Assembly (NCBI RefSeq): GCF_023101685.1
Contig: NZ_CP082164.1
Span: forward strand, 10,349,026 to 10,413,025
From: Bradyrhizobium sp. 186
Lineage (GTDB): Bacteria; Pseudomonadota; Alphaproteobacteria; Rhizobiales; Xanthobacteraceae
Length of the DNA: 64,000 nucleotides
Reading direction: 5' to 3'
Of the stretch, positions 1-64,000 are shown piece by piece (positions within the stretch are counted from its first letter, which is position 1; every line of letters begins with the position of its first letter). Below the pieces are notes generated by a model. The model did not search any database, had not been told where the DNA came from, and was given only the letters and a program-made list of their open reading frames with translations. Both the position numbers and the translations under genes were made by a program.

Positions 1-16
1 GAGAGTTCAACTTCTA

Positions 17-70
17 GTCTTCGCCAAACTGCTCCCTGGGGTAATGGGTCCTGCCTTCGCCAGGACGACA
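17..70. repeat. Interspersed palindromic repeat, family A (partial)
   Basis: This 54-bp stretch carries the blocks CTTCGCCAAAC and GGGTCCTGCCTTCGCCAGGA. The same blocks recur at 11262-11402 and, inverted, at 40474-40594. The window edge cuts this copy, so the facing half is not seen. No function is known to me; it is probably a REP-like non-coding element. Confidence 0.6.
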
Positions 71-117
71 TCGGGGAGGTATTGTGCGCGCTCGCAATGG
101 CGGAGTGCGTGAAAAGC

Positions 118-392
118 CTACCGCTCCGCCCGGCCGATCACAGCCATCAGCTCAGCGATCTTCTCGCGCTGGTCCGCCTTGTCGCCGCTGGCGATCGCGT
201 GCTCGACGCAATGGGCGACGTGGTCCTTCAGGACCTCTCCTCGACCCGGCGCAACGCGGCGCGCACTGCGGAAATCTGCGTCACGATGTCGATGCAGTAG
301 CGGTCCTCCTCGACCATTTTCGAGAGGCCGCGAACCTGACCCTCGATCCGGCCGAGACGTTTTCCGACAGATGCCTTGATGTCTGTGCGCAT
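118..392 (-). pseudogene. csoR: CsoR-type copper-sensing repressor, broken by a 1-base frameshift
   Basis: Read from the ATG at 392, the first frame gives a CsoR/RcnR-family helical protein (MRTDIKAS...RIEGQVRGL...RYCIDIV...RRVEE) that stops after about 55 residues. The missing C-terminal part (EVLKDHVAHCVEHAI...ELMAVIGR) continues in the next frame to a stop at 118. Restoring one G near 235-244 would give an intact protein of about 92 residues. The expected copper ligands are all present across the two frames: Cys of RYC, then His and Cys of DHVAHC (the H-x3-C pattern of CsoR). The gene is divergent from copA and shares an operator palindrome with it, which fits a copper-responsive repressor. 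The break may be a real mutation that derepresses copA, or a sequencing error. No slippery heptamer is visible at the site. Confidence 0.8.
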
Positions 393-400
393 GGCCTCTA

Positions 401-419
401 TATACCCCCCTGGGGTATA
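401..419. promoter_or_regulatory. CsoR operator palindrome
   Basis: TATACCCCCCTGGGGTATA has perfect 8-bp arms (TATACCCC / GGGGTATA) around a 3-bp centre. It lies 9 bp from the csoR start and 23 bp before the likely copA start. GC-rich dyads with A/T flanks of this kind are the known operator type of CsoR copper sensors. Position and shape point to one operator serving both divergent genes. Binding itself is inferred. Confidence 0.75.
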
Positions 420-441
420 AGTGCAAGACCGGAGCATGACC

Positions 442-2814
442 ATGAAAAACGCCGCACACGGGTACCATCACGGCAATCATGCAGGTCACGCTCATCATCA
501 TGACCACGACCACGGAAGCGCGCCGACGAAAGTCCGCGATCCCGTCTGCGGCATGACGGTCGATCCTGCGACGTCCAAGCACCGCTTCGATCATCACGGT
601 GAGACCTTCCATTTCTGCTCGGCCGGCTGCCGCACCAAATTCGCCGCCGATCCCGCAAAATATCTCGCCAAGGAGAAGGCGCCCGAGCCCGAGATGCCCG
701 CGGGCACGATCTACACCTGCCCGATGCATCCGGAGATCCGCCAGGTCGGCCGGGGAAGCTGCCCGATCTGCGGCATGGCGCTGGAACCGGAGGTCGCAAG
801 CCTGGAGACCGGACCCAATCCGGAGCTCGCCGACATGACGCGGCGGTTCTGGATCGGCGGCGCGCTGGCGCTGCCGGCCGTGGTGCTGGAGATGGGCGGA
901 CATCTCGCGGGCCCGCACAATTGGATCGATCCGGCGCTGTCGAACTGGATCCAGCTTGTCTTCGCCACGCCCGTCGTGCTGTGGGCCGGCTGGCCGTTCT
1001 TCGTCCGCGGCTGGCAGTCGCTGGTCACGCGCAATCTGAACATGTTCACGCTGATCGCGATGGGCACAGGCGTTGCTTATGTCTACAGCCTGATCGGAAC
1101 GCTGGCGCCGCAGATCTTCCCCGCCACGTTCCGAAGTCACGAAGGCGCGGTTGCCGTGTATTTCGAGGCGGCCGCGGTCATCACCGTGCTGGTGCTGCTC
1201 GGCCAGGTATTGGAGCTGCGCGCGCGCGATGCGACGTCGGGCGCGATCAAGGCGCTGTTACGGCTCGCGCCCAAGACCGCGCGCCGTGTCGACGCCGATG
1301 GCAGCGAGCACGAGGTCGAGATCGACGCGCTTCATGCCGGCGACCGCTTGCGCGTCCGCCCCGGCGAGAAGGTGCCGGTCGATGGCATCATTCTCGAAGG
1401 CCGCTCCTCGCTCGACGAATCCCTCGTGACCGGCGAATCCATGCCCGTCACCAAGGAGACCGGCGCAAAAGTGATCGCCGGCACGCTCAACCAGTCCGGC
1501 AGCTTCATCATGCGTGCCGACAAGGTCGGGCGCGAGACGCTGCTGTCGCAGATCGTGCAGATGGTCGCGGACGCACAGCGCTCGCGCGCGCCGATCCAGC
1601 GGCTGGCTGACCAGGTCGCCGGCTGGTTCGTGCCGACCGTCATCGCGGTCGCCATCGTCGCCTTCGCCGCCTGGGCCTGGTTCGGACCGGAGCCGCGGCT
1701 CGCCTTCGGCCTGGTTGCCGCCGTCAGCGTGCTGATCATCGCCTGCCCCTGCGCGCTCGGGCTCGCAACCCCGATGTCGATCATGGTCGGCGTCGGACGT
1801 GGTGCACAGGCCGGCGTCCTGATCAAGAACGCGGAGGCGCTGGAGCGGATGGAGAAGATCGACACGCTCGTGGTCGACAAGACCGGCACGCTGACCGAGG
1901 GCAAGCCGAAGGTGGTCGCGATCGTGCCGGCCACTGGTTTTGCCGAGGACGACGTCCTTCGGCTGGCAGCCAGTGTCGAGCGCGCCAGCGAGCATCCCCT
2001 GGCCGACGCCGTCGTCCGCGCGGCGAAGGAGAAGCAGCTTGCCCTCGGCCAGGTCGAGCAATTCGACTCGCCGACGGGCAAGGGCGCCACCGGCAAGGTC
2101 GACGGCAAAACCATCGTGCTCGGCAATGCCCGATACTTTGCTTCGATTGGCATCGACACCAAGGCGCTCGACGCAGAAGCCGAGCGGCTGCGCGGCGATG
2201 GCGCGACCGTGATCAACATGGCCGTCGACGGCACGCTCGCAGGCCTGTTCGCTATCGCCGATCCGGTCAAGGCTTCGACTCCGGAGGCCTTGAAGGCGCT
2301 GGCCGCCGAGGGCATCAAGGTGATCATGCTGACCGGCGACAACCGCACCACGGCCGAGGCGGTCGCGCGCAAGCTCGGCATCTCCGACGTCGAGGCGGAA
2401 GTGCTGCCGGACCAGAAGAGCGCGGTGGTGGCAAAACTGCAAAAGGCCGGCCGCAGCGTCGCGATGGCCGGCGACGGCGTCAACGACGCCCCGGCGCTGG
2501 CCGCGGCCGAAGTCGGCATCGCCATGGGCACCGGCACGGACGTGGCGATGGAGAGCGCCGGCGTCACCCTGCTCAAGGGCGATCTCACCGGCATCGTCCG
2601 CGCCCGAAAACTGTCGCAGGCGACCATGAGCAACATCCGCCAAAACCTGTTCTTCGCCTTCATCTACAACGCCGCCGGCATTCCGATCGCAGCCGGCATC
2701 CTCTATCCCGCGTTCGGTATCCTGCTGTCGCCGATCATCGCGGCGGCCGCGATGGCGCTGTCGTCGGTGAGCGTGGTCGGGAATGCGCTGCGGCTTCGTA
2801 CGACACGGCTGTGA
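442..2814 (+). CDS. copA: Copper-exporting P1B-type ATPase
   Basis: This is a 790-residue inner-membrane pump predicted to export Cu(I). The N-terminus is unusual. A His-rich stretch (about residues 5-25) is followed by a YHS-like domain (DPVCGM, HFCSAGC; 32-75) and a heavy-metal-binding module (CPMHPE, CPICGM; 88-120), instead of ferredoxin-like CxxC domains. The catalytic core is complete: TGES near 330, the transmembrane CPC motif at 435-437, the phosphorylated Asp of DKTGTLT at 479, SEHP near 516 and GDGVND near 677. The YN and SS motifs of the last membrane helices fit the Cu(I) subgroup. The start is placed at 442 because GGAG lies 7 nt upstream; ATG 436 and GTG 421 are alternatives. 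Expression is probably set by the CsoR operator at 401-419. Confidence 0.93.
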
Positions 2815-2871
2815 GGGTGACAAAATCCATGTAAAACAGGTTCATTCGGCGGTACACGCGGAGAGGATCTG

Positions 2872-3318
2872 ATGCAGCGAATAACGATCACGATCGAGGA
2901 CGATTTGCTGGCGGAGATCGACGCCGCGGCGGAAGCCCGCGGCTACCAGAACCGCAGCGAGATCATCCGCGACCTCGCGCGCGCGGGCCTGCAACGGAGC
3001 ACCGAGGACAGCGCGCAGACCGGCCCTTGCGTCGCCGGCCTCGTCTATGTCTACGACCACGCCGCGCGCGATCTCTCAAAGCGCCTGGTGCAGGAATTCC
3101 ACGGCCATCACGACCTCGCGCTGGCGACCCTGCACGTCCACCTCGATGACAACAATTGCATGGAGATGACGGCGCTGCGCGGCGACGCCTCCGAGGTCAA
3201 GCATTTCGCCGACCACATCATCGCCGAACGCGGCGTCCGCTACGGCCGCGTGGTGATGATCCCGACCGGGGAAGGCAAGCAGGCGAAGCCGCGGAAGCAT
3301 GCGCATCGACATGAGTAG
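2872..3318 (+). CDS. nikR: Nickel-responsive regulator NikR
   Basis: This 148-residue protein has an N-terminal ribbon-helix-helix DNA-binding domain (MQRITITIEDDLLAEID) and a C-terminal ACT-like nickel domain. The ligands match E. coli NikR with a shift of one: His77, His88, His90 and Cys96. It should repress nickel uptake or nickel-enzyme genes when nickel is plentiful. No nickel transporter lies in the window, so its targets are elsewhere. It starts 57 bp after copA behind GGAGAGGATCTG and may be partly co-transcribed with copA. I saw no NikR-type operator (GTATGA-N16-TCATAC) next to it. Confidence 0.93.
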   Translation: MQRITITIEDDLLAEIDAAAEARGYQNRSEIIRDLARAGLQRSTEDSAQTGPCVAGLVYVYDHAARDLSKRLVQEFHGHHDLALATLHVHLDDNNCMEMTALRGDASEVKHFADHIIAERGVRYGRVVMIPTGEGKQAKPRKHAHRHE

Positions 3319-3324
3319 CTCCTC

Positions 3325-3352
3325 TGCCACTCCCCGCACGCGGGGAGTGGCA
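3325..3352. terminator. Hairpin between convergent nikR and the S53 peptidase gene
   Basis: TGCCACTCCCCGC and GCGGGGAGTGGCA form perfect 13-bp arms around a 2-bp centre (AC). The structure lies between two converging stop codons. It has no T-run on either side, so it is either a weak bidirectional terminator or a 3' stabilising structure. Confidence 0.5.
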
Positions 3353-3360
3353 ATAGAAAC

Positions 3361-5004
3361 TCACGCCGCGAGTAGATTCTGCAGCGCTTCGCCATTGGGG
3401 ACGCCGAGGCCGGAGCAGGCGTCCCAGCCGGGGCCGGCCTTGTACATGCCGTGCAGATCGCCGGTGATGTCGTTATGGCCGACCGTGATGTCGCGGAACA
3501 CGCCTTGCGCATGCGAAGCGTAGATCAGCGGATTGATGAAGCCGACCGTCTTGCCGAATTTCTTGGTCGTGGCCTCGTTGATGCGGGCGAGCAGTCCGGC
3601 CATCAGCGGCGCCACCGCGCTGGTGCCGCCGATCGTGGTGCCGACGCCGTTGAGAAAGATCCGGTAGCCGGTCGCCGGATCGGCATCGCCGGAGATATCG
3701 GGCACGCCGCGGCCGTGCTGGTGCGTCGGCGATTTCGGCACATGCGCGTGGGCCTGGTATTTCGGCTGCGCGAACACGACGCTGACACCGCCGCCGCCCG
3801 CGCCGCCCTGCAGCCCGCCGTTCCAGACAACCTCGTTGATGTGGCCGTTCGGCGCTTTCAGATTGGTGCCGCCGCACGCAAGGGCAAACGGACTCGAGGC
3901 CGGGAAGTCGGCATGCGGCATGCCGTCCCAATCCTCGCCCATGTCAGCCGAACCGTTGTCGCCGGAGGCGACGCAGACGGTGACGCCCATCGCGGCGGCA
4001 TCACGGATCGCCTCGTTCAGGCCGTCGACGAATTGCTGCGAGCCTTCCTGGTCTTCCGGCCCGCCCCAGCTGATCGAGATCACCGAGGGTTTTCGCGCGG
4101 TGTCGTGGACTGCGGCTTTCACCGCGTCGATGAAGCCGTTGGTGGTGTTGGGCGCGAAATAGACCACGATCTTGGCGCCCGGCGCGATCGCGCCGGCGAC
4201 CTCGATATCGAGCACGACTTCGCCGTCGGCGTCGGAATGGCCGGGCTTGTTGGCGCCGCCGTCGACGCTCGCGGGAGCGATCTTCGGCATCGGAATTCCC
4301 GCCTTCTTGAAGAAGGTGCGCAGGTCCGACGTCTTGTAGCCGGCGCCCGTGGGATGGCCCTCCTGGTCGATGTCGTTGAGCTCGATGATGGCGATGCACT
4401 GGCCGGCGCCGGTCTCGCCGCCCGGAAAATTGTAGAGCTGAGCGATCTGATCGACCGAGAAGCTGCCGCCCTGCGCGGCGCGTGAGGACGCGCCCTTCTT
4501 GGGAACCTTGCGCCGGAAGTGGGGCTGCGCCACCGGCCGGTTGTCGAGGCCATGCACGCCGATGACGATATCCTGGAGATCGGCCGGGATCTGCACGCTG
4601 CCCTTGCGCATGCGATGGATCGCACCTTCGTACCTGACCTTGTTGAGCTTGACGCCGAAGGCCGCGCTGAGTGCCTTCACCGTGCCGGTCAGCTTCACCG
4701 TGCGGGATGCCAGGTGCACGCTCTTGACGTTGAGATCGTGATGATGGGCGAAATCGTCGAGCCGGGCGACGTCGGCGGGATCGGCGCCCATCTGGTCGGC
4801 GAACTCGGCACGCGAGAGATATTGCCGCTCGCGCGGCGGTTGCGCGCCGAGCGCCATCACTTGCTCGTCGTCGTTGCGCTTCGCCCGCAGGCGGACGCTG
4901 ATCTCGATTTCCTGCTTGGGATCGGCCGCGCCGACGAGCTTGGCTCCCTTCGGCAATTTCCGTGCGCTATTCGCCAGCGCCACACGCTTGGTCGGGCCTG
5001 TCAT
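3361..5004 (-). CDS. S53 family (sedolisin/kumamolisin-like) serine-carboxyl peptidase
   Basis: This is a 547-residue protein with the S53 plan. A pro-peptide (about residues 30-170, pro-kumamolisin type) precedes a subtilisin-fold catalytic domain. The catalytic pair is visible as Glu262-x3-Asp266 (DGEVVLDIE), the oxyanion Asp lies in ASGDNG, and the nucleophile is Ser462 in GGTSAVAP. The C-terminal DITVGHN...GWDACSGLG region matches the family's calcium-binding end. Such enzymes are acid-active endopeptidases that mature by cutting off their own pro-domain. There is no clear Sec signal peptide, so the route out of the cell, if any, is unknown. The start is set at 5004 by a strong AGGAGG nearby; an in-frame extension to 5043 is unlikely. 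It stands alone, convergent with nikR. Confidence 0.9.
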   Translation of the reverse strand: MTGPTKRVALANSARKLPKGAKLVGAADPKQEIEISVRLRAKRNDDEQVMALGAQPPRERQYLSRAEFADQMGADPADVARLDDFAHHHDLNVKSVHLASRTVKLTGTVKALSAAFGVKLNKVRYEGAIHRMRKGSVQIPADLQDIVIGVHGLDNRPVAQPHFRRKVPKKGASSRAAQGGSFSVDQIAQLYNFPGGETGAGQCIAIIELNDIDQEGHPTGAGYKTSDLRTFFKKAGIPMPKIAPASVDGGANKPGHSDADGEVVLDIEVAGAIAPGAKIVVYFAPNTTNGFIDAVKAAVHDTARKPSVISISWGGPEDQEGSQQFVDGLNEAIRDAAAMGVTVCVASGDNGSADMGEDWDGMPHADFPASSPFALACGGTNLKAPNGHINEVVWNGGLQGGAGGGGVSVVFAQPKYQAHAHVPKSPTHQHGRGVPDISGDADPATGYRIFLNGVGTTIGGTSAVAPLMAGLLARINEATTKKFGKTVGFINPLIYASHAQGVFRDITVGHNDITGDLHGMYKAGPGWDACSGLGVPNGEALQNLLAA

Positions 5005-5347
5005 GACTTCCTCCTTTTGTGATTGGAAGGCAGATTGTCGCATCTCAACTATAGGTGTAATCTCAAATGGAAATTGGTTCAGGCATTGCGCGATATTTTT
5101 TCAAGAGAGCCCTTGTTTGGCAGGGAAAATCTTCGAACGGCTCAAATCGGCACGGAATCTGTCAGCAGCCCCGACCATTCGATGCCAAGGAATTCGATTT
5201 AAAATTGCAACTGCAGGGCTCCCCTGGACCGACAGCGACACACGATGCCGTCGCCGCGCGACACCTTTGCGGTGAAGCGATCCGCCAAGGCGGAGAGGCA
5301 GGCGGCGACGGGTCAGCATCCCTTGCCGAAGCGACTTCAGGTGTCTA
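5005..5347. other. Intergenic region without a gene
   Basis: About 340 bp lie between the divergent S53 peptidase and EI24-protein genes. The half next to the peptidase (about 5040-5215) is visibly richer in A/T than its surroundings and probably holds promoters. I see no supported reading frame or RNA gene. Confidence 0.5.
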
Positions 5348-5373
5348 CCTCTCACGGGTGATTTCGTGAGAGG
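5348..5373 (+). promoter_or_regulatory. Hairpin enclosing the ribosome-binding site of the EI24-domain gene
   Basis: CCTCTCACG and CGTGAGAGG are perfect 9-bp arms around an 8-nt loop. The 3' arm contains the AGAGG that would serve as the Shine-Dalgarno for the ATG at 5381, 7 nt downstream. In mRNA the ribosome site would be paired, so translation may depend on melting, a ligand or an upstream event. It does not resemble a ROSE thermometer in sequence. Confidence 0.5.
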
Positions 5374-5380
5374 GTGCCCC

Positions 5381-6121
5381 ATGCTGGATGCCGCCGTGAA
5401 GGCGTTGTCGCAAATGATCTCGCCGCCGATGCGCTCGATCCTGTGGCGATCGATCGGCGTTGCCCTGGTGCTGATCACCGTGCTGGCGATCGGTTTGCAG
5501 CGGCTGTTGAGCTGGTTTGCAACCTATGGTGAGACTTGGCTGGAAGGCCTGCTCGGGCCGGGCTGGCACTCGTCGCTCGAAGTTCTGGCCTGGATCGTCT
5601 CGATCGCGGCGGGCCTGGGCGTCGTGTTCGGCGCGGTGTTCCTGATGCCGGCGATCACATCGCTGGTGGCGAGCCTGTTCGTCGACGATGTCGCCGAACA
5701 TGTCGAGCGCGAATACTATCCCGCCGAGCAGCCGGGCGTTGCGCTGCCTTTCAGCCAGGCGATCTACGAGGGCGTCAAGACCGCATTGCTGACGATCCTG
5801 GTCTATCTGATCGCGCTGCCGTTCGTGTTCCTGGCCGGCGCGGGCTTCCTGATCTTCTTCCTCGCCACGGCCTGGCTGCTGGGCCGCGAATATTTCGAGC
5901 TCGCTGCAATGCGCTTCCGCTCGCCCGAGGAAGCCAAGGCGATGCGGCGCGACAATGCCGCGACCATCTTCACCGCTGGCCTGATCATCGCGGCCTTCGT
6001 CTCGATCCCGATCGTCAATCTGGCGACGCCGATCTTCGGCATGGCCTTCATGGTCCACATGCACAAGCGCCTGTCCGGATCGCGCCCCGAGCTGATAGAG
6101 CCGGCACGCTCGATGCGGTGA
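5381..6121 (+). CDS. EI24-domain (CysZ-like) integral membrane protein
   Basis: This 246-residue protein has about four long hydrophobic segments. The order fits the EI24/CysZ family: an early helix pair with LIVTVLAIGL-like stretches, a middle amphipathic region, a pair of helices around residues 125-165, and a last one near 205-230. CysZ members are linked to sulfate uptake, but many alphaproteobacterial EI24 proteins have no assigned substrate, and no sulfur genes are nearby. The start at 5381 follows an AGAGG that sits inside a hairpin; an in-frame GTG at 5366 is the alternative. The gene converges on the efflux gene emrB with only a few bases between stops. Confidence 0.78.
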   Translation: MLDAAVKALSQMISPPMRSILWRSIGVALVLITVLAIGLQRLLSWFATYGETWLEGLLGPGWHSSLEVLAWIVSIAAGLGVVFGAVFLMPAITSLVASLFVDDVAEHVEREYYPAEQPGVALPFSQAIYEGVKTALLTILVYLIALPFVFLAGAGFLIFFLATAWLLGREYFELAAMRFRSPEEAKAMRRDNAATIFTAGLIIAAFVSIPIVNLATPIFGMAFMVHMHKRLSGSRPELIEPARSMR

Positions 6122-6138
6122 CGTCAATTACGTCACCG
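6116..6138. terminator. Hairpin spanning two convergent stop codons
   Basis: CGGTGACGT and ACGTCACCG form perfect 9-bp arms with a 5-nt loop. The element includes the TGA of the EI24 gene (6119-6121) and the TAA of the facing MFS gene (6128-6130). It could end transcription from both sides, although there is no clear T-tract. Confidence 0.5.
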
Positions 6139-7756
6139 GCACCCCGCATTTGCGCAGCAGCATCTTGGCGAAGCCGAACGGCGCTGGCGTGAACGGGCCC
6201 GGCGGCGCGCGGGTGATCAGCGCGATGAATCCGAGCGCGACCATCGCCAGCCAGAAGCACAGCCAGAAGCCGTCGATATAGGCAAGCACATTGGCCTCGC
6301 GCTGGACGAAGCTTGCGAGCGTTCCGACCGCGCGCGCCGGCGCCGAACCGGCGCCATGGGCCGCGAAATGATCGGCGAGCTGCTTCAGAATTCGCACCAC
6401 GTCGGTATCACCGACGGCAAGATTCTGGCCAAGATAGAAGGAATGGATCTGCTCGCGGACGCGCAGCCACGTTCCCATCAGCGCGACGCCGATCTCGGCG
6501 CCGCCGAGCCGCATGATCTGGATATATGCGGCAAACGAGGTCGCGCGACTGGGATCGGAGTTCGACAGCGCCATGATGATGATCGGCAGCAGCGTCAGCG
6601 ACTGGCCGACCGCTTGCAGCAGCACAATGCCGATGAAGTCTTCGCGCGCCCAATCGTGGGTGAGCTGGGTGCCCCAGAGATTGGCGGCGGCAAAACAGGC
6701 AAATCCCAGCACCACCACTACGCGTGCATCGAAATGCCGGAGCAGCCAGATCGAGATCGGCACCAGCACAAACATCGGCAGCGCGCCATAGGTGAGCAGC
6801 AACAGGCCGCTCTGCTCGGGCCTGAGCAGGCCGATATTGCCGAGGAAGTTCGGCACCAGCGATGAGTTCGAGAGGCTCGTCAGCGTGTAGAGCAGGATCA
6901 CGACCAGCGACAGGCCGATGTTGCGCGAGAACAAGACATTCACGTGCGCCCAGGGCTGGCGCACCAGCGACTCGTTGACGAGAAACCCCGCGAACAGCAC
7001 TGCGCCAGCGACGAGCAGCGCCATCACCGTGCCGGAGCCGAACCAGTTCAGCCGGTTGCCCTGGTCGAGGCCGGCATAGATCATCGAGACCGCTGCGCCG
7101 AGCAGCAGCATGCCGCCCCAATCGGCCTCGCGCAGCAGCGCACGATTGACCGGCTCGCTCGGAGTGCCGAGATAGACCATCAGGCCCATCAAGGGTGCGA
7201 TCACGACGCCCTGCCAGTACAGCCATTGCCAGCCGAGATGGTCGACATAGAAGCCGACCAGCGAGGACGAGGTATCGAGTGCGAAGCCGACTCGGATCGA
7301 GTAGAGCGAGATCGCCGGCAGCCACCAGCGGATCGGCAAATTGCGAAGCACGATCATCAGCGTCGCCGGCACGAAGGTCCCGAGCAACAGGCCGTGCACG
7401 ACACTGAGCGCCATCAGTATTGGGTAGTCGCGCACGAGGGGAATGATCAGCGAGACGGCGGCATAGACCAGGCTCGGTATGCCGAGCACGCGCCGCAGGC
7501 CGAACACCGTCGCAAGCCACGCCACCGCCGGCGCGATGAGGATCTGCGAGCCGATGCCGGCGGTGGAGAGCCATGCGCCCTCGTCAAACGTCAGCGAGAA
7601 CGCGCCGCGTAAGTCAGGCAGGCCAATGGTGGTCAGCCGGCTGTCGAAATTGGCGAGGAACGAGCCGAGCAGCACAGCGGCCACGGCAAACAAGGGCTGT
7701 GGCGCGACATCGCCGCGCGAGACCGGCCCGCGACTGGCGTCGTCATTTTCCGCCAT
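6128..7756 (-). CDS. emrB: DHA2-family (EmrB/QacA-type) MFS efflux transporter
   Basis: This is a protein of about 542 residues with some 14 hydrophobic segments, the number typical of drug:H+ antiporter family 2. It has the early LGSFLANFDSRLTT helix with the family's acidic residue. It would form the inner-membrane pump of a tripartite exporter, working with the HlyD-like partner encoded just upstream, whose reading frame it overlaps by 14 bp. The substrate cannot be told from the sequence. No TolC-like outer-membrane gene or regulator is next to it. ATG 7756 is preferred; an in-frame GTG at 7768 is possible. The symbol is by family only. Confidence 0.82.
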   Translation of the reverse strand: MAENDDASRGPVSRGDVAPQPLFAVAAVLLGSFLANFDSRLTTIGLPDLRGAFSLTFDEGAWLSTAGIGSQILIAPAVAWLATVFGLRRVLGIPSLVYAAVSLIIPLVRDYPILMALSVVHGLLLGTFVPATLMIVLRNLPIRWWLPAISLYSIRVGFALDTSSSLVGFYVDHLGWQWLYWQGVVIAPLMGLMVYLGTPSEPVNRALLREADWGGMLLLGAAVSMIYAGLDQGNRLNWFGSGTVMALLVAGAVLFAGFLVNESLVRQPWAHVNVLFSRNIGLSLVVILLYTLTSLSNSSLVPNFLGNIGLLRPEQSGLLLLTYGALPMFVLVPISIWLLRHFDARVVVVLGFACFAAANLWGTQLTHDWAREDFIGIVLLQAVGQSLTLLPIIIMALSNSDPSRATSFAAYIQIMRLGGAEIGVALMGTWLRVREQIHSFYLGQNLAVGDTDVVRILKQLADHFAAHGAGSAPARAVGTLASFVQREANVLAYIDGFWLCFWLAMVALGFIALITRAPPGPFTPAPFGFAKMLLRKCGVPVT

Positions 7757-8888
7757 TCGCGCCCGCACCGTCGGTGTGGATGCTGGTGACGACCGACATG
7801 CCTGGCACGAGCCGCGCCAGCAGCGGCTGGCTGTCGTCGAGCTGGATGCGCACGGGAATGCGCTGCACGACCTTGGTGAAGTTGCCGGTGGCGTTGTCCG
7901 GCGGCAGCAACGCTACTTGCGCGCCTGTCGCCGGGGCGATGCGCTCGACCTTGCCGCGGAGCTTTTCGCGCGGAAAACTGTCGATGGTGATCTCGACCGG
8001 CTGGCCCGGCTGCACGTGGGTGAGCTGGGTCTCCTTGTAGTTCGCGATCACGTAGACCTTCGGCAACGGCACCACGTTGATGAGGTTGGTGCCGATGTTG
8101 ACGTAGTCGCCGGGCTGCACCTGGCGCTCGCCGACGACGCCGTCGAAGGGCGCCGCGATCTTCGTATAGCCGAGCTTGAGCTTTGCGCTCGCCAGCGTCG
8201 CCTTGGTGGCTTCGAGATCGGCGGCGCGCTGCTTCTTGGTGCCTTGCAGGACTTCGAGCTGATGCTGTTGCGCGGCGATCACCGCACGGCTCGCGCGCAC
8301 GTCGGCCTGCGCCTTGGCGTAGCTAGCTACCGCCTGCTCGAACCGTTGCCGCGTGCCGGATTCGGTTTGCGACAGCGATTGCTGGCGCTCCTGCTCCTGC
8401 CGCGCCTCGACCTGCAGGGCTTCCGCCGACAGCCGCGCGGCCTCGGCCTGCGCGATCGTCGCATATTGCAGCTCGACCTGGTTGGCGAGATTGTCCAGCA
8501 CGGCCTGCGCGGCGGCAACCGCGGCCTCGGATTGCGCGACCTGCGCCTGGTAGTCGGCGGGATCAATCTGGATCAGGAGGCCGCCGGCCTTGACGCGCTG
8601 GAAGTCGGTCACCGCGACGGTCAACACTTCGCCGGAGACGCGGCTCGCAAGCCGCGTCAGCTCGGAGCGCACATAGGCGTCATTGGTGGTCTGGATCGCC
8701 GCATTGCCGACCCATTCGTCGAAGCGCAACGTCGCCAGCGCAACGAAGGCGAGCGCGACAATCACCGCAAACAACGGGATCGCGAGCCGGCTCCAGAGCG
8801 AGCTGGCCGGCGGTTGTGCCGGCTTGGGCGGCGCGGCGGGTGTGGCGGCGGCAGGCGGCGGCGACGAGACTTGTTCCTGTTGACTCAC
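7743..8888 (-). CDS. emrA: HlyD-family periplasmic adaptor (EmrA-type)
   Basis: This membrane-fusion protein of about 381 residues has a Pro/Ala-rich cytoplasmic start and one membrane helix (about residues 33-55, AIPLFAVIVALAFVALA). A barrel-sandwich (lipoyl-like) domain, split by an alpha-helical coiled coil rich in Ala, Gln and Glu (about 105-220), and a beta-barrel domain follow. It would bridge the EmrB-like pump encoded directly downstream to an outer-membrane channel. The start is uncertain: GTG 8888 or TTG 8906, with GGGGG nearby. Confidence 0.85.
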   Translation of the reverse strand: MSQQEQVSSPPPAAATPAAPPKPAQPPASSLWSRLAIPLFAVIVALAFVALATLRFDEWVGNAAIQTTNDAYVRSELTRLASRVSGEVLTVAVTDFQRVKAGGLLIQIDPADYQAQVAQSEAAVAAAQAVLDNLANQVELQYATIAQAEAARLSAEALQVEARQEQERQQSLSQTESGTRQRFEQAVASYAKAQADVRASRAVIAAQQHQLEVLQGTKKQRAADLEATKATLASAKLKLGYTKIAAPFDGVVGERQVQPGDYVNIGTNLINVVPLPKVYVIANYKETQLTHVQPGQPVEITIDSFPREKLRGKVERIAPATGAQVALLPPDNATGNFTKVVQRIPVRIQLDDSQPLLARLVPGMSVVTSIHTDGAGANGGK

Positions 8889-8931
8889 GACATGCCCCCA
8901 AAACAACTTCGTCCAACCACAAATCCCACCA

Positions 8932-8974
8932 CCGTCATTCCGGGACGGTCCGAAGGACCGGACCCGGAATGACG
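8932..8974. repeat. REP-like palindrome, family C
   Basis: CCGTCATTCCGGG and CCCGGAATGACGG are facing arms around a GC-rich inner stem. Longer relatives with the same outer arms (GTCATTCCGG) occur at 12964-13039 and 21018-21097. It lies between the emrA start and the nth stop. Confidence 0.7.
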
Positions 8975-8990
8975 GAGCATGAATACTGCC

Positions 8991-9743
8991 TCAGACCGTC
9001 TTCTCCGGCCACCGGCAGAGATCGTTGATCAGGCACACCTCGCAGCGCGGCTTGCGCGCGAGGCAAGTATAACGGCCGTGCAGGATCAGCCAATGATGCG
9101 CATGCAGCATGAACTCGGCCGGGATCACCTTTTCGAGACCGAGCTCGACCTCGAGCGGCGTCTTGCCGGGCGCAAGGGCGGTGCGGTTGCCGACGCGGAA
9201 GACATGCGTGTCGACCGCCATGGTGTGCTCGCCAAAGGCCATGTTGAGCACCACATTGGCGGTCTTGCGCCCGGCGCCGGGCAATGACTCGATCTCGGCA
9301 CGTGTGCGCGGCACCTCGCCGCCGAACTCGCCGAGTAGCTTGGCCGACAGCCCGATCACATTCTTGGCCTTGGTGCGGTAGAGGCCGATGGTCTTGATGT
9401 AGTCGCGAAGCCTGTCCTCGCCGAGATCGAGCATCTTCTGCGGGGTATCGGCGACCTCAAACAATTCGCGCGTCGCCTTGTTGACGCCGGCGTCGGTCGC
9501 CTGCGCCGACAGCACCACGGCAACAAGCAGCGTATAGGGATTGAGATGCTCGAGCTCGCCCTTCGGCTCCGGGTTGGCTTTGCGAAAACGGCTGAAGGCC
9601 TCGTGGATCTCGGCCTGCGTCCAGGGTCTTGTGGCCTCGAGCGCTTTCTTCGCGGCTGCCCTCGGCTTTGCTACGGCGGGCTTCGCCTTTTTCTTCGGCA
9701 CGGCCGCTTTGCGCGGGGCCTGCTTGCGGGTGATTTTTGCCAT
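8991..9743 (-). CDS. nth: Endonuclease III (DNA glycosylase/AP lyase)
   Basis: This 250-residue base-excision-repair enzyme removes oxidised pyrimidines and cuts abasic sites. It has the helix-hairpin-helix ([14 protein letters not shown]), the catalytic Lys within that hairpin, the catalytic Asp in the following VDTHVFR, and the C-terminal four-cysteine 4Fe-4S loop (CLARKPRCEVCLINDLC). The first 40 residues are an extra Lys/Ala/Pro-rich tail (PRKAAVPKKKAKPAVAKPR) not found in the E. coli enzyme, perhaps for DNA binding. ATG 9743 is only 22 bp from the start of the divergent DUF2244 gene, so their promoters must overlap or lie inside the reading frames. Confidence 0.93.
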   Translation of the reverse strand: MAKITRKQAPRKAAVPKKKAKPAVAKPRAAAKKALEATRPWTQAEIHEAFSRFRKANPEPKGELEHLNPYTLLVAVVLSAQATDAGVNKATRELFEVADTPQKMLDLGEDRLRDYIKTIGLYRTKAKNVIGLSAKLLGEFGGEVPRTRAEIESLPGAGRKTANVVLNMAFGEHTMAVDTHVFRVGNRTALAPGKTPLEVELGLEKVIPAEFMLHAHHWLILHGRYTCLARKPRCEVCLINDLCRWPEKTV

Positions 9744-9765
9744 GATCGGGATATACTGACGGACC

Positions 9766-10299
9766 ATGAGCACAGGCAACGAAATTGAGCGCGAGCGATC
9801 TGAAAGCGAGAGCGAGCCGCAGATCTTCTCCGCGCTGCTGACGCCGCACCGCTCGCTGAACCGCACCGGCTTTCTCGCCGTGATGCTGTTTTTGAGCGTC
9901 GTCAGCTTCGTCACCGGCATCGCGTTCCTGATGATGGGGGCGTGGCCGGTGTTCGGCTTCTTTGGCCTCGACGTGCTGGTGATCTGGTGGGCCTTCAAGG
10001 TCAATTTCCGCGCCGCGCGGGCCAGCGAGGAGATTGTGGTCACGCCGTCCGAGTTGCGCGTGCGCCGCATCAGCCATCGCGGCCAGGTCGCCGAATGGAC
10101 CTTCAACCCGCTCTGGGTCCGGCTCGACCAGGAGGTCGACGAGGAATACGGCATCGAGCACCTCTATCTGATCTCGCGCGGCCGCAGGCTCCTGATCGGC
10201 GGATTTTTGGGGCCCGACGAAAAGGCAAGTTTTTACAAAGCCTTGGTAGGAGCCCTGAACGCCGCCCGGCGCGGGCCGAGCTACAATCCGTCGACCTGA
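9766..10299 (+). CDS. DUF2244 domain membrane protein
   Basis: This 177-residue protein has two adjacent transmembrane segments (about residues 42-85, VMLFLSVVSFVTGIAF and VFGFFGLDVLVIWW). A cytoplasmic beta-rich domain follows, with the family's WTFNPLWVRL and GRRLLIGGFL patches. DUF2244 proteins are widespread in alphaproteobacteria and have no established function. The gene is divergent from nth and followed by an AraC/Ogt fusion gene in the same direction 55 bp later. Confidence 0.82.
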   Translation: MSTGNEIERERSESESEPQIFSALLTPHRSLNRTGFLAVMLFLSVVSFVTGIAFLMMGAWPVFGFFGLDVLVIWWAFKVNFRAARASEEIVVTPSELRVRRISHRGQVAEWTFNPLWVRLDQEVDEEYGIEHLYLISRGRRLLIGGFLGPDEKASFYKALVGALNAARRGPSYNPST

Positions 10300-10354
10300 G
10301 CGGAGGTCGGAAATCGGGTGGTTTCCGCCAGGCACCTCCCCTACATTTCCGGTC

Positions 10355-11251
10355 ATGATGACACTCGCCATACATGACCAGCGCCTGGCCAAGCCGGGCC
10401 TCCAGAACGCCGCGATGCGCGACTACGATTCCGTGCGCCGGGCGATCGCCTTCATCTCGGAAAACTGGCGCGCGCAGCCGACCATCGAGGCGATGGCGGA
10501 CGCGGCCGGCGTCACGCCGGATGAGCTGCATCATCTCTTTCGCCGCTGGGCCTCGATCACGCCAAAGGCGTTCATGCAGGCGCTCACCCTTGATCACGCC
10601 AAGGGCCTGTTGCGGGACTCCGCCAGCATCCTCGATGCGGCGCTCGACTCCGGTCTCTCGGGCCCGGGCCGGTTGCACGATCTCTTCGTCACCCATGAGG
10701 CGATGTCGCCGGGCGAATGGAAGAACGGCGGCGCGGGCCTGACGCTACGCTACGGTTTCCATCACTCGCCGTTCGGCACGGCGATCGTGATCGCGACCGA
10801 TCGCGGCTTGTCGGGGCTCGCCTTTGCCGATCACGGTGAGGAGAAGGTCGCATTGGCCGACATGACGCGACGCTGGCCGAACGCAACCTATGTCGAGGAT
10901 CACGAAGGCACCGCCCCGCTCGCCCAGCGCATTTTCGACACGAAACTCTGGCGACCCGATCAACCGCTTCGCGTGGTCATGATCGGCACCGATTTCGAAG
11001 TGCGGGTATGGGAGACGCTGTTGAAGATCCCGATGGGCCGCGCGGTGTCCTATTCGGACATCGCCTGCAACATCAAAAGCCCGAAGGCCTCGCGCGCCGT
11101 TGGTGCCGCGGTCGGCAAGAACCCCGTGTCCTTCGTCGTCCCCTGCCACCGCGCGCTCGGCAAGAGCGGCGCGCTCACCGGCTATCACTGGGGCATCACC
11201 CGCAAGCAGGCGATGCTGGGCTGGGAAGCGGGTCAGTTGGGGGTGCAGTAG
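10355..11251 (+). CDS. AraC-type regulator fused to O6-alkylguanine-DNA alkyltransferase (Ada-like)
   Basis: This 298-residue protein has two parts. Residues about 20-115 are an AraC-type helix-turn-helix pair (DYDSVRRAIAF...MADAAGVTPDELHHLFRRWASITPKAF). Residues about 125-295 are an alkyltransferase with the active-site Cys264 in VVPCHRALG. The domain order is that of E. coli Ada, but the N-terminal zinc-cysteine domain that senses methyl phosphotriesters is missing. It can be expected to repair O6-methylguanine by irreversible transfer to Cys264. Whether it also regulates genes is open. The shorter family form is common in alphaproteobacteria. Start at ATG 10355 or 10358; the ribosome site is weak. 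Confidence 0.9.
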   Translation: MMTLAIHDQRLAKPGLQNAAMRDYDSVRRAIAFISENWRAQPTIEAMADAAGVTPDELHHLFRRWASITPKAFMQALTLDHAKGLLRDSASILDAALDSGLSGPGRLHDLFVTHEAMSPGEWKNGGAGLTLRYGFHHSPFGTAIVIATDRGLSGLAFADHGEEKVALADMTRRWPNATYVEDHEGTAPLAQRIFDTKLWRPDQPLRVVMIGTDFEVRVWETLLKIPMGRAVSYSDIACNIKSPKASRAVGAAVGKNPVSFVVPCHRALGKSGALTGYHWGITRKQAMLGWEAGQLGVQ

Positions 11252-11261
11252 ATTTACATTG

Positions 11262-11402
11262 TCGTCCCGGCGAAGGCCGGGACCCATACCGCGTGATCTA
11301 TCGATGGTGGGTGGTGCCAGTCCCACGCGAAGACACGATAACAGCAAGTCTTCGCCAAACCTCTCCCTGTGCTTATGGGTCCCGGCCTTCGCCGGGACGA
11401 CA
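11262..11402. repeat. Interspersed palindromic repeat, family A
   Basis: This is a 141-bp element with facing ends: GTCGTCCCGGCGAAGGCCGG at the left and CCGGCCTTCGCCGGGACGAC at the right. The inner part includes CTTCGCCAAACCTCTCCCTG, shared with the copies at 17-70 and 40474-40594. It lies between the converging ogt-like gene and gpmA. Confidence 0.75.
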
Positions 11403-11421
11403 CGGAGTGTTGGGTACGCCG

Positions 11422-12045
11422 CTACGATGCCAGATCCAGCTTCGACGCCACCGTCGAATCCGCATTCAGCCGGTAGATGATCGGCACGCCAGTGGCGAGC
11501 TCGCGCTTCAAGATACCTTCGGGCGTGAGCTTCTCCAGCACCATGATCAGCGCGCGCAGCGAGTTGCCGTGGGCGGCGACCAAAGTGCGCTTGCCGTTGA
11601 GCACGGCGGGCAAAATCTCCTGCACGTAATAGGGCAGCGCGCGCGCCAGCGTGTCCTTCAGGCTTTCGCCGCCGGGGGGCGGCACGTCGTAGGAGCGGCG
11701 CCAGATCAGCACCTGGTCCTCGCCCCATTTCTTGCGCGCATCGTCCTTGTTGAGACCGGAGAGATCGCCATAGTCGCGCTCGTTCAGCGCGAGGTCCTTG
11801 CTGGTCGGCAGACCTTTCTGGTCGAGCTCGCCGAGAATGAGATCAAGTGTGTGCTGCGCGCGCGTCAGTACCGAGGTGTAGGCGACGTCGAACACGAGTC
11901 CCTGCGCCTTCAGCTTGCGGCCGGCTTCCCTGGCTTCAGTCACGCCGAGCTCGGTGAGATCGGGATCCTTCCAGCCCGTGAACAGGTTCTTCAAATTCCA
12001 ATCGCTCTGGCCGTGGCGCACGAGCACGAGAAGACGTTCGCTCAT
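11422..12045 (-). CDS. gpmA: 2,3-bisphosphoglycerate-dependent phosphoglycerate mutase
   Basis: This 207-residue enzyme interconverts 3- and 2-phosphoglycerate in glycolysis and gluconeogenesis. The phospho-accepting His sits in [10 protein letters not shown] at the N-terminus, the second catalytic His in [11 protein letters not shown] near residue 155, and the catalytic Glu in LNERDYG. The protein is shorter than the 250-residue E. coli enzyme, as is usual in Rhizobiales. ATG 12045 is preferred over the adjacent TTG 12048. It starts 19 bp after dapB and is probably transcribed with it. Confidence 0.93.
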
Positions 12046-12064
12046 CAACTGCTTTCCGTTTTGT

Positions 12065-12880
12065 TCAGATGTCGGTCAGGCCGAGCACGTCGGCCATCGA
12101 ATAAAGCCCCGGACTCTTGCCGTGCGCCCACAACGCCGCCTTCAGCGCGCCGTGGGCAAACAGCATGCGATCCTCGGCGTGATGCGACAGCGTCAGGCGC
12201 TCGAACGGACCGAGAAAGCTCACGCTGTGGTCGCCGGCCGCGGTGCCGCCCCGCAAGGAGGCAAATCCGATATCGCCGGAGCGGCGCGCGCCGGTGATGC
12301 CGTCGCGGCCGCGCACGCAATGCTCGTCCAGCGCGATGCCGCGGCCGCTGGCGGCGGCCTGGCCCAGCATCAGCGCCGTGCCCGAGGGCGCGTCGATCTT
12401 CATCCGGTGATGGGTTTCGACGATCTCGATGTCGAAGCTCGGATCGAGTGCCTTGGCGACGCGCTTGACCACCGCGGCGAGCAGGTTGACGCCGAGACTC
12501 ATATTGCCCGACTGCACGACCACCGCGCGGTTGGTGACGCTCTTGATCACGGCATCATCGGAGCCCGAAAGACCGGTCGTGCCGATCACGTGCACGAGGC
12601 CACGCTGGGCGGCGATCGCGACGTTGGCGATGGTCGCCGCCGGCACGGTGAAATCAAGGATGCCGTCGGCATCCTTCGACATCGCCCAGAGGTCGGCGGA
12701 GATCATGATGCCGTTGGCAGGGAGCCCTGCGAGCACGCCGGCATCCTTGCCGAGCAGGTCGGAGCCCGGCGCCTCCAGCGCGCCGGCCAGCACCGCGCCT
12801 TTGCTCTCGGCAATCGCCCGCGTCAACGCCCGGCCCATCCGGCCGCCGGCTCCAGCAACAATCAAACGCATATCGGACAT
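12065..12880 (-). CDS. dapB: 4-hydroxy-tetrahydrodipicolinate reductase
   Basis: This 271-residue NAD(P)H-dependent enzyme of the diaminopimelate/lysine pathway has the Rossmann motif [10 protein letters not shown] at residues 10-19. The substrate motif [15 protein letters not shown], with its catalytic His and Lys, lies near residue 155. Length and motifs are normal. It is the first gene of a two-gene unit with gpmA. Start MSDMRL; an internal ATG three codons later is possible. Confidence 0.95.
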
Positions 12881-12963
12881 GGTGTGATCCTCTCACGGCC
12901 GTTGTAGCGGCGGGACGCAGTTCCGGCAACCGAGGGGCACAAGCGTCGTCACGCCACGCACGC

Positions 12964-13039
12964 GTCATTCCGGGGCGATGCGGAGCATCGAACCCGGAAT
13001 CTCGAGATTCCGGGTTCGCCCTCGGCGCCCCGGAATGAC
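12964..13039. repeat. REP-like palindrome, family C
   Basis: A 76-bp element bounded by GTCATTCCGGGGCG and CGCCCCGGAATGAC, with an inner inverted pair GGAATCTCGAGATTCC. It closely matches the copy at 21018-21097. It sits between the dapB start and the end of the DUF1330 gene. Confidence 0.75.
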
Positions 13040-13055
13040 AATGCGCCTACGACGG

Positions 13056-13355
13056 CTACGGACCGTCATAGCCCTCGATGATGATGAGGTCGGCGATGGA
13101 GTGCGGCTGGCGCACCTTGATGTTGGCCTGGTATTCCGGCGAGTTGTAGCAGGTGATCGCGGTCTCGTAGTCGGGGAATTCGATCACGACGTTGCGGGTG
13201 CGGCTCTGGCCCTCGACTGTCGTGAAACGGCCGCCACGGACGACGAAGCGGCCGCCGAATTTTTTGAAAATCGCGTCATTGGCGGCGACATAGGGCTTGT
13301 AGCCCTCGTCATTGTTAACGTCGACGCGTGCGATCCAGTAGCCTTTTGCTGCCAT
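13056..13355 (-). CDS. DUF1330 domain protein
   Basis: This 99-residue small ferredoxin-like (dimeric alpha-beta barrel) protein has the family's KGYWIARVDV start, FVVRGGRF core and FPDYETAITCYNSPEY motif. The biochemical role of DUF1330 proteins is not established. It lies 18 bp after pyrF in the same direction and is probably co-transcribed with it. The link to pyrimidine synthesis is positional only. Confidence 0.88.
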   Translation of the reverse strand: MAAKGYWIARVDVNNDEGYKPYVAANDAIFKKFGGRFVVRGGRFTTVEGQSRTRNVVIEFPDYETAITCYNSPEYQANIKVRQPHSIADLIIIEGYDGP

Positions 13356-13373
13356 CGTTCTTCTCCTGTTTGT

Positions 13374-14084
13374 TCAGCCCAATGCCTGCGCGATCTCGGC
13401 CTGGATGGCCTCGGCGACAGCCTTCGGATCGGCGGCTTCCACCACCGGCCGCCCGACGACGAGATAGTCGGCGCCGGCCGCGATCGCGCGTCCCGGCGTC
13501 ATGATGCGCTTCTGGTCGCCGGTCGCCGAGCCCGCCGGCCGGATGCCGGGGGTGACGAGGTTCATCTGATGGCCGACGATCTTGCGCAAGGCGCCTGCTT
13601 CCTCCGGCGCGCAGACCAGGCCGTCGATACCGAGCACCTGCGCCTGCTGCGCCCGCGCTTCGACCAGCTCGGAGACGCCGAGCCGATAGCCGGCGGCATG
13701 CAGATCGTCATCGTTGTAGGAAGTCAGCACGGTGACCGCGAGGATCTTCAGGCTGGAGCTGCCGCGGCCTTCCACGGCGCCCTTCATGGTCTGCGGATAG
13801 GCGTGCACGGTGACGAAGGTCGCGCCCAGCCTGGATACGCTCTCCACGCCGCGCCTCACCGTATTGCCGATGTCGTGCATCTTGAGATCGGCAAACACCT
13901 TCTTGCCCTTGTCGGCGAGCTTGCCGATCAGCGGCAGGCCGCCTGCATAAGCGAGCTGATAGCCGATCTTGTAGAACGTGACGCTGTCGCCGAGCCTTGC
14001 GACCATCGCCTCCGCGTCCTCCGGACTCGGCAAATCGAGCGCGGCGATCAGGCGGTCTTTTGGGGCGATTTCGGCTGGCGTCAT
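13374..14084 (-). CDS. pyrF: Orotidine 5'-phosphate decarboxylase
   Basis: This 236-residue TIM-barrel enzyme makes UMP from OMP, the last step of pyrimidine synthesis. The catalytic Asp-Lys-Asp array is visible in [12 protein letters not shown] near residue 65. The phosphate-binding end VTPGIRP and the VVGRPV strand are also present. It lies 6 bp downstream of the flavin-reductase gene and 18 bp upstream of the DUF1330 gene, which suggests a three-gene operon. Confidence 0.95.
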
Positions 14085-14090
14085 GTCACC

Positions 14091-14669
14091 TCACATCATG
14101 CGTTGGGAAATGTCGATCAACTGCCGCACCATCTCCTTCAGCGCGTCGATATCGGCCTGGTTCTTGAGCCTGTCCATATCGTCATAGGCCTGGTCGGCAA
14201 AGGCGAGCGTGAGCTGGCTGGCGATCACATTGGCGTGGCAGGAGGTCAGGATCAGCCGCAACGCCCCAACCGCGCGGGCAGCGCCGAGCCTATTCTGCGA
14301 GGCGCCTGCGAGCGCGAAGACACGGTTGCGGAACACCTCGCCGCGCGCCTCATGCGGATCCTGCACGCGGCTGACCCAGTCGATCGCGTTCTTCAGGAGC
14401 GGCGGCACCGAAGCATTGTATTCGGGCGTGACGATGAGCACGCCATGATGCGCGCCGATCATCCGCTTGAGATTGACCGCATGCTTGGGCACGCCGGACT
14501 TGGCCTGAAGATCGCCGTCATAGATCGGCAGCGGGAAATCGGCGAGCGAGATGCGGGTGACGTCGACACCGGCCTGGGCGAATTCATAAGCGGCCACCGC
14601 CGCCAGCTTCGCGTTATGCGAGCCGGTGCGCAGCGAGCCGGGAATGACCAGGATTTTGGGTGCGGACAT
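14091..14669 (-). CDS. NADPH-dependent FMN reductase family protein
   Basis: This 192-residue flavodoxin-fold protein has the FMN-phosphate loop GSLRTGSHN near the N-terminus and the second flavin motif TPEYNASVPPLLKNAIDW near residue 80. It belongs to the SsuE/ChrR/ArsH-like NAD(P)H:flavin or quinone reductases. The electron acceptor cannot be told from sequence. ATG 14669 is chosen over an upstream in-frame TTG at 14678. It is the likely first gene of a unit with pyrF and the DUF1330 gene. Confidence 0.87.
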   Translation of the reverse strand: MSAPKILVIPGSLRTGSHNAKLAAVAAYEFAQAGVDVTRISLADFPLPIYDGDLQAKSGVPKHAVNLKRMIGAHHGVLIVTPEYNASVPPLLKNAIDWVSRVQDPHEARGEVFRNRVFALAGASQNRLGAARAVGALRLILTSCHANVIASQLTLAFADQAYDDMDRLKNQADIDALKEMVRQLIDISQRMM

Positions 14670-14726
14670 CCAATCCAATTGCGTTCGGCGAAACGAGCCC
14701 GCCGCGCAAAGAGGAAGCCGGCGGAA

Positions 14727-15326
14727 TTAGTCCTTGCGATACACCCAGACGCGAGCCGGCGGAAGGTTCATCCAGATCCGTTCCGAGGCCTCTGTGGACA
14801 CGCCTGGCAGCGATTTCGGGATCGGCGGCACCACCGCGTAGGTGAACTGGACGAAGGGGGCGCCGGGTGCGAGCGCCGTGAAGGCGTCGCGAATGAGCCG
14901 CAGCCGCGTCAGCATCGGTTTGGTCACCAGCGGCAGGCCGGAGACCACGGCGGACGCCGGCGCGCTCAGGACGTTCCAGAGCGTGTCACGCAGCCGATAG
15001 GCATCGCCCTGCACCACCTTGGCTTGCGGATAACGGTCGCGCAGCAGCGCGCAGAAGCCGGGATTGTATTCGACCAGGACAAGACGCTTCTGGTCGACGC
15101 CGCGCTCGACCAAGGCTGAGGTGATGGCGCCGGTGCCGGGCCCGAGCTCGACCACCGGTGCGTCCGAGTTGACATCGACATAATGGGCCATGGTCCGGGC
15201 CAAAAGCTTTCCGGACGGCATTACCGCGCCCATGTGGAGGGGCTTTTCGATCCACGACCTTAGAAAGCGCACCTCGTCGTCAAGACGGGGCTTCTTCAAC
15301 GCACGCGCGGACGATGGCAATGGCAT
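14727..15326 (-). CDS. pmtA: Phospholipid N-methyltransferase, PmtA-type
   Basis: This is a 199-residue SAM-dependent methyltransferase. The SAM site is VVELGPGTGAITSAL near residue 60, followed by the acidic strand LVLVEYNPGF and the VVSGLPLV motif (post-I/IV). PmtA methylates phosphatidylethanolamine stepwise toward phosphatidylcholine at the inner membrane. The size and N-terminus (FLRSWIEKPLHMGAVMPSG) fit the rhizobial PmtA type rather than the rRNA methylase KsgA. From memory, the Bradyrhizobium pmtA was found next to dnaKJ, and that is the arrangement here: it lies 88 bp downstream of dnaJ. I cannot prove the substrate from sequence. Confidence 0.82.
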   Translation of the reverse strand: MPLPSSARALKKPRLDDEVRFLRSWIEKPLHMGAVMPSGKLLARTMAHYVDVNSDAPVVELGPGTGAITSALVERGVDQKRLVLVEYNPGFCALLRDRYPQAKVVQGDAYRLRDTLWNVLSAPASAVVSGLPLVTKPMLTRLRLIRDAFTALAPGAPFVQFTYAVVPPIPKSLPGVSTEASERIWMNLPPARVWVYRKD

Positions 15327-15414
15327 GTCAGGACCGGACGGGACCGCGTGACCGCGGCGTGTCAGAAAATGGTCACAAAGACGTATAGGCCCAAGGCGAA
15401 ACGGTCAAGACGAG

Positions 15415-16542
15415 TCAACTCGCCCGATTACCGAAGAAATCCTTGACCTTGGTAAAGAAGCCTTCGGATTCCGGCTGGGTGTTGTCGGAGGAGAGCTTTT
15501 CGAACTCGGCCAGCAATTCCTGCTGCTTCTTGGTGAGATTCTGCGGGGTCTCGACCACGACCTGGACATACATGTCGCCCATTTGGCGCGAGCGCAGCAC
15601 CGGCATGCCTTTTGATGCAATGCGGAATCGGCGGGCGGACTGGGTTCCGGCCGGCACCTTCACCTTGGTCTTGCCCTTGTCGATGGTCGGCACCTCGAAT
15701 TCGCCGCCGAGCGCCGCCGTCACCATCGAGATCGGCACACGGCAATACAAGTCGGCGCCGTCGCGCTGGAAGAACTGGTGCTGGGCCAGCGACAGGAAGA
15801 TGTAGAGGTCGCCGGGCGGGCCGCCACGGACACCGGCTTCGCCTTCGCCGGCGAGCCTGATCCTCGTGCCGTCCTCAACGCCCGGGGGAATGTTGACCGA
15901 CAGATTCCGCTCGCGGGTCACCCGGCCCTGTCCCGAGCAGGACGGGCAGGCGTCCTCGATCATCTGGCCACGGCCTTGGCAGCCAGGGCAGGTGCGCTCG
16001 AGGGTGAAGAAGCCCTGCGACTGCCGCACGCGTCCGGCACCGCCGCAGGTCGAGCAGGTCTTCGGCTTGGTGCCGGCCTTGGCGCCGATACCCGAGCAGG
16101 CCTCGCAGGTGACGGAGACCGGGATCTCGATCTGCGCGGTCTTGCCGCCAAAGGCTTCCTCGAGCGTGATCTCCATGTTGTAGCGCAGGTCAGCGCCGCG
16201 CTCGCGGCCGCCACGGCCGCGCTGTCCGGCCATGCCGAACAGGTCCTCGAAAATGTCGGAGAAGGACGAGGCAAAGCCTGCGCCGAAACCGGCGCCCCCA
16301 CCAGGACCGCCCTGCTCGAAGGCGGCATGGCCGAAACGGTCATAGGCCGCGCGCTTGTCCTTGTCCTTCAGGATCTCGTAGGCCTCGTTGATTTCCTTGA
16401 ACCGGACTTCGCTGGTGTCATCCCCCGGATTGCGGTCGGGGTGAAATTTCATCGCAAGCTTGCGGAAGGACGATTTCAATATGGAATCGTCAGCGTTGCG
16501 TTCGACTTCGAGGGTTTCGTAATAGCAGCGCTTGGTGGACAT
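15415..16542 (-). CDS. dnaJ: Chaperone DnaJ
   Basis: This 375-residue type I Hsp40 co-chaperone stimulates DnaK. It has an N-terminal J domain with the HPD motif ([10 protein letters not shown]), a Gly/Phe-rich linker ([14 protein letters not shown]), and four CxxCxGxG zinc repeats ([32 protein letters not shown]). A substrate-binding C-terminal domain follows. It lies 244 bp after dnaK in the same direction. Transcription from the dnaK promoter is likely, with a hairpin in the gap that may lower dnaJ expression. Confidence 0.97.
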
Positions 16543-16714
16543 GTCTGACTCGGCCTATCCAATCGCGATTCAAGTCGGAGCGAAACAACGTCGCCACGCG
16601 ACGATATAAGCGCCCTTCCGCCTTGCGGCAGGGGGCAGCACGGCGGAGTTGAGAATAACGGCTGGAAATTGATCGATCGTAACGGGAACACGGCCCGTCG
16701 AACCCGACACCAAC

Positions 16715-16737
16715 GCCTCCCCCTTGAAGGGGGAGGC
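16715..16737. other. Hairpin in the dnaK-dnaJ gap
   Basis: GCCTCCCCCTT and AAGGGGGAGGC form perfect 11-bp arms around a single base. It lies 50 bp after the dnaK stop. Without a T-tract it is more likely an RNA-processing or attenuating structure than a full terminator. The rest of the 244-bp gap shows nothing I can name. Confidence 0.45.
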
Positions 16738-16786
16738 CGATCGAGCGTATGGGGTCCAAGCCGTCCGCATCATCACCCTCGCGGGC

Positions 16787-18688
<1,902 letters not shown>

Positions 18689-18790
18689 GGTCCTGATATC
18701 CTTGTTTTTGCGGCAGGCTGGCTGGGCCCAGAAGGCACCCGAACCGAAACCCCCTAAGATCAAACATCCGCGATATTGCGATGATTGAGG

Positions 18791-18821
18791 CTCATATAGG
18801 AGGGGGGGAGGGGCCCGCAAG
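18791..18821 (-). promoter_or_regulatory. RpoH (sigma-32) heat-shock promoter of dnaK
   Basis: On the minus strand CTTG is followed after exactly 17 nt by CCTATATGAG. This agrees at every position with the alphaproteobacterial heat-shock consensus CTTG-N17/18-CYTATNTNNG. The -10 element lies about 100 nt before the dnaK start. Confidence 0.85.
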
Positions 18822-18963
18822 GACCGAACGCAAGTTTCGGCCGTGAAAACATTGGGTTTTGGAAGAACATATCCGGGCTGAACCGCCTTGCAGGTGAGGA
18901 ATTATTAACAGATCCCGCCCTTAGCCGGCACCTCCGGTCCCGCCCTGTTGCGCCAAGGCCAAA

Positions 18964-19010
18964 CCCGCTAAAAGGCGGGCGGCCGGACAGCCTCCTCGTT
19001 GAGGCTGTCC
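18964..19010. other. Two consecutive hairpins upstream of an exported-protein gene
   Basis: A small stem (CCCGC/GCGGG, 18964-18979) is followed by a strong one: GGACAGCCTC and GAGGCTGTCC, perfect 10-bp arms with the 6-nt loop CTCGTT, at 18985-19010. They lie 66 bp before the start of the exported protein and could be part of its 5' leader or of a small RNA. No T-run follows. Confidence 0.4.
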
Positions 19011-19075
19011 CGCGCGACAAAGCGGCCCGATGGCCCACCATCGAACGGCCTCAATGTGAACCAACTAGAGTGCCC

Positions 19076-20017
19076 ATGAAGCTGATCCGCCCCCTCGCCG
19101 CGCTCGCTCTCCTCGTCGCCACCGCACTTCCGGCCCTTGCGGCCGATCCCGAATATCCGCCGGGGCTGCGCCTCGGCATGGTGCCGTTGATCGGCCTCAG
19201 CGCGGCAAAAACCTTTCCGGGATTCGAGAGCGAGGACGGCAATGTGAAGGTGCTGGTCACCGAGCTGCCGCCGGACGCCTATGGCGAGGTTGCCAATGCC
19301 TTCAAGGCCAACCCGGCCGGCACCGGTGGGGTCAAGCCGGACAAGGTCGAGACGCCCGCGGGCCTTGCCTATTTCACCACCGAGACCGGTAAGGCCGGCG
19401 ATGCCACGGTGAGGCGCTATTCGATGATCGTGCAGGGCACCGGCTTCTCCGGCTATGTCGCGGTCCAGATCCCGGAGAATGCCACCAAGATCTACACCGA
19501 CGAAGCGGTGCGGCAGATGTTCGCGAGCGCCGTGACGCGCAAGGAGGTGCCGGTCGAGGAGCAGCTTTCGCGGATGCCGTTCAAGGTCACCGACCTCGCC
19601 GACTTCAAGAACGTGCGCGCGCTTGCGCCCGGCACCAGCATCATCCTGGCCGACGGCGACGAGAGCACCGGCTTCGAGCCAAAACCGTTCATGATCCTCG
19701 GCCTGATCGGCGCGACCCCGCAGCAGGCCGACGACCGCGCCCGCTTCGCCCAGGAGGCGGCGCTCCAGATTCCCGGCGTGCGCGAGTCGCGCGTCACCAT
19801 GTCCGAGCCGATCCGCATCAACGGCCAGCAGGGTTTTGAGACCCGGATCGACGGCGTCAGCGGCAAGGACAAGGTCGCAGTGACCGTGGTGCAGTGGATC
19901 CGCTTCAGCAGCGGCGGCGCCTCGCTACGCATCATCGCCAGCGCCCCGCGTGACCAGTGGACGACTGCCTTCACCCGCTTCCGCGCCGTGCGTGACGGTA
20001 TCCAGCCGAAGGGGTAG
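19076..20017 (+). CDS. Exported protein of unknown function
   Basis: This 313-residue protein begins with a clear Sec signal peptide (MKLIRPLAALALLVATALPALAA, cleavage about residue 23). The mature part has no membrane segment and no domain I recognise. It contains GLRLGMVPLIGLSAAKTFPGFE near the start, a MILGLIGATPQQADDRARFAQEA segment in the middle, and a beta-rich end with QGFETRIDGVSGKDKV. It is probably periplasmic. ATG 19076 is preferred over GTG 19070. The gene is divergent from dnaK and followed by a family B repeat, so it appears to be a single-gene unit. Confidence 0.75.
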   Translation: MKLIRPLAALALLVATALPALAADPEYPPGLRLGMVPLIGLSAAKTFPGFESEDGNVKVLVTELPPDAYGEVANAFKANPAGTGGVKPDKVETPAGLAYFTTETGKAGDATVRRYSMIVQGTGFSGYVAVQIPENATKIYTDEAVRQMFASAVTRKEVPVEEQLSRMPFKVTDLADFKNVRALAPGTSIILADGDESTGFEPKPFMILGLIGATPQQADDRARFAQEAALQIPGVRESRVTMSEPIRINGQQGFETRIDGVSGKDKVAVTVVQWIRFSSGGASLRIIASAPRDQWTTAFTRFRAVRDGIQPKG

Positions 20018-20040
20018 CCGCATCAACAAGCGAGATGCGC

Positions 20041-20160
20041 TCCCTCCCCCGCTTGCGGGGGAGGGCTGGGGAGAGGGTGTCTCCACAATCAACACTCCCT
20101 AAGTGGAGAGAGCCCTCCCCCGGCGCCTTGCGCCGACCTCTCCCGCAGGCGGGAGAGGTG
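20041..20160. repeat. Interspersed palindromic repeat, family B
   Basis: A 120-bp element with two stem-loops: CCCTCCCCCGCTTGCGGGGGAGGG at the left and CTCTCCCGCAGGCGGGAGAG at the right, linked by GGGGAGAGGGTGTCTCC and GGAGAGAGCCCTC. Copies occur at 25612-25731, 43601-43715, 46369-46488 and 50355-50483. Confidence 0.8.
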
Positions 20161-20282
20161 CATCGAGCACGCGGCGAGAGCCCAAGCGCTGGACAAATCC
20201 GGCCGCATTTTTTGGCTTCGGTTCGTACACGAACGGAACTAGTCTTCTCCTCCGTTGGGTTCATCCTGGAGGGAGGCGAACG

Positions 20283-21005
20283 ATGCTGGATCGGCGACAA
20301 ATCTTGGCGGCGCTTGGGACGACGGCGCTCGCGACGCTCGCTCCAACCGCGCTCTTTGCAGCCGCATCGATCAAGCCGGATGATTCATCCGCGCTGCTCG
20401 TGATCGACGTGCAAAACTGCTTCCTGCCCGGCGGCAGTCTCGCGGTGAAGGAAGGCGACCAGGTGGTGCCGGTCATCAACAAGTTGGCCAAGGCGTTCGC
20501 GAACGTGGTGATGACGCAGGACTGGCACACGCCCGGCCATGTCTCGTTCGCCTCGGTACATCCCGGCAAGAAGCCGTTCGAGACCGTCGACCTGCCCTAT
20601 GGCAAGCAGGTGCTGTGGCCCGACCATTGCGTGCAAGGCACCGACGGCGCGGCGTTGTCGAAGGACCTTTCGATCGCGCACGCCGAGCTCATCATCCGCA
20701 AGGGCTTTCACAAGGACGTCGACAGCTACTCGGCCTTCCTCGAAGCCGACGGCAAGACTTCGACCGGTCTCGCCGGCTATCTGAAGGGGCGCAAGATCAA
20801 GCGCGTCTTCGTCGCAGGGCTCGCGACCGATTTCTGCGTCGCCTGGACCGCGCTCGACGCGCGCAAGGCGGGCTTCGAGGTCTATGTCGTGGAAGACGCC
20901 TGCCGCGGCATCGACACGCAGGGCTCGCTGGCCAAGGCCTGGGCCGATATGGCCAAGGCCGGGGTGAAGCGGATTCAGTCGGGCGATATCGCGGTGAGCG
21001 CGTAA
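20283..21005 (+). CDS. pncA: Exported PncA-type nicotinamidase
   Basis: This 240-residue isochorismatase-fold amidohydrolase is predicted to turn nicotinamide into nicotinate. The catalytic Cys185 is in TDFCVAW, the catalytic Asp in LLVIDVQNCF, and metal ligands in QDWHTPGHVSF (Asp, His) and WPDHCVQGT. Unusually, it begins with a twin-arginine-type signal (LDRRQILAALGTTALATLAPTALFAA), so the enzyme is probably exported folded to the periplasm. ATG 20283 follows a good GGAGGGAGG; upstream in-frame sequence is a repeat and not coding. It could salvage external nicotinamide. The activity is inferred from motifs only. Confidence 0.87.
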   Translation: MLDRRQILAALGTTALATLAPTALFAAASIKPDDSSALLVIDVQNCFLPGGSLAVKEGDQVVPVINKLAKAFANVVMTQDWHTPGHVSFASVHPGKKPFETVDLPYGKQVLWPDHCVQGTDGAALSKDLSIAHAELIIRKGFHKDVDSYSAFLEADGKTSTGLAGYLKGRKIKRVFVAGLATDFCVAWTALDARKAGFEVYVVEDACRGIDTQGSLAKAWADMAKAGVKRIQSGDIAVSA

Positions 21006-21017
21006 CGGAAGCGAGCC

Positions 21018-21097
21018 GTCATTCCGGGGCGATGCGAAGCATCGAACCCGGAAGCTCGAGTTTCCGGGTTCGGCTCTGCGAGCCGCCCCGGAACGAC
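21018..21097. repeat. REP-like palindrome, family C
   Basis: An 80-bp element bounded by GTCATTCCGGGGCG and GCCCCGGAACGAC with the inner pair CGGAAGCTCGAGTTTCCG. It is nearly the same as the copy at 12964-13039. It separates the converging pncA and grpE genes. Confidence 0.75.
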
Positions 21098-21126
21098 GCC
21101 TGAACCAACAGTGCGTAGAATGCGGC

Positions 21127-21732
21127 TTACACCGCGCCGTTCGGCTCGTTGTTGTTGGCGGCAGGTGCGGCCTTTGCGCCGCCCTTGGCGACACCAACGA
21201 GAGCCGGACGAAGCACGCGCTCGCCGATGGTGTAGCCGGCCTGCATGACCTGCACCACGGTGCCCGACGGCACCGACGGATCGGGCACTTCGAACATCGC
21301 CTGCTGGAAGTTCGGGTCGAACTTCTGGCCCTGCGGATCGAACTTCTTCACGCCGTGCTTTTCCAGCGCGTTGAGCAGCGAACGCTCGGTGAGCTCGACG
21401 CCCTCGATCAGCGATGTCAGGCCAGGATCGGCAGCGGCCCGCGCCTCGGCCGGAACCGCATCAAGCGCGCGCTGGAGATTGTCGGCGATGTCGAGCACGT
21501 CGCGGGCAAAGCCGGTGATGCCATAGAGCCTGGCGTCGGCGACCTCCTTGATGGTGCGCTTGCGCAGATTCTCCATCTCGGCCAGCGTCCGCAGCATGCG
21601 GTCACGCGCCTCGGAGACCTCCTGCTGCAACAATTCGACCGAACCGGGCTCGGGATCGTCGGGCATCACATACGGCTTTGACACCACGGGCTCGCCAGTC
21701 GTGTCTTCGGGTTGCCGGTCTCGATCGGTCAT
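21127..21732 (-). CDS. grpE: Nucleotide exchange factor GrpE
   Basis: This 201-residue partner of DnaK releases ADP. It has a long N-terminal coiled coil ([28 protein letters not shown], about residues 35-65) and the C-terminal beta wing with [29 protein letters not shown] 21732 is preceded by AGAGGG; an in-frame start at 21747 is less likely. It follows hrcA by 93 bp on the same strand and is probably co-transcribed with it, while dnaKJ lie 2.4 kb away. Confidence 0.96.
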
Positions 21733-21825
21733 CGGCCCTCTTCTCAAACTCGTCTCAGGGATTTTTCTTGTCCGGATATCGTGCTTCGGACGCCGAAAAT
21801 CAAGCGCCCGTGATCGAAACGCCGG

Positions 21826-22914
21826 TCAGCCGCCCAGAAGGCGACTGACGATGCGGGCGGCGTAGTCCACGGTGGGGATCACGCGGGCATAATTCAGCCG
21901 TGTCGGCCCGATCACGCCCAAAACGCCGACGATGCGGCCGGCGGCATCCCGATAGGGCGCGATAATGGTGGAGGAGCCCGACAGCGAGAACAGCTTGTTC
22001 TCGGAGCCGATGAAGATGCGCACCCCCTCGGCAGTCTCGGCGCGGCCGAGCAGGTCGATGACGCCGCGCTTGGTCTCGAGATCGTCGAACAGAAGGCGCA
22101 CGCGCTCGAGATCCTCCAGCGCGTGCAGGTCTTCGAGCAGATTGGCGTGGCCGCGGACGATGAGCTGGCGATCTTCGTTCTCGCCGCCGGACCAGCTTGC
22201 GATCCCGGCCGAGATCACCTTCTGGGTCAGCTGATCGAGCTCGGCGCGCGCCTCTCCGAGCGCAGTCTCGAGCTCGAGCCGCGCCTCGGCCAGCGTTCGG
22301 CCGCGGATTCTCGCGTTGAGGAAATTGCCGGCCTCCGTCAGCGCCGAGGATGGAACCCCCGGCGGCAGCGTCAGCACCCGGTTTTCGACTTGGCCGTCCT
22401 CACCGACCAGGATCGCCAGCGCCTTCTCCGGTTCCAACCGGACAAACTCGATGTGTTTCAACCGCGCATTGGATTTCGGCGTCAGCACGACCGCGGCGGC
22501 CCGGGTCAGGCCGGAGAGCCGCGTCAACGCCTCCTCCAGAGCGGCCTCGACCGATTGCGCCTGGCCGACGGAGGTGAGCTGGCTCTGGATCGCCTGCCGT
22601 TCGGCGTCGTTGAGATCGCCGACCTGCATCAAGGCATCGACGAAGAAGCGTAGGCCGAGTTCCGTCGGCAGCCGGCCGGCGGAGGTGTGCGGGGCATAGA
22701 TCAGGCCGAGCTGTTCCAGATCGGCCATGACATTGCGCACCGATGCCGGCGACAGCGGCATGGCGATCAGGCGCGAGATATTGCGCGAGCCGACCGGCTC
22801 ACCGGTCGTGAGATAACTCTCGACGATTTGACGAAAGATATCGCGGGATCGCTCGTTGAGCTGGGCGAGGCCTGCGCGCGGCGCGATCAGATGGATCGGA
22901 TCGTGATGGGCCAC
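21826..22914 (-). CDS. hrcA: Heat-inducible transcription repressor HrcA
   Basis: This 362-residue repressor binds CIRCE elements, usually before groESL. It has an N-terminal winged helix ([26 protein letters not shown], then [13 protein letters not shown] and [12 protein letters not shown]) and the C-terminal GAF-like dimer domain with [18 protein letters not shown]. The start is GTG 22914. I found no CIRCE element (TTAGCACTC-N9-GAGTGCTAA) near the gene, so its own control is probably different and its targets lie outside the window. Confidence 0.96.
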
Positions 22915-23087
22915 GGACGTTAACTCCTCTCGGATGCTTGTAATTTGTCTATCCGGGAGGCCGCTGACAAGCGTGGTTTTGCGATTGCCTGGGGACCGAA
23001 AAGTCAGACGTCCCCCTTGCCGCCTACCCTCACCCCACCTACAAGCACCGCGAACAGCCTATTCCCGTGAGTTTTGGAGGATTTCCC

Positions 23088-23801
23088 ATGCGGCCAAGCC
23101 GCCGTGCGCCCGACGAATTGCGCCCCGTGACGCTGGAGCGCGGCGTGGTCAAATATGCGGAAGGCTCCTGCCTGGTGAAGTTCGGCGATACCCATGTGCT
23201 GGTCACCGCCACTTTGGAAGAGCGCCTGCCGCCGTGGCTGAAGGGCCAGGGCCGCGGCTGGGTCACCGCCGAATACGGCATGCTGCCGCGCGCCACGCTG
23301 GAACGCACCCGCCGCGAGGCCTCCGCTGGAAAACAGAGCGGCCGCACCGTGGAAATCCAGCGCCTGATCGGCCGCTCGCTTCGCACCATCGTCGATCTCG
23401 AAGCGCTCGGCGAGCGTCAGATCACGGTCGATTGCGACGTGATCCAGGCCGACGGCGGCACCCGTACGGCCTCGATCACGGGCGCCTGGGTCGCGCTCGC
23501 TGATTGCATCAGCTGGATGAAGGCGCGCAACATGATCAAGGCCAATGTGATGCGCGACAACGTCGCCGCGATCTCCTGCGGCATCTACAACGGCACGCCG
23601 GTGCTCGATCTCGACTATGCCGAGGATTCGGAAGCCCAGACCGACGCCAATTTCGTCATGACCGGCGACGGCCGCATCATCGAGGTGCAGGGAACCGCGG
23701 AGCGCGAGCCGTTCACGCAGGACGAGTTCCTGGCGCTGATGGCGCTGGCACGCAAGGGCGTCGCGCGTCTCGTGGACTTGCAGAAACTTGCGGTGGCATA
23801 G
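23088..23801 (+). CDS. rph: Ribonuclease PH
   Basis: This 237-residue phosphorolytic 3'-5' exoribonuclease trims tRNA 3' ends. It shows the family order [44 protein letters not shown], then [14 protein letters not shown] and the [18 protein letters not shown] active-site block near residue 120. ATG 23088 follows GGAGG. It begins a tight unit with rdgB and hemW and is divergent from hrcA. Confidence 0.96.
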
Positions 23802-23811
23802 TCAATAAGCC

Positions 23812-24447
23812 ATGCACCGCCGAATCACCGGAAAGCTCGTCATCGCGACCCACAATCCCGGCAAGCTCGCCGAGATGAAGGAGCTGCTCGCGCCTCACGG
23901 CATCGAGGCGGTGTCGGCCGGCGAGCTCGGCCTGCCCGAACCGGAAGAGACCGGCCACGATTTCCGCAGCAACGCCGCGATCAAGGCGAGCGCGGCGGCG
24001 CAGGCGACTAAGCTTCCTTCCTTCGCCGATGATTCCGGCATCGTGGTCGACGCGCTCGACGGCGCGCCCGGCATCCACAGCGCACGCTGGGCGGGTCCGT
24101 CCAAGGATTTCACCGCGGCGATGACGCGGATCGAGCGCCTGTTGCGGGAGCGCGGCGCCACCACACCGGACAAGCGCACCGCGCATTTCGTCTCCGCGCT
24201 CTGCGTCGCCTGGCCCGACCATCATCTCGAAGAAGTCGAGGCGCGCGTCGACGGCACGCTGGTCTGGCCGCCGCGCGGCACGGCCGGCTTCGGCTACGAC
24301 CCGATGTTTTTGCCCGACGGCCACACACGTACGTTCGGCGAGATGACCAGCATCGAGAAGCACGGCCTGCCGCCGTTGGGCCTCGGACTCTCGCACCGTG
24401 CCCGCGCCTTCGTGAAACTGGCGGAGATCTGCCTTGAGCCGCGCTAA
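23812..24447 (+). CDS. rdgB: XTP/dITP diphosphatase (RdgB/HAM1)
   Basis: This 211-residue house-cleaning pyrophosphatase removes XTP, ITP and dITP from the nucleotide pool. The substrate motif [14 protein letters not shown] is at the N-terminus, and the catalytic [16 protein letters not shown] block lies near residue 72. [11 protein letters not shown] and SHRARAF also match the family. It starts 10 bp after rph, and its last 14 bases overlap the start of hemW. Confidence 0.95.
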
Positions 24448-25588
24448 CGAAGCTTTCGGCGTCTACGTGCACTGGCCGTTCTGCCTGTCGAAGTGCCCCT
24501 ATTGCGACTTCAACAGTCACGTCCGCCACGCCCCGATCGACGAGGCGCGCTTTGCCTCTGCCTTTACGCGCGAGATCGAAACGACTGCGCAGCGCGCGCC
24601 GGGCCGCGAGGTCACCTCGATCTTCCTCGGCGGCGGCACACCGTCTTTGATGCAGCCTGCGACCGTCGGCGCGGTTCTCGATGCCATCGGCAAGCACTGG
24701 AAGGTCGCCGGCGACGTCGAGGTCACGCTCGAGGCGAATCCGACCAGCGTCGAAGCCACGCGCTTCGCAGGCTATCGCGCCGCCGGCGTCAACCGCGTCT
24801 CGCTCGGAGTGCAGGCGCTCGACGACGCCTCGCTGAAAGCGCTGGGCCGCCTGCATAGCGCCCGCGAGGCACTCGATGCGGTCGCGATCGCGCGCCGTTC
24901 GTTCGACCGTTACTCCTTCGATCTGATCTACGCCCGCCCCGACCAGACCCCGGCGATGTGGGCCGATGAACTACGTCACGCCATCGACGAGGCCGCCGAG
25001 CATCTGTCGCTCTATCAGCTCACCATCGAGGAAGGCACGCCGTTTTTCGGCCTGCACCAGGCCGGCAAGCTGAAGATACCGGACGAAGCGGTCGCGCGCG
25101 CGCTCTACGACGTCACGCAGGAAACCTGCGACAAGCTCGGGCTGCCTGCTTACGAGATCTCCAATCACGCGCGGCGCGGCGCCGAGTGCCGGCACAATCT
25201 GGTCTACTGGCGCGGCGAGGAATATGCCGGCGTCGGCCCTGGCGCACACGGAAGACTCGATATCGACGGCATCAGGCACGCAATCGCCACCGAGAAGCGC
25301 CCCGAAGCCTGGCTGATGCGGGTCGAAACCAACGGCCATGGCGTCGTCACCGACGATCTCCTCAACAGCGAGGAGCGCGCCGACGAATTCCTGCTGATGG
25401 GATTGCGCCTTGCGGAAGGTATCGATCCGAAGCGTTACACTGCCCTGTCCGGCCGCCCGCTCGACCCCAAGCGCATCGCGCTGTTGCGCGAAGAAGGTGC
25501 GATCACGGTGGATGCAACGGGACGGCTGCGCGTGACGAGCAGCGGTTTTCCGGTGCTGGACGCGGTAGTCGCGGATCTGGCGGCGTAA
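24434..25588 (+). CDS. hemW: HemW, radical-SAM heme chaperone-like protein
   Basis: This is a 384-residue radical-SAM protein with the [10 protein letters not shown] cluster (CxxxCxxC) near residue 17 and the GGGTPSLM motif near residue 65. It lacks the extra N-terminal part of true coproporphyrinogen oxidase HemN, so HemW (heme binding and delivery) fits better than an oxidase. The start appears to be TTG 24434 inside the rdgB reading frame, because no ATG lies before the conserved VYVHWPFC. That start suggests translational coupling. A family B repeat follows. Confidence 0.9.
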
Positions 25589-25611
25589 GTCTCAACCAAA
25601 TCGGCGGTGCG

Positions 25612-25731
25612 CTCCCTCTCCCGCTTGCGGGAGAGGGTTGGGGAGAGGGTGTCTCCGCAACGGGACAATCCCCAAGCGGAGAGAGCCCTCACCCGGCGCT
25701 ACGCGCCGACCTCTCCCGCAAGCGGGAGGGG
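25612..25731. repeat. Interspersed palindromic repeat, family B
   Basis: A 120-bp element: CTCTCCCGCTTGCGGGAGAG at the left, CTCTCCCGCAAGCGGGAG at the right, and GGCGCTACGCGCC as an inner stem. It separates the converging hemW and PBP-activator genes. Confidence 0.8.
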
Positions 25732-25738
25732 TGAATCA

Positions 25739-26989
25739 TCAAGCCCCAAAACTCTTCGGCGAACCCGCGACCGCCACACCACCGCCGGTCGTCACCTTCA
25801 TCACCGCGAGGCCGCGCTCGTTCGTTCCATCCGCGCGGAAGCGGAACAGGCCGTCGATGCCGGCGAAGCCGGAGGGGTTGGTGAGCACGTCGGACGAGAA
25901 GCGCGTGGGGCCTTGCGTGCGCGCGAGCGCGGCGACGAGAGCCACTGCGTCGTAGGCGAGCGTTGCGGTGCGCACCGGCTCGCCGCCATATTTGGTGCGA
26001 TAGCGGCCGGAGAATGCGCGAAAGCCGGCCGGGTCGGGCGCGGCATAGAGGCCGCCTTGCAGCGCAGAGCTGGCATAGACGCGCGGATTGTCCCAGAGGC
26101 CGGTGCCGAGCAACTGGATGTTGCGCAAATTCGCGCCCGCCGCGGTCATCGCATCCGCCACCGCGACGACGGCATCGCCGTCATCGGCAATGAACAGCGC
26201 ATCTGCGCTGCCGAGCTGCTGCGCCACCGTCCGCGCCGGCGTGGCGCGATCGGCGCCGTATTTCTCGAACGCGACAATGCGGCCGCCGCGCCGCGGCACC
26301 GCCGCCTTCACCGCGGCTTCGACGACATTGCCATAGGCATTGTCGGGCACGAGGACGGCGACGGAACGCTTTCCGACGCTGGCGGAGTATTCGACGATGC
26401 GGTTGACGTCGGACTCCGGCAGGAAGGAGAGCAGATAGACGCCGCGGCCGGCGATGCTGGAGTCGGTCGAGAACGCCATCACCGGGATGCCGCGGGTGCG
26501 CGCGACCTGCGCCACCGCAGGCACCGACTGCGCAAACAGCGGCCCCAGAATGATCTCGGCGCCTTCGTCGACCGCCTGCTGCGCACCCTGCTGGGCACCT
26601 TGTGGACTGCCGTTGTCGTCCTTGATCAGGAGCTGGATGTTGGGATTCTGGAACTCGGCCAGCGCCATCTCGGCAGCGTTGCGCATGGATTGCGCGGCCA
26701 AACCGGCATTGCCGGCGGCCGAGAGCGGCAGGATCACGGCGACTTTCACCCCGCCGGTGCCGGCGGTCGTGGCCTGTTGCGGCGGCCCCGCGGGTTGGGC
26801 CGGGGGCGAAGAGCTGCTGAACGGGTTGGAGAACTGGCTGAGGCTCTGCTGCACGCCGGCGCAGGCCGACAGCAGCGGCGCGCCGAGCAGCAGGCCAAGC
26901 GCGCTCCGCCGGGTCGCCCCCGACGATCGGGGCCCCGGAGAGGGAGACTCTTCCGAAGAGGAAGATCTGGGATAACGCGGGCCCACCAT
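25739..26989 (-). CDS. Penicillin-binding protein activator-like lipoprotein (LppC/LpoA type)
   Basis: This 416-residue protein is a lipoprotein with a periplasmic-binding-protein fold (type I, like leucine-binding proteins). The signal GATRRSALGLLLGAPLLSAC has two arginines before the hydrophobic core and a lipobox ending at Cys43, so a Tat-exported lipoprotein is plausible. A Ser/Pro-rich linker follows, then VKVAVILPLSAAGNAGL and ILGPLFAQSVPAVAQVARTRGIPV. In E. coli lpoA lies next to rsmI (yraL) and yraN, as this gene does here, although divergently. The role in activating peptidoglycan synthases is taken from that family and is not shown here. Confidence 0.82.
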   Translation of the reverse strand: MVGPRYPRSSSSEESPSPGPRSSGATRRSALGLLLGAPLLSACAGVQQSLSQFSNPFSSSSPPAQPAGPPQQATTAGTGGVKVAVILPLSAAGNAGLAAQSMRNAAEMALAEFQNPNIQLLIKDDNGSPQGAQQGAQQAVDEGAEIILGPLFAQSVPAVAQVARTRGIPVMAFSTDSSIAGRGVYLLSFLPESDVNRIVEYSASVGKRSVAVLVPDNAYGNVVEAAVKAAVPRRGGRIVAFEKYGADRATPARTVAQQLGSADALFIADDGDAVVAVADAMTAAGANLRNIQLLGTGLWDNPRVYASSALQGGLYAAPDPAGFRAFSGRYRTKYGGEPVRTATLAYDAVALVAALARTQGPTRFSSDVLTNPSGFAGIDGLFRFRADGTNERGLAVMKVTTGGGVAVAGSPKSFGA

Positions 26990-27216
26990 GGCAGCTCTTC
27001 TTCTGATCGGCCCTGTTCGGACCGGTCACAACGATTCTTCCGCGACAGAAGCCGGGGATTCAGGCATATTGTCGGCAAATAGTTAACTAAAACAAAAGGA
27101 TAATAACCGCTTAACGCGGCCCTATCTCAAGTCCTGGCTAGCTGTTCGCCGTCCGTCACGCAGCATCAAGGCGGGGTTTCCGCCGCGAATATGGCGCTGG
27201 GCCTCCACTCCCTCTC

Positions 27217-27243
27217 GAATGTGATGCCGGATGGATCACATTC
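27217..27243. promoter_or_regulatory. Dyad in the divergent promoter region of the PBP-activator and rsmI genes
   Basis: GAATGTGAT and ATCACATTC are perfect 9-bp arms with a 9-bp spacer, 99 bp before the rsmI start. It may be an operator or a leader hairpin. The spacer is too long for a CRP/FNR site. The rest of the 353-bp gap (26990-27342) is A/T-rich near 27075-27115 and has no gene. Confidence 0.35.
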
Positions 27244-27342
27244 CCGTCCTTCCTGCCCCATGACTTAATATCTTGCGTCGGTACGATCTTTTTCAGAGGA
27301 GCGGTTCCCAGCCCTCCGGATCATGCCTAAGTTCGTTTCATT

Positions 27343-28293
27343 ATGCGCGCAAAGCCGGCCCCGATAAATACGCCTGAAGATACGGACACCGCCTTGCGCG
27401 GTTTCTCCATCGATGCCCACCGCTTTGCGGCGCCGAAGGCGGCGCCGGGCCTCCATCTGGTCGCAACCCCCATCGGCAATCTCGGCGACATCACGCTGCG
27501 CGCGCTCCAGACGCTCGCCGGCGTCGACGTGATCGCCTGCGAGGACACCCGCATTTCGCGGCGCCTGACCGAGCGCTACGCCATCTCCGCGCAGCTCAAG
27601 CCCTATCACGAGCACAATGCCGAGGCCGCGCGTCCAAAAATCCTGGAGGCGCTGGCGCAGGGCGGCTCGGTCGCGCTGGTATCGGATGCCGGCACGCCGC
27701 TGATCTCCGATCCCGGCTTCAAGCTGGTCCGCGAGGTCTGCGCCGCCGGACACGCAGTCTACGCGCTGCCCGGCCCGTCCTCGGTGCTGGCGGCGCTGTC
27801 GGTTGCGGCGCTGCCGACCGACCGCTTCTTCTTCGAAGGCTTTCTGCCGGCCAAATCGGCCGCGCGCCGGACGCGCCTCACAGAGCTCGCCCGCATCGAC
27901 GCGACGCTGGTGATGTTCGAATCCGGCAACCGCGTGCAGGATACGCTCGCCGAGCTCGCCGACATCATGGGGACGCGCGAAGCCGCGATCTGCCGCGAGC
28001 TGACCAAGCTGCATGAAGAGATTTCGCGCGCGCCACTCAGCGAGTTGGCCCGCGAGACGGACACGCTGGAGACGCGCGGCGAATTCGTGCTGGTGATCGC
28101 TCCGCCCGCGGCTGACGCGGAGGTGATGACGGCGGATGCACTCGACGACCTCCTGCGCGACCAGCTCAAGACGCAAAGCGTCAAGGACGCGGTGGCACAT
28201 GCGGTCGAGCTGTCCGGGCGGCCGCGCCGCGAGGTCTATGCCCGCGCGCTCGAGCTCGCAAAACTTTTGCGGGGCGGCGATGGCGAAGACTGA
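27343..28293 (+). CDS. rsmI: 16S rRNA (cytidine-1402 2'-O)-methyltransferase
   Basis: This 316-residue SAM enzyme of the tetrapyrrole-methylase fold modifies C1402 in the ribosomal decoding centre. Motifs are [13 protein letters not shown] near residue 45, [11 protein letters not shown], and [16 protein letters not shown] near residue 115, then [12 protein letters not shown]. The first 35 residues are an extension before the conserved core. It overlaps yraN by 14 bp and opens the rsmI-yraN-gshB unit. Confidence 0.95.
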
Positions 28294-28687
28294 CGGCGCC
28301 ACGCCGATGGAACCAAAAGTCGCCTCGCCCGAACGCGTCGCCGCCTTCCGCACCGGTATCTCCGCCGAGAGCCGCGCCGCAGCCTTCCTCATGGCGAAGG
28401 GCTACCGCATCCTGGCAAAACGCTACCGCACGCCGCATGGCGAGATCGATATCGTGGCGCGGCGCCGCAACCTGATCGCTTTCGTCGAGGTCAAGGCACG
28501 TGCGACGCTGGATGACGCCGCCTTTGCCGTGACGCCGCGCCAGCAGCTGCGCATCATCGATGCCGCGCAGGGCTGGCTCGCCGCGCATCCCGAGCATGCG
28601 GAATTTGAAATGCGATTCGATGCCATGCTGATTGCGCCGCGGTCACTTCCGCGCCATGTGTTGGCGGCATTCGACGCCTCGACCTGA
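28280..28687 (+). CDS. yraN: YraN family (UPF0102) endonuclease-like protein
   Basis: This 135-residue protein has the UPF0102 pattern: an [17 protein letters not shown] helix, then [22 protein letters not shown]. Its E-x-D...E-x-K arrangement is that of Holliday-resolvase/nuclease folds. The cellular role is not established. ATG 28280 overlaps the rsmI end; ATG 28307 is an alternative. It is followed 10 bp later by gshB. Confidence 0.9.
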
Positions 28688-28697
28688 AAGGCAGAAC

Positions 28698-29642
28698 ATG
28701 AAACTGAACGTCGCCGTCCAGATGGATCCCATCGCCCGCATCAACATTAGCGGCGATTCCACCTTCGCGCTGCTGCTGGAGGCGCAGAAGCGCGGCCACG
28801 GCCTGTCCTACTACACGCCCGACAAGCTGTCGCTGGTCGGCGAGGAGCTGGTCGCTCCGGTCCAGCTCCTGACCGTGCGCGACGAGCCCGGCAATCACTT
28901 CACTCTTGGTGAACCCCACCGCGAGGCACTGAACGGTTTTGACGTGGTGCTGCTGCGCCAGGACCCACCGTTCGATCTCGCCTACATCACCTCGACGCAT
29001 TTTCTGGAGCGCATCCACCCGAAGACGCTGGTCGTCAACGATCCGGCCTCGGTGCGCAACGCGCCGGAAAAACTGTTCGTGATGAACTTTCCGCAGCTGA
29101 TGCCGCCGACGCTGATCTCGCGTGATCTGGATGAGATCAACGCCTTCCGCGAGCAGCACGGCGCCGTGGTGATGAAGCCGCTGCACGGCCATGGCGGCGC
29201 GGCGGTGTTCCGCGTGATGCAGCAGGACATGAATTTCGGCTCGCTGTTCGACATGTTCTCGGTGACGTTCAAGGAGCCCTGGGTGATCCAGCAATTCATC
29301 CCCGAGGTGAAGCAGGGCGACAAGCGCATCATCCTGGTCAACGGCGAGTTCGCCGGCGCCGTCAACCGCGTGCCGGCCGTGGACGATCTCCGCTCCAACA
29401 TGGTGCGCGGCGGCGCGGCGCAGGAGACCGAGCTGACCCCCCGCGAGCGCGAAATCTGCGCGACGGTCGGACCGGCGCTGCGCGAGTGCGGCCTCCTGTT
29501 CGTCGGCATCGACGTCATCAACGGCAGCCTCACCGAGATCAACGTGACCTCTCCGACCGGCATCCGCGCAATTGCAAAGCTCGGCGGGCCGGACGTGGCA
29601 GCCAAGGTCTGGGACGCGATCGAGCAGAAGCGGGCGAGGTAG
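28698..29642 (+). CDS. gshB: Glutathione synthase
   Basis: This 314-residue ATP-grasp ligase adds glycine to gamma-glutamylcysteine. It has the prokaryotic GshB order: [12 protein letters not shown] at the start, [11 protein letters not shown] near residue 78, [14 protein letters not shown], then the ATP-grasp core [15 protein letters not shown] and the [19 protein letters not shown] metal site. Third gene of the rsmI-yraN-gshB unit. Confidence 0.96.
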
Positions 29643-29655
29643 CGCCTCTCACCGC

Positions 29656-29740
29656 GTAGCCCGGATGGAGCGCAGCGAAATCCGGGATTTCGCAACATAC
29701 TCAGCGGCCCCGGATTGCGCTTCGCTCCATCCGGGCCACG
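29656..29740. repeat. Palindromic repeat (GTAGCCCGGATGGAGCG type)
   Basis: AGCCCGGATGGAGCGCAGCG faces CGCTTCGCTCCATCCGGGCC across an inner copy of CCGGGATTTCG. Only one copy is seen in the window. By general knowledge, elements starting with this sequence are dispersed in many proteobacterial genomes. The remaining 266 bp before cpaB (29741-30006) hold no gene I can support; they presumably carry the cpa promoter. Confidence 0.65.
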
Positions 29741-30006
29741 CACTGCACGCGCGGCACACCTGCCCATCACTAACCACCCATTCACCATGACGGTTCGCGC
29801 AGCGTCTGCGAGTGCCTGTCGCCTTGCGTGAAACTACGGAGCCGCGGGCTACCGAATAACGCGGCATTCACCATCCGGCCAGAACTCCCATCGTGACCGG
29901 CGATCACATTCGGCCTCGCAACACCCCCTACACTTTTACTGCCTACTCATCGACACGGGGAACCCGCCAGGTGCGGTTCGAGTGCCCCGCGTAAGAGTAG
30001 AGGCGT

Positions 30007-30822
30007 ATGAACACCGCACGCATTGTCGTTCTCGTCATTGCGCTGAGCGCCGGCGGCGTCGCTGCGTATCTGGCGAGCGGCTATGACAACAAGCCGGCTC
30101 CCGCCGCACCCGTGGCCGAGAAGCTGCCGACGGTCGAGGTTCTCGTCGCCAAGACCGACATCGGGCTCGGCCAGTATGTGAAGGCCGAAGACCTGCAATG
30201 GCAGGTCTGGCCGGCGGCGACCGCGAGCAGCGCCTTCATCCGCCGTGACAACCGGCCGGAAGCACAGAGCCAGATCGCGGGCTCGATCGCGCGCGTGCCG
30301 TTGATGCAGGGCGAGCCGATCCGCGAGCAGAAGCTGGTGAAGGCCGAGGGCTCCGGCTTCATGGCCGCGATCCTGCCGACCGGCATGCGGGCCGTCTCCA
30401 CCGAGATTTCAGCAGAGACCGGCGCCGGCGGCTTCATCCTGCCGAACGACCGCGTCGACATCGTTCTGACCCGCCGCTTGAAGAATCCCGACGGCAACAA
30501 CGGCCCGACCGCCGGCAATGACCTCATCCTTTCCGAGACCATCCTGACCAACATCCGCGTGCTCGCGATCGACCAGGCACCGAAGGAAAAGGACGGCCAG
30601 ACTGCCGTGCTCGGCAAGACCGTCACGCTCGAGCTCAAGCCCGACCAGGTCGCAACCCTCGCAGCCGCGCGCCAGGGCGGCACGCTGCAACTGGCGCTGC
30701 GGAGCATCGTCGATGCCAACGCATCGGACGGCGCGTCCGAGGACCAGGCGGTCAAGCGTCCCGGCGGCGTCAGCGTGATCCGCTACGGCGTGCCGGCGCG
30801 GCAACTAACGTCACAGAAGTGA
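30007..30822 (+). CDS. cpaB: Flp/tad pilus assembly protein CpaB (RcpC)
   Basis: This 271-residue protein has one N-terminal membrane anchor (about residues 5-25) and a SAF domain (VLVAKTDIGLGQYVKAEDLQWQ, about 42-110). The family's IPTGMRAVS-like patch reads LPTGMRAVSTEIS. CpaB acts in the periplasm at the outer-membrane secretin CpaC. It opens the cpaBCDE unit, and its stop overlaps a possible cpaC start. Confidence 0.93.
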   Translation: MNTARIVVLVIALSAGGVAAYLASGYDNKPAPAAPVAEKLPTVEVLVAKTDIGLGQYVKAEDLQWQVWPAATASSAFIRRDNRPEAQSQIAGSIARVPLMQGEPIREQKLVKAEGSGFMAAILPTGMRAVSTEISAETGAGGFILPNDRVDIVLTRRLKNPDGNNGPTAGNDLILSETILTNIRVLAIDQAPKEKDGQTAVLGKTVTLELKPDQVATLAAARQGGTLQLALRSIVDANASDGASEDQAVKRPGGVSVIRYGVPARQLTSQK

Positions 30823-30836
30823 TGGGGACACCCAAG

Positions 30837-32351
30837 ATGAGACATGGGGACTATCGGACGGTGCTGCGCATTCGCGGGAATGGCGCGCGCACGTTCTGGG
30901 CAGGGGTCATGATGATGCTGGGGCTGGTCGCAGCACCGGACATGGCGAACGCTGCGGATGCGCCGGTCGGCGACCAGGCGCCGATGCAGGCGGATCTCGG
31001 CGTGGCGCCGGTCGCGACCATCGCGCCCGCCCGGACGCGCTCCCTGTCGCTCGGCGTCGGCAAGTCGGTCGTCATCGACCTGCCGCGCGAGGTCAAGGAC
31101 GTGCTGGTGGCCGATCCCAAGATCGCAAATGCGGTGATCCGCTCGGCGCAGCGCGCCTACATCATCGGCGGTCAGGTCGGCCAGACCAACGTCGTGTTCT
31201 TCACAGCCGACGGCCAGCAGGTCGCCTCCTACGACATCGCGGTGAAGCGCGACCTCAACGGCATGCGCACGGCACTGCGCCAGTCGCTGCCGGGCGTGCA
31301 GATCGAAGGCGTCGGCGACAGCGTGATGCTGACCGGCTCGGTGACGAGCCCGGTCGAGGCCCAGCAGGCCGGCGACGTCGCGGCGAAGCTCGTCGGCAGC
31401 GCGGACAAGGTCGTCAACAACATCGTCGTGCGCGGCCGCGACCAGGTGATGCTCAAGGTCGTCGTCGGTGAAGTGCGCCGCGACATCGTCAAGCAGTTGG
31501 GCGTCGACCTCAGCGCCAGCCTGAACGCCGGCACGGCGGTCGTGAATTTCAATAATTCCAACCCCTTCGCGGTCAGCGGCGGGCCGATCGTCGGCAGCAA
31601 CGGGCTTGGCATTACCGGCCTTGCCAAGGGTGTCGCCACGGTCAACGCCACGATGCGCGCGATGGAAAGCGCCGGTGTCATGCGGACGCTGGCCGAACCG
31701 AGCCTGACGGCGATCTCGGGCGAGAACGCCACCTTCATCGCCGGCGGCGAGTTTCCGATCCCGGCGGGCTATTCCTGCGATCCGGTTACCCACGTCTGTA
31801 CCACCCAGATCACCTACAAGAAGTTCGGCATCTCCCTGAACTTCACGCCGGTCGTGCTCAGCGAAGGACGCATCAGCCTGCGGGTGATGACCGAGGTCTC
31901 GGAGCTGTCGAACCAGAGCTCGATCACGGTGACGCAGGCACTGTCCTCGAGCTCGACCAATTCGATCACCATCCCCTCGATCCAGACCCGCCGCGCCGAG
32001 ACGACGCTGGAAATTCCCTCCGGCGGCTCGATGGCGATGGCCGGTCTGATTCAGCAGCAGACCAAGCAGGCGATCAACGGCCTTCCCGGCGTCGACCAGG
32101 TTCCTATTCTTGGCGCGCTGTTCCGGAGCCAGGACTTCGTCAACAACGAGACCGAGCTGATGGTGATCGTGTCGCCCTATGTGGTGCGTGCGGTTGCCCA
32201 GAAGGAATTGTCGCGGCCCGACGACGGGTTCGCGCCGGCCTCGGATGCGCAGACGGCGTTGCTCGGCCGCATGAACCGCCTCTATGGCATCGCGCGCCGC
32301 GTCGATCCCATCAACGGCATCGAGGGCGATTTCGGCTTCATCATCGACTGA
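30837..32351 (+). CDS. cpaC: Tad pilus secretin CpaC (RcpA)
   Basis: This outer-membrane secretin of about 504 residues for the type IVc pilus begins with a signal peptide (hydrophobic core about residues 20-32, ending MANAA). It has the N-terminal pilus-secretin domain (SLSLGVGKSVVIDLPREVKDVLVADP), a BON-like segment, and the C-terminal secretin domain with the conserved VPILGALFRS and LMVIVSPYVV. Two Cys (SCDPVTHVC) near residue 315 could form a disulfide. ATG 30822 (overlapping the cpaB stop) and GTG 30819 are alternative starts. Confidence 0.94.
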   Translation: MRHGDYRTVLRIRGNGARTFWAGVMMMLGLVAAPDMANAADAPVGDQAPMQADLGVAPVATIAPARTRSLSLGVGKSVVIDLPREVKDVLVADPKIANAVIRSAQRAYIIGGQVGQTNVVFFTADGQQVASYDIAVKRDLNGMRTALRQSLPGVQIEGVGDSVMLTGSVTSPVEAQQAGDVAAKLVGSADKVVNNIVVRGRDQVMLKVVVGEVRRDIVKQLGVDLSASLNAGTAVVNFNNSNPFAVSGGPIVGSNGLGITGLAKGVATVNATMRAMESAGVMRTLAEPSLTAISGENATFIAGGEFPIPAGYSCDPVTHVCTTQITYKKFGISLNFTPVVLSEGRISLRVMTEVSELSNQSSITVTQALSSSSTNSITIPSIQTRRAETTLEIPSGGSMAMAGLIQQQTKQAINGLPGVDQVPILGALFRSQDFVNNETELMVIVSPYVVRAVAQKELSRPDDGFAPASDAQTALLGRMNRLYGIARRVDPINGIEGDFGFIID

Positions 32352-32407
32352 CGACGAACGGCGGCTTGGGGAATGGGGCGAGAAACGGGGCAAGAGGGGA
32401 TGAAGCG

Positions 32408-33142
32408 ATGACGAAGACTTTAACCGATCGACGTCGCAACCTGCGTGTCGCGCTTGCACTGACGGGGCTATCCGTCATGCTAGGCGCGTGCAACACCACC
32501 GGCGAGATCGTCACGCAGACCGTGCCGACCGATTATCGCCAGCGCCACCCGATCGCGGTGCAGGAATCCAAGCGCTCGGTCGTAATCTTTGTCGGCAAGG
32601 CCCGCGGCGGCCTTTCGGCCGCGCAGCACTCTGACGTCTCCGGCATTGCCCGGGACTGGGTGCGCGAAGGCACCGGCTCCGTCATCGTCGATGTCCCCGT
32701 CGACACTGCGAATTCGCGCGCCGCGGCGGCGACCTATCAGGAGATCCGTTCCGTGCTCGCGGCCGGCGGCGTGCCGTCTCGCGCCATCGTCCAGCACCGC
32801 TATCGGCCCGAAGATCCGGGGCTGCTGCCCACCGTCCGGCTGAGCTATTCCAGGATCGCGGCGGTCGCCGGTCCATGCGGGCTGTGGCCGGAAGACATCG
32901 GCCCGTCGATCCTCGACCCCGGCTATAACGAGAACCGTCCGTATTTCAATCTGGGCTGCGCCACCCAGCGCAATCTCGCGGCAATGATCGACAATCCTGC
33001 CGACCTCGAGCAGCCCCGATCCGAGACGCCCGCCTATACCGCGCGGCGCGACGTCGCCTTCGAGCGCTACCGCAAGGGCACGACGACCGCGACCACCTAT
33101 CCCGAGGCTGACAAGGCCAAACTCAGCGACACCGGCAAATGA
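32408..33142 (+). CDS. cpaD: CpaD-family pilus assembly lipoprotein
   Basis: This 244-residue outer-membrane lipoprotein has a charged start (MTKTLTDRRRNLRV), a short hydrophobic core and a lipobox LGAC with the modified Cys near residue 27. The family's DYRQRHPI motif follows directly, with CGLWPEDIG and FNLGCATQRNLAAMIDNPADL later. CpaD helps the secretin assemble. GAGGGG lies before ATG 32408, and the stop overlaps the cpaE start (ATGA). Confidence 0.93.
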   Translation: MTKTLTDRRRNLRVALALTGLSVMLGACNTTGEIVTQTVPTDYRQRHPIAVQESKRSVVIFVGKARGGLSAAQHSDVSGIARDWVREGTGSVIVDVPVDTANSRAAAATYQEIRSVLAAGGVPSRAIVQHRYRPEDPGLLPTVRLSYSRIAAVAGPCGLWPEDIGPSILDPGYNENRPYFNLGCATQRNLAAMIDNPADLEQPRSETPAYTARRDVAFERYRKGTTTATTYPEADKAKLSDTGK

Positions 33143-34428
33143 CAAGCGTCCACGACGAAGAAGCGGACGATCCGCAGCACCCCGAGGAACACATTGCGCC
33201 GGTTCCGCGCATCTCGGTTCAGGCATTTTGCGAGACCGAGCAGACGCTCGCCGCGATGACCGCGGCCGGGCAGGATCGCCGGCTCGCCAAGGCGCATCTC
33301 ACCGCCAAGAGCGGCGGCCTCGCCGCGGCGATCGAAGTCTATGACACGATGCCGACGCCGAACGTGATCGTGATCGAATCCGACGGCACCCGCGACATCC
33401 TCGAGGGCCTCGACGATCTTGCCGGCGTCTGCGATCCCGGCACCCGCGTGGTCGTGATCGGCAATCCCAGCGACACCGCGCCCTATCGCGAGCTGGTCCG
33501 CCGCGGCGTCAACGACTACGTGGTGGGACCGGTCGAAACCCTCGACGTGGTCCGCTCGATCTGCAGCCTGTTCTCGGCCTCCGAAGCCATCATCACCGGC
33601 CGCGTCATCGCGGTGGTCGGCGCCAAGGGCGGCGTCGGCGCCTCCACCGTCGCGCACAACGTGGCCTGGACGATCGCACGCGACCTCGCACTCGACTCCG
33701 TCGTGATCGATCTCGACCTCGCGTTCGGCACCGCGAGCCTCGACTACAACCAGGATCCGGTGCAAGGCATCGCCAACGCGGTGCTGTCGCAGGACCGGCC
33801 GGACACCGCGCTGATGGAGCGCCTGCTGGCCAAATGCACCGAACGCCTCAGCCTGCTGGCGGCGCCCGCGACGCTCGACCGTGTCTATGATTTCGGCGCC
33901 GAAGCATTCGACGCGGTGTTCGACACGCTGCGCATGACCACGCCCTGCATCGTGCTCGACGTCCCCCACCAATGGTCGGGATGGACACGGCGCGCGCTGG
34001 TCAATGCCGACGACATCGTGATCGTGGCCGAGCCCGATCTCGCCAATTTGCGCAACACCAAGAACATGCTCACCGTCCTGAAGGCGGCGCGGCCGAACGA
34101 TCGGCCGCCGCTCTACTGCATCAACCAGGTCGGTATGCACAAGCGGGCGGAGATCGAGGTCAAGGCGTTCATCAAGACGATGGAGAGCCAGCCGATCGCG
34201 GTGATCCCGTTCGATTCGAAACTGTTCTCTACCGCGGCCAACAACGGCCAGATGATCGCGGAAGTCTCGAAGAGCCACCGTACCACAGAGCTGTTCCAGA
34301 ACATGGCGAACCGCCTCGCCGGACGCGGCGATGTGAAGAAGCCGAAGCGCTCGCTGCTCGGACCGCTCTTGAAGAAGCTGAAGGGCAGGACAGGACGCGG
34401 GTCGGCCCCGCATCGCAAGGCCTCGTAA
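33139..34428 (+). CDS. cpaE: CpaE, ParA/MinD-like ATPase of the tad pilus
   Basis: This 429-residue cytoplasmic protein has an N-terminal receiver-like domain (about residues 25-140, without a clear phosphorylated Asp). A MinD/ParA-type ATPase domain follows with the deviant Walker A AVVGAKGGVGAST near residue 157 and VIDLDLAFGTASLD. CpaE places the pilus machine at the pole in Caulobacter. The C-terminus is basic (KKPKRSLLGPLLKKLKG), possibly for membrane contact. It is the last gene of the unit; cpaF, tadB and tadC do not follow. Confidence 0.94.
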   Translation: MTSVHDEEADDPQHPEEHIAPVPRISVQAFCETEQTLAAMTAAGQDRRLAKAHLTAKSGGLAAAIEVYDTMPTPNVIVIESDGTRDILEGLDDLAGVCDPGTRVVVIGNPSDTAPYRELVRRGVNDYVVGPVETLDVVRSICSLFSASEAIITGRVIAVVGAKGGVGASTVAHNVAWTIARDLALDSVVIDLDLAFGTASLDYNQDPVQGIANAVLSQDRPDTALMERLLAKCTERLSLLAAPATLDRVYDFGAEAFDAVFDTLRMTTPCIVLDVPHQWSGWTRRALVNADDIVIVAEPDLANLRNTKNMLTVLKAARPNDRPPLYCINQVGMHKRAEIEVKAFIKTMESQPIAVIPFDSKLFSTAANNGQMIAEVSKSHRTTELFQNMANRLAGRGDVKKPKRSLLGPLLKKLKGRTGRGSAPHRKAS

Positions 34429-34436
34429 GCGCGCTA

Positions 34437-34515
34437 AAGCATGATCCGGAAAGGTGCGCAGCGGTTTTCCCTCGCGACAAATGCGGAACGCGTTTGCGCG
34501 GAGATCATGCTCAAA
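34437..34515. repeat. Palindromic repeat, family D (GCATGATCCGGAAA type)
   Basis: AAGCATGATCCGGAAA at the left faces GATCATGCTC at the right, around GCGGTTTTCC. Shorter relatives lie at 35434-35480 and 41580-41633. It directly follows cpaE. Confidence 0.7.
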
Positions 34516-34523
34516 CAACAACC

Positions 34524-34564
34524 TAAAGCGCGATGACGATTCATCCCGATCTCATCGCGCTTTA
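34524..34564. terminator. Bidirectional terminator-like hairpin between cpaE and a TadD-like gene
   Basis: TAAAGCGCGATGA and TCATCGCGCTTTA form perfect 13-bp arms with a 15-nt loop. It lies between two converging genes, 5 bp before the stop of the TadD-like gene. Short T stretches are present on both sides, so termination in both directions is plausible. Confidence 0.55.
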
Positions 34565-34569
34565 GCGGG

Positions 34570-35346
34570 CTACTTGTCCGCCCGCTGCTGCTGCTTCTTC
34601 GCCAGCAATTGGCGCAGCGCCGTGACCTTCGCCGCCGCCTCGGCCGGCGACAGATCGCCCTTCGCGACGGTCTCGGCCTCGGCCTGTTTTCCTTCCAATC
34701 CCAGGACAAGGGCCAGATTGGCCCGGACGCGCGGAGCGGCAGGGTTGCGTTCATGCGCGCGGCGCAGCGTCTCCTCGGCCCTGGGCAGATTGTTCTGGAG
34801 CATGTAGGACAGGCCGAGGTTGGACAGCACCGACGGCTCGTCGGGCACGATCTTGAGCGCGGTGGCGTAATATTGCTGCGCTTCCTCGTTGCGGCCGAGC
34901 TGGTCGAGCGCCGCGCCCTGCGCCGACAGGATGTGCCAGTCGGGATCCTCCGGGGTGTGCGCGCGGCTCAAGACATCGAAAGCCTGCTGGAAATTGCCGC
35001 TGTCGGCGAGCGCGCGGCCATAGCCGGCGAGCAGCGCCTTGTTGCTGGGATGGCCGAGCACGGCTTGCTCCAGCACCGCGACCGCCTGCGCACGCTGGCC
35101 AGTGTCACGCAGCGCCTTGCCGTATTCGAGTGCGACGTTGGGATCGCTCGGCTTGGCGCGATAGCGCTCGCGCAGGCCGTCCATGTCCGGCTTCGCATCC
35201 GGCTTGCTCGCCGCTTCCGACTTGCCGCCGAGCGCACCGGTCACGTCCTCCAGGCTCGTGGTCTGGCAACCGCCGAGGACGAGCACCAGGAGTGCGGGAA
35301 GCAGAAATCTCGCCGGGGGAGAGGCGCGGGACGAACGCTTGGACAT
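34570..35346 (-). CDS. TadD-like tetratricopeptide lipoprotein
   Basis: This 258-residue protein has a lipoprotein signal (MSKRSSRASPPARFLLPALLVLVLGGC cut at Cys27) and then at least four tetratricopeptide repeats between about residues 70 and 230. Examples are PNVALEYGKALRDTGQRAQA and PSVLSNLGLSYMLQNNLPRA. TadD proteins of tad loci are TPR lipoproteins of this kind needed for pilus assembly. Position next to cpaE supports this, although the gene is on the opposite strand and is boxed in by two family D repeats. Confidence 0.82.
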   Translation of the reverse strand: MSKRSSRASPPARFLLPALLVLVLGGCQTTSLEDVTGALGGKSEAASKPDAKPDMDGLRERYRAKPSDPNVALEYGKALRDTGQRAQAVAVLEQAVLGHPSNKALLAGYGRALADSGNFQQAFDVLSRAHTPEDPDWHILSAQGAALDQLGRNEEAQQYYATALKIVPDEPSVLSNLGLSYMLQNNLPRAEETLRRAHERNPAAPRVRANLALVLGLEGKQAEAETVAKGDLSPAEAAAKVTALRQLLAKKQQQRADK

Positions 35347-35433
35347 ACTCTGATCACTCGGCGACTGATCAGAGATGCTTACCGATTAACGCTAAATTCC
35401 CGTTAAGGAAGCGCGCGCGTCAACTCTATTGTT

Positions 35434-35480
35434 GCATGATCCATTCGGAAAACCGCTACGCACTTCTCCGGATCATGCTC
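35434..35480. repeat. Palindromic repeat, family D (inverted, short)
   Basis: CATGATCC at the left faces GGATCATG at the right, with CGGAAAACCGCTACGCACTT inside. This is the reverse complement of the family D core. With the copy at 34437-34515 it flanks the TadD-like gene on both sides in opposite orientation. Confidence 0.6.
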
Positions 35481-35482
35481 CT

Positions 35483-35728
35483 CTAGTCCGTGAATTCAGC
35501 GCCGAATTCGCAGCCGATGCGCCAGCGCAGGCGGCACTGACGGGAATAGTCGGGCGCGAAAATGATCGTGAACTGCGGCGGCAATTCGAGAAATTCCGCC
35601 ACCACTTTCACGCCGCCAGCAGAGATGTCCGTGATCGTGCAGTCCCTCGGCAGCGAGCCGGCGCCAAAGTGGATCTTGGCGAGCCGAGTGCACACGCGAC
35701 GTTCGCTTCTGCGGCGATTTGCAAGCAT
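35483..35728 (-). CDS. PilZ-domain protein
   Basis: This 81-residue protein consists only of a PilZ domain. The c-di-GMP signature is visible: a basic RRRSERR patch at residues 5-11, then DISAGGVKVV near residue 34 (D/NxSxxG). It could act as a small c-di-GMP receptor. Nearness to tad pilus genes suggests, but does not prove, a link to surface attachment. Some single-domain PilZ proteins do not bind the nucleotide. Confidence 0.85.
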   Translation of the reverse strand: MLANRRRSERRVCTRLAKIHFGAGSLPRDCTITDISAGGVKVVAEFLELPPQFTIIFAPDYSRQCRLRWRIGCEFGAEFTD

Positions 35729-35954
35729 TTTGATTGTTCACTTGTTAGATCACGGCCCATCCCGCACCTCTACGAGTACCGAACATTCGTTGGAATGTGC
35801 TGAGCAGAGCCCGTCGCATTCGAGGCGTAGTGTCGGCGCCGCGTTTACGACCGGTTAGGGCTTCGACAGCCCGCAGCCCGTTCCCGTATTGTTCTTGCCA
35901 TGACTAGTCGCCTCTGCTACCCTTGATTGCGCAAGAGGGCAGGCTGGTTCGGGC

Positions 35955-37493
35955 ATGGTTCAGCGGGTTTCTACCGTCGCCTTTGAGGGGATCGAGGCTC
36001 GCGCGGTCGACGTGCAGGTGCAGGTCGCGCCGGGCCTGCCGGCCTTTGCCATCGTCGGTCTTCCGGACAAGGCGGTGTCGGAGGCGCGCGAGCGGGTCCG
36101 CTCGGCGTTGATCGCCTCGGGCCTGGCGCTGCCGGCGCGGCGGATCATCGTCAACCTGGCGCCTGCCGATCTGCCCAAGGAAGGCAGCCATTACGACCTG
36201 CCGATTGCGCTCGGGCTGATGGCGGCGATCGGTGCGATCCCGCCGGATGCGCTGACGGGCTTTACGGTTCTTGGCGAGCTCGGCCTCGACGGCTCGATCG
36301 CACCCGTCGCCGGCGTTCTCCCCGCCGCGATCGGCGCCAATACGCGCGAGGAAGGATTGATCTGTCCGGCGGCTTGCGGCTCGGAGGCGGCGTGGGCAAG
36401 CCCGGATATCCAGATCATCGCCGCACACTCACTCATTCAGATCGCCAATCACTTCAAAGGGACGCAGCTGCTGTCGCGGCCCACGCCGAAGGTGCATGAG
36501 GCCGCGGCCTCTTCGCTCGACCTGCGCGACATCAAGGGCCAGGAGAGCGCCAAGCGGGCGCTAGAGATCGCGGCGTCGGGCGGCCATCACCTCCTGATGA
36601 TCGGCGCGCCCGGCGCCGGCAAATCGATGCTGGCCGCGCGCCTGCCCTCGATCCTGCCGCCGCTGTCGCCCGGCGAGCTGCTCGAAGTCTCGATGATCGC
36701 TTCTGTCGCCGGTGAGATCGAAGGCGGCGCGCTGACGGCGCGGCGGCCATTCCGCTCGCCGCATCATTCCGCCAGCATGGCCGCCCTCACCGGCGGCGGC
36801 GCGCGCGCAAAGCCGGGCGAGATCTCGCTTGCGCATCAGGGCGTGCTGTTCCTCGACGAGCTTCCGGAGTTCGATCCGCGCGTGCTGGATTCGCTGCGCC
36901 AGCCGCTCGAGAACGGCGAGGTCGCGGTGTCCCGTGCCAATCACCGCGTCACCTATCCTGCGCGCTTCATGCTGGTCGCCGCGATGAATCCCTGCCGCTG
37001 CGGCAATGCGTTCGAGCCCGGCTATGCCTGCAAGCGCGGCCGCATCGACCGCTGTACGGGCGACTATCAGGCCCGCATCTCCGGTCCGCTGATGGACCGG
37101 ATCGATCTGCGCATCGAGGTGCCGGCGGTGACCGCGGCGGATTTGATCCTGCCACCGCCGGCGGAGGGATCGGCGGAAGTTGCCGCGCGCGTGGCAGCGG
37201 CGCGCGACATCCAGCTCGCGCGCTACGCGGATGCGGGCCTGCCGCATGTCCGCACCAATGCCGAGGCGCCGGCCTCGGTGCTGGAGCAAATCGCCAAGCC
37301 CGACGCCCAGGGCCAGAAGCTGCTGCGCGACGCCGCCGAAACCATGCGGCTGTCGGCGCGCGGCTATCACCGCGTGCTGCGCGTGGCGCGCACGCTCGCC
37401 GACCTCGACGGCGCGGACAAGATCGGCCGACTGCATCTGGCCGAAGCGCTGTCCTACCGCGCACTCGCGGAGGATGTGCGCCAGATGGCGTGA
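35955..37493 (+). CDS. comM: YifB/ComM family Mg-chelatase-like AAA+ ATPase
   Basis: This 512-residue protein begins with a Lon-like domain (about residues 20-140, GLPAFAIVGLPDKAVSEARERV and DLPIALGLMAA). An AAA+ module follows with Walker A GAPGAGKSMLAARL near residue 220 and the Walker B LFLDELPEF. It has the Mg-chelatase-type insert SPHHSAS and a Cys cluster (CRCGN...CKRG...RC) near residue 350. ComM is a hexameric branch-migration helicase used in natural transformation. Many non-competent bacteria keep it, so competence cannot be concluded. Confidence 0.93.
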   Translation: MVQRVSTVAFEGIEARAVDVQVQVAPGLPAFAIVGLPDKAVSEARERVRSALIASGLALPARRIIVNLAPADLPKEGSHYDLPIALGLMAAIGAIPPDALTGFTVLGELGLDGSIAPVAGVLPAAIGANTREEGLICPAACGSEAAWASPDIQIIAAHSLIQIANHFKGTQLLSRPTPKVHEAAASSLDLRDIKGQESAKRALEIAASGGHHLLMIGAPGAGKSMLAARLPSILPPLSPGELLEVSMIASVAGEIEGGALTARRPFRSPHHSASMAALTGGGARAKPGEISLAHQGVLFLDELPEFDPRVLDSLRQPLENGEVAVSRANHRVTYPARFMLVAAMNPCRCGNAFEPGYACKRGRIDRCTGDYQARISGPLMDRIDLRIEVPAVTAADLILPPPAEGSAEVAARVAAARDIQLARYADAGLPHVRTNAEAPASVLEQIAKPDAQGQKLLRDAAETMRLSARGYHRVLRVARTLADLDGADKIGRLHLAEALSYRALAEDVRQMA

Positions 37494-37603
37494 TGCGCCG
37501 CGCGCATCAACCCGGCGGTAACGAGTTTCCTTTACGCTCTGCAAACCATAAGGCCCAACAGTTGCCTGCACGAGTTCCCAAGGGGCCTGGCGAGTAGCGT
37601 GTC

Positions 37604-38071
37604 ATGTTGCGTTTCAAGATCCTGGCCTCGGTTGTTCCCCTGTTGGCGGCTGCGGTGTTCGCCCGCGCAGAGATCGGATCGGTCTCGCATCCCTGCATCG
37701 CGCTCGGCGAAACCACGGTCGAGCTCACGTCGCTGTTCTGGACGGCCGGCGTGCATGTCGCCTTCACCGAAGATCCGGAACGGGCCACGGTACGGGTTCA
37801 GATCACCGACGATGCCGGCGCTGCGGATTTTGCGGTGGTGGACGACGGCGTCGGTTCGGAGCCGGATTCCTGCCAGGCCAACCCGTCGACACGCCTGATC
37901 ACGATCGCCGCGCAGCCCGTCGACGGCGGGCCGGTGATCTATCTCTCCACCGAAGGACCGGCGGATTACCGCATCTATGTGCGCTCGAAGACGCTCTCCC
38001 AGCGCGACGCCGCGGCATTGATCGTCGGCGCCCATGGTGGACACCGCCCCCTCCAGGCCGCCTCGCTCTGA
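37604..38071 (+). CDS. Small exported protein of unknown function
   Basis: This 155-residue protein has a short Sec signal peptide (MLRFKILASVVPLLAAAVFARA, about 22 residues) and no other membrane segment. The mature part has two Cys (HPCIAL and DSCQAN) that could form a disulfide, and an acidic middle (VQITDDAGAADFAVVDDGVGSE). I do not recognise a domain. It lies 110 bp after comM and 126 bp before a hybrid histidine kinase, both in the same direction. A role as sensor accessory is possible but unsupported. Confidence 0.72.
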   Translation: MLRFKILASVVPLLAAAVFARAEIGSVSHPCIALGETTVELTSLFWTAGVHVAFTEDPERATVRVQITDDAGAADFAVVDDGVGSEPDSCQANPSTRLITIAAQPVDGGPVIYLSTEGPADYRIYVRSKTLSQRDAAALIVGAHGGHRPLQAASL

Positions 38072-38196
38072 GGCGTTAACGCCTCGTCAACCCTGTTTGG
38101 AGGCGGCCCCAAGACCTCAAACTGTTCGCAAGGTCGGCCGGCCATCGTCTGGGCGGGCGGTGACAGGGTTTCGGAAAAGAGTCGGAGTCGGTGACG

Positions 38197-40422
38197 ATGG
38201 GTCGGACGTTCCGGATCAAGGTGCGCATGCGCCGCTTCAGGCGCCGCTATCCAAAAATCGCCTTCGCGATCCGCTCGTTCATGATCTTCTCGGCGACGTT
38301 CGGCGGCGCCTACGGTTTCATCGCCGGCAGCCGGTCCGAGAATTCCGGCTATGATCCCAACACATTTGCGGTTGGCGCGAGCTTCCTGTTCGCGCTCGCC
38401 TGCCTCGGGCTGGCGACGCTGAGCATGCGGCTGCGCTTCGTCAACAAGCGGCTGCGCACGCTCGCCGCCCACAACGAGGCGCTGATCGATCGCAATTGGG
38501 AGCTCAAGGAAGCGGAAGAACGTGCACGCAGCCTGTTCGAACAGCAGGGCGATCTCATCGTGCTGCGCGATCATCAGGGCTGCATCACTTTCGCCAACGA
38601 CGCCTATTGCGCGCTGGCAGGACGGGCGCGCAGCGCATTGGTCGGCACGCGATTTGATTTCGACGTGGTGGAGCAGGGCGACAGCGCTCGCGAAAGCAAC
38701 GGAACGCGCATCCACGACCAGAAGATCGCGACGCCCGTCGGCGGACGCTGGATCGCCTGGCGCGAGGGTCTTGTACGGCTCGATGCCGGCCAGCCCGCCG
38801 AATTGCAGAGCGTCGGGCGCGACGTCACCGACCGCACCGAGACCGAGCGGGCGTTGTCGGACGCGCGCGACCAGGCCGACGCCGCCAACCGCGCCAAATC
38901 GCGCTTCCTCGCGATGGCCTCGCACGAGATCCGCACCCCCCTCAACGGCATCATCGGCATGGGCGGGCTGTTGCTCGACACCACGCTGACGCCGGAGCAG
39001 ACGACCTACGCGAAGGCTGTGAAAACCTCGGGCGAGGCGCTGATGGCGCTGATCGAGGAACTGCTCGACTATTCCAAGATCGAGGCCGGCAAGCTCGACC
39101 TCGAGCAGCGCCCCTTCGCGCTCTCGACCTTGATCGAGGAGATCACCGAGCTGCTGGCGCCGCGCGCGCAGGCCAAGAATCTCGAGATCGCCGCCTATGT
39201 CGACGAGCGGCTGCCGCTGGAAGTCGTGGGCGATGCGGCGCGGCTGCGCCAGGTGCTGCTCAACCTCGCCGGCAACGCCATCAAGTTCACCGCGAGCGGT
39301 GGCGTCGCGCTGATCGTCGAGCCGGGCATCTGGCCGAACGAGATCAGTTTTCTGGTGCGCGACACCGGCATCGGCATCGCGCCCGAAGCGCAGTCGCGCA
39401 TCTTCCGCGAATTCGAGCAGGCCGACGATCGCGTGGCGCGTACCTATGGTGGCACCGGGCTTGGCCTTGCCATCAGCGAGCGCATCGTCAAGCGCATGGG
39501 TGGCCGCATCACGCTCACGAGCGAGCGAGGCAAGGGCTCGACCTTCGAGGTCGCGATTTCACTGGCGCCATCGCAAGCCGGCGCGGAGCAAACCGCGTTC
39601 CGGAGTCCCGACCTCACCGGCAAGTCGATCCTCTTGATGGCCGACGGCATCGAGGCCTCGTTGATCGCGCGGCGGCTGGAACGCTGGGGCGGCCAGACCT
39701 GCATGGTCTCGGACGCGGCGGTAGCGGAAGCGCTGCTGCCGGAACGCTCGTGGCACGCGTTGCTGATCGATCGTGCACTCGGCCCGACTGTCGTTGACCG
39801 CCTGGGCGAAACGGCCCGCGCGCATGCAACGCAGCGGCTGGTGCTGCTGACGCCGAGCTCACGTCATGAAAAGCTCTCGGCGGCTTTCACCGGCTTTCTG
39901 GTGAAGCCGTTGCGTGCAGCCTCGCTCGCCGCGCGCCTGGCGCTGGCGCCGGAAGTCGCCTCGCCCGATCTCGCACCGGAGCCCGTCGAACCCGCCGCGG
40001 TCAGAACGCCGGCAAAAGGCCTTTCGATCCTCGTCGCCGAGGACAACGAGATCAACGCGCTGTTGATGCGATCGCTGCTGACGAAACTCGGCCATCGCGT
40101 CGTCATCGCGATCCATGGCGAGGCCGCGCTGGAATCCTGGCTCGCCGCAGCATCGGCCGGCACGCCCTATGATCTCGTGCTGATGGACATCCAGATGCCG
40201 CAGCTCGACGGCATCGAGGCGACCAAGCGCATCCGCGCCCATGAGGCCGCCGCAGGCGGCCGTCATACGCCGATCCTGGCGCTCACCGCCAATACGCTGG
40301 TTGAGGATCGCTATGCCTGCTTCGAGGCGGGCATGAACGGCTTTTTGATCAAGCCGCTCGATCGCGAGAAGCTGGATGAGGCGCTGGCGGGGATCGCGGC
40401 GGCCCGGCATCTGGCGGTGTAG
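38197..40422 (+). CDS. Hybrid sensor histidine kinase with two receiver-like domains
   Basis: This 741-residue protein has two membrane helices close together (about residues 25-75), a coiled stretch, a PAS domain (about 105-215), a HisKA domain with the phosphorylated His243 in MASHEIRTPLNG, and an HATPase domain with NLAGNAIKF, DTGIGI and GTGLGLAI. A first receiver-like domain (about 470-580) keeps an Asp (LLID) and a Lys (LVKPL) but has a degenerate acidic pocket. A second receiver (about 610-740) is complete, with Asp664 in LVLMDIQMP. No partner regulator or phosphotransfer gene is adjacent, so it is an orphan kinase. GTG 38191 is an alternative start. Confidence 0.92.
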   Translation: MGRTFRIKVRMRRFRRRYPKIAFAIRSFMIFSATFGGAYGFIAGSRSENSGYDPNTFAVGASFLFALACLGLATLSMRLRFVNKRLRTLAAHNEALIDRNWELKEAEERARSLFEQQGDLIVLRDHQGCITFANDAYCALAGRARSALVGTRFDFDVVEQGDSARESNGTRIHDQKIATPVGGRWIAWREGLVRLDAGQPAELQSVGRDVTDRTETERALSDARDQADAANRAKSRFLAMASHEIRTPLNGIIGMGGLLLDTTLTPEQTTYAKAVKTSGEALMALIEELLDYSKIEAGKLDLEQRPFALSTLIEEITELLAPRAQAKNLEIAAYVDERLPLEVVGDAARLRQVLLNLAGNAIKFTASGGVALIVEPGIWPNEISFLVRDTGIGIAPEAQSRIFREFEQADDRVARTYGGTGLGLAISERIVKRMGGRITLTSERGKGSTFEVAISLAPSQAGAEQTAFRSPDLTGKSILLMADGIEASLIARRLERWGGQTCMVSDAAVAEALLPERSWHALLIDRALGPTVVDRLGETARAHATQRLVLLTPSSRHEKLSAAFTGFLVKPLRAASLAARLALAPEVASPDLAPEPVEPAAVRTPAKGLSILVAEDNEINALLMRSLLTKLGHRVVIAIHGEAALESWLAAASAGTPYDLVLMDIQMPQLDGIEATKRIRAHEAAAGGRHTPILALTANTLVEDRYACFEAGMNGFLIKPLDREKLDEALAGIAAARHLAV

Positions 40423-40473
40423 CTGGCTCTGTCCGCCGTCATTGCGGGTATATTGGAACACCATGCATCCCCA

Positions 40474-40594
40474 CGTCGTCCTGGCGAAAGCCAGGACCCA
40501 TTACCACAGGGAGAGGTTTGGCGAAGACTCGTGGTTGCCGGCACGCACCCCAACGACCGCTTGGAGTAATGGATCCTGGCTTTCGCCAGGATGA
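40474..40594. repeat. Interspersed palindromic repeat, family A (inverted)
   Basis: CGTCCTGGCGAAAGCCAGGA at the left faces TCCTGGCTTTCGCCAGGATG at the right. The inner CAGGGAGAGGTTTGGCGAAG is the reverse complement of the core at 11262-11402. It lies between the converging kinase and coaA genes. Confidence 0.8.
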
Positions 40595-40601
40595 CTAAAA
40601 A

Positions 40602-41558
40602 TCACAACCGCCGCAGCGCCACGCTCGCCACCGTGTGGTCGGCGCCCTTCTTCAGGATCAGCGTCGCGCGGGGGCGGGTCGGCAGGATGTTGTCCTCGAG
40701 ATTGGCGAGGTTGGTGCGCTCCCAGATCGCGATCGCGGTGGCGGTGGCTTCCTCGTCCGACAACAGTGCGTAACGGTTGAAGTAGGACTTTGGATTGATG
40801 AACGCAGTGTCGCGTAGCGACAGGAACCGTCGGATGTACCACTGCCGCAGTGCAGCTTCGTCGGCGTCGATATAGACCGAGAAATCGAAGAAGTCGGAGA
40901 CGACCGGCACCGCCTTGCCGTCGCGCGGCAGCTTGCCGGTTTGCAGCACGTTGACGCCCTCGACGATCAGGATGTCCGGCTGGTCGATCTCGGCCCATTC
41001 GTTCGGCACGATGTCGTAGGTCAGATGCGAATAGACCGGCGCGCGCACATGGCGGCGGCCGGCCTTGATGTCGGAGAGGAAGCCGAGCAGCAGCGGCAGA
41101 TCGTAGCTCTCCGGAAAGCCCTTCTTCTGCATGATGCCCTGTCGATCGAGCACGGCGTTCGGATAGAGAAAGCCGTCGGTCGTGATCAGGTCGACCTTTG
41201 GGCGCGGCGACCAGCGCGCCAGCAGCGCCTGGAGCACGCGGGCCGTGGTGGACTTTCCGACCGCGACCGAGCCGGCGACGCCGATGATGTAGGGCACCTT
41301 GCGGTCGCGGATGTTGAGGAACTGGCGCTCCGCATAATACAGCCGCTGCATCGCATCGACATAGATCGACAGCAATCGCGACAGCGGCAGGTAGATGTCC
41401 TCGACCTCCTGCAAGTCGAGGCGGTCGTGCAGCGAGCGCAGGCGATCGAATTCGCCAGGCTCCAGCGTCATCGGCGTGTCGTCGCGCAGCCGCGCCCATT
41501 CCTCGCGCGTATAGACGCGGTAAGGATTATACTGCTGCTCGGGTGCGCGGATATCCAT
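40602..41558 (-). CDS. coaA: Pantothenate kinase, type I
   Basis: This 318-residue enzyme phosphorylates pantothenate, the first step of coenzyme A synthesis. The P-loop [14 protein letters not shown] lies near residue 95. [18 protein letters not shown] and HLTYDIVP match the type I (E. coli-like) family. It is the last gene of the his cluster on this strand, after a family D repeat. A second CoA gene, coaE, lies 13 kb away. Confidence 0.96.
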
Positions 41559-41579
41559 GACGCCGCCTTTCCGTTGCCC

Positions 41580-41633
41580 AGAGCATGATCCGGAAAAGTG
41601 TGAAGCGGTTTTCCGGAAAGATCACGCTCAAAC
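41580..41633. repeat. Palindromic repeat, family D
   Basis: AGAGCATGATCCGGAAAAG faces TTTTCCGGAAAGATCACGCT, an almost perfect inverted pair around TGTGAAGCGG. It fills the coaA-hisE gap and may be retained as a 3' structure of the his mRNA. Confidence 0.7.
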
Positions 41634-41640
41634 ATAACCT

Positions 41641-41967
41641 CTAGCTGCCGCCCTTGCGCGACGCCTTCTCTTCCAACCCGGACATCGTCGTACGCTTGTC
41701 CAGCGCCGCCTCGACCTCTTCCAGCTTTACGCCCCGGGCCTTGAGCAGCACAAGGAAATGGTAGAGCAGGTCGGCGCCCTCGGCGATCAGATGCTCGCGA
41801 TCGTTTTCGACTGCTGCGATTACGGTTTCGACTGCTTCCTCACCGAACTTCTTGGCGCAATGTTCGGCGCCCTTGTCCAGGAGTTTGCGGGTATAGGAGC
41901 CCTCGCCACCGGCCGCCGCGCGGGCGTCGATGGTTGCGGCCAGATCGTGGATCGTGAAACGCGGCAT
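41641..41967 (-). CDS. hisE: Phosphoribosyl-ATP diphosphatase
   Basis: This 108-residue all-alpha NTP-pyrophosphatase catalyses the second step of histidine synthesis. The core EEAVETVIAAVENDREHLIAEGADLLYHFLVLL carries the metal-binding acidic residues. It is a stand-alone HisE without the HisI domain to which it is fused in E. coli. It lies 77 bp after hisF. Confidence 0.94.
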   Translation of the reverse strand: MPRFTIHDLAATIDARAAAGGEGSYTRKLLDKGAEHCAKKFGEEAVETVIAAVENDREHLIAEGADLLYHFLVLLKARGVKLEEVEAALDKRTTMSGLEEKASRKGGS

Positions 41968-42044
41968 ACAGAATACTCAGAACACGCCCGGCTGGATGTG
42001 CCGGTCCCCGCTGGCTGATGTAGCATTTTTTGGAACTGGAGTCG

Positions 42045-42821
42045 TCAGGGATCGAGGCGCATGGCCAGGCCGCGCCGGGTCATGTGCTCCTTGGCTTCGC
42101 GGATGGTGAATTCCCCGAAATGGAAGATCGAGGCGGCCAACACCGCCGTGGCGTGCCCGTCGCGGATACCATCGACGAGGTGATCGAGATTACCGACGCC
42201 GCCCGATGCGATCACGGGAACGGGGACGCTGTCGGCGATCGCCCGGGTCAGCGGGATGTCAAATCCCTGCCGGGTGCCGTCACGGTCCATCGAGGTGAGC
42301 AGAATTTCACCAGCGCCGAGCGAGACCACTTCCTGGGCATATTCGATCGCGTCGATGCCGGTCGAGTTGCGCCCACCATGGGTGAAAATCTCCCAGCGCT
42401 CGGAGCCGCCTGCGCGCTTGACCCGCTTGGCGTCGATCGCGACCACCACGCACTGCCCGCCGAATTTCTCGGCCGCTTCCTTGACGAACTCGCGCCGTGA
42501 CACCGCAGCGCTGTTGATCGAGACCTTGTCGGCGCCGGAGCGCAGCAGCGTCCTGATATCGTCGACCTTGCGCACGCCGCCGCCGACGGTCACCGGCATG
42601 AAGCAGGCTTCCGCGGTGCGCCGGACAACGTCGAGCATGATGCCGCGATTCTCATGGGTCGCGGTGATGTCGAGGAAGCAGAGCTCGTCGGCGCCGGCGG
42701 CGTCATAGGCAATCGCGGCTTCGACGGGATCGCCGGCATCGCGCAGGTCGACGAAGTTGACGCCCTTGACCACCCGGCCGTCCTTGACGTCGAGGCAGGG
42801 GATCACGCGCACCTTGAACAT
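42045..42821 (-). CDS. hisF: Imidazole glycerol phosphate synthase, cyclase subunit
   Basis: This 258-residue TIM-barrel partner of HisH makes IGP and AICAR from PRFAR. Catalytic Asp residues are visible in [15 protein letters not shown] near the start and [15 protein letters not shown] near residue 175. It lies 10 bp after hisA. Confidence 0.97.
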
Positions 42822-42831
42822 CTGATGTCTC

Positions 42832-43566
42832 CTAGGCGCGCGCGTTGCGGATCAGCGTGAGAGCGGCGGTGGGATCGAGCCGGCCGTCGTAAAGCGCGCG
42901 GCCGGCGATCGCGCCGGCGAGCCTCGATGCCCGCGGCGTCAGCATCGCCTTGACGTCCTCGATCGAGGCGAGGCCGCCTGAAGCAATCACGGGGATGGAG
43001 ATGGCATCCGCCAGCGCGATGGTCGCATCCAGGTTCAGGCCCTTGAGCAGGCCATCACGGGCGATGTCGGTGAAGATGATGGCGGCAACGCCGGCATCCT
43101 CGAAACGCTGCGCGATCTCCAGCACCGTCACCTGCGAGGTCTCGGCCCAGCCTTCGACGGCGACCTTGCCGTCGCGCGCATCGAGCCCGACCGCGACGCG
43201 GCCGGGGAATTTCTTCGCAGCAGCCTTCACCAGTTCGGGATCGCGGACGGCGGCGGTGCCGATGATGACGCGGGTGATGCCCTTGGCGAGCCAGGCTTCG
43301 ACGGTCGCGAGATCGCGAATGCCGCCGCCGAGCTGCACCGGGATCTTGACCGTCTTCAGCATGCCTTCGACAGCTTGTGCATTCACCGGCTTGCCGGCAA
43401 AGGCACCGTCGAGATCGACGACATGGAGATACTCAAAGCCCTGCGTGACGAAGCTCTGCGCCTGCGCGACGGGATCGAGGTTGAACACGGTGGCGCGCGC
43501 CATGTCGCCTTGCTCGAGGCGCACGCATTGGCCGTTCTTGAGGTCGATGGCGGGGAAGAGGATCAT
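42832..43566 (-). CDS. hisA: ProFAR isomerase (phosphoribosylformimino-AICAR-P isomerase)
   Basis: This 244-residue TIM barrel isomerises ProFAR to PRFAR. The catalytic Asp of [14 protein letters not shown] at the start and the second of [14 protein letters not shown] near residue 170 are in place. It follows hisH after a 172-bp gap occupied by a family B repeat. Confidence 0.97.
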
Positions 43567-43600
43567 GATTTAGCAGCTACCCTTTCCGCGCGCACGGTCC

Positions 43601-43715
43601 GCTCCCTCCCCCCTTGCGGGGGAGGGCTGGGGAGGGGGGTAGCCACGGGCACCGCCGTTGCAGCTACCCCCCTCCCGAATGCTTCGCATTCGACCTCCCC
43701 CGCAAGGGGGGAGGT
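43601..43715. repeat. Interspersed palindromic repeat, family B, inside the his cluster
   Basis: CTCCCCCCTTGCGGGGGAGG at the left and CCTCCCCCGCAAGGGGGGAGG at the right are two stems, with the inner repeat GGTAGCCACGGGC/GCAGCTACCCC. It interrupts the otherwise tight his gene row between hisH and hisA. Confidence 0.75.
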
Positions 43716-43738
43716 AACAAGAGAGATCTGGGCTTGCA

Positions 43739-44389
43739 TCACGGCTTCCATCGCAAAAAGTTCGAGATCAAGGCCAGGCCAAAGCGCTGGCTCTTCTCGG
43801 GGTGAAATTGCGTGCCGATGGCGGTGTCCTTCGCGACGATCGCGGTCACCGGGCCGCCGTAATCGGCGCGCGCGAGCACGTCCGCCTCGTTGGCTGCGTT
43901 GAGGTGGTAGGAGTGCACGAAATAGGCGTGCTGGCCCTTGGGGCCGAGCGGCAGCCTCTCCAGCACCGGGTGCTCGCGCAGCACGTCGAGCGTATTCCAG
44001 CCCATGTGCGGGATCTTGAGGCTCTCATCGCGCGGCGTGATCTTCTCGACGTCCCCGCCGATCCAGTTCAGGCCCTCGGTGATGACGTGCTCCTTGCCGC
44101 GGGTGGCGAACAGCTGCATGCCGACGCAAATGCCGAACATCGGCCGCGCCTTGACCCGGACTGCTTCGGTGATCGCCTCGACCATGCCGTTGACGGCGTC
44201 GAGCCCGCGCCGGCAATCGGCGAAGGCGCCGACGCCCGGCAGCACCAGACGGTCGGCGCCATAGGCCTGGTCCGGATCGCTGGTGACGAAGACCTTTTGC
44301 GGATTTTCCAGGCCGCGCGCAGCGCGCTCGAAAGCCTTGGCGGCGGAATGCAGATTGCCGGAACCGTAATCGATGATGGCGACGCTCAT
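43739..44389 (-). CDS. hisH: Imidazole glycerol phosphate synthase, glutaminase subunit
   Basis: This 216-residue class I glutamine amidotransferase supplies ammonia to HisF. The nucleophile Cys lies in [10 protein letters not shown] near residue 88, and the His-Glu pair in [10 protein letters not shown] near the C-terminus. ATG 44389 overlaps the stop of the DUF2628 gene by 4 bp (ATGA), pointing to translational coupling. Confidence 0.96.
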
Positions 44390-44916
44390 CTTGACCCTCC
44401 CGGTTCTGGAAACAATCCGATAATGCCGCCCGCCGGCACCGGCGGCGGGCTGGAGAATTGCTGACCCGGCACGTTGCGGGTCGGCGGCGGGCCGCCGCGA
44501 TCGACGGCCCATTGATCGTTGACGATGCCGCGCTGCTTCTGGCTCCAGCGCTCGAAGAAGCGCCGTTCGGCGTTGTCCTCGTCATCGGCGACGACGATAT
44601 CGAGCTGGCGCCAATTGCGGCGTGACAGCGTCCAGCGGCGCAGGCTCGAGGCCTCAAATCCCATCAACAGCGCGACGATGATGTCGGCAAAGAAGATCGA
44701 GCTGCGGCCGACGCCAAGGCTGGAAAGCCCCGCGTTGAACGCGGCGACGAAAACCACCCAGCCGATCAGTGCCAGCCACAGTCGATTCCAGAGCAGCCAG
44801 AACGGGCCGAATACCATCGCCCGGTAATGGAAGCCGTCGCGCACGAAGACGAACTTGTCCGTGGCGCGAAGATCCGCCCCGCTGGGGGTGGGAGCATGAA
44901 CTGTATACACAGGCAT
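44386..44916 (-). CDS. DUF2628 domain membrane protein in the his operon
   Basis: This 176-residue protein has two hydrophobic segments (about residues 32-62, [22 protein letters not shown], and 72-92), a charged middle, and a Pro-rich tail ([19 protein letters not shown]). The start [24 protein letters not shown] is typical of DUF2628. Its function is not known. It lies between hisB and hisH and overlaps hisH by 4 bp, so it is expressed with histidine synthesis genes, but nothing in it suggests an enzyme of that pathway. Confidence 0.87.
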
Positions 44917-44980
44917 CGGTGTGCCCCGTTCTCGAGAATTCAGTGATGCCGCCGGCGGCGTTCGCCGCGAGACGGAGATG

Positions 44981-45574
44981 TCAGCCGCCGAGCGAGCCCT
45001 TGGTGGAGGGCACTTCGCCCGCCGCCCTCGGATCGATCGTGACCGCGGCCCGCAGCGCCCGCGCCAGACCCTTGAAGCAGGATTCGGCTATATGGTGGCT
45101 GTTATCGCCATATAGGGTCTCGACGTGGAGAGTCACGCCGGCATTCATGGCGAAGGCCTGGAACCATTCGCGCACCAGCTCGGTGTCGAACTCGCCGATC
45201 TTGTCGCGCGGGAAATCGACCTTGAACACCAGGACCGGGCGGCCCGAGATGTCGATGACGACGCGCGACAGCGTCTCGTCCATGGGCATGTGGACGTCGG
45301 CATAGCGGGTGATGCCCGCCATGGTGCCGAGCGCCTGCTTCACGGCCTGGCCGAGCGCGATGCCGGTGTCTTCGGTGGTATGGTGATGATCAATGTGCAG
45401 GTCGCCCACCGCCTTGACCGTGAGGTCGATGCGGGAATGGCGGGCGAGGAGATCGAGCATATGGTCGAAAAAGCCGATGCCGGTCGCGATTTTGGACACG
45501 CCGGATCCATCGAGGTTCACGGTCACCTCGATGTCGGTCTCCTTGGTCTTGCGCTTGATCGTCGCGGTGCGCAT
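44981..45574 (-). CDS. hisB: Imidazoleglycerol-phosphate dehydratase
   Basis: This 197-residue manganese enzyme catalyses the sixth step of histidine synthesis. The two metal-binding motifs are [14 protein letters not shown] near residue 65 and the later [19 protein letters not shown]. It has no phosphatase domain. It is the first gene of the hisB-DUF2628-hisH-hisA-hisF-hisE-coaA row and is divergent from hslV. Confidence 0.96.
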
Positions 45575-45658
45575 GGAAAGCTGGCTTCCAATCTAGCTTG
45601 AGGCCGAAAACGCCGGTCTTTTAACAGCCAAATGCCGCCTTCGCTACTGCGGGATCGC

Positions 45659-45689
45659 CCTGGCAGGGCGGCACTTCGGTCTATGTGAG
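45659..45689 (+). promoter_or_regulatory. RpoH-like promoter of hslV
   Basis: CCTG, then 17 nt, then TCTATGTGAG, compared with the consensus CTTG-N17/18-CYTATNTNNG. There is one mismatch in each half and the spacing is correct. It lies 77 bp before the hslV start. hslVU is a heat-shock unit in many bacteria, which supports the reading. Confidence 0.4.
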
Positions 45690-45766
45690 CGGAATTTGGG
45701 GCCGGAGCGGCCCCGTTGTGCCGCCGCCCCCGACCTCCTAAATCAGGCCGGACAATGAGGTATTTC

Positions 45767-46327
45767 ATGCAGGATTCCCAGAACAGGCTGCCGGTCTGGC
45801 ACGGCACCACGATTTTGACCGTCCGCAAGGGCGGCAAGGTGGTGGTCGGCGGCGACGGCCAGGTCTCGATCGGCCAGACCGTGATCAAGTCCAACGCCAA
45901 AAAGGTCCGCAAGCTCGGCAAGGGCGACGTGATCGGCGGCTTTGCAGGCGCCACCGCCGACGCCTTCACGCTCTTTGAGCGTTTGGAAGCCAAACTCGAG
46001 CAATATCCGGGGCAATTGACCCGGGCCGCGGTCGAGCTCGCCAAGGACTGGCGCACCGACCGATATTTGCGGCGGCTGGAGGCCATGATGATCGTGGCCG
46101 ACAAGGACGTCTCCCTGGTCCTGACCGGCACCGGCGACGTGCTGGAGCCCGAATCCGGCGTGATGGCGATCGGCTCCGGCGGCAACTACGCGCTGGCCGC
46201 CGCGCGGGCGCTGCTCGACACCGACAAGGACGCTGAGACCATCGTCCGCCGCTCCCTCGACATCGCCGCCGACATCTGCGTCTACACCAACCGCAACGTG
46301 ACCATCGAAGCCCTGTCGGCCGGCTAG
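45767..46327 (+). CDS. hslV: HslV, peptidase subunit of the HslUV protease
   Basis: This is a 186-residue proteasome-like Thr peptidase. The N-terminal nucleophile is the first Thr of [11 protein letters not shown] (Thr14), so a 13-residue pro-segment must be removed; E. coli HslV has only the initiator Met there. [14 protein letters not shown] near residue 140 also matches. ATG 45767 has GAGG 6 nt upstream; ATG 45755 is possible. Its partner gene hslU lies 1.3 kb downstream beyond two other genes. Confidence 0.96.
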
Positions 46328-46368
46328 CGCCATTTGACCGTACACTGGACCCGCAAACTCGCTGCAAC

Positions 46369-46488
46369 CTCACCCGCTTGCGGGAGAGGTCGGCGCGGAG
46401 CGCCGGGTGAGGGCTGTCTCCGCGTCGGGGGTGTCCCGATGCGGAAACACCCTCTCCCCGACCCTCTCCCGCAAGCGGGAGAGGGAGT
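46369..46488. repeat. Interspersed palindromic repeat, family B (inverted)
   Basis: CACCCGCTTGCGGGAGAGG and CCTCTCCCGCAAGCGGGAGAGG bracket CGGCGCGGAGCGCCG and GGGTGTCCCGATGCGGAAACACCC. It lies between hslV and the GNAT gene. Confidence 0.8.
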
Positions 46489-46510
46489 GCAGCATCGCCC
46501 GGACCGATGG

Positions 46511-46996
46511 ATGATCTCAAGCTACACCTTCCGCCCGATGACCGCGGCCGATCTGCCGCTGGCCCGGCGATGGCTTGGCGAGGCGCATGTGCGGGAATGG
46601 TGGGGCGACCCGGACGAGCAGTTTGCGCTGGTGAGCGGCGATCTCGACGAGCCGGCGATGGATCAGTTCATCGTATTGGCCGGCGAGCGGCCGTTCGGCT
46701 ATCTTCAATGCTACAACCTGACCGCCTGGAATACGGGCTTCGGGCCGCAACCGGAGGGCACGCGTGGGATCGACCAGTTCATCGGCGCCAGCGACATGAT
46801 CGGACGTGGTCACGGTTCGGCGTTCATCCGCCAGTTCGCCGATGCGCGCCTACAGCAGGGACTGCCGCGAATCGTCACCGACCCTGATGCGCTCAACCTG
46901 CGCGCCGTGCGCGCCTATGAGAAGGCGGGATTCGTCCGCGACCGCATGGTCGAGACACCCGACGGCTCGGCGCTGTTGATGGTGCGCGAACCGTGA
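46511..46996 (+). CDS. GNAT-family N-acetyltransferase (AacA4/RimJ-like)
   Basis: This is a 161-residue acetyltransferase of the GNAT fold. It begins [30 protein letters not shown], as in aminoglycoside 6'-acetyltransferase-like proteins. The acetyl-CoA loop is seen as [13 protein letters not shown], and [17 protein letters not shown] is the classic C-terminal motif. The substrate is unknown; resistance should not be assumed. The next gene starts inside its stop (GTGA overlap). Confidence 0.88.
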
Positions 46997-47610
46997 CACT
47001 GACGCTCGCCCCCGCAAACAAAACCGCGCTTCCGGCGCTTGCCTGGGTCGGCATCGCACTGCTGCTGCTGGCACTACAGGCCTCGATCCTGTTCGCGATG
47101 GGCCGGGTGCCGATCTGCACCTGCGGCTACGTCAAGCTCTGGCATGGCGTGGTGAACAGCTCGGAGAATTCCCAGCACATCGCCGACTGGTACAGCTTCT
47201 CTCATGTCCTACACGGCTTCCTGTTCTATGGATTGACCTGGATCCTGTTCTTGCGGCTGCCGTTGCTGCGTCTTTCCTGGCCGGCGCGGCTGATCATCGC
47301 CATGCTGATCGAAGGTGCCTGGGAGATCGTCGAGAATTCGCCGTTCATCATCGAGCGCTACCGCGCCGGCACGATCTCGCTGGATTATTTTGGCGACAGC
47401 ATCGTCAATTCGATCTCGGACACACTGTTCATGGTGCTGGGGTTCCTCGCCGCGCGCGTGCTGCCGGTCCCGGCGACCATCGCAATCGGGCTCGCCTTCG
47501 AAATCATGCTGGCGCTCCACATTCGCGACAATCTGACGCTAAACATCCTGATGCTGATCGATCCGATCGACGCCGTGAAACAATGGCAATCCAGACCGCC
47601 GATCATCTGA
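46993..47610 (+). CDS. DUF2585 (UPF0314) membrane protein
   Basis: This 205-residue protein has about five hydrophobic segments and the family's conserved patches [27 protein letters not shown] (about residues 42-68), [13 protein letters not shown] and [20 protein letters not shown]. Function unknown. Clustered His, Glu and Cys near membrane ends might bind a metal or heme, which is only a guess. It starts at a GTG overlapping the GNAT stop and is followed 53 bp later by hslU. Confidence 0.87.
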
Positions 47611-47663
47611 TCGCCAAAAAAAGCGGCTTGTCCCAGCCGGCCTCTGACCCTAGCTAAGGTCCT

Positions 47664-48968
47664 ATGACAGACTTCTCTCCCCGCGAAATCGTTTCCGAAC
47701 TCGACCGTTTCATTGTCGGCCAGGCCGACGCCAAGCGCGCGGTCTCGATCGCGCTACGCAACCGCTGGCGCCGGCAGCAGCTCGAAGGTTCCTTGCGCGA
47801 GGAAGTGCTGCCGAAGAACATCTTGATGATCGGCCCGACTGGCGTCGGTAAGACGGAGATTGCGCGGCGGCTCGCCAAGCTTGCGAATGCGCCGTTCCTG
47901 AAGGTCGAGGCGACGAAGTTCACCGAGGTCGGCTATGTCGGTCGCGACGTCGAGCAGATCGTGCGCGATCTCGTCGAGGTCGCGATCGCCCAGGTGCGCG
48001 AGCGCAAGCGCAAGGACGTGCATGCGCGCGCCCAGCTCGCCGCCGAAGAGCGCGTGCTCGACGCTCTGGTCGGCGCCAATTCCAGCGCAGCGACGCGGGA
48101 TTCCTTCCGCAAGAAGCTGCGCGCGGGCGAATTGAATGACAAGGAAATCGAGATCGAGACGCAGTCCTCCGGCAGCGGTTTCCCGATGTTCGAGATTCCG
48201 GGCATGCCGGGCGCGCAGATGGGCGCGGTCTCGATCGGCGACATCTTCGGCAAGCTCGGCGGCCGCAGCAAGACGCGGCGGCTGACGGTGGAAAGCTCGC
48301 ACGAGATCCTCGTCAACGAGGAATCCGACAAGCTGCTGGACAACGATCAGTTGACCCTGGAGGCGATCAGCGCGGTCGAGAACAACGGCATCGTATTTTT
48401 GGACGAGATCGACAAGATCTGCGCCCGCGAGGGCCGCGTCGGTGGCGACGTCTCACGCGAAGGCGTGCAGCGCGATCTGCTGCCGCTGATCGAGGGCACC
48501 ACGGTGTCGACCAAGCACGGCGCGGTGAAGACCGACCACATCCTGTTTATTGCGTCGGGCGCCTTCCACGTCGCCAAGCCGTCGGACCTGCTGCCGGAAT
48601 TGCAAGGCCGCCTGCCGATCCGGGTCGAATTGCAGCCGCTGACCCGCGACGACATGCGGCGCATCCTGACCGAGCCCGAGGCCTCGCTGATCAAGCAATA
48701 TGTCGCGCTGCTGCAAACCGAGGGTGTTGCGCTCGACATCACCGACAGCGCCATCGATGCGCTCGCCGACGTCGCGGTCGCCGTCAATTCGACGGTCGAG
48801 AACATCGGCGCGCGCCGGCTCCAGACCGTGATGGAGCGCGTCCTGGACGAAATCTCCTTCAGCGCGCCCGACCGCAACGGCGAGACCATCAGGGTCGACG
48901 CCGACTATGTGCAGAAGCACGTCGGCGACCTCGCCAAGAACGCCGATCTGAGCCGGTTCATTTTGTAA
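47664..48968 (+). CDS. hslU: HslU, ATPase subunit of the HslUV protease
   Basis: This 434-residue AAA+ unfoldase has Walker [18 protein letters not shown] near residue 55, Walker [11 protein letters not shown] near residue 248 after a middle I-domain (about 100-230), and the pore loop GYVGRDV. The C-terminal tail DLSRFIL inserts into HslV. Together they degrade misfolded proteins. It is separated from hslV by two unrelated genes. Confidence 0.97.
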
Positions 48969-48998
48969 TTTTGGGCTGCCGCGCTATTGATCGAGCCG

Positions 48999-49156
48999 TC
49001 GTCCTGGCCTAGTGCGCAGTTGCGCACGGGGGGCCGGGACCAGTACCCACCAGCGGTCCTTGTTGAAACAGATGGCGGCTCCGATCTCGGCTCAAACGAC
49101 CTGCTGTGGTTATGGGTCCCGGATCAGCGCTCACGTCGTTCGCTTGTCCGGGACGA
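48999..49156. repeat. Diverged family A repeat
   Basis: CGTCCTGGCC...GGCCGGGACC at the left and GGTTATGGGTCCCGG...GTCCGGGACGAC at the right keep the family A ends with decayed interior. It occupies most of the 200 bp between hslU and the next gene. Confidence 0.5.
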
Positions 49157-49168
49157 CAGTGGAGTTTT

Positions 49169-50311
49169 ATGCACGGCGGGTGCCACGTGCGCGTTAGCAC
49201 TTGGCAAACCCCCTGGCGGCTGCTGCTCGCGATCAACGCCGCAATCATCGTCGGCGTGTTCATCCATAAGATCCAGCTGCCGCCCTACGTTCCCTACGTC
49301 CATCTCCTGGTCGACTATCATTTCGGCTTCATCAAGCGGGCGCTGATCGGGGCGGTGGTCGCGCTGTTCACGGCGAAGGTGCCGGTCTGGCTGGTGTTCG
49401 CGCTCGGCGGCGCGACCTGGCTGGTGACGCTCGGGCTATACGCAAAGCTGTTCCGGAAGACGTTTGGCTTCACCGCAAAGACGCTGCCGCTGTTCGTCTT
49501 CATCGCGGGCTCGCCGTTCTTTCTCAAGAACTTCATGCACACGCTCGGCCATTTCGACATCTATGGCTGCGCGCTGGCGATCATCCTGCTGCTGCTGCCC
49601 GCGGGATCAGTTCTGTTCGTGGCAACGGCCGCGCTGTTCTCGATCATTCTGGTGTTGATCCATCACATCCATCTGCTGATGTATGTGCCGACGATCATCA
49701 CCATCGTCGTGATCAGGCACTACCTGACTTACGGCCTCAATCGTACCAACGTCACGTTCGGTATCGTTTCCTTGCTCATCGTCTCCGCGCTGTTCTTCGC
49801 CGCGCAGTTTCTGGGGGCGATGCCGGTTCCGGAAGCGGATTTCGTGGTGTACCTGAAGGGACGCATGGCCGATCCCTCGCGTACCGAGCTGCTGCAATTC
49901 AGCTACATCTGGTATCAGCCGTTGGCGACGGAGATTTCGGACACCTGGGGACGCCTGCCGCACAACATCCTCGGCGTGCCCGTGTTCGCGTTGCTGATCT
50001 GGCTGCACACGCCGCTGTGGCGCTATTTTGTAGGCCTGATCGGCGCACTCGAAAGCGGAGCGCATCGCCGTCTTGTCGCCACCGCGCTGGTCGGCGTCAG
50101 CCTTGCCTATGTCGTGATGTTCGCGATGGTATTCGACTATTCGCGCTGGATCTCGAACTGGGCGGTCTGCATGTTCCTGATCCTGCATGCGGTGAAGATG
50201 CTGCCGGCGACGCGCGAGACACCGCCGGTTCCGGCGGAAGACCGCGACACAAATATCTTCGGCCTGATCGTCACGCTGATCCCACGCGTCGGAATCGTCC
50301 GGCCATTCTAG
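49169..50311 (+). CDS. Polytopic membrane protein of unknown function
   Basis: This protein of about 380 residues has some nine to ten hydrophobic segments spread over its length. It has a conserved-looking loop after the first helix (PYVHLLVDYHFGFIKRALIG) and His-rich helices in the middle (LIHHIHLLMYV). A long extracytoplasmic loop follows (EADFVVYLKGRMADPSRTELLQF). The overall shape recalls polymerases or glycosyltransferases of the GT-C type, but I see no catalytic signature that proves it. ATG 49169 follows GGAG; upstream in-frame sequence is repeat DNA. It stands alone. Confidence 0.78.
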   Translation: MHGGCHVRVSTWQTPWRLLLAINAAIIVGVFIHKIQLPPYVPYVHLLVDYHFGFIKRALIGAVVALFTAKVPVWLVFALGGATWLVTLGLYAKLFRKTFGFTAKTLPLFVFIAGSPFFLKNFMHTLGHFDIYGCALAIILLLLPAGSVLFVATAALFSIILVLIHHIHLLMYVPTIITIVVIRHYLTYGLNRTNVTFGIVSLLIVSALFFAAQFLGAMPVPEADFVVYLKGRMADPSRTELLQFSYIWYQPLATEISDTWGRLPHNILGVPVFALLIWLHTPLWRYFVGLIGALESGAHRRLVATALVGVSLAYVVMFAMVFDYSRWISNWAVCMFLILHAVKMLPATRETPPVPAEDRDTNIFGLIVTLIPRVGIVRPF

Positions 50312-50354
50312 GAGGCTGTTGAGATACGTTTGCTTGCAGCCGCAGTGGAGGTGC

Positions 50355-50483
50355 GCTCCCTCTCCCGCTTGCGGGGGAGGGTTGGGGAGGGGGTGTCTCC
50401 GCAGAGGGATTCCCCAAGACGAAAGAACCCTCACCCGCCGCGCTCTTCGAGCGCGTCGACCTCTCCCGCAAGCGGGAGAGGTG
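50355..50483. repeat. Interspersed palindromic repeat, family B
   Basis: CTCCCTCTCCCGCTTGCGGG at the left and CCTCTCCCGCAAGCGGGAGAGG at the right, with the inner stem GCGCTCTTCGAGCGC. It separates two converging genes. Confidence 0.8.
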
Positions 50484-50497
50484 AACCGAGCGCGCGG

Positions 50498-51088
50498 TTA
50501 GAATCTCGCCCGACGAATCCGGACGTAAAGCGCGCCCTCGCCGCCATGGCCGACGCCGGCCTCCTCGAAGCCCACCACGAAGGCGCGGAATTCCGGCAGG
50601 CTCAGCCATTCCGGCACCTGGCGGCGGAGCACGCCGCTTTCACCACCGCTGCGGCCCTTGCCGGTGATGACGAGCACGAAGGTCAGGCCGTCGTGATGGG
50701 CGCGCTGCAGGAAACCGGCCAAAGCGCGATGGGCGCGCATCTGGGTCATGCCGTGCAGATCGAGCCGTGCCTCGATCTCGCTGCGCCCGCGCGACAGTTT
50801 TGTGCGCTCGCGCTTGCCGAGCGGGGCCAGCGGCGGCACGGCAGGCTTTGATGGACGTGGCGCTGGCGCCGCGGCCATCGGCTTCGTCGGCGTTGGGGAC
50901 CTGACGACCGGCGTTGCAGGCGAGGGTTCGGCGCGCGATGCGGCATGCGCCTTCGCCACGCGATGCTTCCTCAGCGGCTTGACCTGCTTTGCGACGAGAT
51001 CCCACAGCTCGCGGTCTTCCTGGCTCAGCCCGCGACGGCGCGGCGAGGGACGAGGCTCCAGCACGGGCGGGCGGGACGATCGCTTCAT
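50498..51088 (-). CDS. Smr-domain protein
   Basis: This 196-residue protein has a basic, Pro/Ala-rich N-terminal half (about residues 1-100) and a C-terminal Smr domain: LDLHGMTQMRAHRAL near residue 110, VITGKGRSGG near 140 and GEGALYVRIRR at the end. Stand-alone Smr proteins act as nicking endonucleases or ribosome-collision nucleases in other bacteria; which applies here is unknown. It starts inside the mltA stop (ATGA), so the two are coupled. Confidence 0.9.
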   Translation of the reverse strand: MKRSSRPPVLEPRPSPRRRGLSQEDRELWDLVAKQVKPLRKHRVAKAHAASRAEPSPATPVVRSPTPTKPMAAAPAPRPSKPAVPPLAPLGKRERTKLSRGRSEIEARLDLHGMTQMRAHRALAGFLQRAHHDGLTFVLVITGKGRSGGESGVLRRQVPEWLSLPEFRAFVVGFEEAGVGHGGEGALYVRIRRARF

Positions 51089-52629
51089 TGTCGATGGGGA
51101 CGACTTTTCACGGGTCGGCGCGGTTCAGGCTCTATCACGGGACGCGGCACCGGCAGTGGGACCGGGCTCGCAGCGGCAACCGTGTCGCTCTTGGCTAGCG
51201 CGGCGGTCGCGGCGGGAGCCACCGGCTTGGCCGAATCCTTCGCCGGATCGGTTTGCGGAAACAGTTTTGCGATCTTCTCCGACGGCCGCGGATCCGGCAC
51301 GGGCAGCCTCGAGCCGCGGGCGACGGGATCAACGCCCTTCGGCACCAGCATGACGAAATGCATGGCGTGCCGGAGCCGCCCGGAGACACGGCCGGCGTCC
51401 TGGCCCGCGCCAAAATAGAGATCGGCGCGGGCCGGGCCGATGATGGCCGAGCCGGTGTCCTGCGCGATCATCAGGCGATGGAACGGCGTCTTGGATCGCT
51501 CGGAATCGATCGGCAGCTCGCCTTCGATGAAGAACGGCGTGCCGTAGACATGCAGCGATTTGTCCACCGCGATCGAACGGCCGGCCGTCAACGGAATACC
51601 TTGCGCGCCCACCGCCTCGTCCTTGTCGGACAGGTTGACCTCGCGGAAGAAGATGTAGGAGCGGTTCTGGCGCCGCAACTCCTTGGCGCCTTCAGAGTTT
51701 TGCGCCATCCACTCCCTGATCTTCTGCATCGACATCTCCTCCTTCGGGATGATGCCGCGCTCGATCAGGATGCGCCCGACGGCGGTGTAGGGAAAGCCGT
51801 TATAGGCGTCGTAGTTGAGCCGGACCGTGCTGCCGTCGTCCAGCTTGATCCGCGCCGAGCCCTGGATCTGCGCGAACAGCAGATCGGTCGGGTCCTTGAG
51901 CCAGGCGATCTCGAGTCCGCGACCGGCGATCTTGCCATCCTCGATCTCGCCGCGATCGTAATAGGGCACCAGCTTGCGGCGGCCGATCTTGCGGTAGACC
52001 GGACCCTTGTTGGGCAGGTTGACCGAATCCTGCTTGTAGCCGCGCACGAACAGGTTCGAAGGCCGGCGATAGACCGGAACGTTGAAGACATCGGTCTGGG
52101 TGCGCGAGCCGTCCAGCACCGGCTCGTAATAGCCGGTGACAAAACCGTCGGGCTCGCCGAGGCGCGAGATGCGCAGCGGCGCAAAGTTCTCCTCGAAGAA
52201 GGTTTTCGCCTTGGCGTCGTCGGTGAGTTCGAGCGATTTGACGATCCGGCAAGGTTCGCTCAGCGAGGCGGCCAAAGCCTTAGCTTCGACCTTGGGTTCA
52301 GCCGCGGCGGTCTGCGCATTGATCGAGCGGCAGCTCGCGCGGAACGTCTTGTAGGCGGCGAGATGATCGTCGTCGCTCCAGCCTTTCACGTCGGCCCAGG
52401 CCAGCGGCAGATATTGCGTGCCAGGGATTTCGAACGGAAGCGGCAGTGGGGGATAGGGCAAGGCCCGCGCAGGAGCGGCAGCCAATTCGGGAAGATGGTG
52501 ATGATGGCTGCGGTAGTGGCGCCGCGCCGCCTCGGCGCCGAGCGAAAACGACGACAGCGCGACGACACCTGCGCAAAGCGCCGTCGCGCTGTTTTTCAGG
52601 AATGCCTTAATTCGCGCTTCCGGTGCCAA
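51085..52629 (-). CDS. mltA: Membrane-bound lytic murein transglycosylase A
   Basis: This enzyme of up to 514 residues cleaves peptidoglycan to anhydromuropeptides. It has an N-terminal hydrophobic signal (about residues 14-34) without a clear lipobox, a His-rich patch (HYRSHHHHLPE), then the MltA barrel (GYYEPVLDGSRTQTDVFNVPVY) and the 3D domain with the catalytic-type motif AQDTGSAIIGPARADLYFG near residue 380. A long Pro/Ala-rich tail follows. The only start before the signal is TTG 52629, overlapping timA by 23 bp, so the start is uncertain. Confidence 0.92.
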   Translation of the reverse strand: MAPEARIKAFLKNSATALCAGVVALSSFSLGAEAARRHYRSHHHHLPELAAAPARALPYPPLPLPFEIPGTQYLPLAWADVKGWSDDDHLAAYKTFRASCRSINAQTAAAEPKVEAKALAASLSEPCRIVKSLELTDDAKAKTFFEENFAPLRISRLGEPDGFVTGYYEPVLDGSRTQTDVFNVPVYRRPSNLFVRGYKQDSVNLPNKGPVYRKIGRRKLVPYYDRGEIEDGKIAGRGLEIAWLKDPTDLLFAQIQGSARIKLDDGSTVRLNYDAYNGFPYTAVGRILIERGIIPKEEMSMQKIREWMAQNSEGAKELRRQNRSYIFFREVNLSDKDEAVGAQGIPLTAGRSIAVDKSLHVYGTPFFIEGELPIDSERSKTPFHRLMIAQDTGSAIIGPARADLYFGAGQDAGRVSGRLRHAMHFVMLVPKGVDPVARGSRLPVPDPRPSEKIAKLFPQTDPAKDSAKPVAPAATAALAKSDTVAAASPVPLPVPRPVIEPEPRRPVKSRPHRQ

Positions 52630-53311
52630 CCAGCTTCCAGTTCGGATCGCGAGAGGAGATGTCGCGGGCGAAAGTCCAGATGTCGGTGATGTCGGCGACC
52701 GTGTCGGCGCTGCCGTCGACGATGTTGCCGGTCTTATCGCGGGTGGCCGAGATCATCTGCGAGACGAAGCGTACGGTGAGCTGCGCGGTACGGTCGCGCA
52801 GCTCGGCGCCGACCAGCTCAGCCTTGTCGATCGAGACGAAGCGTGTCTCGGTCTTCTGCTCGTTCTTCTCGCGCTCCTTGATCGCCGCATCGAAGCTCTC
52901 ATAGACCTCCGACGACAGCAGGTCGCGCAGCGCACGACGGTCGCCATTGGCGAATGCCAGCACGATCATCTCATAAGCGCCGCGGGCGCCGGACAGGAAG
53001 TGGCGCGGATCGAAGGCAGAGTCCTTCTCGACGATGGCATCCAGGCCCTGCGCCAGCGCGGTGCCCGGCTCGGTCAAATCCTTCCAGCGGTCGGAAGGCG
53101 GGGCGGGCTCGGCCGTCGGCGCCAGCGGAGCCTGATCGATCACCTTGCCTGGCATGGTGATGACGTTCTTGTCCTGGGCACCCCCTAGCGCATTGCGGGC
53201 GGTGCGGTCGAACGGCGGCCTCTCATTGCCCGTCCGCTGCCCCAGCACGCTGCGCAGCCGCAGGAAAATAAAGACCGCCAGCGCTAGGAAGATGATGGTG
53301 TAGATGTCCAC
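52607..53311 (-). CDS. timA: Tim44-domain inner-membrane protein
   Basis: This 234-residue protein has one N-terminal membrane helix (MDIYTIIFLALAVFIFLRL), a Pro-rich linker and a C-terminal Tim44-like (NTF2-fold) domain (about residues 95-232: FDPRHFLSGARGAYEMIVLAFANGD, ending WTFARD...DPNWKLVGTG). Alphaproteobacterial TimA is related to mitochondrial Tim44 and binds membrane partners in Caulobacter. It is the first gene of timA-mltA-smr. The gene usually lies near secB, as it does here. Confidence 0.9.
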   Translation of the reverse strand: MDIYTIIFLALAVFIFLRLRSVLGQRTGNERPPFDRTARNALGGAQDKNVITMPGKVIDQAPLAPTAEPAPPSDRWKDLTEPGTALAQGLDAIVEKDSAFDPRHFLSGARGAYEMIVLAFANGDRRALRDLLSSEVYESFDAAIKEREKNEQKTETRFVSIDKAELVGAELRDRTAQLTVRFVSQMISATRDKTGNIVDGSADTVADITDIWTFARDISSRDPNWKLVGTGSAN

Positions 53312-53395
53312 GTCGTATTCGCTTTCTGGTCTTTTCAGAGGTCTTCGCCGGGAAAATCAATCCGGCCAGTAGACCGTTCCATACGGAAACGGCAA

Positions 53396-53428
53396 GTCTA
53401 CATCGCCATTCAGGTCTACATTGCCATT
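53396..53428. repeat. Short direct repeat upstream of timA
   Basis: GTCTACATCGCCATT (53396-53410) and GTCTACATTGCCATT (53414-53428) are two copies with one difference and an 18-bp period. They lie 85-117 bp before timA and may be a tandem binding site. The rest of the 416-bp timA-secB gap (to 53727) shows no gene; the fxsA gene found there in some relatives is not seen. Confidence 0.4.
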
Positions 53429-53727
53429 TTAGGCCCAGCGTCACGTCCGCCGGATGTAGGCACGAAATCTTGCCAGGCCAATGGCGCCTTTTGGCACAGC
53501 GCCAAGTGTAGCGCGTTTTATGCTTAAGGGGAAACCCGATCCTGCCCGGAAATCGCGCATCTTCAATCGTTTAAGCCGCAATTTCGTAAGCAGGCCGGGT
53601 GGAACGTCACAGTTGTGGGCACGGCCAGGATTCCCCCTCCGGGGCCGTTCGTCCTTGTGGAACGAGGTGGCCTTATGTTAGCCAACCGCCGCGAAATTCA
53701 GCCCCATTCGGGTAAGGAGAGACTCTT

Positions 53728-54210
53728 ATGACCAACGGCAATGGCACCCCTCCCGAGGCGGCCCAGGCTCCCCAGCTCAACGTGCTGGCGCAATATACCA
53801 AGGACCTCTCGTTCGAGAATCCGAATGCGCCGAGCTCACTCCAACAGCAGGGCCAGCCGCCCCAGATCAACATCCAGATCAACGTCAGCGCCAATAACCT
53901 CAGCGAACAGGAGTTCGAGGTGACGCTGTCGGTTGAAGGCAAGGCCGAGACCGCGGGCAAGGTGATGTTCTCGTTCGAGCTCGCTTATGCCGGCGTGTTC
54001 CGGATTGCCAACGTGCCGAAGGAAAATTTGCATCCGCTGGTCATGATCGAGTGCCCGCGGCTGTTGTTCCCGTTCGCGCGTGAGATCATCGCGACCGCGG
54101 TCCGCGACGGCGGGTTCCCGCCCCTGATGCTGGATCCGGTCGATTTCGTCGGGCTGTACCGCCAGAACATGGAGCGGCAAATGGCCGCTCAGCCGAGCGG
54201 TCAGGCCTAA
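53728..54210 (+). CDS. secB: Protein-export chaperone SecB
   Basis: This 160-residue tetrameric cytoplasmic chaperone keeps preproteins unfolded and hands them to SecA. The core reads [19 protein letters not shown] near residue 16, then [21 protein letters not shown] and [27 protein letters not shown] near residue 115. GGAGAG precedes the ATG. Its stop codon overlaps the stop of the convergent dnaQ gene by 4 bp. Confidence 0.97.
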
Positions 54211-54923
54211 CCGGCCGGATTGACCGTCGGGACGGGCAGGAACTCGTTCCAGATCGCCTTGTCGCCGAGCGTGGCAATGAAGGCCCGGTGGGCCTCGCGC
54301 TCGGCGTCCGAAATCCGCGGCGCAAGCGGCATCGGCCGCTGCCGCCGCGTGACCTCGCCCGTCGCACCGACGCGAATCTCCTCGTTCTCCGAGGCCAGGA
54401 TCAGTTGCGACTGCCGGGCCCCAATCAGGTCGACATAGACTTCAGCCAACAGTTCGGCGTCGAGCAGCGCGCCGTGCTTGGTGCGGTGCGAATTGTCGAT
54501 CGCATAGCGTGAGCAGAGATCGTCGAGCCGGTTGGACACGCCGGGATGCTTGCGCCGCGCCAGCAACAGCGTATCGACCAGGCGCTCGCGCGGAATTGCC
54601 GCTCGCTTGATGCGGTCGAGCTCGGCGTTGATGAAGCTGATGTCGAACGAGGCGTTGTGGATCACCAGCGGCGCATCGCCGATGAACTCGATAAACTCGT
54701 CGACGACCTCGTGGAACAGCGGTTTCGTCGTCAGAAATTCGGCCGACAGCCCGTGCACCGCAAAGGCTTCCGCCGGCATGTCCCTTTCAGGATTGATGTA
54801 GCGGTGGAACGTCTGCCCCGTCGGCATGCGGTTGTAAATCTCGACGCAGCCGACTTCGACCAGGCGATCGCCGCGCAGAGGATCGAGGCCGGTGGTTTCG
54901 GTGTCGAGAACGATTTCGCGCAT
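54207..54923 (-). CDS. dnaQ: DNA polymerase III epsilon subunit
   Basis: This 238-residue proofreading 3'-5' exonuclease shows the DEDDh motifs: [12 protein letters not shown] at the start, [13 protein letters not shown] near residue 88, and [14 protein letters not shown] near residue 150. The C-terminal tail binds the polymerase alpha subunit. ATG 54923 is set by the conserved start. It lies 28 bp after coaE and shares a likely transcript with coaE, maf and ppsR. Confidence 0.95.
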
Positions 54924-54951
54924 GATCTGAGAGGCCGTTTGAGGCGGCGAA

Positions 54952-55551
54952 TCAGGCTCGCCGCTGCGGCATCTTAACGACCTCGGCCAGAATGTCCTTG
55001 ATTTGAGCGCGCACCGGTTCAAGTCCGTGTGACGTATCCACCACGAAATCGGCGCGCTTGCGCTTCTCGGCATCGGGCGTCTGTTTGGCGATGATGGCGT
55101 CGAGCTTTGCTTCGTCCATCGTGCCCCGCGCCAGCACGCGCTCGCGCTGTAGTTCCGGCGAGGTCGACACCACGACCACGGCGTCGACGCGCTTTTCACC
55201 GCCGGTCTCGAACAGCAGCGGGATATCCAGAACCACGACCGGCGCTTGAGCCGCTTCCGCGTCGGCGAAGAATTTCTGGCGGGAGGCGCCGAGCATCGGA
55301 TGGACGATCTGCTCCAGCTGCTTGATGGCGGCGGGATCGTGCACCACGCGCGCGGACAGTTTTTGCCGATCGACCTTGCCGTTGACGGTGGTGCCGGGGA
55401 AGGCGGCCTCGATCGCGGGAGCGGCCTCACCCTCGTAGAGTTGATGGACGGCGGCATCGGCGTCGTAGACGGGGACGCCGGCCTCCGCGAACAATTTCGC
55501 GGTGGTGGATTTGCCCATCCCGATCGAGCCGGTCAGTCCCAAAATCCGCAT
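54952..55551 (-). CDS. coaE: Dephospho-CoA kinase
   Basis: This 199-residue enzyme performs the last step of coenzyme A synthesis. P-loop [18 protein letters not shown] is at the N-terminus, with [12 protein letters not shown] and [12 protein letters not shown] later. ATG 55551 (MRILGLTG) fits the family; a GTG at 55578 overlapping the maf stop by 4 bp is the alternative and would imply coupling. Usually aroE lies between coaE and maf in relatives; it is absent here. Confidence 0.94.
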
Positions 55552-55574
55552 CACCGCACAGCCATCTCTGTCAT

Positions 55575-56183
55575 TCACACCGCAACTAGCCGTTCGCGCC
55601 GCAGGAACGCAAGCAGCGGCAGCAGCGGCAAGCCGAGAATGGTGAAATGATCGCCCTCGATTCGCTCGAACAGGTGGATTCCCAGGCTCTCGAGTTGATA
55701 GGCGCCGACGCTTGACGTCACGGCGTCGCCGGCCGCATCGAGATAGGCCGAAAGCTCCGCCTCGGTCATCTGCCGCATGGTCATGCGGGCCACCGAGACG
55801 TCCTCGAAAATAATCTTTCCGTCGCGCGCCACGGCCGCGGCCGAATTCAGCTCGTGGCTCTTGCCGACGAGTTCGTGCAATTGCGCCATGGCCTGAGCGC
55901 GGCCTGAGGGCTTGTTGAAAAGACGATCGCCGAGAGCCAGCGTCTGGTCAGCGCCGATCACGTAGCTCCCGGGATGATGCGCCGAGACGGCTTTAGCCTT
56001 TTCACGTGCTAGCAACAGAGCAATCTCGCGCGGACTTGAAAGTTTTGACGTGCGCTGAATGCCGCGCTCGTCGATATCAGCCGTAATCGCCTTGAACTCC
56101 AGCCCGGCATTGGCCAGCAGCAATTTGCGCGCGCCGCTTTGCGAGGCCAGGATCAACGGAGATTTGCCGCGCCAAAGAGACAT
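55575..56183 (-). CDS. maf: Maf-family nucleotide pyrophosphatase
   Basis: This 202-residue Maf/YceF-type house-cleaning enzyme has the family motif [19 protein letters not shown] at the N-terminus, [18 protein letters not shown] near residue 75 and [11 protein letters not shown] near residue 160. Such proteins hydrolyse non-standard or methylated NTPs. It starts 8 bp after ppsR. Confidence 0.92.
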
Positions 56184-56191
56184 CGCCGAAA

Positions 56192-57031
56192 CTATTCCGA
56201 GGGCCGGTTACGCTGCCGATCACTGTAGAGCTTCATGATCGCCGCTGCGGTTTCCTCGATCGACCGCCGCGTGACGTCGAGCAGCGGCCAGTCGTGCTTC
56301 GCGCTCAGCTTGCGCGCGAACGCGACCTCCTCGGCGACTGCCTGCCTGTCGGTATAGGTGTCGCTGCCGGAATCGGCCCCCATGGACAGCAGTCGGTTCT
56401 GCCGGACCTGGATCAGGCGTTCCGGTGTCGCGTGCAGGCTCACCACCAGCGGCCGGGTCAGCGTTTCCAGTTGGGCCGGCACCGGGATGCCGGGCACGAG
56501 CGGCACGTTGGCGGTGCGGATGCCCCGATTGGCAAGGTAGATCGACGTCGGCGTCTTCGAGGTACGGGAGACACCGACGAGCACAACGTCCGCGTCGTTA
56601 AGCCCTTCGACATGCTGACCGTCGTCATGGATCATCGTGTAGTTCAGCGCGTCGATGCGCTTGAAATATTCGGCGTTGAGCACGTGCTGGGCGCCGACCC
56701 GGCCGGTGGTCGCGGCACCGAGATAGGCCTCGAACATCTGCATCACCGGCCCGATGATCGACAGGCTGGGAACGTTGATGTCCTTGCACTTGCCCTCGAG
56801 CCGCGAGACCAGATCCTTCTCCAGGAGCGTGAACAGCACGATCCCCGGGGCTTCCTCGATCTCGTCGAGCACGCGATCGAGCTGCTTCTGGCTCCGTACC
56901 AACGGATAGACATGCTCGACCGGCGTCACGTTGGCGTATTGCGCGGCAACCGCGCGGGCCACGGTGATCAGCGTCTCGCCGGTGGAGTCGGAGACGAGGT
57001 GCAGATGGAAATAATTGTTCGAGGTCGGCAC
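56192..57031 (-). CDS. ppsR: Pyruvate,water/phosphate dikinase regulatory protein (DUF299)
   Basis: This 279-residue bifunctional kinase/pyrophosphorylase switches PEP synthase or pyruvate phosphate dikinase on and off by phosphorylating a Thr. It has the N-terminal [14 protein letters not shown], the P-loop-like [21 protein letters not shown] near residue 155 and NVPLVPG. Which dikinase it controls is not shown. A homologue of this gene is the first one beside the origin in Caulobacter. It is divergent from hemJ across the origin candidate. Confidence 0.93.
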
Positions 57032-57493
57032 AAAAACTCTTTGTATGAAGGCGGTGTGGTTTGTGGATTTCTGTGGACCTTAACCCCTCGGAAAGGGTTG
57101 CGCGACACCAGGGGCGGGACAACGGCCAATTTTCTTCACACCACTGCCCATGAGAACAACTCTGACGCCCGGGTAAGACGTAAGCGGGATTGCGCGGACA
57201 AGCCCCTTGATAAGCTGCCGACAGAACGGCGCAAGCCCTTGAAGCCCGGTAACTTATCCGGGCACGCTGGACTCGAGCGGGATATGTTGATGGATGTGAA
57301 CAAGCGCGTGTGAAGTGGCGGACGGCATTGTGTGAGTCCAATTCACGGTCACACAGACTCAAACCTTAAGATTCTAAAAGTTTTAGGTTTAGAAGAGCCC
57401 ATCGCAAGGATATGTGTGTGCGCCCGCATCTATGAATGAATTCTTACCGATTGCGCTCTATCCACCGATTGGTGAGACCGAAGGGTTTCCGGC
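57032..57493. other. oriC: Candidate chromosomal replication origin (oriC)
   Basis: This 462-bp gene-free gap lies between divergent ppsR and hemJ. Gene order on both sides (secB, dnaQ, coaE, maf, ppsR to the left; hem gene, rho, mnmE, mnmG, rsmG to the right) is that around the Caulobacter origin, which lies beside the same ppsR-type gene. The gap holds an A/T-rich block (57359-57395). It has degenerate DnaA-box-like 9-mers: TTCTTCACA at 57132-57140, TTGTTCACA on the minus strand at 57295-57303, and AAATCCACA on the minus strand at 57062-57070. No perfect TTATCCACA is present, so the call rests mainly on synteny and parS nearness. Confidence 0.5.
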
Positions 57494-57916
57494 ATGTACG
57501 AATGGATCAAGGCGCTGCACGTGATCGCCGTCATCTCCTGGATGGCGGGCATGCTCTATCTGCCGCGATTGTTCGTCTATCACTGCGAGGCGGAGGTCGG
57601 TTCGAAGCAGTCGGAGACGTTCAAGGTCATGGAACGCCGGCTGCTCAAGACCATCATCAACCCGGCGATGATCGTCACCTGGCTCGCCGGGCTCTATCTC
57701 GCCTGGTCCGGCCATTGGTTTGCGTCCGGCTGGCTGCACGTAAAACTGGCACTGGTCCTGGCGCTGTCCGCGGTCCACGGCTTTTTTTCGCGCTGGCTGA
57801 AAGATTTCGCTGCCGACCGGCGTCCGCGGAGCCAGAAATTCTATCGTCTTATCAATGAGGTGCCGACTGTCCTGATGATTTTTATCGTGATCATGGTGAT
57901 CGTGAAGCCGTTCTAG
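57494..57916 (+). CDS. hemJ: Protoporphyrinogen oxidase HemJ
   Basis: This 140-residue membrane protein has four hydrophobic helices. It carries the family start MYEWIKALHVIAVISWMAGMLYLPRLFVYH with its conserved His, and WLHVKLALVLALSAVHG and VPTVLMIFIVIMVIVKPF later. HemJ oxidises protoporphyrinogen IX in heme synthesis in bacteria that lack HemG/HemY. Often hemE lies directly beside it; it is not in the window. First gene to the right of the origin candidate. Confidence 0.92.
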   Translation: MYEWIKALHVIAVISWMAGMLYLPRLFVYHCEAEVGSKQSETFKVMERRLLKTIINPAMIVTWLAGLYLAWSGHWFASGWLHVKLALVLALSAVHGFFSRWLKDFAADRRPRSQKFYRLINEVPTVLMIFIVIMVIVKPF

Positions 57917-57950
57917 GCAGCGTTCGTGATTGATCGCTCAGCGCTTCGGC

Positions 57951-57979
57951 TTGCGGAGTGAGGAGCGATTTTCTATATT
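57951..57979 (+). promoter_or_regulatory. Possible sigma-70-type promoter of rho
   Basis: TTGCGG, then 17 nt, then TATATT. The -10 has one mismatch to TATAAT, the -35 keeps TTG. It lies about 185 bp before the rho start, leaving a long leader, as expected for an autoregulated rho gene. Confidence 0.4.
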
Positions 57980-58163
57980 AGCCCTATCCCACCCAACGCA
58001 GGCGGATGTGGTTGTGTCTGAGCTTTCCAGAGGCCGGACACCGCATCAGGTTTGAAGCCTCACCGGCACTCACCTTGCCAGACCTGCGGACCTTACCTTC
58101 TCGCGTCCGCATCTCAGAGCCTCCTCGCACCCCCTCCCAAGGTTACCCCACAGGACCACCCCA

Positions 58164-59429
<1,266 letters not shown>

Positions 59430-59450
59430 GTGTGGTGCAGCAAGGGATCA

Positions 59451-59476
59451 AAGGGCGCCTTCGGGCGCCCTTTTTT
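59451..59476 (+). terminator. Intrinsic terminator of rho
   Basis: GGGCGCC-TTCG-GGCGCCC is a perfect 7-bp GC stem with a stable UUCG loop, followed by TTTTTT. This is the clearest factor-independent terminator in the window, 22 bp after the rho stop. Confidence 0.93.
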
Positions 59477-59740
59477 GTGCGGCTTTGCTGCGAGTGAAAG
59501 TGCAGCATTAACGGGCCTGAGAATCGGGGTCGTGTCTAGATAAACCATTGATTTAGCAATGGAATATAAGAAAATGGCCAAGCACCGCAGGCTGAGGCAG
59601 GGAATTCTTGCAGCACGACGCTGCGGTCTATGTTGCGTCGCAATATAGGACATTTATTGCGAACCACGGTGCTGCAAGGCGAGCCGTACATTACTCAAAA
59701 CGGATGTTTGCCTTTTCCCGAGCAGCCGGACAAATAAGCC
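59477..59740. other. Intergenic region between rho and mnmE
   Basis: About 260 bp without a gene, relatively A/T-rich from 59530 to 59580, with a small inverted pair CCATTG/CAATGG. It probably holds the mnmE promoter. I saw no DnaA box, parS site or RNA gene in it. Confidence 0.5.
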
Positions 59741-61066
59741 ATGCATCCGCGAGACCAGACCATCTTTGCGCTGTCGTCCGGCCGGCCGCCGAGCGCGATT
59801 GCCGTGGTGCGGGTCTCCGGACCGCAAGCCGGGCCGGCACTGACGACACTTGCTGGCAAGCTGCCGGCGCCAAGGCTGGCGAGCCGGCGGCTGCTCCGTG
59901 ACGCGACCGGCCAGCCGATCGATGATGCGGTCGTGCTCTGGTTTCCAGGGCCGGCCAGCGCGACCGGCGAGGACGTCGCCGAATTTCACGTCCACGGCGG
60001 CCGCGCGGTGCTGTCGGCACTCCTCGACGCGATTTCCGTGATTCCGAATACGCGGGCGGCGGAGCCCGGCGAGTTCACGCGGCGCGCCTTCGAGAACGGC
60101 AAGCTCGATCTCACCGAGGCCGAGGGCCTGGACGATCTCATCCATGCCGACACCGACCGCCAGCGCCGTCAGGCACTGCGCCAGTTGCAGGGCCTGCTGG
60201 GCAACCGCGCGCGCGACTGGCGCGAGCGGATCATTGAGGCTTCCGCGCTGATCGAGGCGGGCATCGATTTTTCTGATGAAGGCGACGTGCCGGCCGAGCT
60301 GATGGTGCCGGCGGTGAAGGCGATCAATGCGCTGCATGGCGAAATCGCAGAAGTGCTTGCGGCACAGGGGCATGCTGAACGCCTGCGCGATGGCCTGATC
60401 GTCGCAATCGCCGGACCGCCGAACGTCGGCAAGTCGACACTGATGAATCAGCTCGCGCGGCGCGACGTCGCGATCGTCTCGCCACATGCCGGCACCACGC
60501 GCGATGTGATCGAGGTGCAGCTCGATCTCGATGGCTATCCCGTCACGGTGATCGACACCGCCGGCATTCGCGAGACGCATGATCCAGTCGAGCAGGAGGG
60601 CGTGCGCCGGGCCAAAGCGCGCGCCGCGGACGCGGACCTCGTGCTTTGGCTGACGGGTCCCGATGCGGGGACGGAAGAGCGGCTGCCGGGGACCGCACCG
60701 GTCTGGACGCTCCGCAACAAGATCGACCTCGAGGCAGGTGTCGCGATCGCCGCGGCCGACACGGCTTTCGCCATTTCGGCGCGGCGGGGCGACGGGCTGC
60801 CGGAGCTGATCAATGCGCTGGTTGGATTTGCCGCGGAGTTCTTCGGGACCAGCGAGGGTGTATTGGTCACCCGGGCGCGCCAACGGGATCTGCTAGTTCG
60901 GGCCTCAGACAGCTTGCTCCGGAGCCTGGAGCTTGTAGAAGAGGGCGAGGAACTTGCAGCCGAAGAGCTGCGTGCCGCTGCTTACGCCTTGGGCCGGCTA
61001 TTGGGCCGGGTCGACGTCGAAGACGTTCTCGGGGCCATTTTTCAGAAGTTCTGCATCGGAAAGTAG
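59741..61066 (+). CDS. mnmE: tRNA modification GTPase MnmE (TrmE)
   Basis: This 441-residue GTPase, together with MnmG, adds the (carboxymethyl)aminomethyl group to wobble uridine of tRNAs. It has an N-terminal formyl-THF-binding domain ([15 protein letters not shown] near residue 85), a G domain with P-loop [17 protein letters not shown] near residue 222 and DTAGIRET, and the C-terminal motif FCIGK with the conserved Cys near residue 438. It is the first gene of the mnmE-mnmG-rsmG row. Confidence 0.96.
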
Positions 61067-61112
61067 TCCTAGTTCTTCATTGTAAGACTATCTCTTGTTC
61101 CATTCCTTGGGC

Positions 61113-61128
61113 TGTTTCACGTGAAACG
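61113..61128. promoter_or_regulatory. parS: parS site 1
   Basis: TGTTTCACGTGAAACG differs from the ParB-binding consensus TGTTTCACGTGAAACA only at the last base. It lies in the mnmE-mnmG gap. Confidence 0.92.
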
Positions 61129-61236
61129 GATCGAAAAGGGTTCCATGCGGTTTCAGTAAAACACAATGATTTCAAGCCATGCGCTACTGTGCATGGGGTT
61201 GTTTTGCGAAAATGCGTGAAGCTTCCTGGACCGTCC

Positions 61237-61252
61237 TGTTTCACGTGAAACA
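61237..61252. promoter_or_regulatory. parS: parS site 2 (perfect)
   Basis: TGTTTCACGTGAAACA is identical to the 16-bp ParB-binding consensus. Its centre is 124 bp from that of parS site 1, in the same gap. Confidence 0.96.
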
Positions 61253-61308
61253 TCCGGCCAATCGAGTTTCTACTTCCGGCTTTTTCCACTCTGAGCTAGA
61301 AGTCCGCC

Positions 61309-63189
61309 ATGCGTACAGAGCGAGAGAACTTCGACGTCATCGTGATTGGCGGCGGCCACGCCGGCTGTGAGGCCGCGGCTGCTTCAGCCCGAATGGGCGC
61401 GACGACCGCTCTGGTGACGCACCGTTTCTCGACCGTCGGCGCAATGTCCTGCAATCCGGCCATTGGGGGTCTCGGCAAGGGCCACCTGGTCCGTGAAGTC
61501 GATGCGCTCGATGGTCTGATGGGTCGCGTGGGCGATGCCGGTGGGATCCAGTTCCGCGTTCTCAACCGCCGCAAGGGTCCTGCGGTTCGGGGTCCAAGGG
61601 CGCAGGCGGACCGAAAGCTTTATGCTGCGGCGATGCAGGCCGCGATCCGCGAGACCGAAGGTCTTTCCGTCATTGAAGGTGAGGCGGACGAGCTGATCGT
61701 GGTCGATGGCCGGGTGACCGGTTTGCGTTTGGCCGACGGTCGGGGGCTTCGGGCGGGGGCCATTGTCGTCACGACCGGCACCTTTTTGCGCGGACTGATC
61801 CATCTCGGCGAGAAGAACTGGCCGGCCGGCCGTGTCGACGAGGCGCCGGCGATGGCCCTGTCGAGCTCCTTCGAACGCGCGGGCTTTACGCTCGGCCGGT
61901 TGAAAACCGGGACGCCGCCGCGGCTCGACGGCACCACGATCAACTGGTCCGCCGTCGAAATGCAGCCTGGCGACGATCCGCCAGAGCCGTTCTCGGTGAT
62001 GACTCAGCGGATCACCATGCCGCAAATCCAATGCGGGATCACCCGGACCACGTCCGCCACCCATGAGGTGATCCGGGCCAATGTCCATCGGTCTCCGATG
62101 TACTCCGGCCAGATCAAGAGCTCCGGACCGCGCTATTGCCCCTCGATCGAGGACAAGATCGTTCGTTTCGGCGACCGCGACGGCCACCAGATCTTTCTGG
62201 AGCCGGAAGGGCTCGACGACACGACCGTTTATCCCAATGGCATCTCCACATCGCTGCCGGAAGAGGTCCAGCTCGCGATCCTCGCCACGATCCCCGGCCT
62301 TGAGCGGGTGAAGATGGTCCGGCCGGGCTACGCCATCGAATACGATCACGTCGATCCGCGCGAACTCGACCCGACCCTCCAGACTAGGCGTCTCCGCGGT
62401 CTTTTTCTGGCCGGACAGATCAACGGCACCACCGGATATGAGGAAGCCGCCGGGCAGGGCATCGTCGCCGGCCTGAACGCGGCGCTTGCCGCCAGCGGCG
62501 CCGCCCTGACGGTGTTCGACCGCGCCGACGGCTATCTCGGCGTCATGATCGACGACCTCGTCACCCGCGGCATCAGCGAGCCCTATCGGATGTTCACCTC
62601 GCGGGCCGAATACCGGCTGACGCTGCGGGCGGACAATGCCGACCAGCGCCTGACCGAGAAAGGCATCGCCTTGGGGTGCGTCGGAAGCGCCAGGACCCGG
62701 CATCACCGCGCCAAGATGGACGCTTTGAATGCGGCACGGACGCTTTCGAAGTCCCTGACGATCACGCCGAACGAGGCAATCAAGCACGGTTTGTCCCTGA
62801 ACCGTGACGGCCAGCGCCGCTCGGCCTTCGAATTGATGGCCTATCCCGACATCGGCTGGAGCCAGGTCCGCGCGATCTGGCCTGAGCTGTCGGCCGTTGA
62901 TCCCGTGATCGCGACCCATCTCGAGATCGATGCCAAATACGACGTCTATCTGGAGCGCCAGAGCGCTGACGTCGAAGCTTTCAGGCGGGATGAGGGATTG
63001 GTGCTATCCGATGTCGACTACAAGCTGGTGCCTGGCCTCTCCAACGAGGTCCGTGCCAAGCTGGAGAAGGCGAGGCCTTTCACCGTCGGCCAAGCTGGCC
63101 GGATCGACGGCATGACGCCGGCCGCGCTCGGAATCCTCGCGGCCTATCTCCGCCGTGAGGCACGGAAGACTTCCAAAGCAATCGCATAG
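61309..63189 (+). CDS. mnmG: tRNA uridine-5-carboxymethylaminomethyl modification enzyme MnmG (GidA)
   Basis: This 626-residue FAD protein is the partner of MnmE in wobble-uridine modification. The FAD motif [19 protein letters not shown] lies at residue 12, with [23 protein letters not shown] near 46, GEKNWPAGR near 170, and [16 protein letters not shown] near 370. Length is normal. It starts 57 bp after parS site 2, and its stop is directly followed by parS site 3. Confidence 0.97.
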
Positions 63190-63190
63190 G

Positions 63191-63206
63191 CGTTTCACGT
63201 GAAACA
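63191..63206. promoter_or_regulatory. parS: parS site 3
   Basis: CGTTTCACGTGAAACA differs from the consensus only at the first base. It fills the mnmG-rsmG junction, and the GTG at its centre (63199) is also the first possible start codon of rsmG. Confidence 0.92.
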
Positions 63207-63969
63207 GCGCGGGCCGGCAGGCAGATCTTCATCGCGAGCACCTGAGGCGGGCGAGGGGGCGGGACGTCGGCCCAGGCCCAGCCCCATCAGTCCGAAGATC
63301 GACAAAGCCGGTGCAACCGACAAGTCGCTGGACTCTGTGCTTGCCGCCAACAAGGCTGCAGCACTCAAGCTCGCCCCCATTTCACGTGAAACGGAGGCCC
63401 GGCTGGACCGCTACATCGCGCTGCTGCGGGAGTGGCAGGCCAAGACCAATCTGGTTGCGCCCTCGACACTGCCGCATCTCTGGACCCGGCACATCGCCGA
63501 TTCGCTTCAGCTTGTGGATCTCGCGCCGTCGGCAAAGCGCTGGGCCGACCTCGGCAGCGGCGGCGGTTTCCCCGGAATCGTCCTCGCCTGCGCCATGGCC
63601 GAGACTTCAGGTGCGAGCGTCCATCTGGTCGAGCGCATCGCCAAGAAGGCGGCTTTTCTGCGCGAAGCGATCCGCATCACCACATCTCCGGGAGTCGTAC
63701 ATCTCGCTGAGATCGGGGATAATGTGGATAGAATCACCGGCCCCGTCGATTGCGTCACCGCACGTGCACTGGCTCCGCTACATCAACTCATCGGCTTTGC
63801 AGAGCCGCTGATGCGCCAGGGCGCAAAAGCGCTGTTTCTCAAGGGTCAAGATGTAGATGCTGAATTGACCGAAGCCGCTAGATATTGGAATATTCAGCCT
63901 CAGCTCCACCAAAGCCGCACCGGTGACGGCTGGATCGTAGAGCTGGCTACCGTCGAACGGCGCGGGTGA
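63199..63969 (+). CDS. rsmG: 16S rRNA (guanine-527 N7)-methyltransferase RsmG (GidB)
   Basis: This SAM-dependent methyltransferase of up to 256 residues modifies G527 in the 530 loop of 16S rRNA; its loss gives low-level streptomycin resistance in other bacteria. The core has LLREWQAKTNLVAPSTLPHLWTRHIADSLQL near residue 75 and the SAM site WADLGSGGGFPGIVLA near 115. The first 46 residues are a non-conserved Arg/Pro/Ser-rich tail. The true start may be the GTG at 63337, giving 210 residues, close to the usual family length. It holds parS site 4 in its coding sequence. Confidence 0.93.
   Translation: MKQRGPAGRSSSRAPEAGEGAGRRPRPSPISPKIDKAGATDKSLDSVLAANKAAALKLAPISRETEARLDRYIALLREWQAKTNLVAPSTLPHLWTRHIADSLQLVDLAPSAKRWADLGSGGGFPGIVLACAMAETSGASVHLVERIAKKAAFLREAIRITTSPGVVHLAEIGDNVDRITGPVDCVTARALAPLHQLIGFAEPLMRQGAKALFLKGQDVDAELTEAARYWNIQPQLHQSRTGDGWIVELATVERRG
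63378..63393. promoter_or_regulatory. parS: parS-like site 4, inside rsmG
   Basis: CATTTCACGTGAAACG keeps the 12-bp core TTTCACGTGAAA and differs from the consensus at positions 1, 2 and 16. It lies in the rsmG reading frame near the start of the conserved domain. It is weaker than the other three, but the clustering supports a real site. Confidence 0.7.
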
Positions 63970-64000
63970 GGCGTTTAGGGGTCGAGTGGGGGAATTGGCG

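Follow-up and report, generated by a model that had tools for sequence, protein, structure and literature searches.

In the available excerpts of the report on Caulobacter crescentus (Tran et al. 2017, PMC5815017), at least five 16-bp parS sites are placed near ori; the five strongest lie in a 5-kb segment, the cluster is about 8 kb from ori, and parS sites occur within genes that are essential or costly to fitness when lost. Hyphomonas neptunium is described as carrying two perfect parS sites, which lie near ori and upstream of parAB, and its ParB binds TGTTTCACGTGAAACA in gel shifts (Jung et al. 2019, excerpts of PMC6650430); the same text has hemE flanking ori in Caulobacter. For Pseudomonas aeruginosa, parS1-4 are described as the four-site cluster nearest to oriC, and nine of ten predicted parS sites as most likely lying in coding sequences (excerpts of PMC4368675). 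Here we analyse a cluster of four 16-bp palindromes around mnmG and rsmG in Bradyrhizobium sp. 186. It is almost certainly the centromere of the main chromosome, that is, the parS cluster of its chromosomal ParABS system, with the binding by ParB carried over from other species.

The window, by which we mean the whole 64-kb stretch of DNA that was analysed (G000:C1:10349026-10413025), is the final part of a contig of 10,413,025 bases (10.41 Mb). The order of genes is rho, mnmE, mnmG and rsmG, and then, across the contig joint, parA and parB. Base 1 of the contig is the ATG of a gene for a ParA-like ATPase (bases 1-855), and parB follows it directly as an open reading frame at 915-1880 of the same contig with a likely start at 996. 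This bears out the expectation of the sequence-only reading that parAB would come directly after rsmG, past the end of the window. When the contig is read as a circle, 31 bp separate the end of rsmG from the start of parA. The gap between these two genes is uninterrupted in 19 relatives from the genus: it measures 27-31 bp in 13 of them and is a 4-bp overlap in the other 6, and of the 13 gaps, 11 are similar in sequence to the one here and two (L207 and L208) are dissimilar. Since the rsmG-parA joint agrees with 11 of 19 genus relatives in both length and sequence, we infer that the contig is circular. The window thus in all probability ends at the centromere of the Bradyrhizobium chromosome, and its contig begins at parA.

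Table 1. Features of the locus; positions count from the first base of the window.
Feature	Position	Strand	Details
mnmE (tRNA modification GTPase)	59741..61066	+	NF003661, 603.5 bits (cut-off 380)
mnmG / gidA	61309..63189	+	TIGR00136, 791.2 bits (cut-off 524.85)
rsmG / gidB	63199..63969	+	TIGR00138, 107.7 bits (cut-off 99.5); likely GTG start inside parS site 3, inferred
rsmG-parA gap, 31 bp to contig end	63970..64000	+	
parS site 1, TGTTTCACGTGAAACG	61113..61128	.	mnmE-mnmG gap; 1 mismatch to TGTTTCACGTGAAACA
parS site 2, perfect 16-bp palindrome	61237..61252	.	mnmE-mnmG gap; 0 mismatches to TGTTTCACGTGAAACA
parS site 3, CGTTTCACGTGAAACA	63191..63206	.	directly past mnmG stop; 1 mismatch to TGTTTCACGTGAAACA
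parS site 4, CATTTCACGTGAAACG	63378..63393	.	within rsmG, in-frame ISRET; 3 mismatches to TGTTTCACGTGAAACA
Weak oriC candidate, AT-rich gap (52.8% G+C)	57032..57493	.	4 weak DnaA-box-like sites

The four palindromes lie where the sequence-only reading had seen them, and both their coordinates and their mismatch counts (one perfect, the others with one, one and three) agree with it. The exact 12-bp core TTTCACGTGAAA has four copies in the whole genome (10,772,313 bases, 10.77 Mb, scanned over two contigs), all four of them in this cluster, and the 16-mer TGTTTCACGTGAAACA at up to one mismatch has three matches, again all in the cluster. An equal density of such 16-mers across the genome, which that reading had named as evidence against itself, is not what these strict scans show. 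Dinucleotide-shuffled windows held 0.06 matches on average, and none of 100 held four. Looser scans do not discriminate, the reversed control being nearly as frequent: genome-wide, allowing up to two mismatches in the 12-mer gives 147 matches (reversed control 101), and allowing up to three in the 16-mer gives 14 (reversed control 11). The genome scan with two mismatches, proposed earlier as a check, would therefore mislead, and the support for site 4 comes from its intact core and its conservation, not from its 16-mer score. Site 4 may have a low affinity owing to its three outer-base differences from the consensus.

Of 40 genomes of the genus, this one counted, 39 contain the exact core, and the exception is 80% complete; the reversed control core has one forward match across all 40. 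Outlying exact cores from two of the genus genomes belong to imperfect 16-mers. Three sets of loci from relatives were compared. The family set consists of the mnmG loci of all 60 other genomes in the family search, two of which are of the same genus; the class set of 60 genomes, mostly the best-scoring, out of 103 that gave a match among 115 class genomes searched; and the genus set of 18 stretches from 17 genomes that were chosen for having sites, so that this set is not independent of site presence. After removal of a stretch that had no mnmG match, being the other half of a genome cut in mnmG, 137 loci and 1.05 Mb remain. These loci contain 332 exact cores, whereas each of 59 palindromes matched to the core in composition has none. 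A chance origin of the palindromes is rejected on these 59 controls together with the uniqueness of the core in the genome. A site upstream of mnmG is found in 19 of 20 genus loci, 53 of 58 family loci and 43 of 60 class loci, and a site between the end of mnmG and the end of rsmG in 20 of 20, 50 of 58 and 53 of 60, respectively (this genome counted in both genus figures); the exact core is absent from 4 of the 60 sampled class loci. All of mnmG, rsmG, parA and parB are found in 133 of 138 loci, in the same order and on a single strand in every one of the 133, and the remaining five have no match to at least one of the four genes. Taken together, the site counts per gap and the gene order identify a layout common to most of the sampled class. 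Among these relatives, one family stretch (L155, of G154) has nine exact parS cores, eight of them upstream of mnmG, an expanded centromere. The mnmG of another family member (G207:C1:3623712-3625576) was matched in two pieces, in the manner of a frameshift, and a record titled Frankia sp. RB7 (L368) holds a Bradyrhizobium-like rsmG locus at 86% identity and is probably mislabelled or mixed.

The sites form two pairs, with spacings of 124 bp (sites 1-2) and 187 bp (sites 3-4), and the gap of about 1.95 kb between the pairs reflects the length of mnmG. Adjacent spacings below 400 bp range over 30-302 in 20 genus loci, 25-366 in 58 family loci and 30-279 in 60 class loci. With no conserved spacing at any of these levels, a meaningful spacing within the pairs was rejected, and the earlier suggestion that it could matter for ParB loading finds no support in relatives in which it varies so widely.

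GC skew was sampled in 20-kb pieces around the contig, 20 of them spread out together with the first 20 kb. Between 0 and 5 Mb the skew is positive in 10 of 11 samples, and the 10 samples between 5.4 and 10.2 Mb comprise eight with negative skew, one with zero and one with positive skew. In the same samples, the ratio of forward to reverse copies of GGGNAGGG is 19:5 in the first half of the contig and 1:10 in the second. These contrasts lend coarse support, at megabase scale, to an origin near the contig joint, at the same chromosome end as the parS cluster, and the same half-contig skew would put the terminus near 5.2 Mb, again at megabase scale. Finer sampling gave a weighted skew of +0.0017 for the 13 pieces between 10.16 Mb and the joint (7 positive) and +0.0047 for the 12 pieces between the joint and 0.24 Mb (7 positive); the skew is flat from 10.16 Mb to 0.24 Mb, and this sampling did not locate the switch. 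The cluster had been taken as strong evidence for origin proximity. The contrast between the contig halves upholds this only coarsely; near the joint the skew is flat. The ratio of forward to reverse GGGNAGGG is 1:9 at 10.16-10.34 Mb, 8:3 in the window and 11:6 past the joint. The 8:3 in the window is opposite to the direction expected left of an origin, and the change from 1:9 before the window to 8:3 within it suggests that the skew switch could lie near the left edge of the window. The gene dnaA lies about 248 kb past the joint and hemE at 7.9 Mb (G000:C1:7911478-7912482), a distance of 2.5 Mb from the cluster, so that neither gene fixes the position of oriC. The weak candidate in Table 1, some 3.6 kb ahead of the first parS site, has a Kinase-PPPase gene on one side and hemJ on the other; its count of weak DnaA-box-like sites is equalled by another stretch of the window and is not exceptional.

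Read in the rsmG frame, the core of site 4 encodes (V/I)SRET where the conserved part of the protein begins. The motif as searched is missing in 19 of 137 RsmG sequences (four genus, eight family and seven class; this genome included and one family locus without RsmG left out), and in most of the seven class loci nothing similar is found there; 10 of the same 137 sequences have SHET with an altered core. A control at phylum level took in 30 of 78 rsmG loci, 25 of them from outside the class, each with a stretch of up to 1.5 kb on either side. The exact core is absent from the fetched stretch in 21 of these 25, and in the other four it lies upstream of rsmG or near its 3' end, in none at the rsmG start. 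Two loci (L237 and L184) carry several parS cores within one rsmG gene, most of them in the VSRET frame. It is quite possible, although not the reading that we prefer, that in Bradyrhizobium site 4 is a decaying, weakly binding relic and that sites 1 to 3 do the work. We examined a set of named loci for this clade, the 80 most similar to this RsmG out of 146, of which 79 are titled Bradyrhizobium and at least six come from the same genomes as in the main set of relatives. Only 28 of the 80 keep the exact site-4 core and 48 have SHET with a changed centre, so that site 4 is often degraded in this clade, and in this genome it has three outer mismatches. On the other side, the exact core is kept here and in 49 of the 53 class loci with the motif.

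The rsmG frame opens directly past the mnmG stop codon, and the central GTG of site 3 (63199) is in this frame. In all 80 named loci, the core of site 3 has its GTG in the rsmG frame and is read as FHVK (FHVKQRG in 77); the frame opens at site 3 in 68 of them and extends further upstream in 12. Codons past site 3 vary as in a translated sequence, with 0.38 at the third position versus 0.17 at the first two in 11 loci (p = 1e-4, only a guide because the sequences are related) and 0.40 versus 0.20 in 67 named loci. From the shared frame and this third-position variation typical of coding, the GTG within site 3 is likely to be the start codon of rsmG in this clade. A start elsewhere, for example at the GTG at 63337, with the frame through site 3 as an untranslated leader, is unlikely but has several points on its side: this genome has that second in-frame GTG before ISRET; among the 79 named loci with both core and motif, another in-frame start stands between the two in 35 and upstream of site 3 in five; and in a less selected genus sample site 3 is in the rsmG frame in only 9 of 17 loci, the others being arranged differently. 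Against this, third codon positions are about twice as variable as first and second positions, beginning with the first codons past site 3. The alternative starts are scattered, the commonest being common to nine loci, and in 44 of the 79 the interval between the parS GTG and VSxET is free of any further ATG, GTG or TTG.

The codon-level data also bear on whether site 4 is a parS site at all. Where RsmG has SRET, 9 of 9 genus loci, 47 of 47 family loci and 49 of 51 class loci carry the exact core, whereas the synonymous codon usage of neighbouring genes in the same loci predicts 0.002, 0.017 and 0.16 cores, respectively; as the loci share ancestry, the counts do not represent independent events. 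It is accordingly very improbable that RsmG merely needs V-S-R-E-T and that the core is a by-product of codon choice. Core-less loci show VSPET, VSSET, VSCET and SHET, and also VSDEI, ISRQI and VPRET; several of them thus keep SxET after the loss of the core, and RsmG probably benefits from part of the motif. Loss of the core usually takes the arginine with it, however, and SRET without the core occurs in only 2 of 51 class loci. Altogether, site 4 looks to be selected both as DNA and as codons of RsmG.

The ParB encoded past the joint carries the Pfam domains ParB_N, HTH_ParB and ParB_C and a GERRWR motif of the GERRxR type, and its closest solved relative is Caulobacter ParB (6t1f, E 1.5e-69). 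In the available excerpts of Jalal et al. 2020 (PMC7383237), Q162, G170, K171, S172, N178 and R204 are listed as parS contacts shared with Noc, and R173 and G201 as absolutely conserved in ParB. All eight of these residues (Caulobacter numbering) are present here, and the two variable positions are M179 and K184. ParA has the Walker motif KGGVGKT and scores 203.5 bits against a Pfam AAA_31 cut-off of 27, while no NCBIfam cut-off was reached among the 25 families listed for ParA. A gene for SMC is present elsewhere in the genome. There are also two strong MipZ-family genes, at G000:C1:6084168-6084956 and 7279695-7280468 (E 1.7e-117 and 6.7e-80), and a second MipZ-like protein in one genome is possibly worth attention. 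The second contig (359 kb) has three further ParB-family genes above the cut-off within 22 kb (G000:C2:250012-271962), and a 14-kb stretch of this contig contains no parS-like site with fewer than five mismatches.

That the palindromes are operators of a local regulator of mnmE-mnmG-rsmG, unrelated to segregation, is hardly credible: the palindrome has the length of an operator and two sites lie in the mnmE-mnmG gap, a possible location of the mnmG promoter, but the sequence is the listed Hyphomonas neptunium consensus and close to the listed Caulobacter one, the adjacent ParB retains the parS-contacting residues, and one copy is conserved within coding sequence, which is unusual for an operator. 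The uniqueness of the core and the adjacent parAB instead support what the sequence-only reading had proposed, namely that the palindromes are ParB sites marking the chromosomal partition locus. As a centromere, the cluster would work through a dimeric ParB, the product of parB past the joint, that recognises each of the 16-bp parS palindromes. If it behaves like characterised ParB proteins, it would then close as a CTP-bound clamp and slide into the flanking DNA. The ParA ATPase would then pull the ParB-DNA complex, as a result of which sister origins are proposed to separate first, and MipZ and SMC would be the expected further partners. Binding, clamp loading and segregation are in each case projected from other species.

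In most sampled class loci, one parS site is written in rsmG codons. Changes in rsmG can therefore alter the centromere and vice versa, and when rsmG is deleted, the loss of the parS site and not that of the enzyme may be responsible for the effects. Lists of parS sites at the level of genes are most likely to be found in Livny 2007 and Toro 2008. A literature search over titles and the beginnings of abstracts, with partial coverage, returned nothing on parS inside rsmG, which is weak evidence. Intragenic parS sites as such are already known, as excerpts on P. aeruginosa (PMC4368675) and Caulobacter (PMC5815017) attest; what may be new are the class-wide constraint on rsmG codons and the likely start codon within site 3. 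A more speculative and rather doubtful idea, drawn from sequence, is that sites 3 and 4 are dual-purpose, locking the centromere to rsmG, and that ParB loading could repress or time rsmG-parAB and so couple segregation to ribosome maturation. Its scope would be the start codon in site 3 for this Bradyrhizobium clade and the in-frame site 4 for much of the class.

How does the locus compare with the known systems? The Noc proteins belong to a family homologous to ParB, and the Noc model gives the ParB here 214 bits, below the cut-off of 315. At the four specificity positions, the ParB here has R-M-K-G, in contrast to the Q-K-K-R given for Noc in excerpts of PMC7383237; a Noc-binding site (NBS) was rejected as an identity for the palindromes because the partner protein has R-M-K-G and not Q-K-K-R. 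Pseudomonas aeruginosa belongs to another class but shares the four-site cluster, and Hyphomonas neptunium differs in having two sites versus four here. The closest likeness in protein is to Caulobacter, whose ParB is the nearest solved relative and whose parS cluster lies near ori; the locus here differs in having four sites and in that hemE has moved away, and the names gidB, rsmG and mnmG do not occur in the main text of Tran et al. 2017 (PMC5815017).
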